A stretch of 64,000 bases of DNA from Bacteroidaceae bacterium. Lineage in GTDB: Bacteria > Bacteroidota > Bacteroidia > Bacteroidales > Bacteroidaceae. The notes beneath the pieces were generated by a model, which had not been told where the DNA came from, made no database searches, and worked only from the letters and a program-made list of their open reading frames with translations. Positions within the stretch are counted from its first letter, which is position 1. Every line of letters starts with the position of its first letter. This document shows positions 1 through 64,000 of this stretch, in pieces. The position numbers and the translations under genes were made by a program. The stretch lies in assembly GCA_024683455.1 (NCBI GenBank), contig JAIKYE010000090.1, positions 1 to 64,000 on the forward strand. The letters run 5' to 3'.

Positions 1-2
1 AA

Positions 3-365
3 CACCCTGAGAATGACTATTGGGTGAGGTTCAACTGTCCAGAGTTCACCAGCCTGTGTCCCATTACAGGTCAGCCGGATTTTGCCGAGATACGCATCAA
101 CTATCTGCCCGACAAGAGGATGGTGGAGAGTAAGAGTTTGAAACTTTATCTTTTCAGCTTCCGCAATCATGGTGATTTCCATGAAGACTGCGTAAACAAG
201 ATTATGAAGGATCTGATTAAGCTTATGGATCCCAAATACATCGAGGTTACTGGTATCTTTACGCCAAGGGGTGGAATCAGCATTTATCCGTATGCCAACT
301 ACGGACGTCCAGGAACCAAGTATGCCGAGATGGCTGAGTTCAGGCTACTGCATCACGACCTTTAG
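3..365 (+). CDS. queF: NADPH-dependent 7-cyano-7-deazaguanine reductase QueF, C-terminal part (5' truncated by window edge)
   Basis: In-frame reading extends upstream of the ORF track start ([28 protein letters not shown]); TSLCPxTGQPDF motif and C-terminal [15 protein letters not shown] are typical of QueF. Confidence 0.93.
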
Positions 366-2122
366 TCGAACTCCAACTCCAATTCCTTTATCAGACTGGT
401 AAGGGAGGGGTTCATCTTCTCCAGTTCCTGAAGGTACTCTTGCTTGCTGTAACTGCGTTGAGCTGTCTCTTGTTCGGTTAGTCGGAAGGACATACTTAAT
501 TCATTGTTCTGCAAGCGTGGACGAAGGTATTTTTCCATGTCCGCCTTCAGCTCGTTCAACTCGTTGATAATCTGAGGACTATTGACGGTAATCTCGATAG
601 AAGACGGCCCCGTGATGTCTGGTTGTAGCATGCGCATGCGTTGTGCTATAGCCATTTGCTCACGTGGAAGCTGGTTTACATAAGCAAACCACTCTTCTTT
701 TAGTGATATATCTTCAAGGGGCTTGTTGACAGTTACCTTCTCTGTTTGAGTCTCTTGTACCTTAGCCTCCGTTTGGCTTTCGGTCGCCTTGTTTCCAAAA
801 TGCTTGAAGCTAACCTTACGAAGGATGACTTTCGGCTCTTTGATGTTGGGCTTGGATACCGTGGGAGCCTGTACTTGGGGCTTTGGCTGCTGAGGTTGAG
901 GCGTAACGGTTGCAACAGGTTTTGTTGTAACAACAGGAGCACTGGCTGCTGTCTGAGACTTTGCAGCCGGCTTAGTGAAAATGGGTTTTAGTATCTTGGC
1001 AGGGCGGCGCCCCGCGTCAGGCACATCTTCTTCTGTTAACTGAGATGCCTGAATGAGGCAGATCTCTACCTGCAAGCGTTTGTTCCTGCTGGTCCTGTAG
1101 GCTTGGTCGCAATCGTTGCAGAGTTTGATGGCCTGATAGAGAAACTTTGTCTTGCATTTTTTTGCCTGCTCCTGGTACTTGGCGCGCATCTTATCGCTCA
1201 TCTCCAGCAAAGGCAGCGTTACGTCATCCTGACTTACCAAAAGGTTGCGCAGATGGGTGGCAAGTCCATTGATGAAGTTGCCTCCGTCGAAGCCCTTGTT
1301 CAGAACGTCGTTTAACAGAAGGAGACTTGATTGTACATTGCCAGCCAGAAAGTAATCTACCAGTTGGAAGTAGTATTCCGTACTCAGCACATTCAGATTC
1401 TTAGCCACCTGTTCGTAGGTGATGTTGCCGCCAGTAAAGCTGACCATCTGGTCGAAGATGCTTAGGGCATCGCGCATACCACCGTCCGCCTTCTCTGCAA
1501 TAAGGCTCAAGGCCTCTGGTTCTGCGGTATATCCTTCTTTCTGAGCGACATACATCAAATGATCAACAGTCAGCTGTGTGGTCATTCGCTGGAAGTCATA
1601 AACCTGACAGCGGCTAAGAATTGTAGGAAGAATCTTATGCTTTTCTGTTGTGGCAAGAATAAAAATAACGTACGATGGCGGTTCCTCCAAGGTCTTCAGA
1701 AAGGCGTTGAAAGCTGAGGCGCTAAGCATGTGCACCTCATCAATGATAAAGACCTTATACTTGCCGATCTGTGGTGGAATCTGAACCTGCTTTGTCAGTT
1801 CGCGAATATCCTCAACGGAGTTGTTGCTGGCAGCATCCAGTTCGTGTATGTTCATAGAACGTTGCTGGTCGAAAGCCACACAACTTTCGCACTGGCCACA
1901 GGCATCACCACCGTCCTTGGGAGAAAGGCAGTTGATGGCTTTGGCAAAGATACGTGCACAAGTCGTCTTGCCGACACCCCTTGGCCCGCAGAATAGGTAG
2001 GCATGTGCCAACTTACCTGAGGCAATAGCATTCTTCAGTGTTGCGGTGAGTGCACGCTGACCCACCACAGCATCAAAATTCAGGGGTCTGTATTTTCGTG
2101 CAGATACAATGTATTCTTCCAT
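362..2122 (-). CDS. dnaX: DNA polymerase III subunit gamma/tau
   Basis: [32 protein letters not shown], zinc-binding CGQCESC and [16 protein letters not shown] motifs; likely start at [13 protein letters not shown]. Confidence 0.95.
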
Positions 2123-2221
2123 TCTGTCTATAGTTTTGTGCAAAAATATGAAAAAAATGTGGCTTCTTATTATAAGTGACCATATTTTTTTCTACCTTTG
2201 CTTAAAATTTGCGCCAAGACT

Positions 2222-2563
2222 ATGAGCCGATTAAATTTCGTCTTTCTATTTATACGCCGTCATAAGTATATGGTGGTTATCTTTTTTATAATCCTCATTG
2301 TGGGGTTTATTGATGATAACAGCTTTATGCATAGGTTTGCCCGTCGCAGTAAGATGGGGCAGTTGAGAAGTGAAATAGAAGCTTACAAAGCTCAGTATGA
2401 GACGGCTGACCGTCAGTTGCGCGAGATGGAGGAAAACCCTAAGAGTGTAGAGAAAATGGCACGCGAGAGATATTTTATGAAACGTCCTGGGGAGGATGTT
2501 TTTGTGATAAGGGATGCCGAGGATGATGCTTCGGATGAGTTGACAACGGATTCTGCTATTTGA
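2222..2563 (+). CDS. FtsB/DivIC-like septum formation initiator family protein
   Basis: Short protein with N-terminal TM, coiled coil and MAREKYFMKRPGEDVFVI-like motif; start at MSRLNFVFLF. Confidence 0.8.
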   Translation: MSRLNFVFLFIRRHKYMVVIFFIILIVGFIDDNSFMHRFARRSKMGQLRSEIEAYKAQYETADRQLREMEENPKSVEKMARERYFMKRPGEDVFVIRDAEDDASDELTTDSAI

Positions 2564-2571
2564 TAAGGTTT

Positions 2572-2949
2572 ATGATACGTGAACTTACTTTCCTGGAGAA
2601 TCTGCTTTTTCGTATAGGAGCTATTCTGATGCTCGTTGGTGTTGCTCTTCACATTTTCAATGCAGCGCTTTCATTATATATTTATGCTATTGGTGCCATG
2701 TTTTTCTGCTTGATGCAGTTGCGTGCAGTATATGATGGAAATGACCTGAATGTCATTCGGTTGCGTCGTCAGCAACTGTTTGCCTGTCTGATGTTCTTGG
2801 GTACAGCTGTCTGTATGAGTATGCAGGTTTATCAGTATGGATTTGCTCGCAGAAATGAGTGGGTTGTGGCTTTGGCAATAGGCTGTGTGCTGGAATTATA
2901 TACCGCATGGCGTATTCCCAATGCATTACAAAAGGCAAAAAAGTCTTAA
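2572..2949 (+). CDS. small multi-TM membrane protein, unknown function
   Basis: Intact ORF directly after the divIC-like gene, several hydrophobic segments. Confidence 0.6.
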   Translation: MIRELTFLENLLFRIGAILMLVGVALHIFNAALSLYIYAIGAMFFCLMQLRAVYDGNDLNVIRLRRQQLFACLMFLGTAVCMSMQVYQYGFARRNEWVVALAIGCVLELYTAWRIPNALQKAKKS

Positions 2950-3019
2950 TTAGTTCTAAAAGTTAGCCTATGTACCTTCTTTTTCCCTATCTTTGTATTA
3001 CCGAATGTTAAGGTGTGAT

Positions 3020-3718
3020 ATGAAGAAGTTTTTTATCTCTTTAATCTTAGGGGCTGTTACGTTTGCCTCATGCTCAGATCAATATCTTGTTTCTGGGTCA
3101 TCCGATGTAGAAGGATTGGAGGGCAGAATGCTATATCTCAGAGTTTTCAAGGAAAATAACATGTGTGCCATAGATTCCTCCAGAGTGATTCATGGTAGGT
3201 TCAAATTCCGCGGAGTTATGGATTCTGTGATGATGGCAAATGTCTTTCTTGATGATAATAGCGTTATGCCTGTAGTGTTGGAGAATGGTGATGTCAGTGT
3301 ACGTATTGACGAGAGTATTCAAAGTGCAACAGGTACCCCGCTGAATGACAGCCTTTCCAGTTTCATACAAAAGAAGTCTCAGATAGATGCCCGTATAGCA
3401 GAATTGCCACATCTGGAGTCGCAGATGATAATGAACGGCATAGATCACGACCAGATTCTCCTGAAGTTGGGGCAGCAGGCTCGTGATTTGGAAATGGAGA
3501 ATGATAAGTTGATAACTCGTTTCATCCGTTCCAATTATAATAATGTGTTAGGTCCGGGTGTCTTTATGATAATGACCAGCGGTTTCCAATATCCTATCTT
3601 GAATCCACAAATTGAGGAAATTATCTCGCAGGCTCCTCCATACTTTATGAATCACCCCTACGTGAAGGAGTACATAAAGGCGGCAGAGAGTAATATGGAA
3701 AAGTTGCGTCAGTATTAA
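3020..3718 (+). CDS. DUF4369-type lipoprotein
   Basis: Signal peptide with lipobox (FASCSD), DUF4369-like N-terminal beta domain (GLEGRMLYLRVFKENNMCAIDSSRVIHGRFKFRG). Confidence 0.7.
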   Translation: MKKFFISLILGAVTFASCSDQYLVSGSSDVEGLEGRMLYLRVFKENNMCAIDSSRVIHGRFKFRGVMDSVMMANVFLDDNSVMPVVLENGDVSVRIDESIQSATGTPLNDSLSSFIQKKSQIDARIAELPHLESQMIMNGIDHDQILLKLGQQARDLEMENDKLITRFIRSNYNNVLGPGVFMIMTSGFQYPILNPQIEEIISQAPPYFMNHPYVKEYIKAAESNMEKLRQY

Positions 3719-3728
3719 TTATCCCTGT

Positions 3729-4484
3729 ATGAAATATCTGTATTGGTTTTACCAGTTGTTTATTGCTGCTCCCATTCTCTTGACAGCAACTATTCTTTGT
3801 GCAGTAACCGTAATATTATTAGGTCCCATCTGGCCTGCATGGATTGGGTACTATCCTCCTATGGTCTGGAGCCGGTTGATGTGTTGGGTATGCTTGCTTC
3901 CTGTTAAGGTAGAGGGAAGGGAACATCTGGAAAAACACCAGTCTTATATTTTTGTGAGCAATCATCAGGGGGCTTTTGATATTTTTCTGGTTTATGGCTT
4001 TTTGGGCAGGAATTTCAGATGGATGATGAAAAAATCCTTGCGTAAAATCCCCTTGGTAGGTAAGGCCTGTGAGAGAGCAGGGCACGTGATGGTGGATAAG
4101 AGCGGCCCAAAGGCTATTAATGCGACTTGTGAACAAGGAAGAAAGGTGTTGCGCGGCGGCATCAGCCTGGTGGTTTTCCCTGAGGGAGCACGTACGTTTA
4201 CCGGTCATATGGGTAAGTTTCGCAGAGGGGCGTTCCAAATGGCTCATCAGTTGCAGCTGCCTGTAGTTCCTGTCACCATTGACGGCTCTTTTGATGTCTT
4301 GTCTCGGCAGAAAGGATTTAGCTTTGTCACATGGCATCCCTTACGACTCGTCATTCATGAACCTATCCTTCCGAAACCACAAGATGAGGATGAAATAAAG
4401 GATGTTTTGGAAGAGAGTTATCAGGCAGTCATGTCGGCATTGCCGAAGAAGTATCAAGGCTTTGTAGAGAATCCTGATCAATGA
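3729..4484 (+). CDS. plsC: 1-acyl-sn-glycerol-3-phosphate acyltransferase
   Basis: SNHQGAFDIF (HX4D) and FPEGART motifs. Confidence 0.92.
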   Translation: MKYLYWFYQLFIAAPILLTATILCAVTVILLGPIWPAWIGYYPPMVWSRLMCWVCLLPVKVEGREHLEKHQSYIFVSNHQGAFDIFLVYGFLGRNFRWMMKKSLRKIPLVGKACERAGHVMVDKSGPKAINATCEQGRKVLRGGISLVVFPEGARTFTGHMGKFRRGAFQMAHQLQLPVVPVTIDGSFDVLSRQKGFSFVTWHPLRLVIHEPILPKPQDEDEIKDVLEESYQAVMSALPKKYQGFVENPDQ

Positions 4485-5350
4485 TATATACCCATCGATA
4501 TACTATTCACGAAGCAGCCAGTTATGTAAACTGGCTTTATTTCTTTCACGCATGGGGGTTTCCTGCCCGTTATAGCAGTATAGCTAAGGTGCACGGATGT
4601 GTGGCATGCAGACAGAACTGGCTGCAGGCCTTTCCTGAAGATGAGAGGGGGCGGGCAGAACAGGCTATGAAGCTCTTTGATGAGGCACAGCAACTTCTGC
4701 GTAAATGGGATGAGGCTGGTTATTGCACAACTTTTTGTGTTGGGCTTTTTGATGCTAATTCAGATGGTGAAGATATTGTCCTTCTCGAATCTGGACAGCG
4801 GATTCCTTTCCTTCGCCAGCAAAATGCCGATGAAGGGAAACCTTGTTTTTGCTTAGCCGATTTTGTGCGTCCACGGTCTTCTGGCATCCCTGACAAGATA
4901 GGCGTCTTTGCCAGTACCGTCCCCAATACTATTCCAATCAAGGGGCTTGAAGAGAGTCTGGTTGCCGACCGTCTGGCTGAAGCAACTGCTGAACTGGGTC
5001 ATTTGCAGACAAGGCGCGAATGGTGGGGATATGCTCCTGACGAGCATCTGACTATAGAAGAACTCTTTTCTGAGCAGTATCAGGGTAAGCGTCCTGCCGT
5101 AGGCTATCCTTCATTGCCCGACCAAAGCATTTGTTTCTTGCTTTCTGATTTGTTGGATTTCCCTTCTCTGGGCATAGAGTTGACAGAGAATGGTGCTATG
5201 ATTCCTCATGCCAGTACCTGTGGTTTTATGTTCTCACATCCTGCAACTTGTCATTTTTCTGTTGGCAAGGTGGGGGATGATCAACTTCAGGATTACGCTA
5301 AGCGCAGAGGGGTTAAGGAAGACTTTCTTAGGAAGTTCCTTAAAGCTTAA
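4481..5350 (+). CDS. stand-alone vitamin B12-dependent methionine synthase activation (reactivation) domain protein
   Basis: Colinear with the MetH C-terminal activation domain: YVNWLYFFHAWG, FLRQQ...CLADFV, LADRLAEA, WWGYAPDEHLTIEELFSEQYQGKRPAVGYPSLPDQS, GFMFSHPATCHFSVGKVGDDQLQDYAKRRG; no folate/Hcy/cobalamin domains. Confidence 0.82.
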   Translation: MIYTHRYTIHEAASYVNWLYFFHAWGFPARYSSIAKVHGCVACRQNWLQAFPEDERGRAEQAMKLFDEAQQLLRKWDEAGYCTTFCVGLFDANSDGEDIVLLESGQRIPFLRQQNADEGKPCFCLADFVRPRSSGIPDKIGVFASTVPNTIPIKGLEESLVADRLAEATAELGHLQTRREWWGYAPDEHLTIEELFSEQYQGKRPAVGYPSLPDQSICFLLSDLLDFPSLGIELTENGAMIPHASTCGFMFSHPATCHFSVGKVGDDQLQDYAKRRGVKEDFLRKFLKA

Positions 5351-6660
5351 TTGAATTTGGCTGCTTGCCCTAAGACTGCGGTGTTTACCTGCTTCCCGTC
5401 CCAAACAAGTTGACCGTTTACGTAAGTGCTTTCAATGTTCCAATTGAAACTTCTGCCTTCCAACGGACTCCATCCGCAACGGCTTTGTATAATCTCCTTC
5501 TTTACCTGCCAAGGGCTATTGGGCCGAAGCAAAACCAAGTCGGCATGATAACCCTCACGTATGAAGCCGCGTTTCTCTATTCCAAAAAGACGGGCGGGAT
5601 TATGGCACATAAGTTCTACCATACGCTGGATGGTAAGAACACCTTCGTCCACAAGGCTCAACATAGCCGGAAGGCTGAACTGAACCATTGGCATTCCGCT
5701 CATGGCTTTGCAGCATTCGCCTTCTTTTTCGCTAAGCAGATGAGGCGCGTGGTCTGTTCCTACAACAGAGATTCTTCTATCTGTAAGTGCCTGACGGAGT
5801 GCCTGTCTGTCTGCAGAGCTCTTGATGGCAGGATTACATTTGATGCGTGTGCCAAGGGTTGCGTAATCCTGATCTGAGAAGAGGAGGTGAGCTACGCAAG
5901 CTTCGGCTGTTATCTGTTTGTCGTTGGGGGAGAAAAGGTTCAGTTCCTTGGCTGTAGTCAAATGGGCTACATGCAGTCGTGCGCCCGTTTCTTTGGCAAG
6001 CTTGACTGCTAATTCCGTACTTAGGTAACAGGCCTCCGCATCGCGAATCTCTGGATGGTGGATTACGTCAGGATCTTCGCCGTATAATGATTTAGCCTCT
6101 GCCATTCGCTGATTGATGCGATTGGTATCCTCGCAATGTGTCATCAGCAGGGTGGGGCAATGGCGGAAGATGTTCCTGAGCGCTTCCTCTTTATCTACCA
6201 ACATGTTGCCTGTGCTGCTACCCATGAAGAGCTTGACACCAGGAACACTGTGAATATCCACGTTGCGGATTTCCTGTAGATTGTCGTTTGTGGCGCCTAA
6301 AAAGAAACCATAGTTGACGTGGCACTTTTGGGCAGCCATCTTATAGCGTTCTTTTAAGAGAGAAAGGGTGGTGGTTTGTGGAGAGACGTTAGGCATATCC
6401 AGTACGGTGGTAACGCCTCCGGCTGCTGCCGCGCGAGTTTCTGTATCCATGTCGGCCTTGTGCGTAAGGCCCGGATCGCGCATATGTACGTGATCGTCTA
6501 TAACACCAGGAAGCAGGAAAGTTTTTTCCCTAAAATCCTTTTGGCTTAAAGGTTGCTCGGATTTAGTTATTTTGGAGATTATGCCATCTTCAACAACAAC
6601 AGAACCAAGGAAAATCTCTCCTTCGTTGACAACTACAACATCCTTAATCTCGAAATTCAT
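5347..6660 (-). CDS. pyrC: dihydroorotase
   Basis: LPGVIDDHVHMRDPGLTHKADMDTETRAAAAGGVTTVLDMPN and VVGTDHAPHLLSEK motifs. Confidence 0.93.
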   Translation of the reverse strand: MNFEIKDVVVVNEGEIFLGSVVVEDGIISKITKSEQPLSQKDFREKTFLLPGVIDDHVHMRDPGLTHKADMDTETRAAAAGGVTTVLDMPNVSPQTTTLSLLKERYKMAAQKCHVNYGFFLGATNDNLQEIRNVDIHSVPGVKLFMGSSTGNMLVDKEEALRNIFRHCPTLLMTHCEDTNRINQRMAEAKSLYGEDPDVIHHPEIRDAEACYLSTELAVKLAKETGARLHVAHLTTAKELNLFSPNDKQITAEACVAHLLFSDQDYATLGTRIKCNPAIKSSADRQALRQALTDRRISVVGTDHAPHLLSEKEGECCKAMSGMPMVQFSLPAMLSLVDEGVLTIQRMVELMCHNPARLFGIEKRGFIREGYHADLVLLRPNSPWQVKKEIIQSRCGWSPLEGRSFNWNIESTYVNGQLVWDGKQVNTAVLGQAAKFN

Positions 6661-7404
6661 TTAAGCCTTTTTTCTGACTTTTCCTAATCTTAATTTGATG
6701 ACGCCAAAGAGAGCTTCGCCAAAAATGCCGCCGCTCATCTTGCTGGTTCCTAATTCGCGATTCACAAAAATGACAGGAACCTCTTTAACCTTGAATCCTA
6801 GTTGGACTGCCGTGTACTTCATCTCAATCTGGAAGGCATAGCCCTTGAAGCGGATATGCTCAAGATCGATGGCTTCCAGCACTTGGCGCTTATAGCAAAC
6901 AAAGCCGGCAGTAGTGTCTCGGAGGGATATTCCTAATACGGTACGTACGTAGGCTGAAGCATAATAACTCATCAATACACGACCTATAGGCCAGTTGACA
7001 ACGTTCACCCCAGTAACATATCGGCTACCCACGGAAACGTCATATCCGTCATCGTGGCATGCTGCATAGAGGCGGGGTAGGTCGGCAGGATTGTGACTGA
7101 AGTCAGCATCCATTTCTATGACGTAATCGTATTTTTCCTCTATAGCCCATTGGAAACCTCTGATATATGCCGTTCCAAGTCCCAATTTCCCACTTCTTTC
7201 AATAATAAACAGGCGGTCTTGGAATTCTGAGTTCATCAGGTCTTTGACAATCTGAGCTGTCCCGTCTGGACTTCCATCGTCTATGATAAGTACATCAAAT
7301 CCTTTCTCAAGACTAGTGACAGCCCTGATGATGGCTTCTATGTTCTCCTTTTCGTTGTATGTAGGAATAATGACTACTGCGTCATTCTTGTGCTTTGTTT
7401 CCAT
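6661..7404 (-). CDS. polyprenol monophosphomannose synthase-like GT2 glycosyltransferase
   Basis: VIIPTYNEKENIEAII, IDDGSPDGTAQIV, EMDADFSHNPADLP, GSRYVTGVNVVNWPIGRVLMSYYAS. Confidence 0.9.
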   Translation of the reverse strand: METKHKNDAVVIIPTYNEKENIEAIIRAVTSLEKGFDVLIIDDGSPDGTAQIVKDLMNSEFQDRLFIIERSGKLGLGTAYIRGFQWAIEEKYDYVIEMDADFSHNPADLPRLYAACHDDGYDVSVGSRYVTGVNVVNWPIGRVLMSYYASAYVRTVLGISLRDTTAGFVCYKRQVLEAIDLEHIRFKGYAFQIEMKYTAVQLGFKVKEVPVIFVNRELGTSKMSGGIFGEALFGVIKLRLGKVRKKA

Positions 7405-7577
7405 ATTTTATCAATAAAGTCAATGTTTGTATTTGGCAAAGATACGATTTTTTGTAATGCTAAGCCACTATTATGGGGAAAAAGTTATGGATTAATGGAA
7501 AAAATATGATTATTTTAACAATGATTAGATTATTCTTTGTAACTTTGCCGTTGCAAATAAATGAAGGTAGGCCGCAT

Positions 7578-9203
7578 ATGCAGCAACAAAAAGTTATAAT
7601 TTTAGATTTTGGTTCACAGACTACCCAACTTATAGCGAGAAGATTGCGTGAATTGGATACTTTCTGTGAAATTCTCCCTTACAATAAGTTTCCAGTTGGT
7701 GACTCCGATGTCATAGGTGTTATTTTGGCAGGAAGTCCCTTCAGTGTTTATGATCCAGAGGCCTTTAAGGTGGACTTGAGCCAGTTCATAGGCAAACTCC
7801 CAGTTCTGGGAATCTGCTATGGAGCTCAGTACATTGCTTATAATAACGGAGGTAATGTAGAGCCGGCAGGTAGCCGTGAGTATGGTCGTCAGAACTTGAC
7901 AACTATCGATAAGGACTGTCCTTTGTTCAAGGGATTTGACGACAATAGTCAGGTGTGGATGTCACATGGCGATACCATTACTGCTATTCCTGAAGGAGCG
8001 CAAGTTGCAGCAAGCACTCAGCAAGTTCAGAATGCAGCTTATTATATTCCATCGTTTAAGGGTGGAAAGCCTGTTTTCGGTGTTCAGTTCCATCCAGAGG
8101 TATTCCATAGTGTTCAGGGTCCTCTCTTGCTGAAGAATTTTGTTGTTGATATTTGCGGTGGCAGACAAGATTGGTCTGCAGCTAACTACATAGAAACAAC
8201 AGTACGTGAGTTGCGTGAGCAGATAGGAACAGACAGAGTAATCCTTGGTCTTTCCGGTGGTGTTGACAGTAGCGTATGTGCTGTATTGTTGAACAGAGCT
8301 ATCGGTAGCCAGTTGACATGTATCTTTGTAGATCATGGCATGCTTCGTAAGAATGAGTTCACAGATGTGATGCGTGATTACGAGTGCTTAGGTCTGAATG
8401 TTATAGGTGTTGATGCCAGCGAGAAGTTCTTGTCAGACCTTGATGGTGTTACTGAGCCCGAGAAGAAACGTAAAATCATCGGTCGTGACTTTATAGAAGT
8501 CTTCAACGAGCAGGCAAGGAAGATTACTGATGCCAAATGGCTGGCTCAGGGAACAATCTATCCTGATCGTATTGAGAGTCTTAACATAACAGGTAAGGTT
8601 ATAAAGAGCCACCATAATGTAGGTGGTCTGCCAGAAGAGATGCATCTTTCTCTCTGCGAGCCTCTGAAGTGGTTGTTCAAAGATGAGGTACGTAGAGTAG
8701 GACGTGAGTTGGGAATGCCTGAGCACCTTATCACACGTCATCCTTTCCCTGGGCCTGGATTGGCTGTCCGTATTCTTGGTGCGATAACCCGCGAGAAGGT
8801 TCGTATCCTGCAGGATGCGGATGATATCTATATCCGTGGTCTTCGTGAGTACAAGGTGAAACTGAGTGGTGAGGAAGCACGGAGAGTTTTAGCAGCAGGT
8901 GTACCTGCCAATATGGAGAATGGCGAGATAGAGGTTAGTCTGTATGATCAGATATGGCAGGCTGGAACAATATTGCTTTCTGAGGTTAGAAGCGTAGGTG
9001 TTATGGGTGATGAACGTACATACGAGAATCCTGTTGCCTTGCGTGCGGTGACCAGTACAGATGCCATGACAGCTGACTGGGCACATTTGCCTTATGACTT
9101 TATGGCAAAGGTGAGCACAGAGATAATAAATAAGGTGAAGGGTGTGAACAGAGTGTGCTACGATATCTCTTCAAAACCGCCTTCGACGATAGAGTGGGAG
9201 TAA
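7578..9203 (+). CDS. guaA: GMP synthase (glutamine-hydrolysing)
   Basis: [61 protein letters not shown]; start at [11 protein letters not shown] downstream of a TAACTTTG promoter. Confidence 0.96.
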
Positions 9204-9293
9204 TACGAGATTATTCCATCTTCTCCGTTTTTTTTGAGGGACGGGGTGTGTAGCATACTATAAATCAGTACCATAGAATTAAAGTTCGTCAAG

Positions 9294-11255
9294 ATGAAAT
9301 GGCTGTCTTCCCTAACTAACTGGTATTTCTCAAAGAAGGCGTTGCCTTATTGGGGGTTGCTCTTCTTTGATTGCCTCATAGTTCTGTTTTCTGGATATGT
9401 AGTTTATTTCCTACAACTTGATGGGCTGTCTTTCATGAATGAATTCTGGATGGTGACATTCAAGCTTCTGAATTTGTTGCCATTCTTTATCTTAGGGTTT
9501 AGGATGTTCCACACCTACTCGGGGATAATCAGATACTCATCCTTCGTTGATTTAGGGCACGTTGTCTTTGCTAACATGTTGGCAACAATTATGTCTTACT
9601 TGGCATGCTTAATTGCTGACAAAACGGGATTGGTAAGCAATACTATTTCACTGTCGCTTTCAGAGTCCATAGGATTGTTTATTGTAGCTACGTTGTTTAT
9701 GGCAATATTACGAGTTGCAGTAAAGATTCTATATGATATATTCAGGCAAGATTCGTTTACCAAGCGTGTATTCATATATGGTGTACATGCGGGTGGCGTA
9801 GGATTGGCCAAGAGCATACAGAACCAGAATCCGATGCAGTACAAGGTTGTTGGTTTTGTTACTTCTGACGAGTATAAATATTCTGAATATCTGATGGGGG
9901 CTCTTGTACATCATGACAGTCCTCGGTTGGTTCAGCATATGAAGGACGAGAGGGCTGAGATACTGATTGTAAGTCCATTGGAGGCTGAATATTTCCGTAC
10001 TCGTGAGGACTTAATCAATGATTTGATTGCCAATAACATAAAAATCATGATGATACCTCAGGCTGAGGAGTGGAATGGGCAAACAACTTTACAGCATCAA
10101 TATTTGCAGGAGGTTGATATTGAGGATTTGCTGCCACGCAACAAGATTGAGGTTAATATGGATGCCATAGGTCAATTGCTTACTGGTAAGGTAATCATGA
10201 TCACTGGAGCTGCCGGTTCTATAGGAAGTGAGATGGTTAGACAAATAGCCGTCTATAACCCTTCCGAAATGGTTTTGATAGATCAGGCAGAAACGCCAAT
10301 GCATGAGGTGCGTTTGATGATGGAACGAGATTTTCCTAACATCACGTCTTTTACCATTGTTACCAGTATCACTGACCAAAAGCATATGGAAAAGATTTTT
10401 AATGATCATCGTCCCGATTATGTTTTCCATGCTGCAGCTTACAAGCATGTTCCTATGATGGAGGACAATCCTGGTCAGGCTGTACACAATAATATTTATG
10501 GCACGCATGTGATTGCTGACCTTGCCGTAAAGTATGGTACCAAGAAATTTGTGATGATCTCTACTGATAAGGCTGTAAATCCAACGAATGTGATGGGTTG
10601 CTCTAAGCGAATTTGTGAAATCTATTGCCAGTCATTGAATAAAACTATATCAGAAGGTACTTGTCCCATAGCTGTTGCAGATGGAGTAGAAAAGCCAATC
10701 ACACAGTTTGTAACAACACGCTTTGGAAATGTCCTTGGTTCTAACGGATCTGTTATTCCCATCTTCAAGGAGCAGATAAAGAAGGGAGGTCCTGTTACGG
10801 TTACTCATCCTAATATTATTCGTTACTTTATGCTCATTCCCGAGGCTTGTAAACTGGTGCTCGAAGCCGGAACAATGGGTATGGGTGGCGAAATCTTTGT
10901 CTTTGATATGGGTAAGCCCGTGCGTATTGCTGACTTGGCAATGCGAATGATAAAGCTCTCCGGCGCCAAGAATGTTGAGATAAAGTATACAGGACTGAGA
11001 GATGGCGAGAAATTGTATGAAGAGGTGCTTTCTGATATGGAAAGTACCAAGCCAACGATACATCCAAAGATTATGATAGCTTCTGTTCGTGAATATGACT
11101 ACAATATAGTCTGTGCTGATGAGAATCGTTTGATAGAAGCTGCCGAGAAGTTCGATGATATGAATATTGTAAAGATAATGAAGGAGATTGTACCAGAGTA
11201 TAAGAGCAATTGTTCAAAGTTCTGTGTTCTGGATAATAAGGATAAGGTAGAATAA
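9294..11255 (+). CDS. membrane-anchored nucleoside-diphosphate-sugar epimerase/dehydratase (CapD/FlaA1/PglF family)
   Basis: N-terminal TM helices, second Rossmann GAAGSIGSEMVRQI, HAAAYKHVPMMEDNP, STDKAVNPTNVMG, TTRFGNVLGSNGSVIP. Confidence 0.93.
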   Translation: MKWLSSLTNWYFSKKALPYWGLLFFDCLIVLFSGYVVYFLQLDGLSFMNEFWMVTFKLLNLLPFFILGFRMFHTYSGIIRYSSFVDLGHVVFANMLATIMSYLACLIADKTGLVSNTISLSLSESIGLFIVATLFMAILRVAVKILYDIFRQDSFTKRVFIYGVHAGGVGLAKSIQNQNPMQYKVVGFVTSDEYKYSEYLMGALVHHDSPRLVQHMKDERAEILIVSPLEAEYFRTREDLINDLIANNIKIMMIPQAEEWNGQTTLQHQYLQEVDIEDLLPRNKIEVNMDAIGQLLTGKVIMITGAAGSIGSEMVRQIAVYNPSEMVLIDQAETPMHEVRLMMERDFPNITSFTIVTSITDQKHMEKIFNDHRPDYVFHAAAYKHVPMMEDNPGQAVHNNIYGTHVIADLAVKYGTKKFVMISTDKAVNPTNVMGCSKRICEIYCQSLNKTISEGTCPIAVADGVEKPITQFVTTRFGNVLGSNGSVIPIFKEQIKKGGPVTVTHPNIIRYFMLIPEACKLVLEAGTMGMGGEIFVFDMGKPVRIADLAMRMIKLSGAKNVEIKYTGLRDGEKLYEEVLSDMESTKPTIHPKIMIASVREYDYNIVCADENRLIEAAEKFDDMNIVKIMKEIVPEYKSNCSKFCVLDNKDKVE

Positions 11256-11267
11256 GTTAATAAGATA

Positions 11268-11304
11268 AAAAAAAGGCTTGAGAAACAATCTCAAGCCTTT
11301 TTTT
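11268..11304. terminator. bidirectional intrinsic terminator between convergent capD-like gene and rpiB
   Basis: AAAAAGGCTTGAGA-AACAA-TCTCAAGCCTTTTT perfect hairpin flanked by A/T tracts. Confidence 0.92.
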
Positions 11305-11312
11305 GTTACATA

Positions 11313-11744
11313 TTATTTGCAAGGTATCTTGTCAACACGTTTTTGGTGACGGCCTCCTTCAAATGAGGTAGCAAAGAACTCGTCCATAATGGCATCTGCT
11401 TCTGAATTATCGATGAAACGACCTGGCATTACCAGAACATTGGCATCGTTATGCTGACGGATGAGATGTGCAATCTCAGGAATCCAGCACAGGCCTGCTC
11501 TTATACCCTGATGTTTGTTGAGCGTCATACTGATGCCCTCACCACTGCCGCATATCGCAATGCCTGGATAAACGTTACCTGCCTCAATGGCAGTTCCTAA
11601 TGCGTGACCGAAATCCGGATAATCACAACTTTCTTCACTATAGGTTCCAAAATCTTCAAATTCCAGCCCCTTGGCTGTCAGGTATTCTTTTACATGCTCT
11701 TTTAGAGCAAAACCTGCATGATCACTGGCTAATCCTACTTTCAT
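11313..11744 (-). CDS. rpiB: ribose 5-phosphate isomerase B
   Basis: GLASDHAGFALKEHV, DYPDFGHALG, GICGSGEGISM-like motif. Confidence 0.94.
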   Translation of the reverse strand: MKVGLASDHAGFALKEHVKEYLTAKGLEFEDFGTYSEESCDYPDFGHALGTAIEAGNVYPGIAICGSGEGISMTLNKHQGIRAGLCWIPEIAHLIRQHNDANVLVMPGRFIDNSEADAIMDEFFATSFEGGRHQKRVDKIPCK

Positions 11745-11753
11745 AACGTGTTG

Positions 11754-13787
11754 TTATGCCTGAAGTAATTCTTTAACCTGATTGTAAACATTCTCTGCCG
11801 TGAAGCCAAGTTTCTGGTCAAGCACCTTGTAGGGAGCAGAGAAACCGAAGCTCTCAAGACCCCAGACGCGGCTGCTTGGGTGTGCACCAACTAAGAATCC
11901 TTGCAAGTTAACGGGAAGTCCTGCTGTAAGACCAAACACTTTGCTTCCTGCAGGGAAGAGCTGTTGCTGGTATTCCTGAGACTGCTCGCGGAAGAGTCCT
12001 TCACTGGGCACGCTGACAATACGTACTTTTACTCCTTCCTGACGAAGCAAGCGTGCGCCGGCAACCAGTGTGCTCACTTCGGAACCATTACCAACAAGGA
12101 TGACATCAAACTTTTCGTCGCTCTCTGCCGTAATGTATGCACCTTTCTTTATGCTGTCATAGTCGTTTCCTTCTGGCAAATCCTCAATATTCTGACGGCT
12201 GAGTATAAGTGCAGAGGGAGACTTAGTATTCTCCATAGCTAACTGCCAGCAAACGGTAGTAGCCTTGCTGTCTGCAGGACGTAGAACAAGCATAGAGTTT
12301 CGTCCGCTATGGTTCTTAAGTTTCTCCATAAGACGAATTTGTGCCTCCTGCTCAACGGGCTCGTGTGTAGGACCGTCTTCTCCGACACGGAATGCATCAT
12401 GGGTCCAAATAAACTTAACGGGCAGTTCCATAAGTGCAGCCATACGGATAGCAGGCTTCATGTAGTCGCTGAATACAAAGAATGTGCCGCATGCAGCTAT
12501 TACACCACCATGCAAAGCCATACCAATGCAACAACAAGCCATTGTGAGCTCGGCTACGCCAGCCTGGAAGAATCCACCTGCATAGTTGTCTTTTGTGATG
12601 GAGGTTGCTCCACCCTTAAGGAAACCGTCTGTCTTATCGGAGTTGCTTAAGTCTGCAGAACCAACAATCATATTGGGAACCTGTTTGGCCATGAGATTGA
12701 GGCAGGCACTTGATGCGTTACGTGTGGCATCGTTAGCTTTCTGCTGGATGCTGGTCCAGTCAACAGATGGAACTTTATTTGCAAACCAGTCCTTGAGCTG
12801 TTGAGCTTTCTCAATGTTCTTTTCTGCCCAGTTTGCTTCCTCTTGGTAACGCTTGGCTACAATACCTTCCAGTTCTTTCTTTCTAGCATCGTATATTGCC
12901 TGAACTTCGGGCCAGATCACGAATGGGTCATCAGGGTTTCCTCCCAAATTCTTTATAGTGTTGCTGAATGCATCTCCTCCAAGAGGTGCACCATGTGTAC
13001 TGCAATTGCGCTCGTAGCTTGTGCCGTCTCCCTTAAGGGCGCCTTTACCCATAATTGTCTTTCCGATGATGAGGGTTGGTTTTCCTTTGACGGCTTTTGC
13101 TTTCTCTAAGGCAGAACGTATCTGGGTTACATCGTTTCCGTTAATCTCAAAAACTTCCCACTGCAACGCACGGTATTTTGCTGCGGTGTCCTCATTCATT
13201 ACTACGCTGGTTTCTGTTGATAACTGAATATCATTAGAATCGTAGAACATGATAAGATTGTCAAGTGCTAAATTTCCAGCTATGCGTGCTGCTCCCATGC
13301 TTATTTCTTCCTGGATGCCGCCATCACTGATGTATGCATAGATGGTTTCCTGCTGGAAGGTAGGATTGCCAGTCTTTGCTGCAAGGAATTTAGCTGCAAT
13401 AGCGGCTCCAACAGCATAGGCATGTCCCTGTCCCAAAGGACCGGAACTGTTTTCTATACCACGCTGGTAACAAACCTCGGGGTGACCAGGAGTAGGGGAG
13501 CCCCATTGTCTCAGTTGCTGCACTTCTTCCAAAGAATATTTGCCGATAAGTGCCAATTGAGCATACAACATGGGAGCCATGTGTCCTGGGTCAAGGAAGA
13601 AACGGTCACGACCTATCCATGTTGGGTTCTTGGGATCATATTGCAGGAATTCGCTATATAGAACGTTGATAAAGTCTGCGCCTCCCATTGCACCGCCGGG
13701 ATGACCACTCTTTGCCTTTTCCACCATAGCTGCAGCCAAAACTCGTATATTATCGGCTGCACGATTCATAGTTTGAATGCTATTCAT
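11754..13787 (-). CDS. tkt: transketolase
   Basis: AKSGHPGGAMGGADF, GHAYAVGAAIA, THDAFRVGEDGPTHEPVEQ; start at MNSIQTMNRAADNIR. Confidence 0.95.
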   Translation of the reverse strand: MNSIQTMNRAADNIRVLAAAMVEKAKSGHPGGAMGGADFINVLYSEFLQYDPKNPTWIGRDRFFLDPGHMAPMLYAQLALIGKYSLEEVQQLRQWGSPTPGHPEVCYQRGIENSSGPLGQGHAYAVGAAIAAKFLAAKTGNPTFQQETIYAYISDGGIQEEISMGAARIAGNLALDNLIMFYDSNDIQLSTETSVVMNEDTAAKYRALQWEVFEINGNDVTQIRSALEKAKAVKGKPTLIIGKTIMGKGALKGDGTSYERNCSTHGAPLGGDAFSNTIKNLGGNPDDPFVIWPEVQAIYDARKKELEGIVAKRYQEEANWAEKNIEKAQQLKDWFANKVPSVDWTSIQQKANDATRNASSACLNLMAKQVPNMIVGSADLSNSDKTDGFLKGGATSITKDNYAGGFFQAGVAELTMACCCIGMALHGGVIAACGTFFVFSDYMKPAIRMAALMELPVKFIWTHDAFRVGEDGPTHEPVEQEAQIRLMEKLKNHSGRNSMLVLRPADSKATTVCWQLAMENTKSPSALILSRQNIEDLPEGNDYDSIKKGAYITAESDEKFDVILVGNGSEVSTLVAGARLLRQEGVKVRIVSVPSEGLFREQSQEYQQQLFPAGSKVFGLTAGLPVNLQGFLVGAHPSSRVWGLESFGFSAPYKVLDQKLGFTAENVYNQVKELLQA

Positions 13788-13956
13788 ATTATCTAAAGTT
13801 TTTATTCTGACTGCAAATTTATAAAATATCAATTATATTATCAACTTTCTGCTGTGCTTTATTACCTTATCTTATAATTATGTATCATGATGGTACAACG
13901 TAAAGGTTCATCTTTTTTTCTTGGCTGGGCTATAAGTTCCCGTACGTGTATAAAAT

Positions 13957-13984
13957 AACCCTCAAGAAAGAATCCTGAGGGTTA
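13957..13984 (-). terminator. hairpin terminator downstream of the SGLT gene
   Basis: AACCCTCA...TGAGGGTT hairpin followed on the minus strand by ATTTTAT. Confidence 0.65.
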
Positions 13985-14005
13985 ATTATTTTGCGCGTTC
14001 AGCGA

Positions 14006-15697
14006 TTACCAGAAGTAAATGTAGAATGCAACTGTGATACTAAGAATAATGATGGTATGTATTACATCCCATTTATTCCAACTGGCTCGTGTGGCAGCAA
14101 TCTGATCGGGAGTAGATGTACCGAATACCAAGCCCTGTATCTTTTCTTTTTCGGGAGCATCGGTGATAAGTGATACAACGATGACCACCAGACAGCAGAC
14201 AACCAACATAACTCCACAGAAGAACAACCAATTGAAGTCGTAGAATATGGCCTTGAACCAACTATCTGGAGCATCTGTGGCATTGCTGTAATATACCTTG
14301 GCACCCAATCGAGTCAGTCCTATGATAATACCGGAGAGTAATCCCCACATGCCACCCTTGGCAGAAGCGCGCTTCCAACAGATACCCAGCAGGAAGGCGG
14401 CGGCAATACCGGGAGCCAGTACAGACTGAACGTCTTGTAGGTAATTGTATAGAACGTTACCTACACTACGCATGATGGGAATCCATAGGATACCGAGTAT
14501 CACGATGACAACAGTTGCTGTCTGACCAATGCGAACCAAGCTCTTTTCTGATGTCTGAGGCTTCAGACGTTTCCAAAAGTCGATAGTGAATAGCATAGCG
14601 GAGCTATTGAACAACGAGGCAAGCGATGACATCAGGGCAGCAAGGATGCCGCAAACTACAAGTCCTTTGACGCCGGCAGGTAGAATCTTGGCTACGAGGG
14701 TTGGGAAGGCGGCATCGGCATTAGGAGTACCATCTGCTAAAAGAGGAAGAAAACCGCCATCGACGGCATACTTCTGATGCAAGGCGAAAGCTATCATTCC
14801 AGGAATGAGGAAGAGAAATACGGGCAACAATTTCAGATAAGCTCCGAAGATGGTACCACGACGTGCTTCTGTCTCATTCTTGCCGGATAGTACACGTTGA
14901 ACAATGTATTGGTCGGTACACCAATACCAAAAACCGATGACGGCTGAGCCGATGAGAGCACCCAACCATGGGTACTGTGGGTCGCTATTCGAACGCATAA
15001 GGTGAATCATTGTACCTGTAGAGCCTTCATAGCTGGGTTTTACATCGCAGAGTTGGAGCATCTGATCCCAACTGCCCAATGCCTTCATTCCTAAAACAAG
15101 AATGATTAGTGAGCCGAGCAACAAAATAGGTGTCTGGAGTACTGAGGTGTAGAGAACTGACTTCATTCCACCGAAGATAGTGTAGAGGGCGGTAATAAGT
15201 ACAAGGCCTATCGCTGCTATCCAGAAGAAGTCAATGCCCCATAGTTCTTTGATACCGAACACTTGTTGGAACACAAGTCCACCAGCATATACGGTTACAG
15301 CGACTTTAGTCAATACGTATGAGATTAGTGAAATAACACTGAGGATGGTACGACTCTGGGTGTTGTAACGACGTTCCAAAAACTCTGGCATCGTGTAAAC
15401 CATTGAACGTGTATAGAACGGAACAAAGACCCAACCTAAAATCAGAATCATCCATCCTTGAATCTCCCAGTGAGCCATAGCCATACCTGATGAAGCTCCT
15501 GCACCTGCGAGTCCGATTAGATGTTCTGAACCAATATTTGAAGCGAAAATAGATGCACCAATGGCTATCCATGTTGCATCCTTTCCTCCGAGGAAATAGT
15601 CTGCCGAATTGTCGTTCTTTTGTGAAACGACCCATAATACAATGCCGATTAGCGCACAGCAGAATACGCCAATGACAATCCAATCTAATAATGCCAT
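14006..15697 (-). CDS. sodium/sugar symporter (SSS/SGLT family)
   Basis: DYFLGGKDATWIAIGASIFASNIGSEHLIGLAGAGASSG; about 14 TM segments; downstream of galK. Confidence 0.92.
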   Translation of the reverse strand: MALLDWIVIGVFCCALIGIVLWVVSQKNDNSADYFLGGKDATWIAIGASIFASNIGSEHLIGLAGAGASSGMAMAHWEIQGWMILILGWVFVPFYTRSMVYTMPEFLERRYNTQSRTILSVISLISYVLTKVAVTVYAGGLVFQQVFGIKELWGIDFFWIAAIGLVLITALYTIFGGMKSVLYTSVLQTPILLLGSLIILVLGMKALGSWDQMLQLCDVKPSYEGSTGTMIHLMRSNSDPQYPWLGALIGSAVIGFWYWCTDQYIVQRVLSGKNETEARRGTIFGAYLKLLPVFLFLIPGMIAFALHQKYAVDGGFLPLLADGTPNADAAFPTLVAKILPAGVKGLVVCGILAALMSSLASLFNSSAMLFTIDFWKRLKPQTSEKSLVRIGQTATVVIVILGILWIPIMRSVGNVLYNYLQDVQSVLAPGIAAAFLLGICWKRASAKGGMWGLLSGIIIGLTRLGAKVYYSNATDAPDSWFKAIFYDFNWLFFCGVMLVVCCLVVIVVSLITDAPEKEKIQGLVFGTSTPDQIAATRASWNKWDVIHTIIILSITVAFYIYFW

Positions 15698-15714
15698 GTT
15701 ATTAATTTAAGATT

Positions 15715-15750
15715 AAATGGAGTCCCGAACATATGTACGGGACTCCATTT
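15715..15750 (-). terminator. hairpin (terminator/processing site) between galK and the SGLT gene
   Basis: AAATGGAGTCCCG-AACATATGTA-CGGGACTCCATTT. Confidence 0.7.
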
Positions 15751-15771
15751 GTGATATTAAACAAGATATGA

Positions 15772-16932
15772 TTAACAGAGTTTGCGAGCACCGTCACCAA
15801 TGACAACATCGATGACAATGGGCTTCTTGCCATACTTGGCCTGGAACTTTTCTACAACAACTTTCTTGAAGTTATTTGCCAGTTCGTCTGCAACCAGGTT
15901 GATGGTACAGCCACCAAAGCCGCCACCCATAATACGAGAACCGGTAACGCCTTCTTCTTTAGCTACATCATTCAAGAAGTCAAGTTCCTCACAACTTACC
16001 TCATACTCCTTAGAGAGTCCTTCGTGAGTCTCGTACATCATCTTACCTACAAGCTCGTAGTCGTCCTTCTGCAGGGCATCGCATACGGTAAGTACGCGAA
16101 CAACCTCGCCAATAACATAACGGGCACGCTTGTATTCGTCTTCTGTAATCTGACTCTTAACCTCTTCCAGCATATCATAGTTTGCATCGCGCAAGCTCTT
16201 TACTTCGGGATGAGTCTTGCTGATAATTTCAGCAACGTGCTCACACTGCATACGGCGCTCATTGTAGGGGCTTCCCTTCAACTCATGCTTAACGCAGCTG
16301 TTTACAAGAATGAGTTGATATCCCTTTGGATTCCAGGGGAAATACTCATACTCACCGCTACGGCAGTCAAGACGAAGCAGAGCACCTTTCTTTCCTAAAA
16401 CACTGATAGCCTGGTCCATGATGCCACAGTTTACACCTACATATTTGTGTTCTGTGCGCTGACCGACCTTAGCCAATTCCATTTTCTCTATCTTGTTGTC
16501 GCCCCATAAATCATTCAATGCAAATGCATATGTACTTTCAAGAGCAGCACTTGAACTCATACCAGCACCCAGAGGCACATCACCAGCAAATGCGGTATTG
16601 AAACCTTCAACGGGTACACCCAGTGCCATCATCTCGCGGCATACACCATAGATGTAACGCGCCCAAGATGCCTTAGGACCCTTATCATCATCGAGTGAAA
16701 ACTCCGTGTAGTCTTTCAGGTCGATGGAGTAAGCGCGTACACAACGTGTGCCATTGGGCTTTATCTCTGCAATAATACCCTGCTCAACAGCGCCTGGAAA
16801 TACGAAACCATTATTATAGTCGGTGTGTTCGCCGATAAGGTTAATACGACCAGGAGAAGCATATACAGAACCCGTAGTGCCGTCGAAGTGCTTGATGAAG
16901 CGACTGCGAACATCGTCAATTGTCAATTTCAT
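15772..16932 (-). CDS. galK: galactokinase
   Basis: SPGRINLIGEHTDYNNGFVFPGAV, GDVPLGAGMSSSAALE, RIMGGGFGGCTINLV. Confidence 0.96.
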   Translation of the reverse strand: MKLTIDDVRSRFIKHFDGTTGSVYASPGRINLIGEHTDYNNGFVFPGAVEQGIIAEIKPNGTRCVRAYSIDLKDYTEFSLDDDKGPKASWARYIYGVCREMMALGVPVEGFNTAFAGDVPLGAGMSSSAALESTYAFALNDLWGDNKIEKMELAKVGQRTEHKYVGVNCGIMDQAISVLGKKGALLRLDCRSGEYEYFPWNPKGYQLILVNSCVKHELKGSPYNERRMQCEHVAEIISKTHPEVKSLRDANYDMLEEVKSQITEDEYKRARYVIGEVVRVLTVCDALQKDDYELVGKMMYETHEGLSKEYEVSCEELDFLNDVAKEEGVTGSRIMGGGFGGCTINLVADELANNFKKVVVEKFQAKYGKKPIVIDVVIGDGARKLC

Positions 16933-17016
16933 AGTGTTGTGGCCCCTCTCTTATCCCTTTATCGGGGAAGACCAGTAGGGGTGATGGGTCTTATATTAGT
17001 ATATAATGTTTAGGTT

Positions 17017-18300
17017 TTAATCTACTTTGATATCCTTGTTGACGTTCTTGCAACCGATAACTGCGAAGAACAGGATGTAGGCAACCATTGCAACCTGAAG
17101 CCAGTATGAAGTAATGGTGTCTGTGCTCTTGGCAAGGATGTCCTGAAGCCAAGGCATCAAACCGCCACCAACAACCATCATCATGAAAATACCAGAAGCA
17201 GCTTCTGTGTATTTACCAAGACCTTCAACAGAGAGGTTAAAGATACCACCCCACATGATAGAGGTACAGAGACCGCAAGCTGCCAGGCAGAATACCTTTA
17301 CAGGAATTTCGTGACCCTTGAACTCTGTAGCAACACTCTCAGGCAAGAAGATGGCAGCCAAGAGTAAGCAGAGGGCTACGGTAGCTACTACGGACATCTG
17401 TGTCTTGGTGCTTACCTTACCACTGATGAATGTAGAGCTGAAACGACCGATGAGCATCATGAACCAATATGCGGCAGCCAATGTTCCACCGATGGCGGCA
17501 GAGCCTTCGAAGCCCATGTTTGTTACATAGAAGTTCAAGTGCATGGGAATACCAACCTCTACACCTACATAGAAGAAGATAGCGATAACACCGAACACAA
17601 GGTGGCGGAAACGCAAGGCACCCTTCATAGAATCCATCAAGGAACCGCTATCGCCAAAGTTGGGCTCTGGAATGGTTACAAAATAGATAATGCAGAAAGA
17701 AATAGCAAAGACAGCCATACCAATGAACAGCAGAGGAGATACGTCTGACATACTGGTGTTTGCTGTTACGGTGCCCACGAGGATACCTGCCAACATAGGA
17801 GTTAGTGTGGCAGTCAAAGAGTTCAGTGTACCACCAACCTGGATGAGCTGGTTACCTTTGTTACCACCACCACCAAGCATATTCAACATGGGGTTAACAA
17901 CAGTGTTTAACATACATACGCAGAAACCGCAGACGAGAGCACCAAGAAGGTAAATGTAAAGGTTCAATGCGATAGGCTGACCATTCATCTCATTAACCAA
18001 AATATCATCGCCATAAATGCTTGATACGTACTGCAGGGCGAGACCAATGATACCAACAACAAGAGCGGCTAAGGCAGTCTTCTTGTAACCAATCTTCTTT
18101 AGCAACATACCTGATGGAATACCCATGAACAAGTAAGCCGTAAAGTTCATTAGGTTACCCCATGATGCGGCAAAGTCATACTTGAAACCCCAAATGTTGC
18201 CAAAGGGGGCTCCCATGTTGGTTACGAAACTGATCATCGCGAAGATGAAACACATTGTGATAATAGCAACAATATTGCTATTAGATTTTGTTTGAGTCAT
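17017..18300 (-). CDS. MFS transporter (sugar permease, FucP/GalP-like of Bacteroidetes)
   Basis: 12-TM MFS-like hydrophobic profile, embedded between galM and galK. Confidence 0.82.
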   Translation of the reverse strand: MTQTKSNSNIVAIITMCFIFAMISFVTNMGAPFGNIWGFKYDFAASWGNLMNFTAYLFMGIPSGMLLKKIGYKKTALAALVVGIIGLALQYVSSIYGDDILVNEMNGQPIALNLYIYLLGALVCGFCVCMLNTVVNPMLNMLGGGGNKGNQLIQVGGTLNSLTATLTPMLAGILVGTVTANTSMSDVSPLLFIGMAVFAISFCIIYFVTIPEPNFGDSGSLMDSMKGALRFRHLVFGVIAIFFYVGVEVGIPMHLNFYVTNMGFEGSAAIGGTLAAAYWFMMLIGRFSSTFISGKVSTKTQMSVVATVALCLLLAAIFLPESVATEFKGHEIPVKVFCLAACGLCTSIMWGGIFNLSVEGLGKYTEAASGIFMMMVVGGGLMPWLQDILAKSTDTITSYWLQVAMVAYILFFAVIGCKNVNKDIKVD

Positions 18301-18357
18301 GATTTAAATGAAATAATTTATAAATGAATATTTTTGTTTTTCTTCCGAATAGACGCC

Positions 18358-19440
18358 TTACTTTTCTACACTGAATTTATATACAGTTTTCTGTTTGTAC
18401 ACTTCCCCTGGCTTTAAGATACAACTGGGGAAATATGCATGATTAGGGCTGTCTGGGAAATGCTGTGCCTCAAAGCAGAGTGCACTGTATTTACCAAAAG
18501 TGGCTCCTCCATTACCGGCAAAACCGCTGTGCCAGTTGCTGCTATAGAACTGAACGCCTGGTTCTGTTGTCCACATCTCCAAACAACGGCCGCTATTGGG
18601 CTCTACGCACTTAACTGCGTATGAGAGCTCACCCGGTTCGCGCTTGTTGAGAACATAGCAATGATCGTAGCCTGTTCCATTGACAATCTGCTGACAGCTG
18701 GTGTCGCCAATTCGCTCACCTACAGTATGTGGCTCACGGAAATCAAACGGCGTACCTTCTACCTTCAGGATCTCTCCTGTCGGGATGCTTGTCTCGTCGA
18801 TGGGAATAAAGAAATCTGCGTTGATAGTGAGAATGTTGTTCAACGCTTCGGGGGTAGGGTTGGCAATACCTGCCAATGAGAAGAATCCGTGGCTTGTCAT
18901 GTTGACAACGGTCTTCTTGTTTGTCATTCCGCGATAGTCAATGATAAGCTCATCGTCTTCGCTAAGGCTGTACTTGACAGTCATGTTTAGTTCGCCGGGG
19001 AAGCCTTCCTCGTAGTAGGCTGAAACATAGCGGAGTACCAACTCGCTGTCGTTTATCTGTTCTGCATCCCAGACACGTGCATGAAATCCTGTCGGGCCTC
19101 CGTGCAGGTGGTTGGGACTATTGTTTACTGCGAGGTTGTATTCCTTTCCGTTCATTACAAACTTACCTTTGCAGATACGGTTGCCATAACGACCAATGAG
19201 CGTACTCAAGAAAGGTTCTGGACTGTTTATGACATTTTTTATGCTGTCATGTCCTTGTATAATATTGGCCATCTTGCCTTCCTTATCAGGAACCATGATG
19301 GCCACTATAGCACCACCGTAATTGGTTATGCTTACTTCCATTCCGTTGCTGTTGGTCAGTGTATACAAGTCTGTTTGCTTACCCTGAACAACAGCCTGAA
19401 AGTTGTCTCTTTTTAATCCGGAAATTAGTTCTTTGTCCAT
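18358..19440 (-). CDS. galM: aldose 1-epimerase (galactose mutarotase)
   Basis: ITNYGGAIVAI, LIGRYGNRICKGKF, NHLHGGPTGFHARVWD, VQFYSSNW, CFEAQHFPDSPNH. Confidence 0.95.
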   Translation of the reverse strand: MDKELISGLKRDNFQAVVQGKQTDLYTLTNSNGMEVSITNYGGAIVAIMVPDKEGKMANIIQGHDSIKNVINSPEPFLSTLIGRYGNRICKGKFVMNGKEYNLAVNNSPNHLHGGPTGFHARVWDAEQINDSELVLRYVSAYYEEGFPGELNMTVKYSLSEDDELIIDYRGMTNKKTVVNMTSHGFFSLAGIANPTPEALNNILTINADFFIPIDETSIPTGEILKVEGTPFDFREPHTVGERIGDTSCQQIVNGTGYDHCYVLNKREPGELSYAVKCVEPNSGRCLEMWTTEPGVQFYSSNWHSGFAGNGGATFGKYSALCFEAQHFPDSPNHAYFPSCILKPGEVYKQKTVYKFSVEK

Positions 19441-19547
19441 TGGTTATGAAAAGTATTTTTGATAAATGTATATGCAAACTTACAAAGAATTTATCAAAAA
19501 ACAAAACCTACGGACAAAAATTAATTCACATTAACAACGAAAAAACA

Positions 19548-20837
19548 TCAAAGTATGTTATTTAACATGTCGGCAACAATAAATGTACTGCCTCCAACGA
19601 AAATAAGGTCGTTTTTGTCTGCATTTTGCTTGGCTGCGCTATATGCTAATCCAACATTTGCATAACAACTCCCGTGTAGATTGTGTTTCTCTGCAATTTG
19701 AGAAAAATCTTCCACTGGCATAGCTCTTTTTACGGAAGCTTGCGTGAAGTAATAAGCAGCATCCTTAGGCAGCATGGACAGGACTGTATTTACATCCTTG
19801 TCATTCACCATACCTATTATTATATGAAGTTTTTGATGAGGAGTTTCCTGTAACTGTCTTGTGATGTATTGCATCCCTCCTACGTTGTGACCTGTGTCGC
19901 AAATGGTAAGAGGGTTGGTGGCTAAGGTTTGCCATCTTCCCATCAGGCCTGTTAGCTCGCAGACATTAGCAACACCTTCTTTCACGGCTTTTGCGTCTAT
20001 GTCGTATCCATTTTTGTTTAGAAGTTTAACGGCTGCTAATATGGTTCTGATGTTTTTCTCCTGACAATAACCGCCCAACTGTCCATGCAGTTCACCATAT
20101 GTCTTTGTCTGGTAAGTGTATCCGTTGGTGTACGACAAGCTGAAATCCGTCAGTTCCTGCTCTTCTTCGGCAAAAGTAAGTTCTGTGCCAACCGTTTTTG
20201 CTTCTTCTTCAAATACGGTTCTGACTTCTTTGTCACCTGCCTCGCCTATAATGGCAGGGATGTCGTGTTTTATTATTCCAGCCTTTTCATAAGCTATTTT
20301 CGGAAGCGTGTTACCAAGAAACTGAATATGGTCCAAGCTGATATTCGTAATGATAGACAGATCGGGCCGTATGATGTTTGTGCAGTCTAGTCTGCCGCCT
20401 AATCCAACTTCAATTACGGCTACATCAACTTTCATTTCAGCAAAATACTGAAATGCCAATGCTGTTGCCAGTTCAAAGAAAGAAGGGTGGAGTGGTTCAA
20501 AGAAAGAACGTTCTTTCTCAACAAAGTCAATTACCCTCTGTTGGGGAATCATCTCTCCGTTTACGCGAATTCTCTCACGAAAATCCACAAGATGTGGGCT
20601 TGTATATAGTCCAACGCGGTAGCCCTGTGCCTGAAGAATCGCTGCCAAGGTATGGCTGGTACTCCCTTTGCCATTGGTCCCGCCTACGTGTATCGTACGG
20701 TAGTTTTGATGCGGGTGATTAAAGTGCTTGTCCAGCAGGTGGGTGCTAGTTAGTCCTTCCTTATATGCGCCCGCCCCGATATTCTGGAATAGCGGGGCGG
20801 CGGTAAACAGATATGTTGTTGCTTCCTGATATGTCAT
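19548..20837 (-). CDS. folC: bifunctional folylpolyglutamate synthase/dihydrofolate synthase
   Basis: [59 protein letters not shown]. Confidence 0.95.
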
Positions 20838-22000
20838 TCAAACATCTTCTTAAATTTCCTAAAGAAACTTTCTTTCTCTTCGGCTTTTGGCTTCATGTTT
20901 TTGCTCTCGCGCATCTTCTCGAACATCTCTTTTTCTTCCTTGCTCAGATTACGAGGAACGTATACGCCGATATTTACAATCAGGTCTCCATAGCCATATC
21001 CATAGCCAGATACGGCAGGCAGGCCCTTTCCGCGCAGACGCATAACCTTTCCAGGTTGTGTACCTGCTTCAATCTTTATCTTAACCTTACCGTCAAGGGT
21101 GGGGACCTCTGCAGAGCCGCCAAGCACTGCCGTAGGAAGGTCAAGTAGGAGGTTGTATTCAAGATTCTGTCCGTTGCGTATAAGCTCTTTGTGTGGCTCA
21201 ATCTCTATGAATACCTGAATGTCTCCGGGAACTCCATTCTGTTTTCCTGCATGTCCTTTTCCGCTTGCAGTTACGACCATTCCGTCTTCAACACCTGCGG
21301 GAATGGCAACTTCTATAATTTCTTCTCCATTAACGACACCCTCGCCGTTGCACTTAGGACATTTGTTCTTTATGACGCTGCCAGTTCCGTTACACGAAGG
21401 ACAAACGGTTTGTGTCTGCATGCGGCCAAACATGGAATTGATCGTTTTGTAAACACTTCCGGTACCCTTACACTGAGAGCATGTTTCTTTTTTGCCGTCA
21501 GCACTTCCTGTACCATTACATGCTGTACAGGTTACGTGCTTGCGAACCTTGAACTTCTTGGTTACACCTGTAGCTACTTCTTCAAGTGTTAGGCGAACCT
21601 TAAGCCTAAGGTCAGCTCCTTTGTATGTTTTATGGCCGCCGCCGCCGCCAAAGCCTCCGAATCCGCTGAAGCCTTCAAAGCCTCCGAATCCACCTCGACC
21701 GCCAAAGATGTCGCCGAACATTGAGAAGATATCATCCATGTTCATGCTGGCTCCTCCGAAACCACCCTGTCCGCCCATTCCGGCAAATCCGAATTGGTCA
21801 TATTGCTGGCGTTTCTGAGGGTCACGCAGGACATCGTATGCTTCGGCGGCTTCCTTGAACTTTTCTTCGGCCTCTTTATTACCCGGATTTCGGTCTGGGT
21901 GATATTTAATGGCCATTTTCTTGTATGCCGATTTTATTTCTGCGTCGGAGGCGTTTTTGGATACGCCAAGAACCTCATAGTAATCTCTTTTTTCTGCCAT
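20834..22000 (-). CDS. dnaJ: molecular chaperone DnaJ
   Basis: J-domain with HPD, G/F-rich region, four CxxCxGxG repeats. Confidence 0.97.
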
Positions 22001-22030
22001 AGTTCAATGTGTGATTTATGTCAGTTCTGA

Positions 22031-22609
22031 TTAAAGCCCTACCACAACCTGAGCGTGGCGGATTACTTTATCATTCAACTTATAGCCGGTAAGTGTGCAA
22101 TCCATAACCTTACCCTTTAATTCTTCCGTGGGAGCAGGTAATTGAGCAATAGCTTCATGAACGTCTACGTCAAAGTCTGCATCTTTTGTCTCAATAACGC
22201 TAACGCCTTGTTTGCCAAGGATGTCCATAAACTTCTTGTAGATAAGTTCAACGCCCTCAAGCACTGCAGCTACATTGTCAGCATTCTGCATATTCTTAAG
22301 TGCACGCTCCATGTCATCTATAACGGGTAGAACAGCTACAATGGTCTTCTCTCCGCCGTTCAGAATGAGTTCGGTCTTTTCCTTAAGTGTACGTTTGCGG
22401 TAATTGTCAAACTCTGCAATCTTACGGAGAAGTTTATCGTTAAGTTCTTCAATCTCCTTTTTTGCGGCATCTAACTGCTCTTCAACAGAAAGTTCTTTCT
22501 CTGTTTCCTGATTCTCCTCTTTCTTTGTATCTGTTTCAACTTGAGCATTAGCAGTCTCCTGAGTTTCCTGCTGCTCTTTTTGTTCTTCGTTTTTCAATTC
22601 TTCGCTCAT
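22031..22609 (-). CDS. grpE: nucleotide exchange factor GrpE
   Basis: FDNYRKRTLKEK, LPVIDDMERAL, HEAIAQLPAP, GYKLNDKVIRHAQVVVG. Confidence 0.95.
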   Translation of the reverse strand: MSEELKNEEQKEQQETQETANAQVETDTKKEENQETEKELSVEEQLDAAKKEIEELNDKLLRKIAEFDNYRKRTLKEKTELILNGGEKTIVAVLPVIDDMERALKNMQNADNVAAVLEGVELIYKKFMDILGKQGVSVIETKDADFDVDVHEAIAQLPAPTEELKGKVMDCTLTGYKLNDKVIRHAQVVVGL

Positions 22610-22675
22610 TTCGTGTATATGTTTATTCTGACAAATGTTTTACAAAAAGTGTGCCAATTGCTTGTTTGTCAGTCT

Positions 22676-24310
<1,635 letters not shown>

Positions 24311-24318
24311 TTACCTGT

Positions 24319-25242
24319 TTATCTGATTCTTATAATATCGCCTGGCTTAATCTCGTGAGAAGGGTCAAATTGGTTTAGTTTATAAAGATACTTCAAGCGT
24401 ATGCCATAAAGTTGCGAGATGTCAAACAGACTCTGATTAGGTTCCACAATATGAATGGGATTTTTCTTGAATTGTTTGCTGGCACACTTCTGTTTTTTCT
24501 TTAGGTAGATTAAGTCACCCTGTGTGGGAGCATAATCAAGTGGAAGGTCATTGTATTGATATAGCTTCCTCAGGCTTACTCCTGTTTCTTTGCTTATGGT
24601 AGCCATATTGTCACCAATCTCTACTATGATGAAGTAGTTCTTGTTGTGAGCGTAAACGGTATGTGTTTGGAAGAATGAACTCTGTACATTGTTGACAGGT
24701 ATAACCGGAGCTTTCTTCTCCTGGGTGTACTTGCCGCTGTCAAACTGGTACAGATTATACATCTCGATGATTCTAATCAATGATTCTGCATAAGTTGGAG
24801 AAGTGGCATATCCTGCGGCTTTAAGTCCTCTTGCCCATCCTCTGTAGTCTGTAATCTTCAGTTGGAACAGTCCCTGATAACGTCTTCCTTGTAGGAACTT
24901 AGAGTGGTCTTCGTAACTCTCTCTTGCACTTCTATATTTGCGGAATTTCTCATTTGGAGCATCGTCGTTCTTCAAGACGTACGGACCTGTCCAGTTACCG
25001 CTTACTTTAATGCCGAAATGGTTGTTGGCTTTTGTGGCAAGGGAACTCCGTCCAGCTCCGCTTTCCAGCAAACCCTGTGCCAATGTGATGCTGGCAGGAA
25101 TGCGGTATTTGTGCATTTGCTCTATGGCTATACCTTTGTATTGGTCGATGTATGACCAATAGGCTTGGTTTGTTCTTTGTGCAAAAATGCTCAAATGAAA
25201 GAACAATAGTAGCGTAAATATGAAGGATAGTCTTGATTTCAT
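24319..25242 (-). CDS. exported glucosaminidase (FlgJ/AcmA-like) with C-terminal LysM-type repeats
   Basis: Signal peptide; IPASITLAQGLLESGAGRSSLATKANNHFGIK; C-terminal LysM-like segments (HIVEPNQSLFDISQLYGIRLKYLYKLN). Confidence 0.9.
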   Translation of the reverse strand: MKSRLSFIFTLLLFFHLSIFAQRTNQAYWSYIDQYKGIAIEQMHKYRIPASITLAQGLLESGAGRSSLATKANNHFGIKVSGNWTGPYVLKNDDAPNEKFRKYRSARESYEDHSKFLQGRRYQGLFQLKITDYRGWARGLKAAGYATSPTYAESLIRIIEMYNLYQFDSGKYTQEKKAPVIPVNNVQSSFFQTHTVYAHNKNYFIIVEIGDNMATISKETGVSLRKLYQYNDLPLDYAPTQGDLIYLKKKQKCASKQFKKNPIHIVEPNQSLFDISQLYGIRLKYLYKLNQFDPSHEIKPGDIIRIR

Positions 25243-25335
25243 TTCCTGTTTTTCAATTTCGGGCACAAAAATAGCTAAAAATTACCGCTTTATGAAGAAA
25301 ACTCATATATTTGTGCTTAAAAAGTGAAGTAAACG

Positions 25336-25818
25336 ATGAAAGAATACACTATTCAGAGCAGAGTTTGTGTTTATGGTTGGGACGAATTGTCACCAGAAGA
25401 CCGCATTCTTGTAGAAGCAGCTAAAGATGCAACCAACGGGAGCTATGCTCCATATTCAGGTTTTTGTGTTGGTGCTGCGGCTCGTCTGAAAAATGGGACA
25501 GTCGTTATTGGCAGCAACCAAGAGAATGTTGCTTACCCCTCAGGCTTGTGTGCTGAGCGTACAACACTTTTTGCTGCTAATGCCCAGAATCCAGATCAGC
25601 CTGTTGTTGCTTTGGCTATAGCAGCTAGGAATAAGGATGGTTTTCTTTCTCAACCAATAACTCCGTGTGGTGCTTGCCGCCAAGTGATATCTGGTGTAGA
25701 GCAAAGATACAATCAACCCATCCGCATCCTATTGTACGGTACAGACGGTACTCACGTTATTGAGAGTATAGACGCCTTGCTTCCCCTCCAGTTTGTGGAT
25801 TCTTATTTAGACCGTTAG
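25336..25818 (+). CDS. cdd: cytidine deaminase
   Basis: YAPYSGFCVGAA, NVAYPSGLCAERTTLFAA, PCGACRQV zinc motif. Confidence 0.93.
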   Translation: MKEYTIQSRVCVYGWDELSPEDRILVEAAKDATNGSYAPYSGFCVGAAARLKNGTVVIGSNQENVAYPSGLCAERTTLFAANAQNPDQPVVALAIAARNKDGFLSQPITPCGACRQVISGVEQRYNQPIRILLYGTDGTHVIESIDALLPLQFVDSYLDR

Positions 25819-25846
25819 ACGTTTTTTGCAGGTAAGTAAGGAATGC

Positions 25847-26965
25847 CTATTTGATAGACATTCTTGTTATCTTGTGATCTGCATTAAGAAGTGCTGTAAC
25901 CTGATATGATTTTGAGCCAGGCTGGTTAGTGTCTGAGCGTGAGATGAGTTCTTGCAGTGTAAAGTTTACTGCGAATCCAGTTGTGCTGTCAGATAATGTT
26001 TGCTTGCGAACATCAAAATCATCACCAATGGTGTAGTGAAGTCCCATAACATCAGCTGCCATCTTGTTTTTAGCGAAAGCTATAATCTGCTCAGGTGTTG
26101 CATCCTGTGTTCCGCAGAAACTTTCCATCTTCTCTGGTATGGCTTCAGATATCAGAGAAACGTCTTGTTTGCTCATAGCTACAGTGAAGAAGTTCTCAAG
26201 TGTACTTCTGATGATGGCCTTGTCTTGGGCGGTTATTTTCATCAGTCCCAATTCATTTTTCAACTGGGAAGCTTCTTCGGCATATTTACCGTTGGGATGT
26301 GTATTCAGATAGCTTACAATAGCCTCTTCTGTGTTTGTCTTCTTTGCCTCCCCCCAGTCAATGGAGTCTATCATGTCTTCGCAAACCTGCAAACGTTTAG
26401 AATAGGGGTGAGCATTCATAAACTTCTCAATTTCAGCTCGATTTACGTTCAGCATCATCTTGTCCCATTCTTCTGTCTCGTCCAATAGCACATTCAGTCG
26501 TTCCTTGACCTCCTTGTAATGTTTGCTCTTAGGGTATTTTGCAAGGAAATCGTTGTAGTATTCTGGGTTAGACGTATCCTCGAGTCTTGCAAACTCTGCT
26601 TCTTCTCTGGCTATGTCATTTCTGTAATCAAGGAAAAACAGTCCGCCAATGATTAGGACTAAAAGTGCAGCCAAAGTTATGGAGAAGACAAGGGCCTTTT
26701 TGCTTTTCTTGACTGGCTCTTGTTTTGCGTTTTCGTTTAGGTGCGAAGTCTCGTTCTCTTCAGGAGAAACGATGGGAGTCTTTTCATTTTCGTCAATGGA
26801 GAGCGCTGCGCCACACTCGGGGCATTTTTCTTGCGTATTCAGACAATAATCGTTGCAGTTGGGACATTGTCTCAGGTTTCCTGCAATATTTATTCCACAA
26901 TGGGGGCATGTGCCAGCCATTGTAGATACTCTTTCGCCACACTCGGGGCATTTGATCATACTCAT
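25847..26965 (-). CDS. zinc-ribbon, single-TM protein with C-terminal extracytoplasmic domain
   Basis: Multiple CPxCG ribbons (CPECGERVSTMAGTCPHCG, CPNCNDYC, CPECGAAL), TM segment ALVFSITLAALLVLIIGGLFFL, helical/TPR-like then NTF2-like region. Confidence 0.75.
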   Translation of the reverse strand: MSMIKCPECGERVSTMAGTCPHCGINIAGNLRQCPNCNDYCLNTQEKCPECGAALSIDENEKTPIVSPEENETSHLNENAKQEPVKKSKKALVFSITLAALLVLIIGGLFFLDYRNDIAREEAEFARLEDTSNPEYYNDFLAKYPKSKHYKEVKERLNVLLDETEEWDKMMLNVNRAEIEKFMNAHPYSKRLQVCEDMIDSIDWGEAKKTNTEEAIVSYLNTHPNGKYAEEASQLKNELGLMKITAQDKAIIRSTLENFFTVAMSKQDVSLISEAIPEKMESFCGTQDATPEQIIAFAKNKMAADVMGLHYTIGDDFDVRKQTLSDSTTGFAVNFTLQELISRSDTNQPGSKSYQVTALLNADHKITRMSIK

Positions 26966-26995
26966 ATTGATATATCTTTTTTTATCTTGTTTTAC

Positions 26996-28258
26996 TTATA
27001 CCTCTACTCTCAATCTGATAATACGCTTGGTGTCTTTATCCACTCGGTAGCGGTTGTCAGACCTGTGACCGACTACCCAGATGATATCCTCTCCACATAG
27101 AGCAAGGAGTTGATTTTCTTTTTCAAATCTTGTGGCCTTAATATCTGTAAGATAGTCACTTATAAGTTTCTTACCTTTCATGCCAAAGGGGATAAACCAA
27201 TCGCCTTCCTTGGGTGTTCTGTAGGTGATGGGGGATGTTAGCTTGTCCATGTCGAAATAGGCTATTTCAGGAGCTGTCTCTGAAATAGATTCCACCTCTT
27301 CCTGTATGATGTGCAACTGGTCTGTTCTTTTGTTTTTCTCTTGCAGGACCAACTTTTCCCTATCCTTTAGAATACGATGCGTTTTACTCTCCCAAATCTT
27401 TCCCGAAGTGCTTTCCAATGACTCAGAAATCTCAGTCGTTTGTGCATTGGTGAAACCTTTCTCTCTTAGCCATTCATATATTAGTACGGCAGTATCTTTG
27501 CTTTCCAGTAGTGGTTTGATGTCTAATTCTGAATCATTAGCTTTTGCCAGTTCTAATTCCTCTTGAATACCCTTGTCATAGAAAGGGATGCTTGACATTA
27601 CGATAGAGCAGGTTTCAGAGAGTGTGTTGATGATATTGGGATTCATTGTTGCCAATTGAGGTAAGATGTCTAGCCTAATTATGTTTCTTGTAGCACCTCT
27701 CTCAAGGTTGGTGCTGTCGGTTACATAATCTTGTCCAGCCTGGCTCAGATAGGCGAGAATCTCCTGACGTGTAACACAGAGAAGGGGACGGGCGATTTTG
27801 TTTCGCAAAGGGTACATTCCAGCCAGACCACGTATTCCTGTTCCTCTGATTAGATTCAGCAACAGGGTCTCTGCCTGATCATTTTTGTGATGGGCTACGG
27901 CAATACATTGTGCCTTAGTTTCTGTCAGTACATCGTAGAACCAGCTATACCTTAAGTCTCTGGCTGCCATTTCGATACTAATGTTGTTCTTGGCAGCATA
28001 TTCCTTGGTGTCAAAATGCTTAGTTAGCAAGGAGATTCCGTTTTTCTTGCAGAGTTCCGCGACAAAGTTCTCATCTCTGTCAGATTCCTCTCCCCTAAGA
28101 TGAAAGTTGCAATGAAGAGCCTGGATCTGGTATCCCAAATCCTTTAGAATAAGCAGAAGAGCGACAGAATCTGCCCCTCCGCTTACACCCACCAGAATTA
28201 GCTCTTTCTGACGGAATATATTGTTCGACTGTATGTATTTCCGAATTACCTCTTTCAC
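26996..28258 (-). CDS. tilS: tRNA(Ile)-lysidine synthetase
   Basis: VGVSGGADSVALLLIL PP-loop, LHCNFHLRGEESDRDE, AHHKNDQAETLLLNLIRGTGIRGLAGM. Confidence 0.95.
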   Translation of the reverse strand: MKEVIRKYIQSNNIFRQKELILVGVSGGADSVALLLILKDLGYQIQALHCNFHLRGEESDRDENFVAELCKKNGISLLTKHFDTKEYAAKNNISIEMAARDLRYSWFYDVLTETKAQCIAVAHHKNDQAETLLLNLIRGTGIRGLAGMYPLRNKIARPLLCVTRQEILAYLSQAGQDYVTDSTNLERGATRNIIRLDILPQLATMNPNIINTLSETCSIVMSSIPFYDKGIQEELELAKANDSELDIKPLLESKDTAVLIYEWLREKGFTNAQTTEISESLESTSGKIWESKTHRILKDREKLVLQEKNKRTDQLHIIQEEVESISETAPEIAYFDMDKLTSPITYRTPKEGDWFIPFGMKGKKLISDYLTDIKATRFEKENQLLALCGEDIIWVVGHRSDNRYRVDKDTKRIIRLRVEV

Positions 28259-29934
28259 TTTATCTTGTCAATAATGCCTGAGGCTAAAGTATCACCTAAG
28301 TCAACGGCTTTCTGTAGATATTTCTTGGCTTCTGTCTTGTTGCCTTTCTGATTATAGCAGACGCCTATTATGCGATAAGGATCAGAGAAACTTTCATCTA
28401 AATCGATTGCTTTCTTTCCGTATGCAATTGCATCGTCAAATTGTCCTATTCTGTAATTGAGGGCGGCAGCTTCCGCGTAGTACAAAGGCTCTTTAGAATC
28501 AATCGACATGGCCTTCTCTATATCAGAGAGTGCTTGCGGGTACATGCGGCATTTGATTTCCAGCTGTTCTCTTCCGTAGTAGAAGTTGGCATTCAGTTTA
28601 CCGCTTGCCAGACGTTCATAATCGTTTAGCCCCATTACGGCATCTTTGTTCTTACCTGCTTTTGCAAGGTAATCGGCTCTTATCAGTATTGCATTTGCTG
28701 CAGTAACAGGGTAGGGCTTACTGTAACAGGCCAGGGCGCTATCAAGTAATGCCAAGACACCTTCTTCTTTATTTTGAACTATCTGACATTGGGCTGCACT
28801 CAGGAATGTGTCTGCCGAACGTAGGTTTGTCTTTGTCAGTGAGATGTATTTCTCTTGTGCTTCATCGTATCTTTTCAGGGCAAAAAGACAGTTGGCTTCC
28901 TGTTGGGTGTATATGGGCAATGGATTATTGTCATATGCTTTTCTTGTCTCTTCCAGTGCCTTGTCCATGTCCCAATCATTATATTTGTTATATGCATTGT
29001 TTAGGTTCAATGCATATATAGCTTTAGCCTTTGAGAAAATGACCTCATCTTTGTTTATTTCTTTCGTATTCAAGGCTTCTTCGTATATCTTGTCGGCTTC
29101 AGCATAGTCGTTCTGTTCGATAAGCCTTTCTGCCTTCAAAATTCTTCCTGAGGTGTTGGTCGGATACTTCTGAATGAATGCATCAATACTTGCCATATAT
29201 GTACTACTGTCCTTTCTGTCCAACAAATACAGATAGGTGAGTGCATCTTCTTCCGTCTCAGGGAGGGATTTCTTGATGTAGATGTCCTTCAGGTCTTTGT
29301 TTCCTGCATCCATCGGCTTTATCCTCAAGTCAGCAATAAATTTGCCATCAATAACGTATGCGTTTTTCCCTTCCGTAGCTGCTAGCTGCAACAGACCAAT
29401 CATTTCACCGTCTTCAGTCAATACGGCACTATTCTTCAATCGATCATTGGCAGGATTGGAAATAGTATAATAATTATATGTTTGCTTGAAAGTTTCCACC
29501 AGGGTGATTGTATCTTCTTTGCAAAGTGTATTCTTTCCTGCTTTCACGTTGGGAAGGATATAGATAACGCTTTTTTCTTTTGCTGCCACCGAGGCAGGTG
29601 TTAGATATGTTATCTTGCCCTTGGGGAGCTCAACTTGCAGTTTGGCTACATTATACATGGCATTCGCGCCCGCTATTTCTTTGACAGGATATTCTTTACC
29701 TGCAGCATCCACAACTACAGCATGGGTGGCATATTTCAGGGCATCATACTCTGTGAGGATTGTACCCTTGGCGTCGGTAAAGACACCTTGTGTCTCCTTC
29801 ATCTCTCCATTCTTGTTATAAACCATTACGGCAACTTGTGCACCCCTTACCTTTTTAAACCATTTTGGAGACTGTGCAAATGATGGAATTATATATAATA
29901 ATGTAACGAGAAGTAAAAATAGATTTTTCTTCAT
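28255..29934 (-). CDS. exported trypsin-like-fold (apparently degenerate) N-terminal domain fused to TPR repeats
   Basis: Signal peptide; N-terminal region resembles HtrA/S1C fold but without clear NNHVV/D/GNSGGP triad; C-terminal TPR units (AEAAALNYRIGQFDDAIAYGKKAIDLD). Confidence 0.65.
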   Translation of the reverse strand: MKKNLFLLLVTLLYIIPSFAQSPKWFKKVRGAQVAVMVYNKNGEMKETQGVFTDAKGTILTEYDALKYATHAVVVDAAGKEYPVKEIAGANAMYNVAKLQVELPKGKITYLTPASVAAKEKSVIYILPNVKAGKNTLCKEDTITLVETFKQTYNYYTISNPANDRLKNSAVLTEDGEMIGLLQLAATEGKNAYVIDGKFIADLRIKPMDAGNKDLKDIYIKKSLPETEEDALTYLYLLDRKDSSTYMASIDAFIQKYPTNTSGRILKAERLIEQNDYAEADKIYEEALNTKEINKDEVIFSKAKAIYALNLNNAYNKYNDWDMDKALEETRKAYDNNPLPIYTQQEANCLFALKRYDEAQEKYISLTKTNLRSADTFLSAAQCQIVQNKEEGVLALLDSALACYSKPYPVTAANAILIRADYLAKAGKNKDAVMGLNDYERLASGKLNANFYYGREQLEIKCRMYPQALSDIEKAMSIDSKEPLYYAEAAALNYRIGQFDDAIAYGKKAIDLDESFSDPYRIIGVCYNQKGNKTEAKKYLQKAVDLGDTLASGIIDKIK

Positions 29935-31601
29935 TGTTTCAATAATTGTTTGGCATTCAAGATGGCAGCTTCAGAAACTTCATTCCCACTGAGCATGTGG
30001 GCAATTTCTGTTACTCGTTCTTCTTGTGTCAGTTTACGTATATGACTGTATGTTTGCTCGTTTGTATCTTCTTTGTAAACCCAGTAATGCGTTGTTCCGC
30101 ACGATGCTATCTGGGGTAGGTGGGTAATTGTTATGACCTGATGCTCATTGCCCGTTGTCATTTCTTTCATCAGATTGGCCATAGATGAGGCTACTTTTCC
30201 GCTCACACCGGTGTCTATCTCGTCAAATATGATGGTAGGCAGATTCTCCTTTTTGCTTGTTATGGCTTTTAATGCAAGCATCAATCGAGCTATTTCTCCA
30301 CCACTGGCTACCTCGGAAATAGCCCTCGGTGCTGCATTTTTGTTGGCCGAGAAGAAGAAAGTTACCTGATCGGAACCGTTTTCTGTCAGTTGGCGGCTCT
30401 TTTCTATCTTTACTCCGAACCTGTTGTTTGGAATGTCCAGCTGTGTTAACATCCTGCTTACGGATGTTTCCACCTCCTTAGCGGCTGTCGCTCTGCTCTT
30501 GCTTAGTTGGTCTGCCAACGCTGTTGTCTTTGCAAGCTTTTCCTGAACAGCCTTCTCCAACTCGTCTATTTTCTCTTCACCGTTGCTGATAACATCCAGT
30601 TTCTGTCTTATATCTTGCATGAAAGATTCCAGTTCGGCAGCAGATTTTACGTCGTGCTTTTTCTCCAAAGTATATAGGCGGTCGAGCCTATTGTTTATTT
30701 CTTCCAGTCTGGCTGGATTGTATTCTACTCTTTCTGCCAGACTGTTGAGCTCTGCACTTATATCTTTCAACTCAATAAGGGCACTTTCTATGCGTTCTCC
30801 AAATTCTTCTACAGCGGGATAGACACGGGTTAGCGATTGAATGTCTTGGCAGATGTGCTTCAGTAGTTCTATGACACCGCCTTGTTCGCTGTCGTTGCTG
30901 AACTGGGAGTCGGCCTTGTATAGGACGGTTTTTATCTCTTCTGCATGGCTCAACTCATTCTGTTCCTCTTCCAGTTCCTCATCTTCGCCAGCCTTGGGAT
31001 TGAGCTCTTCTAACTGGTCCAACTGAAAACGCAGATAGTCTTCTTCTGTTCTGGAGCGTTCCAGTATTTCCTTGGCGTTCTTCAACTCCTGTTCTGCTTG
31101 CTTGTATGCAACATAGTTGGCGTAATATTCTTGAAGTAGCGCATTGTTCTGCGCCATTACATCCAGAATGTGAAGTTGAAAATCTTCTTTGGCAATGAGC
31201 AGGTTCTGATGTTGGGAATGTATATCTATGAGTTGGTAGCCCAGTTCCTTCAGGAAAGCCAGATTGGCAGGACTGTCATTGACAAAGGCTCTGCTTTTTC
31301 CGCTGGTTGTAAATTCACGGCGTATGATGCATTCGTGTTCATCGAAGTCCGTGTCGTTTTCTTCGAATAAAGCTCTCAGATTATACCCTTCTATCCCAAA
31401 GGTGGCTTCTATTGTGCATTTCTCGGCACCGGGCAGTATGCTCTTTATATCCGCTCTTTGACCTAAAAGGTGGTTGATAGCTCCCAGCATGATGGATTTT
31501 CCTGCACCTGTTTCACCTGTGATGACGGAGAAACCTGACTGGAAATCAATATCTAACTCTTTGATGAGTGCAAAGTTCTTGATATAAAGATGCTTAAGCA
31601 T
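29931..31601 (-). CDS. recN: DNA repair protein RecN
   Basis: VITGETGAGKSIMLGAINHLLGQRAD, IIFDEIDTGVSGKVA, ITHLPQIAS. Confidence 0.96.
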   Translation of the reverse strand: MLKHLYIKNFALIKELDIDFQSGFSVITGETGAGKSIMLGAINHLLGQRADIKSILPGAEKCTIEATFGIEGYNLRALFEENDTDFDEHECIIRREFTTSGKSRAFVNDSPANLAFLKELGYQLIDIHSQHQNLLIAKEDFQLHILDVMAQNNALLQEYYANYVAYKQAEQELKNAKEILERSRTEEDYLRFQLDQLEELNPKAGEDEELEEEQNELSHAEEIKTVLYKADSQFSNDSEQGGVIELLKHICQDIQSLTRVYPAVEEFGERIESALIELKDISAELNSLAERVEYNPARLEEINNRLDRLYTLEKKHDVKSAAELESFMQDIRQKLDVISNGEEKIDELEKAVQEKLAKTTALADQLSKSRATAAKEVETSVSRMLTQLDIPNNRFGVKIEKSRQLTENGSDQVTFFFSANKNAAPRAISEVASGGEIARLMLALKAITSKKENLPTIIFDEIDTGVSGKVASSMANLMKEMTTGNEHQVITITHLPQIASCGTTHYWVYKEDTNEQTYSHIRKLTQEERVTEIAHMLSGNEVSEAAILNAKQLLKQ

Positions 31602-31607
31602 AAAGTC

Positions 31608-32519
31608 TTACTTCTTTATTTTCTGCCATTCGTTGTCTTGCGACGCATCAATGGCAAAGAGAATCTCGTAGGCCTTGTTTTTTTCTTCGGTTGTTCCTTT
31701 TCCCGAATAGATGTTTACCAGTTCGTTCCTTTTGTATTCGGTGAATAGTTGGGCAACCTTATTCATGTTCTTGGCTTTGTGGGCCTCAAGTAGCAAATCC
31801 AGCGCTTCTGTGATGGCTGCCCTGGCAGAATCTGTGTTCTCTGCCATCTGGTCCAACCCTTTTCTGTGGTAGATGTATTCAAACTCACGCATGCATTCCA
31901 TAGAGCCGTCAAGGTAATCGTTGAGCAGACCGAATCGGTTGCCTGCGTCGCTGAAGGCCTTCCAGCCGGGAAAATCGAGATTCTGACCAACCGATACAAT
32001 ATTTTCAGCTGTCTGGAAGCATGATGTTCCTCCCTTAGGCGACATGGTGTCGAGATCCATGCCTATAATCATATAGGCGTAGTAGGCAAGTAGCGCTACC
32101 AAGTTGTTGTCCACTTGATTCTCCTGATATTCCAGTTGATCAAACTCAGAGAATCTGAATACGAATTCCCTGTCGTTCACCGAGTAGCATACGGTATTGT
32201 AGTTGCTATTGAATACAGGTCGGTTGCTGGACATCAGCAGGGTACACTTGAACGTGTTATCTTCTGGCTTGTATTCGTTGACTGTGATATTGAAGTTGCA
32301 CTGAATCTTCTCGTTCTCGCGGAAGGCTATCTCTGTCCACTTGTGGTTGTTCAGAAACTCCTCAATGGTAGTCTGAAGCTTAGGGAAAACATCCGTCTTG
32401 GTGGTTTCTATCTGGGTATAGTTGATGTTTACCCTGGCATTCAACTCCTGTGCATTTAGCCGTACGTTAACGTTAACGAATACGAGGACTGCGATTAAAC
32501 GAGTGAAGAAATTCTTCAT
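31608..32519 (-). CDS. porD: DUF4835 family protein (PorD-like, type IX secretion-associated)
   Basis: Signal peptide, QELNARVNINYTQIETTKTDVFPKLQTTIEEFLNNHKWTE; gene position between coaBC and recN as in Bacteroidetes. Confidence 0.75.
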   Translation of the reverse strand: MKNFFTRLIAVLVFVNVNVRLNAQELNARVNINYTQIETTKTDVFPKLQTTIEEFLNNHKWTEIAFRENEKIQCNFNITVNEYKPEDNTFKCTLLMSSNRPVFNSNYNTVCYSVNDREFVFRFSEFDQLEYQENQVDNNLVALLAYYAYMIIGMDLDTMSPKGGTSCFQTAENIVSVGQNLDFPGWKAFSDAGNRFGLLNDYLDGSMECMREFEYIYHRKGLDQMAENTDSARAAITEALDLLLEAHKAKNMNKVAQLFTEYKRNELVNIYSGKGTTEEKNKAYEILFAIDASQDNEWQKIKK

Positions 32520-33712
32520 TTTATGATTGATACCAGTTTATTTACAATATCTTTGGCTACCTCTTTCTTGGATTTCAGCGGGAATGGAGTCTCGCAGTCT
32601 TTGTCGATGAGTGTAACCTTGTTGGTGTTATGTTGGAACCCCGCGCCGTCGTCTCGCAGGCTATTGAGGACGATGAAGTCCAGATTCTTCTTCTGCAGTT
32701 TCTCCTTGGCGTGGTTCTCCTCGTCGTTTGTTTCCAGCGCAAAGCCCACCATTACCTGATTCTGCTTCTTCATCTTACCTAAAGCCTGAGCGATGTCCTT
32801 TGTGGGGGTCAGTTCCAGGATTAGCTTGTTGCCTTCGCGCTTTATCTTGTTGTCCGCAACGGTAGCAGGAGTGAAGTCGGCTACGGCTGCGCATAGGATA
32901 GCGGCATCTGTATGAGGAAAGAGCTCTGTGGCTGCCTGATACATTTGTTCTGCGCTCTCCACATCAGTCCTTTTAATGTTGGGATGGTTGGGCTCGATGC
33001 TTACGGGGCCGCAAACCAACTCCACCTGAGCACCACGTTCGGCGCATTCTTCGGCCAGAGCGATGCCCATCTTTCCGCTACTGTAGTTGCCTATAAAGCG
33101 CACTGGATCTAGCTTCTCATATGTGGGGCCGGCAGTGATTAGCACCTTCTTGCCTTGCAGGTCGGCCTTCTGTGTAAAGAAGTGATCCAGAACCTCAATT
33201 ATCTTTTCCGGTTCCTCCATACGCCCCTTGCCTTCCAGTTTGCTTGCAAGAAAGCCTGTGCCGGGTTCTATAATATGATTCCCGTACGAACGCAGGGTCT
33301 CTAAGTTCTTCTGGGTGCTGGGATGAGCATACATGTCAAGGTCCATGGCTGGGGCAACGAATACTGGTGCCTTCATGCTTAGGTAGGTGGTTATGAGCAT
33401 ATTGTCAGCCACACCGTTTGCCATCTTGCCAATGGTGCTGGCGCTGGCGGGGGCGATAACCATGGCATCTGCCCATAGTCCTAACTGCACATGTGAGTGC
33501 CAGGAACCGTCTCTGCGGTCGAAGAACTCACTTACTACAGGCTTGCCGGTAAGGGTGCTCAGGGTGAGAGGCGTAATGAACTCTTTCCCTGAAGGGGTTA
33601 TGACAACTTGCACCTCGGCTCCTTGCTTTATCAAGCCTCGAATCAGGTAGCATGCCTTGTAGGCAGCAATGCTGCCTGTAATGCCCAGCACTATTTTCTT
33701 ACCCTGCAGCAT
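32516..33712 (-). CDS. coaBC: bifunctional phosphopantothenoylcysteine decarboxylase/phosphopantothenate-cysteine ligase
   Basis: GITGSIAAYKACYLIRGL, PAMDLDMY, ITAGPTYEKLDPVRFIGNYSSGKMG. Confidence 0.96.
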   Translation of the reverse strand: MLQGKKIVLGITGSIAAYKACYLIRGLIKQGAEVQVVITPSGKEFITPLTLSTLTGKPVVSEFFDRRDGSWHSHVQLGLWADAMVIAPASASTIGKMANGVADNMLITTYLSMKAPVFVAPAMDLDMYAHPSTQKNLETLRSYGNHIIEPGTGFLASKLEGKGRMEEPEKIIEVLDHFFTQKADLQGKKVLITAGPTYEKLDPVRFIGNYSSGKMGIALAEECAERGAQVELVCGPVSIEPNHPNIKRTDVESAEQMYQAATELFPHTDAAILCAAVADFTPATVADNKIKREGNKLILELTPTKDIAQALGKMKKQNQVMVGFALETNDEENHAKEKLQKKNLDFIVLNSLRDDGAGFQHNTNKVTLIDKDCETPFPLKSKKEVAKDIVNKLVSIIK

Positions 33713-34469
33713 ATTTGAAACGGAGTTTTGTCAGCACTTGCTTAGTGTTCATTGTGAAGTCGCTCTGCATGATCCAACCGTAATAGCCGGGGTCTTTCTG
33801 GAGCACTTCTTTCACGGGCTTTCCCTTGTATTTGCCAAAGTTTACCAGCTCTACGCCTTTATCGTCATAAACGAAACGCCCAGCAAAGTCTATGTTGTTG
33901 CCCATCTTAGAGTAGTCCGAGAGGAACTGTATGTCATTCTGCAGGTCTTCTGGGTATTTGTCTAGTTGAGCTTGCAGTACCTCGTAGGTGGCTTGTGTAT
34001 CGGCCAGTGCACTATGGGCATTCTCCAAGTCCTTGTTGCAATAGTACTTGTAGGCGGCAATCAGCGTACGGCGTTCCAGTTTGTGGTAGATATTTTGCAC
34101 GTCCACCAGTTTGCGTTTGCTTAAATCAACCTCTACACCGGCACGCATGAACTCTTCTACCAATAGGGGTACGTCGAACTTGTTGCTATTGTAGCCGGCC
34201 AGATCACATCCCTCAAAAGTCTGCCAGAGTGTCTTGGCTACCTGTTTGAAGGTAGGGCAGTCCTTTACGTCCTCGTCATATATTCCGTGAACCTTGCTGG
34301 CTTCCTCGGGGATGTGTACCTCGGGGTTGATGCGCATGCTCTTGGCTTCTTCATTGCCGTTGGGTTCAACGCGGATATAACAGAGCTCCACAATGCGGTC
34401 TTTGGCAATGTCCAGACCTGTGGTCTCCAAGTCGAAGAATATGATGGGGTTCTTCAGTTTGAGCTTCAT
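33699..34469 (-). CDS. DnaQ-like 3'-5' exonuclease
   Basis: IFFDLETTGLDIAKDRIVELCY, GYNSNKFDVPLL, AHSALADTQATYEVL; C-terminal FGKYKGKPVKEVLQKDPGYYGWI. Confidence 0.92.
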   Translation of the reverse strand: MKLKLKNPIIFFDLETTGLDIAKDRIVELCYIRVEPNGNEEAKSMRINPEVHIPEEASKVHGIYDEDVKDCPTFKQVAKTLWQTFEGCDLAGYNSNKFDVPLLVEEFMRAGVEVDLSKRKLVDVQNIYHKLERRTLIAAYKYYCNKDLENAHSALADTQATYEVLQAQLDKYPEDLQNDIQFLSDYSKMGNNIDFAGRFVYDDKGVELVNFGKYKGKPVKEVLQKDPGYYGWIMQSDFTMNTKQVLTKLRFKYAAG

Positions 34470-34484
34470 GCCTAACGCAACGTT

Positions 34485-35609
34485 TTATTCCTCTACACGC
34501 ATGGGCATTAACAGCATCAGCACCTCGTCGTCAGTGTTGTCGTCAGCAGGACGAATGATACCTGGGCGGCTGGGGTCTGCTACTTCCAATGTGATGGTGT
34601 CGCTCTCAATGATGTTGGCAATCTCCAAAAGGAACTGGCAACTGAAACCAATGCTGATGGGGCTTGCTGCATATTCGCAGGTAAGGAATTCTTCTGCGCT
34701 GGTGGCGTACTCGTTGTCCTGACCGGTTAGCTTCATGCTGTTGTTGTTCAACTCAACCTTTACTAAGCCGCTGCTCTGGTTGCAGAATACGGCTACGCGC
34801 TTCAGGGCGCTGGCAAGGGCTACGCGGTCAACGGTAGCCTTGAATGGGTTGCTCTGTGGAATTACAGCATTATAGTTGGGGTAGCGGCCCTCAATTAGGC
34901 GGAAGTGCATGGTCATGTCTTCAGACTTGATAGTAGCCTTGTCCGTATCAAAAAGGATTTCTATCTGCTCCTCATCCTTGTTCAAGACGTTCTTTAAGAT
35001 GGCACAAACCTTCTTGGGAAGGATGAATCCTGCTGTCAGTCCTGTCTTTATGCTGTGTACGGTGTTGCGTACCAACTTGCGGCCGTCTGTACCGGCAAAG
35101 ATAAGATAATCTGGAGCGATATCTACGTAGATACCGTTCATGACCAGTCGGATTTCATCGTTTGCGGTGGCAAACAGGCATCGGTTGATACCGTTCAGCA
35201 GAACTTCTGCAGGCAAGGTCAGACGGGTAGCGTTATCGCTTACTTTCTTGTAGAGAGGGTAGGGAGCAGCATCCTGGGCCATTACGCTGAAGCTTCCGCT
35301 GCTGTGCACACCTTCTACCTTCATAGTTTCTTCGTTAAAGGTGATGGCCAGAGGCTGCTCAGCCAGTTCCTTGATAGAATCTATAATAGTCTTGGCAGGG
35401 ATGCAGAAACGCGCATCGCCACTCTGCTCTATAACGGGAGCTGATGTAATATAATACTTTTCGCTATCGGAAGCTGTGATAGTGATATTACCGTCCTTTA
35501 CGTCAAACAATATGCAGTCAAGGATAGGCATGGAGTTCTTGGACCCCATAACTTTGCTGGCCGCGGTCAGACGGCTGTAAAGTGCTGAACTAGAAACTTT
35601 GAATTCCAT
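34485..35609 (-). CDS. dnaN: DNA polymerase III subunit beta (sliding clamp)
   Basis: Three-domain clamp architecture, FLLEIANIIESDTITLE..., C-terminal LMLLMPMRV; start at MEFKVSSSALYSRL. Confidence 0.95.
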   Translation of the reverse strand: MEFKVSSSALYSRLTAASKVMGSKNSMPILDCILFDVKDGNITITASDSEKYYITSAPVIEQSGDARFCIPAKTIIDSIKELAEQPLAITFNEETMKVEGVHSSGSFSVMAQDAAPYPLYKKVSDNATRLTLPAEVLLNGINRCLFATANDEIRLVMNGIYVDIAPDYLIFAGTDGRKLVRNTVHSIKTGLTAGFILPKKVCAILKNVLNKDEEQIEILFDTDKATIKSEDMTMHFRLIEGRYPNYNAVIPQSNPFKATVDRVALASALKRVAVFCNQSSGLVKVELNNNSMKLTGQDNEYATSAEEFLTCEYAASPISIGFSCQFLLEIANIIESDTITLEVADPSRPGIIRPADDNTDDEVLMLLMPMRVEE

Positions 35610-35747
35610 ATTATTATGTGTATTGTATATTTTTGTACAAAGATACTGAATTTTTCCTGTACACCAAAAAAACACACTGAAAAAAACGTGTAGTAAGATA
35701 TTTTTTCATACCTTTGTGGCACGATTTAAAAAAATATATAGAAACAT

Positions 35748-36176
35748 ATGGAAATAACAGGCAAAATTATTGCAGTACTCGAGCCTAGAAGGGGTACTTC
35801 AAGCAGAACAGGAAGTGAATGGGTTTGTGGCCAGTATGTATTGGAGACAATGGACCAGTATCCCCGTAAACTATTCTTCGAGGTTTTCGGTGCTGATCGT
35901 ATACAGCAGTTCAATATTCAGTTGGGTGAGGTAATGACCGTCTCTTTCGATATTGATGCACGCGAATACCAGGGCCGCTGGTTCAATGGCGTTCGTGCTT
36001 TCCGCGTTGACCGTAACGTTCAGGCTGCTCCCATTGCTGCTGCTCCCGTAGCACCTGATACCACACCTTTCGGCGGTGCACCCGTACCTACTCAGGCACC
36101 CGCTGCTCCCGCTACTGAGACTCCTGCTGCAGCTCCCTTTGCTCCTCAGGCAGAGGGCGAGGACTTGCCTTTCTAA
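35748..36176 (+). CDS. DUF3127 protein: OB-fold-like N-terminus, Pro/Ala linker, SSB-like acidic C-terminal tip
   Basis: MEITGKIIAVLEPRRGTSSRTGSEWVCGQYVLET...YPRKLFFEVFG; low-complexity A/P-rich linker; ends EGEDLPF. Confidence 0.85.
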   Translation: MEITGKIIAVLEPRRGTSSRTGSEWVCGQYVLETMDQYPRKLFFEVFGADRIQQFNIQLGEVMTVSFDIDAREYQGRWFNGVRAFRVDRNVQAAPIAAAPVAPDTTPFGGAPVPTQAPAAPATETPAAAPFAPQAEGEDLPF

Positions 36177-36225
36177 ATGAAAATATTAGGCTATGAGGCG
36201 TTAGCCTTTAGCCAGATGCATATTG

Positions 36226-36260
36226 GGGCGCTTTCCATTGGTTTGGAAGGCGCCTTTTTT
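36226..36260 (+). terminator. intrinsic terminator downstream of the DUF3127 gene
   Basis: GGCGCTTTCCA-TTGGTT-TGGAAGGCGCC followed by TTTTTT. Confidence 0.9.
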
Positions 36261-36277
36261 AGGGATAAGGGTATAGT

Positions 36278-36306
36278 GTGTCATGACACGTGACACTCGT
36301 GACACG
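36278..36306. repeat. cluster of TGACAC half-sites (palindrome GTGTCATGACAC plus CGTGACAC direct repeats)
   Basis: GTGTCATGACACGTGACACTCGTGACACG. Confidence 0.75.
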
Positions 36307-36382
36307 CCAGAGTAAAGTGTAGAGGTTAGGGTTTAGGGATGAAATTTCTTGTCAATTGTTCGTGAACTGCAATGTGAGTGCC

Positions 36383-36391
36383 GTACCTTTG
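36383..36391 (+). promoter_or_regulatory. candidate Bacteroidetes -7 promoter box (TACCTTTG) without an obvious downstream long ORF
   Basis: gccgTACCTTTGcag, matches TAnnTTTG. Confidence 0.5.
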
Positions 36392-36534
36392 CAGTGCCAA
36401 ACAGAGAGGGGAGAATAAACAACTCGTTAGGCAAAAAGAACTCTCTAGTTGGATAGTAAGAAACTATAGCTTTTGACTTGTAGTCGACGGTCTTTGATTT
36501 AGTGATACAAATGAAAAAAATGTTTACAGATTTG

Positions 36535-36687
36535 TCAACCTGCACTTTTCCTCGAGTTACAACCTTTTCCCATGTAGATTTTCCAGCGCCTATCTACAGA
36601 ATCATGCTGCCATTGTGATTTCAACAGCGAATAGGTGATAAGGCCCCCTAAAATAAGTACAACGGAGATTAATAAAAAGTATATCAT
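36535..36687 (-). CDS. candidate 50-aa single-TM small protein (MIYFLLISVVLILGGLITYSLLKSQWQHDSVDRRWKIYMGKGCNSRKSAG)
   Basis: Intact short ORF below the 60-aa ORF-track threshold; N-terminal hydrophobic segment followed by charged tail; upstream TACTTTTG promoter box on the same strand. Confidence 0.5.
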   Translation of the reverse strand: MIYFLLISVVLILGGLITYSLLKSQWQHDSVDRRWKIYMGKGCNSRKSAG

Positions 36688-36737
36688 ATTGGATGTGGCA
36701 GTTTAGTTTTACGTTGTTGTTTAGTTTTATGTACCAC

Positions 36738-36745
36738 AAAAGTAC
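36738..36745 (-). promoter_or_regulatory. candidate -7 promoter box (TACTTTTG) for the 50-aa small ORF
   Basis: +strand CAAAAGTA = minus-strand TACTTTTG, matches TAnnTTTG. Confidence 0.5.
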
Positions 36746-36999
36746 ATTTTTTTTCTGGAACTTCCATTATTTTACCCTAAAAAAGTTGCTTTAAACCTTG
36801 TTTTTCAAATTCCAGTTTACAGTCTTAGCTTCATTGGTGTTCACCTATCTTGTCTGGATATAAAGATAATATAAGTCAAGGAATCTGTATTTTTTCTGTT
36901 ATTTTTTTCTTTTTCTTTAGGTTTTTAAAATAATTTCGTATTTTTGCGGCGGATTTTCACAACACACTGTTAATTAACACATTATTCTGTTTTTTCAAT

Positions 37000-37392
37000 A
37001 TGGCAAAATTTATTATTCGCGATGCAGAGGGGCACGTAGAGAAAATAGTAGATAAAAAGATGCATGCTGAACGTAGGAAACAGGACAACACTGGATGTGG
37101 CTGTATGGCTCTGCTTGTTATCGTGATAGGAGTGATTGTTTATTTCTCGCTACTTAAGGAAAAGGATTGTCATGTGGAGAATGAAACAGAGGTGGGTAGC
37201 GATAATCCACAGTTTGAGAAGATAGAGAAGGAGGTGGTTTTTCATCCTAAGAAAGAGATTCGTGAACCAGATACTCTTGCCTCTAAAACGGAGGAAATAC
37301 CGCAGGTTGTTGAAGATGTGGTTCGCGAGGTGGTAGAAGGGAGCGCGGCAACGGAACCAGATTATGATGAAGTTGAGACGAATCTAGAATAA
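37000..37392 (+). CDS. small membrane protein with single TM and acidic C-terminal half, unknown function
   Basis: Intact ORF with upstream TATTTTTG promoter box; TM MALLVIVIGVIVYFSLL; downstream terminator. Confidence 0.65.
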   Translation: MAKFIIRDAEGHVEKIVDKKMHAERRKQDNTGCGCMALLVIVIGVIVYFSLLKEKDCHVENETEVGSDNPQFEKIEKEVVFHPKKEIREPDTLASKTEEIPQVVEDVVREVVEGSAATEPDYDEVETNLE

Positions 37393-37398
37393 ATACGT

Positions 37399-37427
37399 GA
37401 AAGAGAGACCGTAACAGTCTCTCTTTC
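37399..37427. terminator. hairpin terminator between convergent genes
   Basis: GAAAGAGAGAC-CGTAACA-GTCTCTCTTTC. Confidence 0.8.
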
Positions 37428-37455
37428 TTATTTCTCTTGGTTTCTGTAATTCTTC

Positions 37456-38838
37456 TTATTCAGCTCCGCCGCCCAGTGCCTGATAAAGGTCTATGGTAGC
37501 ATTGATAGCATCCATGCGGTTCTTAATCTGAGTCATCTGGGCAGAGAGTAGGGAATTCTGAGCTGTGATTACGTTCAGATAGTTGGTGTTGCTTAAAGCA
37601 TAAAGCTTCTGCGTTGCATCCAAAGCCTTATCCAAGGCAATCACTTGCTTGCCTATAAGTTCCTTTTGGTCTTCAGCACCTTTCAGCTCAACCATAGCGG
37701 TGTTCACTTCGTTGCCAGCAGCTATGATTGCCTGCTTGAAGTTGTTGGTGGCAACTTCCATCTCAGCTTTGGAAATCTTGTATTGGGCACGGATTCTGCC
37801 GTTGGAGAAGATAGGCTGTGAAAGACTTGCTACAGCATTACCTATCATAAGACCTGGGTTGATGGCACCGGCACCAAGACTATTGGTGAACTGACCTGTA
37901 GCACTGATATTAAGTGAGGGGTAGAACTCGCTTGCTGCAATGTTCTTCTCATAGAAAGCGCTCGCTAACTCCAGTTCGGCTGCCTTAACATCAGGACGAC
38001 GAGCCAAGATACTGATAGGTGCACCCGTGGTCAGTATAGCTGGTGACTTGAAGGTACTGAGGGCACCCCGTCCAACATGTCCTGCAGTCTCACCTAGAAT
38101 GGTCCCCAGGGAGTTCTCCACAACCTTGATGTTATCCTCAAGGGCTACAACGCTGGTACAGATGCTGTAGTATGTTGCCTCTATGCTTGCTACGGCTGCC
38201 ATGTTTGCCTGACCTGCATCCATCAACTTCTTTTCCATCTCCAGATATTTTCCCCAGTTGTCACGTGTGGTTTCTGTCAGGGCTAACTGTTCATCTAAGG
38301 ATGACAGGGTGTAGTAGATAGAGGCAATGTTAGCTACCAAGGCTGCCTGAACGGCCTGCTTGGCATTCTTCAGTTGCTCTACATTCACCTGAGCCTTCTT
38401 CTTGGCATTTCGCAGGCTTCCTATGCTACCAATTTGCCAACTCATAGTTGCTGGCAGCTTGTAGGTGTTGCTGGCAGCATAATCATTACGATTATAGGGG
38501 TCCCATGTCTTGCTGACCGTTCCGCTGGGATTGAAATAGATGCTGGGGAAGTAGGCCAGTTTGGCACACTTAAGCGCATACTGAACCTCCTGAATCTTAA
38601 GGTTGGCATTCTTCATATCCGTGTTGTTTGCCAGTCCCTTCTCTATTAGGGTCTGCAGTTGCGGGTCGGTAAATATCTCGCGCCACTGTATATCGCCCAA
38701 ACCTTTTTCTTCGCCGCTTTGGGCATCACCATAGATGCCATCTGTATTTATATCGGCAGGACGCTCATAGTTCTTGAATAGCGAACAGCTGCTCAGCAAG
38801 AAGGCGGCAATTGCAATGGGAAATATTCTATTCTTCAT
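37456..38838 (-). CDS. RND efflux outer membrane lipoprotein (NodT/OprM family)
   Basis: Lipobox LLSSCS; GDIQWREIFTDPQLQTLIEKGLANNTDMKNA; LARRPDVKAAELELASA. Confidence 0.93.
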   Translation of the reverse strand: MKNRIFPIAIAAFLLSSCSLFKNYERPADINTDGIYGDAQSGEEKGLGDIQWREIFTDPQLQTLIEKGLANNTDMKNANLKIQEVQYALKCAKLAYFPSIYFNPSGTVSKTWDPYNRNDYAASNTYKLPATMSWQIGSIGSLRNAKKKAQVNVEQLKNAKQAVQAALVANIASIYYTLSSLDEQLALTETTRDNWGKYLEMEKKLMDAGQANMAAVASIEATYYSICTSVVALEDNIKVVENSLGTILGETAGHVGRGALSTFKSPAILTTGAPISILARRPDVKAAELELASAFYEKNIAASEFYPSLNISATGQFTNSLGAGAINPGLMIGNAVASLSQPIFSNGRIRAQYKISKAEMEVATNNFKQAIIAAGNEVNTAMVELKGAEDQKELIGKQVIALDKALDATQKLYALSNTNYLNVITAQNSLLSAQMTQIKNRMDAINATIDLYQALGGGAE

Positions 38839-38859
38839 AATCTTTCACTTTTCACTTTT

Positions 38860-41800
38860 TCACTTATTACTTTCAACAGCCTTCTCTTTTTCCCTCAAAG
38901 AGCGTTCACGCTCCTTTAGGAACTGCTGGTCAGCCTCTTCTACCATAACAGGACGAATCTTTTCCTGTAGGTATTCAAAGATGATAAAGAAGAGGGGAAC
39001 TGTAAACAGAATGGCCAGTGTACCTACCGTCATACCGCCAATAACACCAATACCGATGGTGCGGTTACCATTGGCTCCTGCACCTGTAGCAAAGACCAGA
39101 GGAATCATACCAAAGATCATGGTCAATACGGTCATAAGGATAGGACGCAGACGAGCTTCAGCAGCAGCAAATCCAGCCTCCACAATACCCATTCCCTTAC
39201 GACGGCGCTCTAGCGCGAACTCGGTAATAAGAATAGCTGTCTTTGCCAGCAGACCAATAAGCATAATCACACCCGTCTGCAGGTAAATGTTGTTCTCTAT
39301 CTGACCCAAGAACAGAACTCGTCCAATAGGCATTGCCTGTCCGTTCATGGTTATGGTCCAGTTGAAGCCTGTATTCCATAGCCATGCAAATCCGTAGGTT
39401 CCCATCAGACCAGCAGGAACGGAGAGGATTACAGCGAAGGGAATCAGGAAGCTTTCGTACAGACAGCTCAGAATCAGGAAAATAAGTATCACACAGATGG
39501 CGTAGGTGAGGTATGTGTCGTAGCTGCCTATGGTCTGTGCCTCCTCGCGTGCCATACCGCCATACTCATAACTGTATCCCTCGGGGAAAACCTCCTTGTG
39601 AACCTGCTCAATTACCTTCATAACCTCAGTGTTGCTGACACCTGTGTTGGGAGCCACGTTTACAGAGATAGAACTGAAGAGGTTAAAACGGTTGTCAATT
39701 TCAGGACCAAGGATGGGGGTCAGCTTGACAAACTGTCCAAGTGGTGCCATGTGTCCCTGATTGCGAATGAACATATTATTTAGGTCGTTCTCTGTGGTTC
39801 TGGCTTGAGGGTTGCTCTGGAGCATTACACGATAGACTTTGCTGAACTGGTTCATGTTGCTGACGTATGAACCTCCGCAGTAACTGGCCAGCGCGCTAAG
39901 AACTGTTGTGGGTGAAAGGCCTGCACGTTTACACTGGGCTGCATCTACCTCCACTTGGAACTGCGGGAAGTTGCGCTCATACGTTGTGATGCATCGGCCG
40001 ACCTCAGGGTGCTCGCTCAGTTTGGCAATAAACTGCTTGGTGTAATCAAAGAATACTTCTTTGTCTGCCGTTCCGGTCTTGTCTTGGAGCTGTAACTCAA
40101 TAGAACCCATACCATAGCCGGGAATCATACCGGGCTCAAATACAAAGCACTGAGCTTCTGGAATTTCTTTGAGCAGACGGGCATTCAGCTTGGCGTTTGC
40201 CACCATAGTGCTGGTACTCATCATGTTGTCAAGCGGATGGTAGTTCATGAATGTTACAATGGACAAGGCTGTTATGACAGCAAAAGTAATGGCCTTCTTA
40301 GCAATCTTTTTCTTGGTAAACAAACTGCGGACGAACACTATCAATGTGATGATAAATGCAATCAGCATGAGTGTTGCGAAACCAAATCCAAGACCATATT
40401 GGCGATCTTCCCAAGGCTTCATCCTAATTACGGACATACCATAAGAAGTTCCCTGGCCGGACATAAATCCGTATCCAGCAACCTTTGTGTAATCTTTTAC
40501 CTCAGGAACCTCTTCAATAATGGTCTGAGCCTTGTTCATGATATCGTAAGTTGATGACACGTTGCTGCCAGGAACAGCACTTACGTTCATCATACAAACG
40601 CCTTGGTCTTCACTGGGTACCAAGCCGCCCGGAAGATGGCTGGCAAAGAACAGTACACCCACTACGGCTACAGCCAATGCACCAAAACATACATAATATC
40701 TTACCTTGCGTGAAACCATCCTGCGCAGCACATTGGCATATTTCTCCATCATGGCAGAGTAAGTGGCCTCATAAGCCAAGCGTGTGCGGTAGTTGATGGC
40801 ACCAAAGAAACCTTTACGTCTCTCCTCGTTGGCTGGGCGCATCATAATAGCACATAGGGCAGGGCAGAGCACCAAGGCGCTGACACAACTGAGGCCTACG
40901 GCTGTGGCCAGTGTCACACCAAACTGAGTGTAGAATATACCTGCTGTTCCACCTGTAAAACTAACGGGGATAAACACCGCCATGAAGACAAAGGTACAAG
41001 AGATAACGGCCATCGTTACATCGCTCATAGCATCCTTGGTGGCTTCGTATGGACTGGTGTAACCTGCATCGAACTTAGCTTGTACGGCTTCTACCACTAC
41101 AATGGCATCGTCCACCACCGTACCGATTGCAAGTACCAATGCAAAGAGCGTAAGCAGGTTTAATGTGAAACCGGCTAACGAAAGGCACGCAAAGGTTCCC
41201 ACCAAAGACACAATAATGGATATTGAGGGGATGATGGTGGCTCTGAAGTCTTGTAGGAAGAAGTAAACCACAAGCACAACCAAGAAGATGGCAATAATCA
41301 GCGTTTCTTCAACGTTGGCAATGGAGGCCATCAGGAAGTCGTTACTTGACATCATGGTCACAAACTTCATGCCTTTAGGCAAGTCTTTGCTAAGTTCATT
41401 AAGTTTGGCGCTAACACGGTCGTTAGTCTCTTTTGCATTAGCTCCTGCCAACTGGAAACAGAGGAAAGTTACACCAGGGTGTCCGTTTGCCTCACCATGG
41501 AAAGAATAACTTATGGCTCCCAACTCTACGTCGGCAATGTCTTTCAGTCTTAATAGCGTACCGTCAGCATTGGCACGTATTACTATATCCTCAAACTCAG
41601 AAACTTCCTTCAGACGTCCTTTGTATTTAAGTGTGTACTGATAGTAGTTGTCAACGCCTTCGCCGTGTGTGCCGTTTACAGGTTTCTCACCTAACTGACC
41701 TGCGGGAGACTCAAGGTTCTGCTCTGCTAGGGCAGATGTTATATCATCGGGTACTACACCATACTGAGCCATTAGCTCTGGTTTCATCCAGATACGCAGA

Positions 41801-42351
41801 GAGTATGTTCCGCCCAAAAGTGTTACATCACCTACACCCTCAACACGCTTAATCTGGGGAAGAACATTAATATCCAAGTAGTTGGAGATGAAATCCTCGT
41901 CGTACTTGCCGTCCTCGCTGTAGAGTGCATCAATCTGTAGGAATGATGTCTGTCTCTTGACGGTGGAAACACCAATACGTGTTACCTCCTGAGGCAGCAG
42001 ACCTTGTACACGGCTTACGCGGTTCTGTACGTTCACGGCTGCCATATCAGGATCGGTTCCCTGCTTAAAGACAACGTTGATGGTGGCAGAGCCTGCATTG
42101 GTAGCAGTACTGCTCATGTAAAGCATGTTCTCAACACCGTTGATACCCTCTTCCAAGGGTTGGATAACGGCTTTCATTACAGCATCTGCACTGGCACCGG
42201 TATAAGTGGCGCTTACAGATACAGTTGGAGGAGCAATATTGGGATACTGCTCCAATGGCAGGGTAGTATAGGATATAATACCCACCAGCAGAATCATAAT
42301 GGCTATTGATATGGCCATTACGGGTCTTTTGATAAATATATTGCCTTTCAT
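38860..42351 (-). CDS. RND efflux permease (HAE1/AcrB family) with apparent extra TM hairpin insertion
   Basis: FIKRPVMAISIAIMILLVGIISYTTLPLEQYPNIAPPTVSVSATYTGASA; GTVVDDAIVVVEAV; 1163 aa. Confidence 0.93.
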   Translation of the reverse strand: MKGNIFIKRPVMAISIAIMILLVGIISYTTLPLEQYPNIAPPTVSVSATYTGASADAVMKAVIQPLEEGINGVENMLYMSSTATNAGSATINVVFKQGTDPDMAAVNVQNRVSRVQGLLPQEVTRIGVSTVKRQTSFLQIDALYSEDGKYDEDFISNYLDINVLPQIKRVEGVGDVTLLGGTYSLRIWMKPELMAQYGVVPDDITSALAEQNLESPAGQLGEKPVNGTHGEGVDNYYQYTLKYKGRLKEVSEFEDIVIRANADGTLLRLKDIADVELGAISYSFHGEANGHPGVTFLCFQLAGANAKETNDRVSAKLNELSKDLPKGMKFVTMMSSNDFLMASIANVEETLIIAIFLVVLVVYFFLQDFRATIIPSISIIVSLVGTFACLSLAGFTLNLLTLFALVLAIGTVVDDAIVVVEAVQAKFDAGYTSPYEATKDAMSDVTMAVISCTFVFMAVFIPVSFTGGTAGIFYTQFGVTLATAVGLSCVSALVLCPALCAIMMRPANEERRKGFFGAINYRTRLAYEATYSAMMEKYANVLRRMVSRKVRYYVCFGALAVAVVGVLFFASHLPGGLVPSEDQGVCMMNVSAVPGSNVSSTYDIMNKAQTIIEEVPEVKDYTKVAGYGFMSGQGTSYGMSVIRMKPWEDRQYGLGFGFATLMLIAFIITLIVFVRSLFTKKKIAKKAITFAVITALSIVTFMNYHPLDNMMSTSTMVANAKLNARLLKEIPEAQCFVFEPGMIPGYGMGSIELQLQDKTGTADKEVFFDYTKQFIAKLSEHPEVGRCITTYERNFPQFQVEVDAAQCKRAGLSPTTVLSALASYCGGSYVSNMNQFSKVYRVMLQSNPQARTTENDLNNMFIRNQGHMAPLGQFVKLTPILGPEIDNRFNLFSSISVNVAPNTGVSNTEVMKVIEQVHKEVFPEGYSYEYGGMAREEAQTIGSYDTYLTYAICVILIFLILSCLYESFLIPFAVILSVPAGLMGTYGFAWLWNTGFNWTITMNGQAMPIGRVLFLGQIENNIYLQTGVIMLIGLLAKTAILITEFALERRRKGMGIVEAGFAAAEARLRPILMTVLTMIFGMIPLVFATGAGANGNRTIGIGVIGGMTVGTLAILFTVPLFFIIFEYLQEKIRPVMVEEADQQFLKERERSLREKEKAVESNK

Positions 42352-42409
42352 TGACTATTAAATGTCTCTAATCCCTAATCTCAAATTTTCTAATCTCTAA
42401 ACCAAGAAT

Positions 42410-43525
42410 TTACTTGTTAGGCTTGATGTTCTGTCCGTCCTTAAGCATACCTGCTCCGGCTGCTACAATCACATCGCCAACCTTCAGACCATCTTTTACA
42501 ACATATTCCTTACCATTGTTAAGAGGCTCTGTGGTAATAAGCTGCTCATGCGCAATGTTATCCTTGTCCACCAAGTAAACTTTATACTTGTTTTGTATCT
42601 GTACGGTAGCTGTTGCAGGGATGACAATCTTATCTTTGAAAACCGTGGGAATCATAACGTATCCTGTGCTTCCGCTATGGAGTAACTTTTCAGGGTTGTT
42701 AAAGGCTGCGCGTACCTGGACGGTACCTGTAGTGCGGTCAACAACACCGCTTATGCTTTCTACCTTACCAGTATATTTGTATTCGCTTCCGTCAACCAGG
42801 AACAACTTAATCTCAGGCATAGCGCTGATGGCTGCTTCTGCACTTCCGCTCTCGCGTGTCATGCTAAGCAGTTGAGCCTCGTTGATAGAGAAATAGACAT
42901 ACATCTGATTGTTGTCGCTTACGGTTGTCAGAGGCTGTCCCATACTGGGACCTACTAAAGCGCCCTGACGGAAGGGTAGTGTACCTACGATGCCGTTAGC
43001 TGGACTTTTTACTACAGTGTAGCTGAGGTTGTTTCTTGCATTGACAACTTGAGCTTGACATTGTGCTATCTGAGCCTTGGCTGTAAGCAGAGCATTATTA
43101 GCCTTCTGGAGGTCGAAATCGCTAACTACATTCTGGTCGAAAAGTTTCTTCTTGCTGTCATATTCCAATTGGGATGTTGCCAACTGGGCTTTTGCAGATT
43201 CCAAAGATGCCAGAGCTGTATTCAGCGCTGCCTGATAGGGAACCTGATCGATGATGAACAAAGTCTGTCCGGTCTTTACTACTTGCCCCTCTGTTACGCA
43301 GAGCTTGGTCAGTGTTCCGCTTACCTGAGGCAGAATATCAATATCCTGACGTCCGCGTATGGTAGCACTGTATTTGGTGGTCATGGTTACATCTTTAGTG
43401 GCAACTTTCATTGTCTCGAAGTTTGCTGATGGCATCTGCTGCTGCGATTTGTTACTGCACGATGAAAATAAGCTAGCAACTACTGTGCCAAGAACAACGG
43501 GCATGTACTTCAAATTCATTTTCAT
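42410..43525 (-). CDS. RND efflux periplasmic adaptor (membrane fusion) lipoprotein
   Basis: Lipobox LFSSCS; TKYSATIRGRQDIDILPQVSGTLTKLCVTEGQVVKTGQTLFIID. Confidence 0.93.
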   Translation of the reverse strand: MKMNLKYMPVVLGTVVASLFSSCSNKSQQQMPSANFETMKVATKDVTMTTKYSATIRGRQDIDILPQVSGTLTKLCVTEGQVVKTGQTLFIIDQVPYQAALNTALASLESAKAQLATSQLEYDSKKKLFDQNVVSDFDLQKANNALLTAKAQIAQCQAQVVNARNNLSYTVVKSPANGIVGTLPFRQGALVGPSMGQPLTTVSDNNQMYVYFSINEAQLLSMTRESGSAEAAISAMPEIKLFLVDGSEYKYTGKVESISGVVDRTTGTVQVRAAFNNPEKLLHSGSTGYVMIPTVFKDKIVIPATATVQIQNKYKVYLVDKDNIAHEQLITTEPLNNGKEYVVKDGLKVGDVIVAAGAGMLKDGQNIKPNK

Positions 43526-43669
43526 ACTTATCTTTTTTTGTTTTTTCTGTCAGTTATACTATAAAGCGGGTGCAAAGGTACGATATTTTATCCATATTTT
43601 AGGATTCTGTTTCTTCAAAAGAAGAAAGAATTGTAATTATTTAACAATAATTGTCAGCTAATTATACAA

Positions 43670-43704
43670 AAACGGGCGCATATGATCAGATTATGCGCCC
43701 GTTT
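43670..43704 (-). terminator. intrinsic terminator downstream of rho
   Basis: Minus strand ACGGGCGCATAATCTGATCATATGCGCCCGTTTTTG (hairpin + T tract); lies between the RND adaptor start and the rho stop. Confidence 0.85.
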
Positions 43705-43726
43705 CGTGAAATATTGTAAAGTGAAT

Positions 43727-45604
43727 TTATGAATTCATACTTACTAGAAATTCTTCATTTGTCTTTGTGTGCTCTAATCTCGATTTAACCTCATTCATGG
43801 CTTCAATAGAGTTCATGTCGCTGAGGAACTTGCGCAGAATCCACATACGGTCAAGGGTCATCTTGTCTTGTAGCAGATCATCTCTACGTGTGCTGCTGGC
43901 AACAATATTGACAGCAGGGAAGATGCGCTTGTTGCTAAGCATGCGGTCAAGCTGCAATTCCATATTACCTGTTCCCTTGAATTCCTCAAAGATAACCTCG
44001 TCCATCTTGCTACCGGTATCCGTAAGGGCTGTTGCAATGATAGTAAGGCTACCTCCGTGCTCAATGTTACGGGCTGCTCCAAAGAAACGCTTGGGCTTAT
44101 GCAGGGCATTGGCATCTACACCACCACTCAGAACCTTTCCACTGGCAGGTGATACGGTATTGTAGGCTCTGGCCAGACGGGTAATAGAATCAAGGAAGAT
44201 AACTACATCGTGTCCGCACTCTACCATTCTCTTGGCCTTCTCCAAGACAATACCTGCTATCTTTACATGGCGTTCTGCTGGCTCGTCGAAGGTACTTGCA
44301 ATAACCTCGGCCTTAACGGTGCGTGCCATATCTGTTACCTCCTCGGGACGTTCGTCAATGAGTAACATTATCAAGTAGGCTTCTGGGTGATTGGCTGCAA
44401 TAGCATTGGCAATATCCTTCATCAGGATGGTTTTACCAGTCTTGGGCTGTGCTACAATCAAAGCGCGTTGTCCTTTACCGATGGGAGCAAATAAATCAAC
44501 TACACGTGCTGACATCGTATCGTTCACACCATTGCAAAGTTGGAATTTCTCATCCGGAAAAAGAGGCGTGAGGTTTTCAAATGGACTACGGTCTCTTACT
44601 TCTTCTGGGTTGCATCCGTTGATGGTGTTGACTTTTATCAGGGGGAAGTATTTCTCGTTCTCACGGGGAGGTCTTACAGGACCTTCTACTACGTCACCCG
44701 TCTTTAATCCGTACTGGCGTATAATCTGTGAACTAACATAGATGTCATCGGGGCTGCTTAGGTAGTTGTAATCACTGCTGCGCAAGAATCCAAAGCCCTC
44801 GTTCATTACTTCCAGTACACCTTCTCCGCGCAGGTTTTCGCCAAAGTCATATTTCTCTTCTTCTTTCTGGCGATTGCTTTTGTCCAATTCGGGTAGGTCG
44901 TCAATAATGCGTGTGCCCATTTCAGAACGATTGGGAGAAATGTTGCTTGTGGTGGCAACCATCTCTACCTGCTCTTCTAATTTGGGGATATCTTGTAAGA
45001 TTATGAAGTCTTCGCCTGTGCTAAAGAACTTCTTAATCTTGTCTTCTGTAAGTTCTTGGTTTTTAGTGTTGTTTTCGCTGTTTGTGGTTTCCTCTTTTAT
45101 GGGTTCTGCTGCTGATTCTTGAATAGGTTCGGAGAAGTCTAATTCTTCTTGTACTTTTTCCAGTTGTGCCTTGGCTTCAGCTTTTGCTTCGCCAATTCTC
45201 TTCCTTTTCTTCTTGGCTGGTGCTTCTTCCGAAGTAGGTGCAATTTCTTCTTTTTCTATAGTAGGTGTTTGTGGCGTGGCTACAATCTCTTCAGCCTTCT
45301 CCGTTTCCTTCTTGGTTGTCTTTTTCTTTGTAGCTTTCTTTTCTGTACTAGCTGCCTCGGCCTTTTCCTCCTTTTTGGCAGCCTTTTCTGTTCCTGTCTT
45401 TTTGGTTGCAGTCTTTTCTGTTTTTTCAGCTTTCTTGGTGGTACGCTTTTTCTTCTCCGTACTCTCAATCGGTTGTACAGACTCTGCATCTATGATGTTG
45501 TAAATTAGTTCTGTTTGGTCGTTGATAACCTTTACGCCCAATGATTTGGCAAGTGCAGCCAATTCGTCAGAACTCATACTTTCTAGTTCGTTCTTTTTGT
45601 GCAT
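43727..45604 (-). CDS. rho: transcription termination factor Rho with long low-complexity N-terminal insertion
   Basis: [62 protein letters not shown]; Lys/Glu/Ala/Thr-rich region near residues 45-200. Confidence 0.95.
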
Positions 45605-45784
45605 AGTTTTTATGCTTGATTATAATAAAATAATAAGGTGTTGGATATTTAAGATACGTGCTCAGAAAGAGCTATGTTTCAAAAACACTGCAAAGTTATG
45701 GTAAATCCTGTTATCTTCCAAATATTCTGTATGAAATTATTTCAATAATCCGCCGTTTTTACATACTTTTGCAGAAAATTTCAC

Positions 45785-47683
45785 ATGGTTTCATATTTAC
45801 AGGTTCAGAATCTTACGCGCAGGGTTGGAGACCGTACGTTATTTCATGATTTGTCTTTCAGCATTGCAGAGAGGCAGAAAGTTGGGCTTATAGCACAGAA
45901 TGGAACGGGCAAAAGTACCTTGCTTAATATACTGACAGGAAGGGATACTGCAGACGAGGGTGATGTAATATATCATAATGGACTTAGAATGGGGTATCTT
46001 GAGCAGGCACCTCATTATCCTATGGATATGACGGTGCTCGAAGCATGCTTCTGGCACGGAAATGAAACGACTAACCTTATTCGTGAGTATGAGCAGTGTA
46101 TGGCAACACCAGGAAATCCTGGACTTCAGGAAATCTTAGACCGTATGGACCACCAGAAAGCTTGGGATTACGAGAACCGCAGTAAGACGATTCTCTCTAA
46201 GCTTTCTATTACAGAGTTTCATAAACCCCTTTGTCAGCTTTCCGGAGGCCAGCTTAAGCGTGTGGCGCTAGCTAATGTGCTTATTATGGAGCCTGATTTT
46301 CTTATTCTTGATGAGCCTACCAACCACCTTGACGTTCAGATGATTGAATGGCTGGAGGGCTATCTGAAAAGAAGCAACATCACACTTCTCATGGTGACAC
46401 ACGATAGGTATTTCCTTGATAACATCTGTTCTGTGATATTGGAACTTGATGATGAAACTATATACACCTATCGGGGCAATTACAGTTATTATCTTGAAAA
46501 ACGTCAGGAGCGCATAGATGTGGCTCGGTCGGAAGTAACACGTGCCAATAATCTATATCGGACGGAACTGGACTGGATGCGGCGCCAGCCTCAGGCCCGT
46601 GGTCATAAAGCTCGTTATCGTGAGGAGGCTTTCTACGAGTTGGAAAAGGTTGCAAAGCGTCGCATTGAAGAGCAGCAAGTTCGTTTGGAGATGAAGAGTG
46701 CTTATATAGGCAGCAAGATATTTGAGGCTGAGTATGTAAGTAAAAAGTTCCCATTGAAAGATGCAGAATCGTCTGCAACGGAAAAGATCATCCTCAAGGA
46801 TTTCTATTACAACTTCTCCCGTTACGAGAAAATGGGTATTGTTGGTGGTAACGGAACAGGGAAGACGACTTTCATTAAAATGTTGTTGGGTGAGGTAAAG
46901 CCTGATTCTGGTCGGTTTGTTGTTGGCGAAACGGTAAAGTTTGGCTATTACAGTCAGGATGGTATGAAGTTTGATGACCAAATGAAGGTTATTGATGCCG
47001 TACGCAGGATTGCGGACTATGTAGACCTGGGCGGCGGGCGTCATCTTTCTGCCATGCAGTTCCTGCAGCATTTTATGTTTACACCTCTTCAACAGCAGAA
47101 CTATATTTACAAGCTTTCTGGCGGGGAGAAACGGAGACTTCATCTCTGTACAGTACTCATGCAGAATCCGAATTTCTTGGTGTTGGATGAGCCAACCAAT
47201 GACTTGGATATCGTTACCTTGCAGATTCTGGAGCAGTATTTGCAGGATTTCCATGGTTGTGTTATTGTAGTCAGTCACGACCGCTATTTTATGGACAAGG
47301 TCGTTGACCATCTTCTCGTCTTTAACGGAAATGGTGATATAAAGGACTTCCCCGGCAATTACAGCCAGTACCGTGAGTGGGAAAAGTTGGAGGAGCGTAA
47401 GCCTGGACCTGCAACCAAAATATCATCAGATTCAGACTCGCAGAAGGCGAAACCTCGTACGGAACAGAAACGTAAACTTTCCTTTAAGGAAAAACAGGAA
47501 TATACCCAGTTGGAGCAAGATATAGAACGTTTGGAGGCGGAAAAGAGTCAAATAGAGAAAGCTCTCAGTAGTGGTGCCATTAGTGTGGATCAGATAACGG
47601 AGATGAGCAAGCGCCTTCCTCGTCTCACAGAGGAACTCGATGAGAAATCCATGCGTTGGCTAGAACTTAGTGAATGGGTTTAA
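45785..47683 (+). CDS. ABC-F family ATPase (Uup-like) with C-terminal coiled coil
   Basis: Two ABC cassettes (GLIAQNGTGKSTLLNIL; GIVGGNGTGKTTFIKML), LDEPTNHLDVQMIEWLE; C-terminal KLSFKEKQEYTQLEQDIERLEAEK. Confidence 0.92.
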   Translation: MVSYLQVQNLTRRVGDRTLFHDLSFSIAERQKVGLIAQNGTGKSTLLNILTGRDTADEGDVIYHNGLRMGYLEQAPHYPMDMTVLEACFWHGNETTNLIREYEQCMATPGNPGLQEILDRMDHQKAWDYENRSKTILSKLSITEFHKPLCQLSGGQLKRVALANVLIMEPDFLILDEPTNHLDVQMIEWLEGYLKRSNITLLMVTHDRYFLDNICSVILELDDETIYTYRGNYSYYLEKRQERIDVARSEVTRANNLYRTELDWMRRQPQARGHKARYREEAFYELEKVAKRRIEEQQVRLEMKSAYIGSKIFEAEYVSKKFPLKDAESSATEKIILKDFYYNFSRYEKMGIVGGNGTGKTTFIKMLLGEVKPDSGRFVVGETVKFGYYSQDGMKFDDQMKVIDAVRRIADYVDLGGGRHLSAMQFLQHFMFTPLQQQNYIYKLSGGEKRRLHLCTVLMQNPNFLVLDEPTNDLDIVTLQILEQYLQDFHGCVIVVSHDRYFMDKVVDHLLVFNGNGDIKDFPGNYSQYREWEKLEERKPGPATKISSDSDSQKAKPRTEQKRKLSFKEKQEYTQLEQDIERLEAEKSQIEKALSSGAISVDQITEMSKRLPRLTEELDEKSMRWLELSEWV

Positions 47684-47689
47684 TGGAGA

Positions 47690-48565
47690 CTACTCCATAA
47701 TCTTGCAGAAGAATCCCAGCTTGTATAATTTAAAGAGAAGCAATGAGGGGTTGCTGCCTAACAGGTTTTGTTTTAGTTTATGATTGCTAACTTTAAAGAG
47801 CCAGATTGCAAAACCTTGTAGATGACACTTTTTGATAAATAGTGCAATGGCTGATATGGTAATTCTTTTTTGAACTTTCTCATCCAGTCGCGAGAGGGTA
47901 AACAGCGAGGTCTTTATCTTGCGTAGATAGGCGGGGGTAGGCTCTAATCCTGTATGGATGAGTTTGTTGTCTATATGTAATACAGGAATCTTGCGGTCTT
48001 TCAATGCCAAACCGAATAATGTGTCTTCGTGTCCGTAATCACAAATCTCATTGTAGAAACGTATTTGTAGGAAGAGTTCTCGACGTATCATGAAATTGAA
48101 TGTAGAGAACTGAGCATAAGGTTTCCTTCTTCTTAGTTTGAGTGTACGTTTCTTTTCAGCATGCACCTCATATTTATAACGTAGTGCTTTGTCTTCGGAT
48201 GGGCAACTTTCATAATTACCGGTTCCACCACATATAACCTGTTTCCCGTCGGTTTCCTTAAGGTATGATGCAATGAAATCTTTACTACGAACCTTTGCGT
48301 CGCTATCAATGAAAAGAATCCATTCACCTTGTGCCATTTCGGCCAAGAGATTGCGTATCTTGGCACGCCCTAAGTTCATCTTAGCTTGCCAATACCGACA
48401 CTGGGGTAGCATTCCTATGGTAGCATTCTGTTCGCGAATGGTGGCTGCGGTACTACCGTCATCTGCTACTATAATCTCTGCGTCCTGAGGAAGTTGTTCC
48501 AAGAGATCGTGCACCAATTGTGTGCAGTCTTGGTTAAAGGTTGGTATTAAAATTGAAAGTTTCAT
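47690..48565 (-). CDS. GT2 family glycosyltransferase
   Basis: LSILIPTFNQDCTQLVHDL, IIVADDGSTAATI, WILFIDSDAKV. Confidence 0.9.
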   Translation of the reverse strand: MKLSILIPTFNQDCTQLVHDLLEQLPQDAEIIVADDGSTAATIREQNATIGMLPQCRYWQAKMNLGRAKIRNLLAEMAQGEWILFIDSDAKVRSKDFIASYLKETDGKQVICGGTGNYESCPSEDKALRYKYEVHAEKKRTLKLRRRKPYAQFSTFNFMIRRELFLQIRFYNEICDYGHEDTLFGLALKDRKIPVLHIDNKLIHTGLEPTPAYLRKIKTSLFTLSRLDEKVQKRITISAIALFIKKCHLQGFAIWLFKVSNHKLKQNLLGSNPSLLLFKLYKLGFFCKIME

Positions 48566-48636
48566 GTGGCAAAGATAGTAAAGTTTTTTGAATATGTTTC
48601 TTTTTCTCAGTAAAATGTTGTACTTTTGTCCTCGTT

Positions 48637-49911
48637 ATGCCACCATTAGCAGAAAGAATGCGTCCGCTTACGCTCGACGATTATGTAGGGCAGCAACATC
48701 TGGTAGGTCCGGGTGCTGTGCTTCGTCGTATGATAGAAGGTGGACGCTTGAGCAGTTTTATTCTGTGGGGGCCTCCTGGAGTTGGTAAGACAACTTTGGC
48801 TACTATTATAGCTCATCAGTTACAGGCACCTTTCTATACACTCAGTGCTGTAACGAGTGGTGTGAAGGATGTACGTGATGTTATAGAAAAGGCCAAGGGA
48901 AACCGATTCTTTAATACAGCAACTCCCATTTTGTTTATTGACGAAATCCACAGATTCAGTAAGTCGCAACAAGACTCGTTGTTAGGAGCCGTGGAGCAAG
49001 GTATTGTAACGCTGATAGGTGCAACAACGGAGAATCCTTCGTTCGAGGTAATTCGACCTCTTTTGAGTCGTTGTCAAGTTTATACCCTGAAACCTTTGGA
49101 ACAGAAGGACCTGATGACGCTGGTTAAGAGGGTTACTGAAAAGGATGTCATTCTAAAACAAAAACCTTTTGATTTGCGGGAAACATCTGCCCTGATGCGA
49201 TTTAGTGGAGGAGATGCCCGTAAATTGTTGAATATTATTGAGTTGCTTTACGAGGGGGCAGAGAAAGAAGATAAGGTCTTGGTTACCGATCAAATTGTTG
49301 CCGAGCGTTTACAGCAGAATCCTATGGCTTATGATAAGGACGGAGAGATGCATTATGATATCATATCTGCCTTTATTAAGAGCATTAGAGGTAGTGATCC
49401 TGATGCAGCAATATATTGGTTGGCAAGAATGATTGAGGGTGGTGAAGACCCAGCTTTCATAGCGCGCAGATTAGTGATAAGTGCCAGTGAGGATATTGGA
49501 CTTGCTAATCCTAACGCTTTGCTTCTTGCTAATGCCGCTTTTGATGCAGTGATGAAGATAGGATGGCCGGAGGGACGTATCCCGTTGGCTGAGGCAACCA
49601 TATATCTGGCCACCAGCCCCAAGAGTAATTCTGCCTACATGGCTATCAATGATGCTTTGCAAAAAGTAGAGCAGACGGGTAATCAGCCCGTTCCCTTGCA
49701 TTTACGTAATGCTCCAACGAAATTGATGCAGCAATTGGGCTATAGTGATGGCTATAAGTATGCTCATGATTATGAGGGACATTTTGTTAAGCAGCAGTTC
49801 TTGCCAGATGATTTGCGGGATATGCGCTTATGGCATGCTCAGCAGAATCCATCAGAAGAGAAGTTGTTGCAACGTATGATTCAATGTTGGGGGGAGAGGT
49901 ATAAAGGTTAG
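48637..49911 (+). CDS. rarA: replication-associated recombination protein A (MgsA/RarA AAA+ ATPase)
   Basis: [59 protein letters not shown]. Confidence 0.95.
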
Positions 49912-49951
49912 ACTTGAGAGATTTGGGATTAGAGATATAATATATATAAAT

Positions 49952-51118
49952 ATGGTAAAGAAAATTCTTTTATTGGGTTCAGGCGAATTGGGTAAGGAAT
50001 TTGTGATTGCCTGTAAGCGTAAGGGACAGTATGTTGTAGCATGCGACAAGTATGATAATGCTCCAGCTATGCAGGTAGCAGATGAACGCAGAGTATTCAG
50101 TATGCTAGATGGTGATGCACTGCAAAAAGTAGTGGATGAAGTTAAGCCAGATATTATTGTTCCTGAAATAGAGGCCATACGTACAGAAAAACTTTATGAG
50201 TTCGAAAATGCAGGAATACATATCGTACCAAGTGCCAAAGCTGTTAATTTCACGATGAACCGTAAGGCAATTCGCGAGTTGGCTCATACGGAGCTTGGTC
50301 TTAAAACGGCCAATTATCTTTATGCCAGTACCTATGATGAATTAAAGGAGGCAGCCCAAAGGATAGGTTTCCCTTGCATCATTAAGCCATTGATGAGTAG
50401 TAGTGGTCATGGGCAGAGTAAAGTGGATAATGCGGGTGAATTGGAGAAAGCTTGGGAAAATGCCTGTGGTGGCAGTCGAGGTGATATTATGGAAGTGATT
50501 GTAGAGCAGTTTATTCCTTTTGACTACGAGATTACACTCTTGACCGTAACGCAAAAGAATGGACCAACGCTTTTCTGTGCTCCTATCGGTCATGTACAGA
50601 AAGGTGGCGACTATCGAGAAAGTTTCCAGCCTCGTGCCATGAAGCCAGAACATCTAAAAACTGCTCAGCAGATGGCTGATAAGGTGACAGCGGCTTTGAC
50701 GGGAGCTGGTATTTGGGGCGTAGAGTTCTTCGTAAGTGAGAAGGAAGGTGTCATCTTTAGTGAGTTGAGCCCTCGTCCACATGACACAGGAATGGTCACA
50801 TTAGCCGGTACTCAAAACTTGAGTGAGTTTGAGTTGCATTGTCGTGCAGTCTTGGGTTTGCCTATTCCTGAGATTACGCAGGAGCGTCAAGGCGCTTCGG
50901 CTGTTATTCTTTCACCAATGGAGACAACTGCTCCTCAGTATAATGGAATGGAAGATGTCTGTGCAGCAGAGCGTACTTATTTGCGTATTTTTGGAAAGCC
51001 AGAGGCACATGTTGGCCGTAGAATGGGTGTCGTAGTATGTTGGGACAATCTGTCTGCCTCACAAGACACCTTGCGTGATAAGTGCAAAGCGTTGGCTGCT
51101 AAGGTGACGATAAGCTAA
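49952..51118 (+). CDS. purT: formate-dependent phosphoribosylglycinamide formyltransferase 2
   Basis: [60 protein letters not shown]. Confidence 0.95.
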
Positions 51119-51303
51119 AGTCTAGAACTAAAAGACTTGATAATATCTTGTAGTTCCTTATCCGTAAGGGTAGGGAACTTTTCTTTTATCAAATCTTTAA
51201 AGACAATGAGAGCCTTTGCCTTCATTTGCTGTCGCCCCATCTTTATGCCGCTGGCTATAGGTGTAGAGGGGAGAAGAGCCCTGTTGAAATTTCCGTCGCT
51301 CAT
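51115..51303 (-). CDS. small conserved-looking protein of unknown function (62 aa)
   Basis: Intact ORF just upstream-coupled with the LOG-family gene on the same strand; charged helical C-terminus. Confidence 0.5.
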
Positions 51304-51312
51304 AAATTAAAC

Positions 51313-52425
51313 TTATTTTTGTTGTTCCATAAGAACGCGTTCTACATCTTCTTCTTTATCAGACAGACATAGTATCAAATTTTTGTAGATACCTCTATCT
51401 GTGAGGTCCATTATTAACGGCCAGACAGGAACCTCTTTTGTCCAAAACTCTTTCCCTAAGAAAATCATCGGACTTGCGTATCCAAAAGTCAGGTAATGAT
51501 TCTGAACCGCTTCTTGGAAAATTTCCTGTAATGTTCCTGCACTGCCCGGTGTATATATTATGCCGCCTTTGGCTATAGAGAGGATTCCGTCTTCACGGAT
51601 GCTGTTATCAAAGTATTTTGCTATGTGTGTTGCCAAAGGCGTAGAAGGCTCGTGTCCATATAGCCATGTGGGAACGCCTAAACTCTGAAAATCTTTTTGT
51701 GGAAAACGGTCGTGTACTCTCCAGGCTGTTTCCAACCAACCTTCATCAGTATATTTGGGTGCTGTTGACAGAATGTGTAAGGCGTCCATCATTTCCAACT
51801 CATTACGTCCAGCCATCCAGGCTCCTAAGTGAGTTGCTTCCATAGCACCCGGTCCGCCGCCTGATATCATCAGGAACCCTTTTTCTGTAAGACGTTTGCA
51901 TAGGTGGACAATCTGTTTGTAAGCCACATCGGTGCGCGCTAAGCTATGTCCGCCCATAATGCCAACCAAACGATGTTCATTGTAATTGGATAGAAAATCA
52001 TGCAGACAGTCAGAGATGCTGTGATCGTGCAGCGAACGTGCCAATGTCTCCTTAATGTCCGAAGCCTGTTTTCCTTTTTTTAGAAAATGTTTATATACAC
52101 GTCCGTCAAAGCATGTTTCGTACGATTTCTTGTCCGTAGGCGTGTATCCTTCGTATAGCTCTTCTGGTGTATAAAGGTGGTTCTTGTAGTGAAAGGTTTC
52201 CCCCATATCGGGCAAGAAAAGGCAGTCTTTACATATCTTTTTTAATCCCATTGGTAATTGGCACCCTATAAAAAGGCAGTCCTTGTAAGTGTGGGCGAGG
52301 ACCAATTCTGTTTCTATTGTCAGGTTGATACTCTGAAAAGCATAGCGCCTAATCTCTTCGTTTTCTTGTCTGAGAATCTGGGGCAGTTGTCTGTCATCCT
52401 TTATTTGCCTGTATGATTCTTTCAT
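51313..52425 (-). CDS. LOG family (TIGR00730-like) Rossmann-fold nucleotide-binding protein with extended N-terminus
   Basis: VGIMGGHSLARTD, MISGGGPGAMEATHLGAWMAGR, GGIIYTPGSAGTLQEIFQEAVQNHY. Confidence 0.88.
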   Translation of the reverse strand: MKESYRQIKDDRQLPQILRQENEEIRRYAFQSINLTIETELVLAHTYKDCLFIGCQLPMGLKKICKDCLFLPDMGETFHYKNHLYTPEELYEGYTPTDKKSYETCFDGRVYKHFLKKGKQASDIKETLARSLHDHSISDCLHDFLSNYNEHRLVGIMGGHSLARTDVAYKQIVHLCKRLTEKGFLMISGGGPGAMEATHLGAWMAGRNELEMMDALHILSTAPKYTDEGWLETAWRVHDRFPQKDFQSLGVPTWLYGHEPSTPLATHIAKYFDNSIREDGILSIAKGGIIYTPGSAGTLQEIFQEAVQNHYLTFGYASPMIFLGKEFWTKEVPVWPLIMDLTDRGIYKNLILCLSDKEEDVERVLMEQQK

Positions 52426-52584
52426 GAGTCTTTGCTATTGTGGCTTTCCTTACCTTATTATTTTAAAAATCGTTACAAAAGTACAATTTTTGTTTTTTCT
52501 ACCTCAGCTTTTATTCGAAAAAATGTAATTTTGTGCAAAATTATAGACCATATAAGGAAAAAACAAATTAAACATTCAATATTC

Positions 52585-53448
52585 ATGAGGAATTATTTTT
52601 TATTGGTATTAGTTGCACTTACCCCCCTTTTCGTTATTGCAAAGTCATCTGCAGATGATACTGTAAAGATTAGATGGGGAACATTCAATATTCGTTATAT
52701 GAACGCAGATGATTACAAAATAGGCTGCGGCTGGGACCAGCGTAAAGAGCGCGTGGTGCAGTATGTTACAGACAATCAGATAGAAATCTGCGGCATGCAG
52801 GAGGTTACCAATGCCCAGTTGGAGTACCTGCGCAAGAGTTTGAAGGGCTACGGATATGTGGGTGTGGGCAGGACCGATGGCAAAAAGAAGGGTGAGGCTG
52901 CCCCTGTATTTTATAGAAAAGACAGATTTCGGGCTTTGGATAAAGGCAATTTCTGGCTTTCCGAGACACCAGATGTAGTAGGTTCTAAAGGGTGGGATGC
53001 TGCTATAGAGCGCGTGGCCAGTTGGGTTAAGCTGAAAGATAAAAAAACAGGATTGGTGTTTATGGCCGTGAACACGCACCTCGATCATGTGGGAAAAGTG
53101 GCTCGTCGTGAAAGTGCTAGGCTGATTATGAAGAAAATTGTGGAAATTGTGGGGAGTAAACCCGCTGTTGTTACTGGTGACTTTAATGTTACGGAGAACG
53201 ATGAGGCTTACAAGACAATGATTGGCAGTGACTTTAAGATGAATGATGCCTATCATATGACGAAAAATAGGACAGGTGCTACGGGTACATGGCAGTCTTT
53301 TTGCCAAATTCCTACTGAGAAAACTGAGAAAATAGACTTTATCTTTATTACGCCAAATATCAAGGTGACGCATACTCACATAGAGAAAGAGAATAAAGAA
53401 CGTCAGATTTCTGACCACAATCCTCATTACGCCGACCTTGAATTGTAA
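52585..53448 (+). CDS. exported endonuclease/exonuclease/phosphatase family protein
   Basis: Signal peptide MRNYFLLVLVALTPLFVIAKS; TFNIRY, GMQEVTNAQ, NTHLDHVGKVARRES, TGDFNVTEND, SDHNP. Confidence 0.9.
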   Translation: MRNYFLLVLVALTPLFVIAKSSADDTVKIRWGTFNIRYMNADDYKIGCGWDQRKERVVQYVTDNQIEICGMQEVTNAQLEYLRKSLKGYGYVGVGRTDGKKKGEAAPVFYRKDRFRALDKGNFWLSETPDVVGSKGWDAAIERVASWVKLKDKKTGLVFMAVNTHLDHVGKVARRESARLIMKKIVEIVGSKPAVVTGDFNVTENDEAYKTMIGSDFKMNDAYHMTKNRTGATGTWQSFCQIPTEKTEKIDFIFITPNIKVTHTHIEKENKERQISDHNPHYADLEL

Positions 53449-53532
53449 AATGCAGAATTATATTAAATTAACATTTGCGTTTTCATTATTTTCGTACCTT
53501 TGCCCCCGAAAACAAATAAAATTAATTTGAAT

Positions 53533-54321
53533 ATGAAAGAGGAAAAAAGGACTAATATCTCTATTGAGTCAGTTCAGGACTTGAATTCATCAAATATCTG
53601 GTCTATATCTGCTGAGCAGATTGGAAAGATGTGGGAAAAAGAGCGCGAGGAAGAAGATTTTTCAATTGTTGAAGAAAAATTGCTTAACACCATCCGCTTG
53701 GCCTTTGAGGTTGTTCATTTTAATGAGGATGATGAGCGTGAGGCTGGTAAATACAATAACATGAATTGGGTGCGGTTCCATCATTGCAAATCTGGGAAGG
53801 GCTGCGTAGCTATACGTCAAAAGACTATTACGCGTATTACTGACCTAAGCTATGAAAATGTAAAGCACATCTCAGCTCCCGTGTTGCTAGACTTGATAGA
53901 CAAGAACTTTGGTGGAGGATGGGATTCTATCTCTTTGGCACTGAAGGATATTATCGAAAGTGGTTTTGATATCAGCACCACTCAGTTGCCTGCCAGTCGT
54001 ATTCATGCACCAGGCGGAACTTTGGAAAAAAAAGTGGCTCAGGGCTATGATGTTCTAGAGATTGTAAAAGGTACTTGGATTGAGGCAATTTTTGCCAAGA
54101 AGAAGGATCCTGTGGAGAAACTTAAGTTAGAGCCAGTTCGCAAGGAATTTGATGAGGATGGTAATCCTATCTATGATGAGGAAGAGGATAATGAGGACAG
54201 CGAAGATGGTATGGACTCAGAGGAAGGTGAGGATTCTGACGACACTTTTTACAGCAGTTACTCTGAAGAGGCTGAGGTGAAGGAGGAAGATGAAGAGGGC
54301 TTCCCCTTGGAAGAAGAATAA
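53533..54321 (+). CDS. protein of unknown function with strongly acidic C-terminal tail
   Basis: Intact ORF downstream of a Bacteroidetes promoter-like motif; last ~55 residues mostly D/E (DEEEDNEDSEDGMDSEEGEDSDD...). Confidence 0.7.
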   Translation: MKEEKRTNISIESVQDLNSSNIWSISAEQIGKMWEKEREEEDFSIVEEKLLNTIRLAFEVVHFNEDDEREAGKYNNMNWVRFHHCKSGKGCVAIRQKTITRITDLSYENVKHISAPVLLDLIDKNFGGGWDSISLALKDIIESGFDISTTQLPASRIHAPGGTLEKKVAQGYDVLEIVKGTWIEAIFAKKKDPVEKLKLEPVRKEFDEDGNPIYDEEEDNEDSEDGMDSEEGEDSDDTFYSSYSEEAEVKEEDEEGFPLEEE

Positions 54322-54344
54322 ACTTAAGAGATGTTTTTTATAAT

Positions 54345-54368
54345 AAAGGGCAGATTTTTCTGCCCTTT
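54345..54368. terminator. bidirectional intrinsic terminator
   Basis: AAAGGGCAG-ATTTTT-CTGCCCTTT between convergent genes. Confidence 0.85.
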
Positions 54369-55123
54369 TATTGTTGTCGCCTCCGAAACTCAGAGCAGAC
54401 AATACTGGTGGCGATAGCAACGTTAAGACTTTCTGTAGTTTGGGTTCCTGTAGGATAGTTTGGGATTAGTAGTTTCTGTGTTACAAGATTCCTGATGGGC
54501 TGCGAAAGCCCCTTCCCTTCGTTGCCCATAACGATGAAGCCATACTGGCCAAGTTCTTGCTCGTAAATATTGTTGCCGTCTAAGAGTGTTCCGTAAATTG
54601 GAACCTTGCATTGGCTCAGCATCTCTGAAAGATTGGTATAATGAACCTTTACGCGTGCCAAAGCACCCATGGTGGCCTGAATGGCCTTTGGATTGTAAAC
54701 ATCAACGGTATCTTCAGAGCAGACAACATGATGGATACCAAACCAATCGGCAATCCTTAGGATTGTCCCCATGTTTCCTGGATCTTGAACGCCATCCAAG
54801 GCTAGACATAGTTCTTGTTGAACCATTTCTAGTTTGAAACTGTCTTGTGGGATGGGGAAGAGAGCTATTACCTGTTGTGGCGTTCGTAAAAGGCTGGCTC
54901 GCTGTAATTCCTCTGTTGTTATCGTATCAGTCTCACATGATGATTTTATAATATCCTTGTTCTCGTACCACCATTCGGACAAAGCCGCAACATAAGAAGG
55001 TTGCATTGTCGCCAATAATTCGCCCACTAATTTTGGACCTTCGGCAACAAATAGATGCTGAAGGTTTCTTTGTTTTCTTTGCTCTAACGACTTTATTAAT
55101 TTGATTCTTGCTTTGGTTATCAT
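54368..55123 (-). CDS. TrmH/SpoU family RNA methyltransferase
   Basis: FVAEGPKLVGELL, LALDGVQDPGNMGTILRIADWFG, FIVMGNEGKGLS, SLNVAIATSI. Confidence 0.92.
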   Translation of the reverse strand: MITKARIKLIKSLEQRKQRNLQHLFVAEGPKLVGELLATMQPSYVAALSEWWYENKDIIKSSCETDTITTEELQRASLLRTPQQVIALFPIPQDSFKLEMVQQELCLALDGVQDPGNMGTILRIADWFGIHHVVCSEDTVDVYNPKAIQATMGALARVKVHYTNLSEMLSQCKVPIYGTLLDGNNIYEQELGQYGFIVMGNEGKGLSQPIRNLVTQKLLIPNYPTGTQTTESLNVAIATSIVCSEFRRRQQ

Positions 55124-55187
55124 AAAAAACGAGCAATTTTCTGCACAAAGTTAATGAATTTTGGCAAAATATACCTACCTTTGTCAT

Positions 55188-57443
55188 ATGAATTGCTTTT
55201 GTCGGAAAATATTTGCATGCATAAGCCTACTTATATGTGTTTTTCTTACGGGATGTAGCGTTAATCGTTTTATTCCCGAGGATGAGTACATGCTTAATCA
55301 TGTATCTATTCGTTCTGACAAGAAAGAGTTTAAGACCGCCCCTCTAGTGGGGTACATCGGTCAGCACCCAAACAATAAATGGTTCTCGCTAGTTAAGGTT
55401 CCTCTTTATATTTATTCTCTTTCTGGCCAGGATAGTACCAAACGTTTTAATCGTTTTATACGTAGATTGGGCGAGCCTCCAGTTATTTATGATTCTGCAA
55501 TGTCGCAGAAAACTCGGCTGAATATCCAAAATGCAGTACGTAATATGGGTTATCTTAATGCTGAGGTGGATTTAGTTGAGGTGATGAAGGGAAATAGAAT
55601 CGGAGTTAGGTATTATGTGCAGCCATATCAGAGATATAAGGTAAATGAGATTCTACAGGATATTCAGGATACAGCCGTAGCGCAGCAATTAAAACAGGAT
55701 GGCTACGTCTCACTATTAGAGGACAATATGCCATTTGATCTTAATGTGTTGGAATCTGAAAGAAATCGTCTGAATGCACATTTACAGAACAGAGGGTATA
55801 ATAAATTCAACAAAGATTTTGTCCGTTTCGAGGCTGATACAACGACTGGGAATCATCTGGTTGATCTAAAGATGATTTTACAGGAATACTCAACGGGAAA
55901 AGCGGGAGATATAAAGCCACATCAACGATATACTATAGGTGATGTTACATACAATATACCGGTATCTCACCATAAACCTTTTGTTCGTCCCAAGGTTATA
56001 GCTTCTGCAAATGAATTGGTGGGGGGCAATCTTTATCGTGAGCAGGATTTACAAAGTTCATATTCCCGACTAAACAGGTTGGGAGCAGTACAAAGCAGTC
56101 GCGTCAGTCTTTCTGCGAATGCAGAAGACAGCACCAAGTTGGATGCATTGATTTCTGTAACGCCCAGTAAGAGAAACTCGTTTAATGTTGAATTAGAGGG
56201 TACAAATTCAGCTGGCGACTTGGGTGTTGCTGTTGCATTCTCTTATCAGAATAGAAACCTGTTCCGTGGGTCGGAGCTATTGAGTATTAAGGCGCGTGGT
56301 GCGTTTGAAGCAATAAAAGGTCTCCGTGGCTATTCCGATCAGAACTTTATTGAGTATAGTTTCGAATCTGGTATAACCTTTCCTGATTTTATCTGTCCCT
56401 TCCTTAGGCAGTCATTCCGTAAGCGTTCGCTCGCCACCAGTGAGTTGAGCTTTATGTTTGACTCGCAAGATCGACCAGAGTTTCATCGCCGAGTTCTTAC
56501 TACCTCCTGGCGTTATAAATGGACAAGAGCTGCTCGTAGGATGCAGCACAGAATAGATCTGTTGGACATAAACTATGTGTTTATGCCATGGATAAGTGAT
56601 ACCTTTAAAGAAATTTATTTGGATAATCCTGAGAGTAGAAATGCCATTCTTAGGTATAATTATGAGAACCTTTTCATCGTTAAGTGGGGGTATAGCTTTT
56701 TCTACAGCTCTCAGTCGTTGAATCCTAATTCCAAAAATTATGGTACCAACGCCTATATCATACGTGCTAGTGTTGAAACGGCGGGTAATCTCCTGTACGG
56801 GATTTCTAATATGAGCAAAGCTTCAAGAAATGAAGATGGGCAATATACATTATTTGATAATGCCTATGCTCAGTATGTGAAGGGTGATTTTGATTTCTCT
56901 AAGAGCTTTGTGATTAACAAAGCCAACTCGTTGGCTTTGCATTTTGGCCTGGGTATTGCCTATCCGTATGCGAATTCCACAATCTTGCCTTATGAGAAAC
57001 GTTATTTTAGTGGAGGTGCCAATAGTGTGAGAGGATGGAATGTGCGTGAGTTAGGACCTGGTTCTTTTTTGGGCAACGATGGAAAGATTGACTTTATTAA
57101 TCAGACTGGTGATTTAAAACTTGACATGAATATAGAATACCGAACCCATTTGTTCTGGAAGTTTGATGGTGCAGTATTCGTAGATGCTGGTAACATTTGG
57201 ACATTACGTGATTATCCAGATCAGCCGGGAGGGCAGTTCCGTTTTGACACTTTCTGGCGTCAGATTGCGGTTGCGTACGGCTTAGGTGTTCGCCTGAATT
57301 TCAACTATTTTATCTTGCGTTTAGATGGTGGTATGAAGGCTATTCATCCTGCTTATGAGGATAGCAGGCGTCATTATCCTATTATCCATCCCAATTTCAA
57401 AAGGGATTTTTCTTTCCACTTTGCTGTGGGACTACCATTCTAA
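55188..57443 (+). CDS. BamA/TamA-family outer membrane lipoprotein (TamL-like)
   Basis: Signal peptide with lipobox LTGCS; POTRA-like region; Omp85 C-terminal barrel with RYFSGGANSVRGWNVRELGPGS. Confidence 0.88.
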   Translation: MNCFCRKIFACISLLICVFLTGCSVNRFIPEDEYMLNHVSIRSDKKEFKTAPLVGYIGQHPNNKWFSLVKVPLYIYSLSGQDSTKRFNRFIRRLGEPPVIYDSAMSQKTRLNIQNAVRNMGYLNAEVDLVEVMKGNRIGVRYYVQPYQRYKVNEILQDIQDTAVAQQLKQDGYVSLLEDNMPFDLNVLESERNRLNAHLQNRGYNKFNKDFVRFEADTTTGNHLVDLKMILQEYSTGKAGDIKPHQRYTIGDVTYNIPVSHHKPFVRPKVIASANELVGGNLYREQDLQSSYSRLNRLGAVQSSRVSLSANAEDSTKLDALISVTPSKRNSFNVELEGTNSAGDLGVAVAFSYQNRNLFRGSELLSIKARGAFEAIKGLRGYSDQNFIEYSFESGITFPDFICPFLRQSFRKRSLATSELSFMFDSQDRPEFHRRVLTTSWRYKWTRAARRMQHRIDLLDINYVFMPWISDTFKEIYLDNPESRNAILRYNYENLFIVKWGYSFFYSSQSLNPNSKNYGTNAYIIRASVETAGNLLYGISNMSKASRNEDGQYTLFDNAYAQYVKGDFDFSKSFVINKANSLALHFGLGIAYPYANSTILPYEKRYFSGGANSVRGWNVRELGPGSFLGNDGKIDFINQTGDLKLDMNIEYRTHLFWKFDGAVFVDAGNIWTLRDYPDQPGGQFRFDTFWRQIAVAYGLGVRLNFNYFILRLDGGMKAIHPAYEDSRRHYPIIHPNFKRDFSFHFAVGLPF

Positions 57444-57845
57444 TTTGTCAACCTTCCAAGAGCCTTTTACGTTCTTAAGCTCAACTTTTAATGTTCGGTT
57501 GCCTATATGACCTTTTCTCTCCAGAGAATCACAAACAATTACATTCTTTGCGGTAAATGCGACATAGGCTGATGAATCTGTCACTTCGTATTCCTCAGTT
57601 TTAATCTCCACTTCGCAAGAGATAAGGGCAAGATCGTCTTCTGTCAGATTCGAGGCAAACCATCGAACGGCTTCTTTTCCGTTTTCTGTGCATAAAGCAT
57701 CGCAGGTTTTAAAGTCGCAAGTGTACAAACTTTTCAAAAAAACCTTACCTGTATCTGTGGCTTTTCTGCTGTTCTCGGAACAACTGCTCAATATAAATAG
57801 TATAATGGCACAGGTCGTAAGTGTGATTTGATGTAACATTCTCAT
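57432..57845 (-). CDS. small DUF4878-like lipoprotein
   Basis: Lipobox LSSCS; cystatin/NTF2-like length, GSWKVDKLEW C-terminus. Confidence 0.6.
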   Translation of the reverse strand: MRMLHQITLTTCAIILFILSSCSENSRKATDTGKVFLKSLYTCDFKTCDALCTENGKEAVRWFASNLTEDDLALISCEVEIKTEEYEVTDSSAYVAFTAKNVIVCDSLERKGHIGNRTLKVELKNVKGSWKVDKLEW

Positions 57846-57934
57846 TCTACAATCAATTTATTTGACACAAAACTATAGAAAAATTTGTAATTATTCTATA
57901 AATGGTGTAATTTTGCAAGTAAAATTAATAAATT

Positions 57935-58741
57935 ATGCTAAAATTTCTCTCTTTGGGGTCGGGTAGCAGCGGAAATTGCTACTATTTGGCTACAGGAAAT
58001 ACAAGCATTCTCATTGATGCTGGAATAGGTATCAGAGTTCTAAAAAGAACCCTAAAGACCTATGGTATAGATATTGATCAGATAGATGCTGTTTTTGTAA
58101 CACATGATCATGCTGACCATATAAAGGCGGTAGGAAATCTTGCAAATGAGTATGATAAACTGGTGTATTCAACAGAAAAGGTGCATGCTGGAATCAACTC
58201 TAATTACTGCATGACAAGCAAACTCACAGAGAAGCACATAAGGATTGTTCAGAAGGATGTTTCTTTACAATTGGGCGATTTGCTTATAACTCCCTTTGAT
58301 GTTCCTCATGACAGTAGTGATTGTGTGGGATATCGTGTTGAGGCCGATGGTGTTACCTTTTGTCTGATAACAGATGCCGGACATGTTACAAGTATTATGG
58401 AGGAGCAAGTTTCTAAGGCAAATTATCTCGTTCTTGAGGCTAATCATGATGAGGATATGCTTATGATGGGAACATATCCTGCATATTTGAAAGGTAGGAT
58501 CAGGGGAGATAAAGGCCATCTTTGTAATAAGGAATCGGCAAAACTGATAGCAGAACATGCTACACCTATATTAAAACATGTGTGGTTATGTCATCTTAGT
58601 GAAGAGAATAATCACCCCGAACTAGCACGTAAAACTGTAGAGGGTTTACTTAGGAGTTTTGGTATAATACCTGGTGTTGACTTTGAATTAGACATCCTAA
58701 AAAGGAAGTCTCCTTCGGATTTGTACGAGTTGAAGGCTTAA
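57935..58741 (+). CDS. MBL-fold metallohydrolase (YycJ/WalJ-like)
   Basis: SLGSGSSGNCYYL, ILIDAGIGIRVLKRTL, VTHDHADHIK. Confidence 0.92.
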   Translation: MLKFLSLGSGSSGNCYYLATGNTSILIDAGIGIRVLKRTLKTYGIDIDQIDAVFVTHDHADHIKAVGNLANEYDKLVYSTEKVHAGINSNYCMTSKLTEKHIRIVQKDVSLQLGDLLITPFDVPHDSSDCVGYRVEADGVTFCLITDAGHVTSIMEEQVSKANYLVLEANHDEDMLMMGTYPAYLKGRIRGDKGHLCNKESAKLIAEHATPILKHVWLCHLSEENNHPELARKTVEGLLRSFGIIPGVDFELDILKRKSPSDLYELKA

Positions 58742-58787
58742 AAGGAAAAAAAACAATAAAACATTTGCTCAATTCGGCAAAAGTCCG

Positions 58788-58795
58788 TACCTTTG
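58788..58795 (+). promoter_or_regulatory. -7 promoter box (TACCTTTG) for the tRNA-Lys pair
   Basis: gtccgTACCTTTGcac about 23 nt upstream of the first tRNA. Confidence 0.7.
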
Positions 58796-58817
58796 CACTC
58801 GCAAAAACGAAACATAC

Positions 58818-58890
58818 GCGTCCTTAGCTCAGTTGGTAGAGCAATTGACTCTTAATCAATGGGTCCAGGGTTCGAGCCCCTGAGGGCGTA
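58818..58890 (+). tRNA. tRNA-Lys(CTT), copy 1
   Basis: Complete cloverleaf: GCGTCCT acceptor, GCTC D-stem, ATTGA-CTCTTAA-TCAAT anticodon arm, CAGGG-TTCGAGC-CCCTG T-arm, AGGGCGT + A. Confidence 0.95.
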
Positions 58891-58920
58891 CAACGTAAAT
58901 AAGAATGTGACGTTTTTGAT

Positions 58921-58993
58921 GCGTCCTTAGCTCAGTTGGTAGAGCAATTGACTCTTAATCAATGGGTCCAGGGTTCGAGCCCCTGAGGGCGTA
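58921..58993 (+). tRNA. tRNA-Lys(CTT), copy 2 (identical to copy 1)
   Basis: Exact 73-nt duplicate of the first tRNA separated by 30 nt. Confidence 0.95.
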
Positions 58994-59063
58994 CAACAAA
59001 GAAGGATGGACTTTAGGGTTCATCCTTCTTTTGTTTTTAAAGGACAAAATAAATATATAAATA

Positions 59064-60854
59064 ATGTATAGGACAAGAACTTGTGGTGAGTTGCGTCTCA
59101 CCAATGTAGGCGAGAGGGTTACTTTGGCCGGATGGGTACAGAGTGTACACAATCTAGGTGCATTAACTTTCGTTGACCTGAGAGACCGTTACGGCATTAC
59201 GCAGTTGGCGTTTACTGAAGATGCATCTGAGGAGTTGCGCCAGAAAGCAGGAAAGTTGGGGCGTGAGTATGTCCTGCAGGCAACAGGTGTTGTGGCAGAG
59301 CGTTATTCTAAGAATAAGAATATTCCAACTGGTGAAATCGAAATTCTCGTGGAGGAATTGAATATTCTTAACGAGAGTGCTATACCTCCATTTACTATCG
59401 AGGAGAATTCTGATGGTGGTGATGACCTACGAATGAAGTATCGCTATCTTGATCTTCGTCGTCCTGTAGTACGTCAGAACTTGGAACTCCGCCATAAGTT
59501 TGCCTTCGAAGTTCGTCGTTATCTTGATGAGCAAGGTTTCTTGGAGATTGAGACCCCTGTTTTGGTTAATAGTACTCCTGAGGGTGCCCGTGACTTTGTT
59601 GTTCCTAGCCGTATGAATCCTGGTCAGTTCTATGCGCTTCCTCAGAGTCCTCAGACCTTGAAACAGCTTCTTATGGTTGCTGGTATGGATCGTTACTTCC
59701 AGATTGTAAAGTGTTTCCGTGATGAGGATCTTCGTGCAGACCGTCAACCAGAGTTTACTCAGATTGACTGCGAAATGTCTTTCGTTGAACAGGAGGATAT
59801 CTTGCAAATGTTCGAAGGCATGAGCCGTCATCTCTTTAAGGTTATTAAGGGAATAGATATCCCAGCCTTGCCACGTATGACGTGGGCAGACGCCATGAAG
59901 AATTATGGTAGTGATAAGCCCGATACACGTTTTGGCATGGAGTTCGTTGAGTTGAAGAACAATCAGCCAGATAATGCTTCGCGTGAGATTGTTGAAAGTA
60001 TTTTCCCCGATGGTTTTGGCGTATTTGATGGCGCTGTATATATAGGTGCTATTTGTGCTGAAGGTCAGGCAGTATATACTCGTAAGCAGATAGATCAGTT
60101 GACGGACTTTGTTAAGCGCCCTCAGATTGGTGCCAAGGGGCTTGTTTATGCCCGTGTTGAAGAGGATGGTAACGTGAAGAGCTCTGTAGATAAGTTTTAC
60201 ACTCAAGAAACCTTGCAGGTTCTTAAGCAGAAAATGAATGCTAAGCCTGGTGATTTGATACTTATTCTCAGTGGTGATGATGCTATGAAGGTTCGTAAGC
60301 AACTTTGCGAGCTTCGTCTGGAGATGGGGTCGCGTATGGGGTTGCGCGATAAAAACAAGTTCTCTTGCCTATGGGTTATTGATTTTCCCATGTATGAATG
60401 GAGTGATGAGGAGCAGCGTCTGATGGCTATGCATCATCCGTTTACCTCTCCTAAGCCCGAGGATATCCCTCTTCTAGATACCGATCCTGCCAGTGTACGC
60501 GCCAATGCATACGATATGGTAATCAACGGTGTGGAAGTTGGTGGCGGCAGCATCCGTATTCACGATGCCAAAACACAGCAGAAGATATTTGAAATTTTAG
60601 GCTTCACCCCAGAGCAGGCTCAGCAGAAGTTCGGCTTCCTAATGAATGCCTTTAAGTTTGGCGCACCACCACATGGAGGTCTTGCGTATGGTTTGGATCG
60701 TTTTGTAAGTCTGTTTGCTGGACTTGATAGTATCCGTGATTGCATTGCTTTCCCCAAGAACAATAGCGGTCGCGATGTTATGTTGGATGCTCCCGGTTTC
60801 TTGGAGCAGGCTCAGTTAGATGAACTTAACCTTCAGGTTGTTCCTCAGGAATAA
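59064..60854 (+). CDS. aspS: aspartyl-tRNA synthetase
   Basis: [74 protein letters not shown]. Confidence 0.96.
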
Positions 60855-60873
60855 AAAAAGAAAAAGATAATAT

Positions 60874-60920
60874 ACAAAGAAGGCTGTATGACGTATGATC
60901 ATACAGCCTTCTTTGTTTTT
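60874..60920. terminator. bidirectional intrinsic terminator between aspS and rng
   Basis: 17-bp perfect stem ACAAAGAAGGCTGTATG / CATACAGCCTTCTTTGT followed by T tract. Confidence 0.92.
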
Positions 60921-60936
60921 AGTGTGGTGTGCGGGG

Positions 60937-62511
60937 TTAACGTATTTCCACTTCTTCCTTCATGTCTATTTCCTGTCCGTCGGCATCTATGAACTGATAT
61001 TCCAGAAATGCCAGTTTTTGACTTGGAATCACTTTTACGCCAAGGCCGTACTTCCATTGCCATTTGCGTTTTAGAGAGAATATTCCCTTGCATAGGAATG
61101 CATATACGTAAGGATGGACGTAGAGGTTGAAACGCTTCATTCCCAATTTCTTGTTCAAGAGCTTGATTTTACCTTCTAGTACGCTTTCAAAAAGGAAGCT
61201 GCTCTTAATCTTTCCTGTGCCGTGACAGGTGGGGCAAGATTCCTCTACCTGCACGTCCATTACCGGTCTTACGCGCTGGCGGGTTATCTGCATCAAACCA
61301 AACTTGGAGAGGGGAAGAATGTTGTGGCGAGCACGGTCGCGTTTCATGTTCTCGCACATGTGTTCGTAAAGTGTTTGGCGGTCTTCGGCTAATTTCATAT
61401 CAATGAAATCGACCACTATGATTCCGCCCATATCTCTCAGTCTTAGCTGGCGTGCTAACTCGTCGGCTGCGCCTAGATTTACTTCCAGCGCGTTAGCTTC
61501 CTGTCCGTTTTTATTCTTTGCTCGGTTGCCGCTGTTTACATCCACCACGTGCAGTGCTTCTGTATGTTCTATTATCAGATAAGCTCCGTGTTTGTATGAT
61601 ACTGTACGGCCGAATCCAGACTTAATCTGCCTTGTAATGTCAAAGTTGTCAAAGATAGGTAGATTTCCCTTGTAGAGTTTAACAACGCTTAATCTGTCTG
61701 GTGCTATCAGTGAGACATAGTCCTTAATCTCGTTGAAAACATCTTCCTTGTTAACGTAGATGTTCTCATAGCTTGGATTAAAGAGGTCTCTAAGCATACC
61801 TACGGTACGACTTGTTTCTTCGTAAACGAGTGCAGGTAGCGACTTGGCTTTTTGAGCTTGCTTCAGGCATTCTTCCCAACGTTTTACCAACACCTTCATT
61901 TCGGTGTCTATTTCTGCAACGCGTTTTCCTTCTGCTACTGTACGTACTATTACGCCACAGTTATGTGGCTTTATGCTTTGTATGATTTGTTTAAGTCTCG
62001 ATCGTTCCTCTGCACTCTTTATTTTGGTAGAGATGGAGACTTTGTCGTCAAAAGGTATTAGAACTAGATAGCGTCCGGGGAAGGTTATTTCGCAGGTAAG
62101 GCGTGGTCCTTTTGTGCTGATGGGCTCTTTTACTATCTGTACCAATATTTCCTGTCCTTGTTGAAGTACGTTCTGTACACTGCCGGTCTTTTCCAACTCG
62201 TGTTGGAAGGTGGCTTTCTCAAAAGGGGAGAGACTCTTCTTGTCGTTAAGAACCTGTTTCAGGTATTTGGCATAGGAATTAAATTGTGATCCTAAATCAA
62301 GATAGTGCAGGAAAGCATCGCGTTCGTGTCCAACGTTAACAAAACAGGCGTTCAAGCCAGGCATTAATTTGCGGACTTTGGCCAAATAGATATTGCCTAC
62401 CGAGAAGGAGGCTGATTGCTCTTCTTCCTGATATTCGACAAGCTTCTTGTCTTCGGTAAGAGCAATGGCAATCTTCTTTGGCTGGACGTCTATGAAAAGT
62501 TCGCTAGTCAT
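60937..62511 (-). CDS. rng: ribonuclease G/E family endoribonuclease
   Basis: SFSVGNIYLAKVRKLMPGLNACFVNVGHERDAFLHYLDLG, VDVNSGNRAKN, GGIIVVDFIDM, CPTCHGTGKI. Confidence 0.95.
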   Translation of the reverse strand: MTSELFIDVQPKKIAIALTEDKKLVEYQEEEQSASFSVGNIYLAKVRKLMPGLNACFVNVGHERDAFLHYLDLGSQFNSYAKYLKQVLNDKKSLSPFEKATFQHELEKTGSVQNVLQQGQEILVQIVKEPISTKGPRLTCEITFPGRYLVLIPFDDKVSISTKIKSAEERSRLKQIIQSIKPHNCGVIVRTVAEGKRVAEIDTEMKVLVKRWEECLKQAQKAKSLPALVYEETSRTVGMLRDLFNPSYENIYVNKEDVFNEIKDYVSLIAPDRLSVVKLYKGNLPIFDNFDITRQIKSGFGRTVSYKHGAYLIIEHTEALHVVDVNSGNRAKNKNGQEANALEVNLGAADELARQLRLRDMGGIIVVDFIDMKLAEDRQTLYEHMCENMKRDRARHNILPLSKFGLMQITRQRVRPVMDVQVEESCPTCHGTGKIKSSFLFESVLEGKIKLLNKKLGMKRFNLYVHPYVYAFLCKGIFSLKRKWQWKYGLGVKVIPSQKLAFLEYQFIDADGQEIDMKEEVEIR

Positions 62512-62553
62512 TCTTGTCTTTCTTGTTTTGTTAAATACTAATCTTAAAAAAGA

Positions 62554-62583
62554 CTCGGTGACATGTTTAAGTCTGTCACCGAG
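62554..62583 (-). terminator. intrinsic terminator downstream of the 29-aa ribosomal-type small gene
   Basis: Minus strand CTCGGTGACA-GACTTAAACA-TGTCACCGAG followed by TCTTTTTT. Confidence 0.85.
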
Positions 62584-62605
62584 CCATGTCTTCTGAGAAG
62601 TACTT

Positions 62606-62695
62606 TTACTTGCTCTTATGTCTGTTCTTTCTCAGTCTCTTCTTACGCTTGTGAGTAGACATTTTGTGTCTCTTATGCTTCTTTCCGTTTGGCAT
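62606..62695 (-). CDS. 29-aa highly basic protein, AURKAIP1/COX24 (mS38/bS22-like) family candidate
   Basis: Manually translated MPNGKKHKRHKMSTHKRKKRLRKNRHKSK*; own terminator; below the ORF-track threshold. Confidence 0.85.
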   Translation of the reverse strand: MPNGKKHKRHKMSTHKRKKRLRKNRHKSK

Positions 62696-62877
62696 AATTG
62701 TTTGTTATTTATGGGTTAGTACTATTATTTCTTGCTTTTCGAGCTGCAAAATTACAATTTTTATCTTAAAGCCGAAAGCATTTTCTCGATTTTTTATCTT
62801 AAAAAAAAGTGTATGAGCTTGTTTCTTGCTGCTTTTTATGTAATTTTGTGACCCGAAAGAAGGTTAATTATCAGAAA

Positions 62878-63903
62878 ATGGCAGATTTTTCAGCAATTAT
62901 AGAGCAATGGTATGAACAGCATAAAAGGGTGTTGCCATGGCGCGAGACTACCAATCCATATTATATATGGCTTTCTGAGATTATTCTACAGCAGACAAGG
63001 GTAGAGCAGGGTAGGGCTTATTATGAGCGTTTCGTTGCCGCCTTTCCTACCGTCCAGACATTGGCGGCAGCTTCAGAAGAGCAAGTGTTGCTGCTTTGGC
63101 AGGGATTAGGTTATTACAGTAGGGCTCGTAATCTACATAAGGCTGCGCAGCAGATAGTTGCTCTTGGTTCCTTTCCTTCCGATTATAAATCCATTCTTTC
63201 GTTACCAGGCGTTGGCCCTTATACGGCTGCAGCCATAGCAAGCTTTGCTTATGGTCAACCGTATGCCGTTTTGGACGGTAATGTTTTTCGTGTTTTGTCA
63301 AGATACTTTGGTATTTATACACCAATAGACTCTGCTGAAGGTAAAAAAGAGTTTAAGGCTCTGGCCGATGAGTTGTTAGATAAAAGACGCCCCTCCCTTT
63401 ATAATCAAGCCATTATGGATTTTGGGGCCTTGGTATGTAAACCATCTGGAGCAGATTGCACCCTTTGCCCTCTCTGTGAGACGTGTGTGGCTTATTCTCA
63501 TAATTGTGTGCAGCAACTGCCAATTAAAGAAAAAAAAATAGAACATAAAACTCGTTGGTTCTCATACGTTTATATTTGTGACTCTAAAGAAAATGTCCTA
63601 ATTAGAAGAAGGGAAAGTGATGATATTTGGAAAGGCCTTTTTGAGTTCCCTTTGATAGAGTCTATTGAGGAAATTTCGCCCTCTTTGTTGCAAGATAAAT
63701 TCCCCGCAGGGGAGTGGACTCTGCTTCGCCAAGGTTTTGTTCATCACTTAACGCATCAGCGTTTGGTCGTTAATTTCTATATGTTGAAACTATTCCAAGA
63801 AAATGCATGTATTCCTGGTCTGTGGGTAAAGAAATCAGAACTTCAGAACTATGCTTTTCCACAGCTTCTTGTTAAGTTGCTCATTCGTACCGACATTATA
63901 TAA
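62878..63903 (+). CDS. mutY: A/G-specific adenine glycosylase
   Basis: LPWRETTNPYYIWLSEIILQQTRVEQG, LPGVGPYTAAAIASFAYGQPYAVLDGNVFRVLSR, C-x6-C-x2-C-x5-C Fe-S motif (CKPSGADCTLCPLCETC). Confidence 0.96.
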   Translation: MADFSAIIEQWYEQHKRVLPWRETTNPYYIWLSEIILQQTRVEQGRAYYERFVAAFPTVQTLAAASEEQVLLLWQGLGYYSRARNLHKAAQQIVALGSFPSDYKSILSLPGVGPYTAAAIASFAYGQPYAVLDGNVFRVLSRYFGIYTPIDSAEGKKEFKALADELLDKRRPSLYNQAIMDFGALVCKPSGADCTLCPLCETCVAYSHNCVQQLPIKEKKIEHKTRWFSYVYICDSKENVLIRRRESDDIWKGLFEFPLIESIEEISPSLLQDKFPAGEWTLLRQGFVHHLTHQRLVVNFYMLKLFQENACIPGLWVKKSELQNYAFPQLLVKLLIRTDII

Positions 63904-64000
63904 AACCAACATGTGCATGATATAAGGCGGAACGATTGGATTGCGGAGGAGTTTGAACACTAAATACTCCTTGAATTTAGGCTTCAGACTCCTCGTAAGT

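Follow-up and report, generated by a model that had tools for sequence, protein, structure and literature searches.

In the Bacteroidota, the acidic C-terminal tip of the canonical single strand DNA binding protein (SSB, Pfam family PF00436) is unstable, while an SSB-like tip is kept by a second protein, termed DUF3127 (PF11325). This is a new observation; that PHROGs labels the phage members of the DUF3127 family as SSB is already known. The DUF3127 gene described here is found in a 64,000-nucleotide stretch of DNA from a Bacteroidaceae bacterium, termed the window. Its product is likely to work like SSB. The best reading of the sequence data is that the DUF3127/phrog_4932 protein represents a second SSB-like hub of the Bacteroidota, with a predicted capacity to bind ssDNA. 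The main point lies beyond the window: the canonical SSB of the same organism is tipless.

According to the literature, every known bacterial SSB shares the tip (PMC3991886), and in Escherichia coli SSB it is a hub for at least 17 partners (PMC10018359). In a whole class of bacteria the SSB tip is also borne by another core protein that has hardly been studied, and SSB is tipless in many species of the class. In the literature searched, DUF3127 is mentioned solely in a phage genome report.

The DUF3127 gene and its neighbourhood

The features of the locus are as follows.

34485..35609, - strand: dnaN, sliding clamp gene, ATG at 35609 (open reading frame; divergent order kept only within the family)
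35638..35645, - strand: TATCTTTG, putative -7-type promoter box for dnaN (TAnnTTTG pattern scan)
35709..35716, + strand: TACCTTTG, putative -7-type promoter box of the DUF3127 gene, lying 31 nt ahead of its ATG (TAnnTTTG pattern scan)
35748..36176, + strand: DUF3127 (PF11325) SSB-like gene, 142 amino acids (open reading frame call; Pfam and PHROG matches)
35748..36014, + strand: predicted OB-fold domain, residues 1-89, in which loops L23 and L45 are short (AlphaFold2; Foldseek against the PDB)
36015..36152, + strand: Ala/Pro-rich linker, residues 90-135, variable and predicted with low confidence (disordered; pLDDT 54-69, hypervariable in length and sequence)
36153..36173, + strand: SSB-Ct-like acidic tip EGEDLPF, residues 136-142 (its P and F do not vary across the phylum)
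36225..36262, + strand: intrinsic-terminator-like hairpin with U run (-22.3 kcal/mol, z -4.8)

An earlier note on this DNA had reported the open reading frame, a domain of ~90 amino acids, an Ala/Pro-rich linker and the EGEDLPF end, and all are exactly as described; the protein terminates in QAEGEDLPF. It had also placed the gene divergent from dnaN across a gap of ~140 bp with one shared promoter region. The divergent arrangement and the gap (138 bp) stand, but the gap probably carries two promoters, since it contains two back-to-back TAnnTTTG boxes, one per gene; TAnnTTTG is the pattern of the Bacteroidetes -7-type promoter box. With a strong terminator hairpin 3′ of its stop codon, the DUF3127 gene is probably monocistronic.

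Proximity to dnaN is a weak argument for a role in replication or repair, since the arrangement characterises the family and not a wider group. The divergent order occurs at 81 of 120 loci, each belonging to a close relative or to the window's family; no other locus checked outside this family shows it. At the loci checked outside the family, no neighbour, dnaN or other, is broadly common.

Two other elements of the neighbourhood were observed. The - strand cluster at 29931-35609 of the window comprises dnaN, an exonuclease gene, coaBC, a small secreted-protein-like gene and recN, an order that recurs in the window's family. Another promoter-like TACCTTTG box is present at 36384-36391 and is followed by ~600 bp, downstream to 37000, that display no sizeable same-strand open reading frame. 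A search of Rfam gave no match downstream of this box; the region from the box to 37000 might possibly encode a non-coding RNA.

Family matches and predicted fold

In Pfam profile searches, residues 2-87 match PF11325 (E 7e-28, 97.1 bits against a curated cut-off of 27), and no match to PF00436 was detected at E<=1. The DUF3127 protein is not a member of the canonical SSB family. It does match phrog_4932 end to end (protein residues 1-142, tail included, to positions 1-117 of the 117-position profile; E 5e-15), a family annotated in PHROGs as phage 'single strand DNA binding protein'. In other DUF3127 members, SSB PHROGs are still matched when the OB domain is searched by itself. Compared profile to profile with canonical SSBs of the Bacteroidota, DUF3127 gave P values of 1e-7 at full length and 0.0036 when restricted to the OB domain.

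Searching solved structures by sequence turned up no match to DUF3127, and therefore a comparison of folds was needed. A predicted OB fold was one test that the earlier note set for its proposal, and structure prediction yields such a fold. With 64 homologues from the window and other loci, AlphaFold2 modelled residues 1-89 with high confidence and the remainder with pLDDT 54-69; residues 1-89 alone gave pLDDT 94.8 and pTM 0.81. The modelled domain displays the OB-fold strand order, with a helix between main strands three and four. In Foldseek searches of the PDB, PriB is the top match for both models (structures 1woc, 1v1q and 4apv), and SSBs make up most of the match list, among them Bacillus subtilis SsbA, mycobacterial SSB, Rim1 and Streptomyces SsbB. 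The models thus point to an evident but distant kinship with SSB and PriB, as the TM-scores are mostly moderate (0.5-0.7). In the profile-profile alignment, the SSB loops L23 and L45 are largely missing from DUF3127, which suggests why ordinary searches overlook the relationship.

Conservation of the C-terminal tip

The homologues from genome searches were recruited with PF11325, whose model ends before the linker, and consequently they were not selected for the tip. The earlier note had made conservation of the tip in orthologues a test of its proposal, and the tip is conserved: every one of the 126 distinct homologues first collected has PF at its end and an acidic residue among the four positions before it, and 75 of them end in DDLPF. 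In a phylum-wide alignment of 64 sequences no column is invariant except P141 and F142, and entropy rises from 0 bits at these last two positions to ~3 bits six residues in. The tip is found in 22 of 22 homologues from distant families and in all 56 copies with a complete end in the window's own family. The linker next to it is hypervariable in both length and sequence. Among background open reading frames of at least 200 amino acids, only 8 of 1,247 end in PF, and two of these are misextended DUF3127 frames; the background rate is ~0.5%. Judged from these sequences, the tip is not a product of chance, since 126 of 126 homologues keep PF despite the hypervariable linker, against 8 of 1,247 in the background. 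Conservation within the E. coli SSB tip is likewise highest at this P and F, and a change of the tip proline disrupts partner binding (PMC10018359).

Several genomes carry secondary DUF3127 copies (loci L358, L360, L364, L365 and L366) of 92-101 amino acids that are devoid of linker and tip, both of which the main copy in each of these genomes has. These are possibly on mobile elements.

Distribution and phage copies

Of the 99 genomes sampled from the window's class, 97 carry PF11325, as do 223 of 396 in the phylum, usually as a single copy. In the control genomes it is present in 1 of 14, the Bacteroides one. The named relatives are Bacteroidaceae and Prevotellaceae draft genomes, mostly from rumen and gut. 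Where plasmid and phage matches have a named host, that host always belongs to the Bacteroidota.

Phage copies, as in Cellulophaga, Flavobacterium and Maribacter phages, are situated among genes for exonuclease, Erf, NinG and primase/helicase. All five phage C-termini that were read end in DLPF or GLPF. None of five phages tested has a canonical SSB scoring above the PF00436 cut-off; the single weak PF00436 match in these phages is the DUF3127 protein itself (17.2 bits, E 1.8e-4, below the cut-off of 26). These replication cassettes lacking a canonical SSB, together with the invariant tip, the predicted OB fold and the phrog_4932 match, support the SSB-like hub role suggested in the earlier note.

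In Maribacter phage Panino (locus L186, 3951-4291), the DUF3127 sequence is split over two frames, and the annotated SSB gene represents only the C-terminal part. The split is attributable to sequencing error or decay.

Loss of the tip from canonical SSB

A canonical SSB is present alongside DUF3127 in all 25 genomes first checked. The C-termini of both proteins were read genome by genome and locus by locus. Among the 60 genomes of the window's family that have an SSB, the tip of the best canonical SSB is proper in 33, degenerate in 11 and absent in 16, spread over 11 genera. In 25 genomes of this family the SSB tip is lost or weakened and the DUF3127 tip is kept; the reverse is found in none. 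A tree of concatenated domains required 11-12 changes of the SSB tip, an approximate figure as many branches are weak. Genomes of one family are not independent of each other.

A second family (f5) shows the loss throughout. In 8 of 8 genomes, several of them single-contig assemblies, SSB is 109-111 amino acids long and ends right after the OB domain, without a tip, and DUF3127 ends in DDDLPF. The tipless SSB is the sole PF00436 protein in six of the eight. In some genomes of other families, tipless and tipped SSBs are found side by side.

The SSB of the window organism is encoded at 67.8 kb of the contig, 4 kb beyond the window end and directly upstream of a gldE/CBS-like gene. It consists of 119 amino acids, ends in TTEGNNV and is tipless, as is the SSB of two of three genus-mates. 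The window's assembly, a draft that is 83% complete, was scanned for frames ending in an acidic residue, a hydrophobic residue, P, F and a stop, and DUF3127 is the only such frame of more than 40 codons. The same scan of a single-contig genome (G419) detected no other frame of more than 52 codons, and DUF3127 is the only plausible gene. All 17 tipless-SSB genomes tested encode PriA and RecO, which are known to bind the SSB tip.

A second PF00436 match in the window's assembly (locus L187, G000:C19:1500-3164), in an rpsF-ssb-rpsR fragment on a 3-kb contig, encodes an SSB ending in DDLPFK and was rejected as the organism's own. This contig is probably contamination because a second S6 gene is found on contig C53, whereas genus-mates have one.

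DUF3127 is not in every genome the sole owner of such a tip, an idea that was considered and abandoned. A DnaB-type helicase in one f5 genome (locus L410, G309:C1:2827344-2828158, - strand), from a lineage whose canonical SSB is tipless, ends in DFDDDDDFPF (MNDFDDDDDFPF), and DUF3127 is therefore not the sole tipped protein of that genome, the helicase being an unexpected further source of tips.

An overexpression phenotype reported for a Bacteroidales ssb concerns the SSB of a mobile element, and DUF3127 is unmentioned there (PMC11300592).

Proposed role and alternatives

The explanation that we regard as probable is that DUF3127 is a second SSB-like protein of the Bacteroidota that carries the SSB docking tip, works beside SSB, supplies the tip in trans where SSB is tipless, and is used by phages in place of canonical SSB. 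The OB domain would bind ssDNA, and the flexible linker would present the tip, itself evident in the sequence, for docking of SSB-interacting proteins such as PriA and RecO, whose genes are present. In lineages with a tipless SSB, of which the window organism is one, the DUF3127 protein beside it may provide the docking tip in trans. Labour would then be split, SSB mainly coating ssDNA and DUF3127 recruiting partners. Phages of Bacteroidota hosts appear to use the same protein instead of canonical SSB. By analogy, such a natural OB-linker-tip architecture should at least be workable, since an engineered PriB-SSBc chimera, in which the PriB OB domain carries the SSB tail, stimulates PriA and has a higher ssDNA affinity than PriB (PMC8509808).

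A complete replacement of the SSB hub by DUF3127 is lineage-specific at most because more than half of the window's family keeps both tips. The same retention of both tips, and the coexistence of tipless and tipped SSBs in some genomes of other families, are consistent with DUF3127 being an accessory, redundant SSB-like protein in bacteria where the SSB tip was lost as unimportant, with no compensation involved. This is unlikely, albeit deserving of serious consideration: an unimportant tip should decay in DUF3127 too, but it is kept in every complete copy of the family beside a freely varying linker, and the tip-binding partners PriA and RecO are retained. A little less plausible is a PriB-like replication-restart factor, whose OB domain would act mainly with PriA at stalled forks, the tip improving the PriA contact, and which would not be a general SSB hub. 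The rank of PriB among the structural matches to both models, the properties of the PriB-SSBc chimera and the presence of PriA in all genomes tested fit such a factor. However, natural PriB has no tail, SSBs form most of the match list, phages carry DUF3127 where SSB is expected, and the repeated loss of the canonical SSB tip suggests a broader cover.

OB folds also bind other ligands, such as RNA, proteins and sugars, and can lose DNA binding. With its shorter L23 and L45 loops, DUF3127 could be a mimic or regulator that dimerises or binds SSB and whose tip competes with SSB for partners, but a competitor would be pointless where SSB is tipless, and phages keep DUF3127 as their apparent SSB; we consider this very improbable. 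General OB-fold versatility is all that speaks for a cold-shock-like RNA-binding protein with a coincidental C-terminus, and against it are the invariant SSB tip, the SSB and PriB structural neighbours and the phage replication cassettes, so that it is scarcely credible.

A wider form of the preferred explanation, a second tip carrier acting beside SSB, is tentative and has slightly less than an even chance of being right. It holds that the SSB hub of the Bacteroidota has been split off, with DUF3127 as a near-universal second SSB-like tip carrier. Freed in this way, canonical SSB would have lost its tip some twelve times within one family and throughout a second, and the hub would also be exploited by phages of these hosts. 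A second tip carrier would give a function to a DUF found in nearly all Bacteroidia-class genomes sampled and would explain how tipless-SSB cells could still recruit repair enzymes. It also makes it possible to ask, by clean genetic means, whether the hub can move to another protein.

Comparison with known systems

Like bacterial SSB of the PF00436 family, DUF3127 has an OB fold, here a predicted one, a variable disordered linker and an acidic tip ending in PF, and neighbouring canonical SSBs that have a tip display the same DDLPF end. Unlike bacterial SSB, it has no PF00436 match, its L23 and L45 loops are shorter and its tip is kept where SSB loses it. The phage family phrog_4932 is the same family as DUF3127, as the full-length match includes the tip, but it represents a phage gene of replication/recombination cassettes, whereas host DUF3127 is a chromosomal core gene. 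PriB provides the closest solved fold to the DUF3127 model. It has neither linker nor tip, whereas DUF3127 has a linker and an invariant tip and resembles a natural form of the PriB-SSBc chimera (PMC8509808). The secondary SSBs, SsbB of firmicutes and streptomycetes and mycobacterial SSBb, are likewise a second OB protein beside SSB, and several are among the structural matches. Secondary SSB paralogues are typically tipless; in the Bacteroidota, the second protein is the one that keeps the tip.
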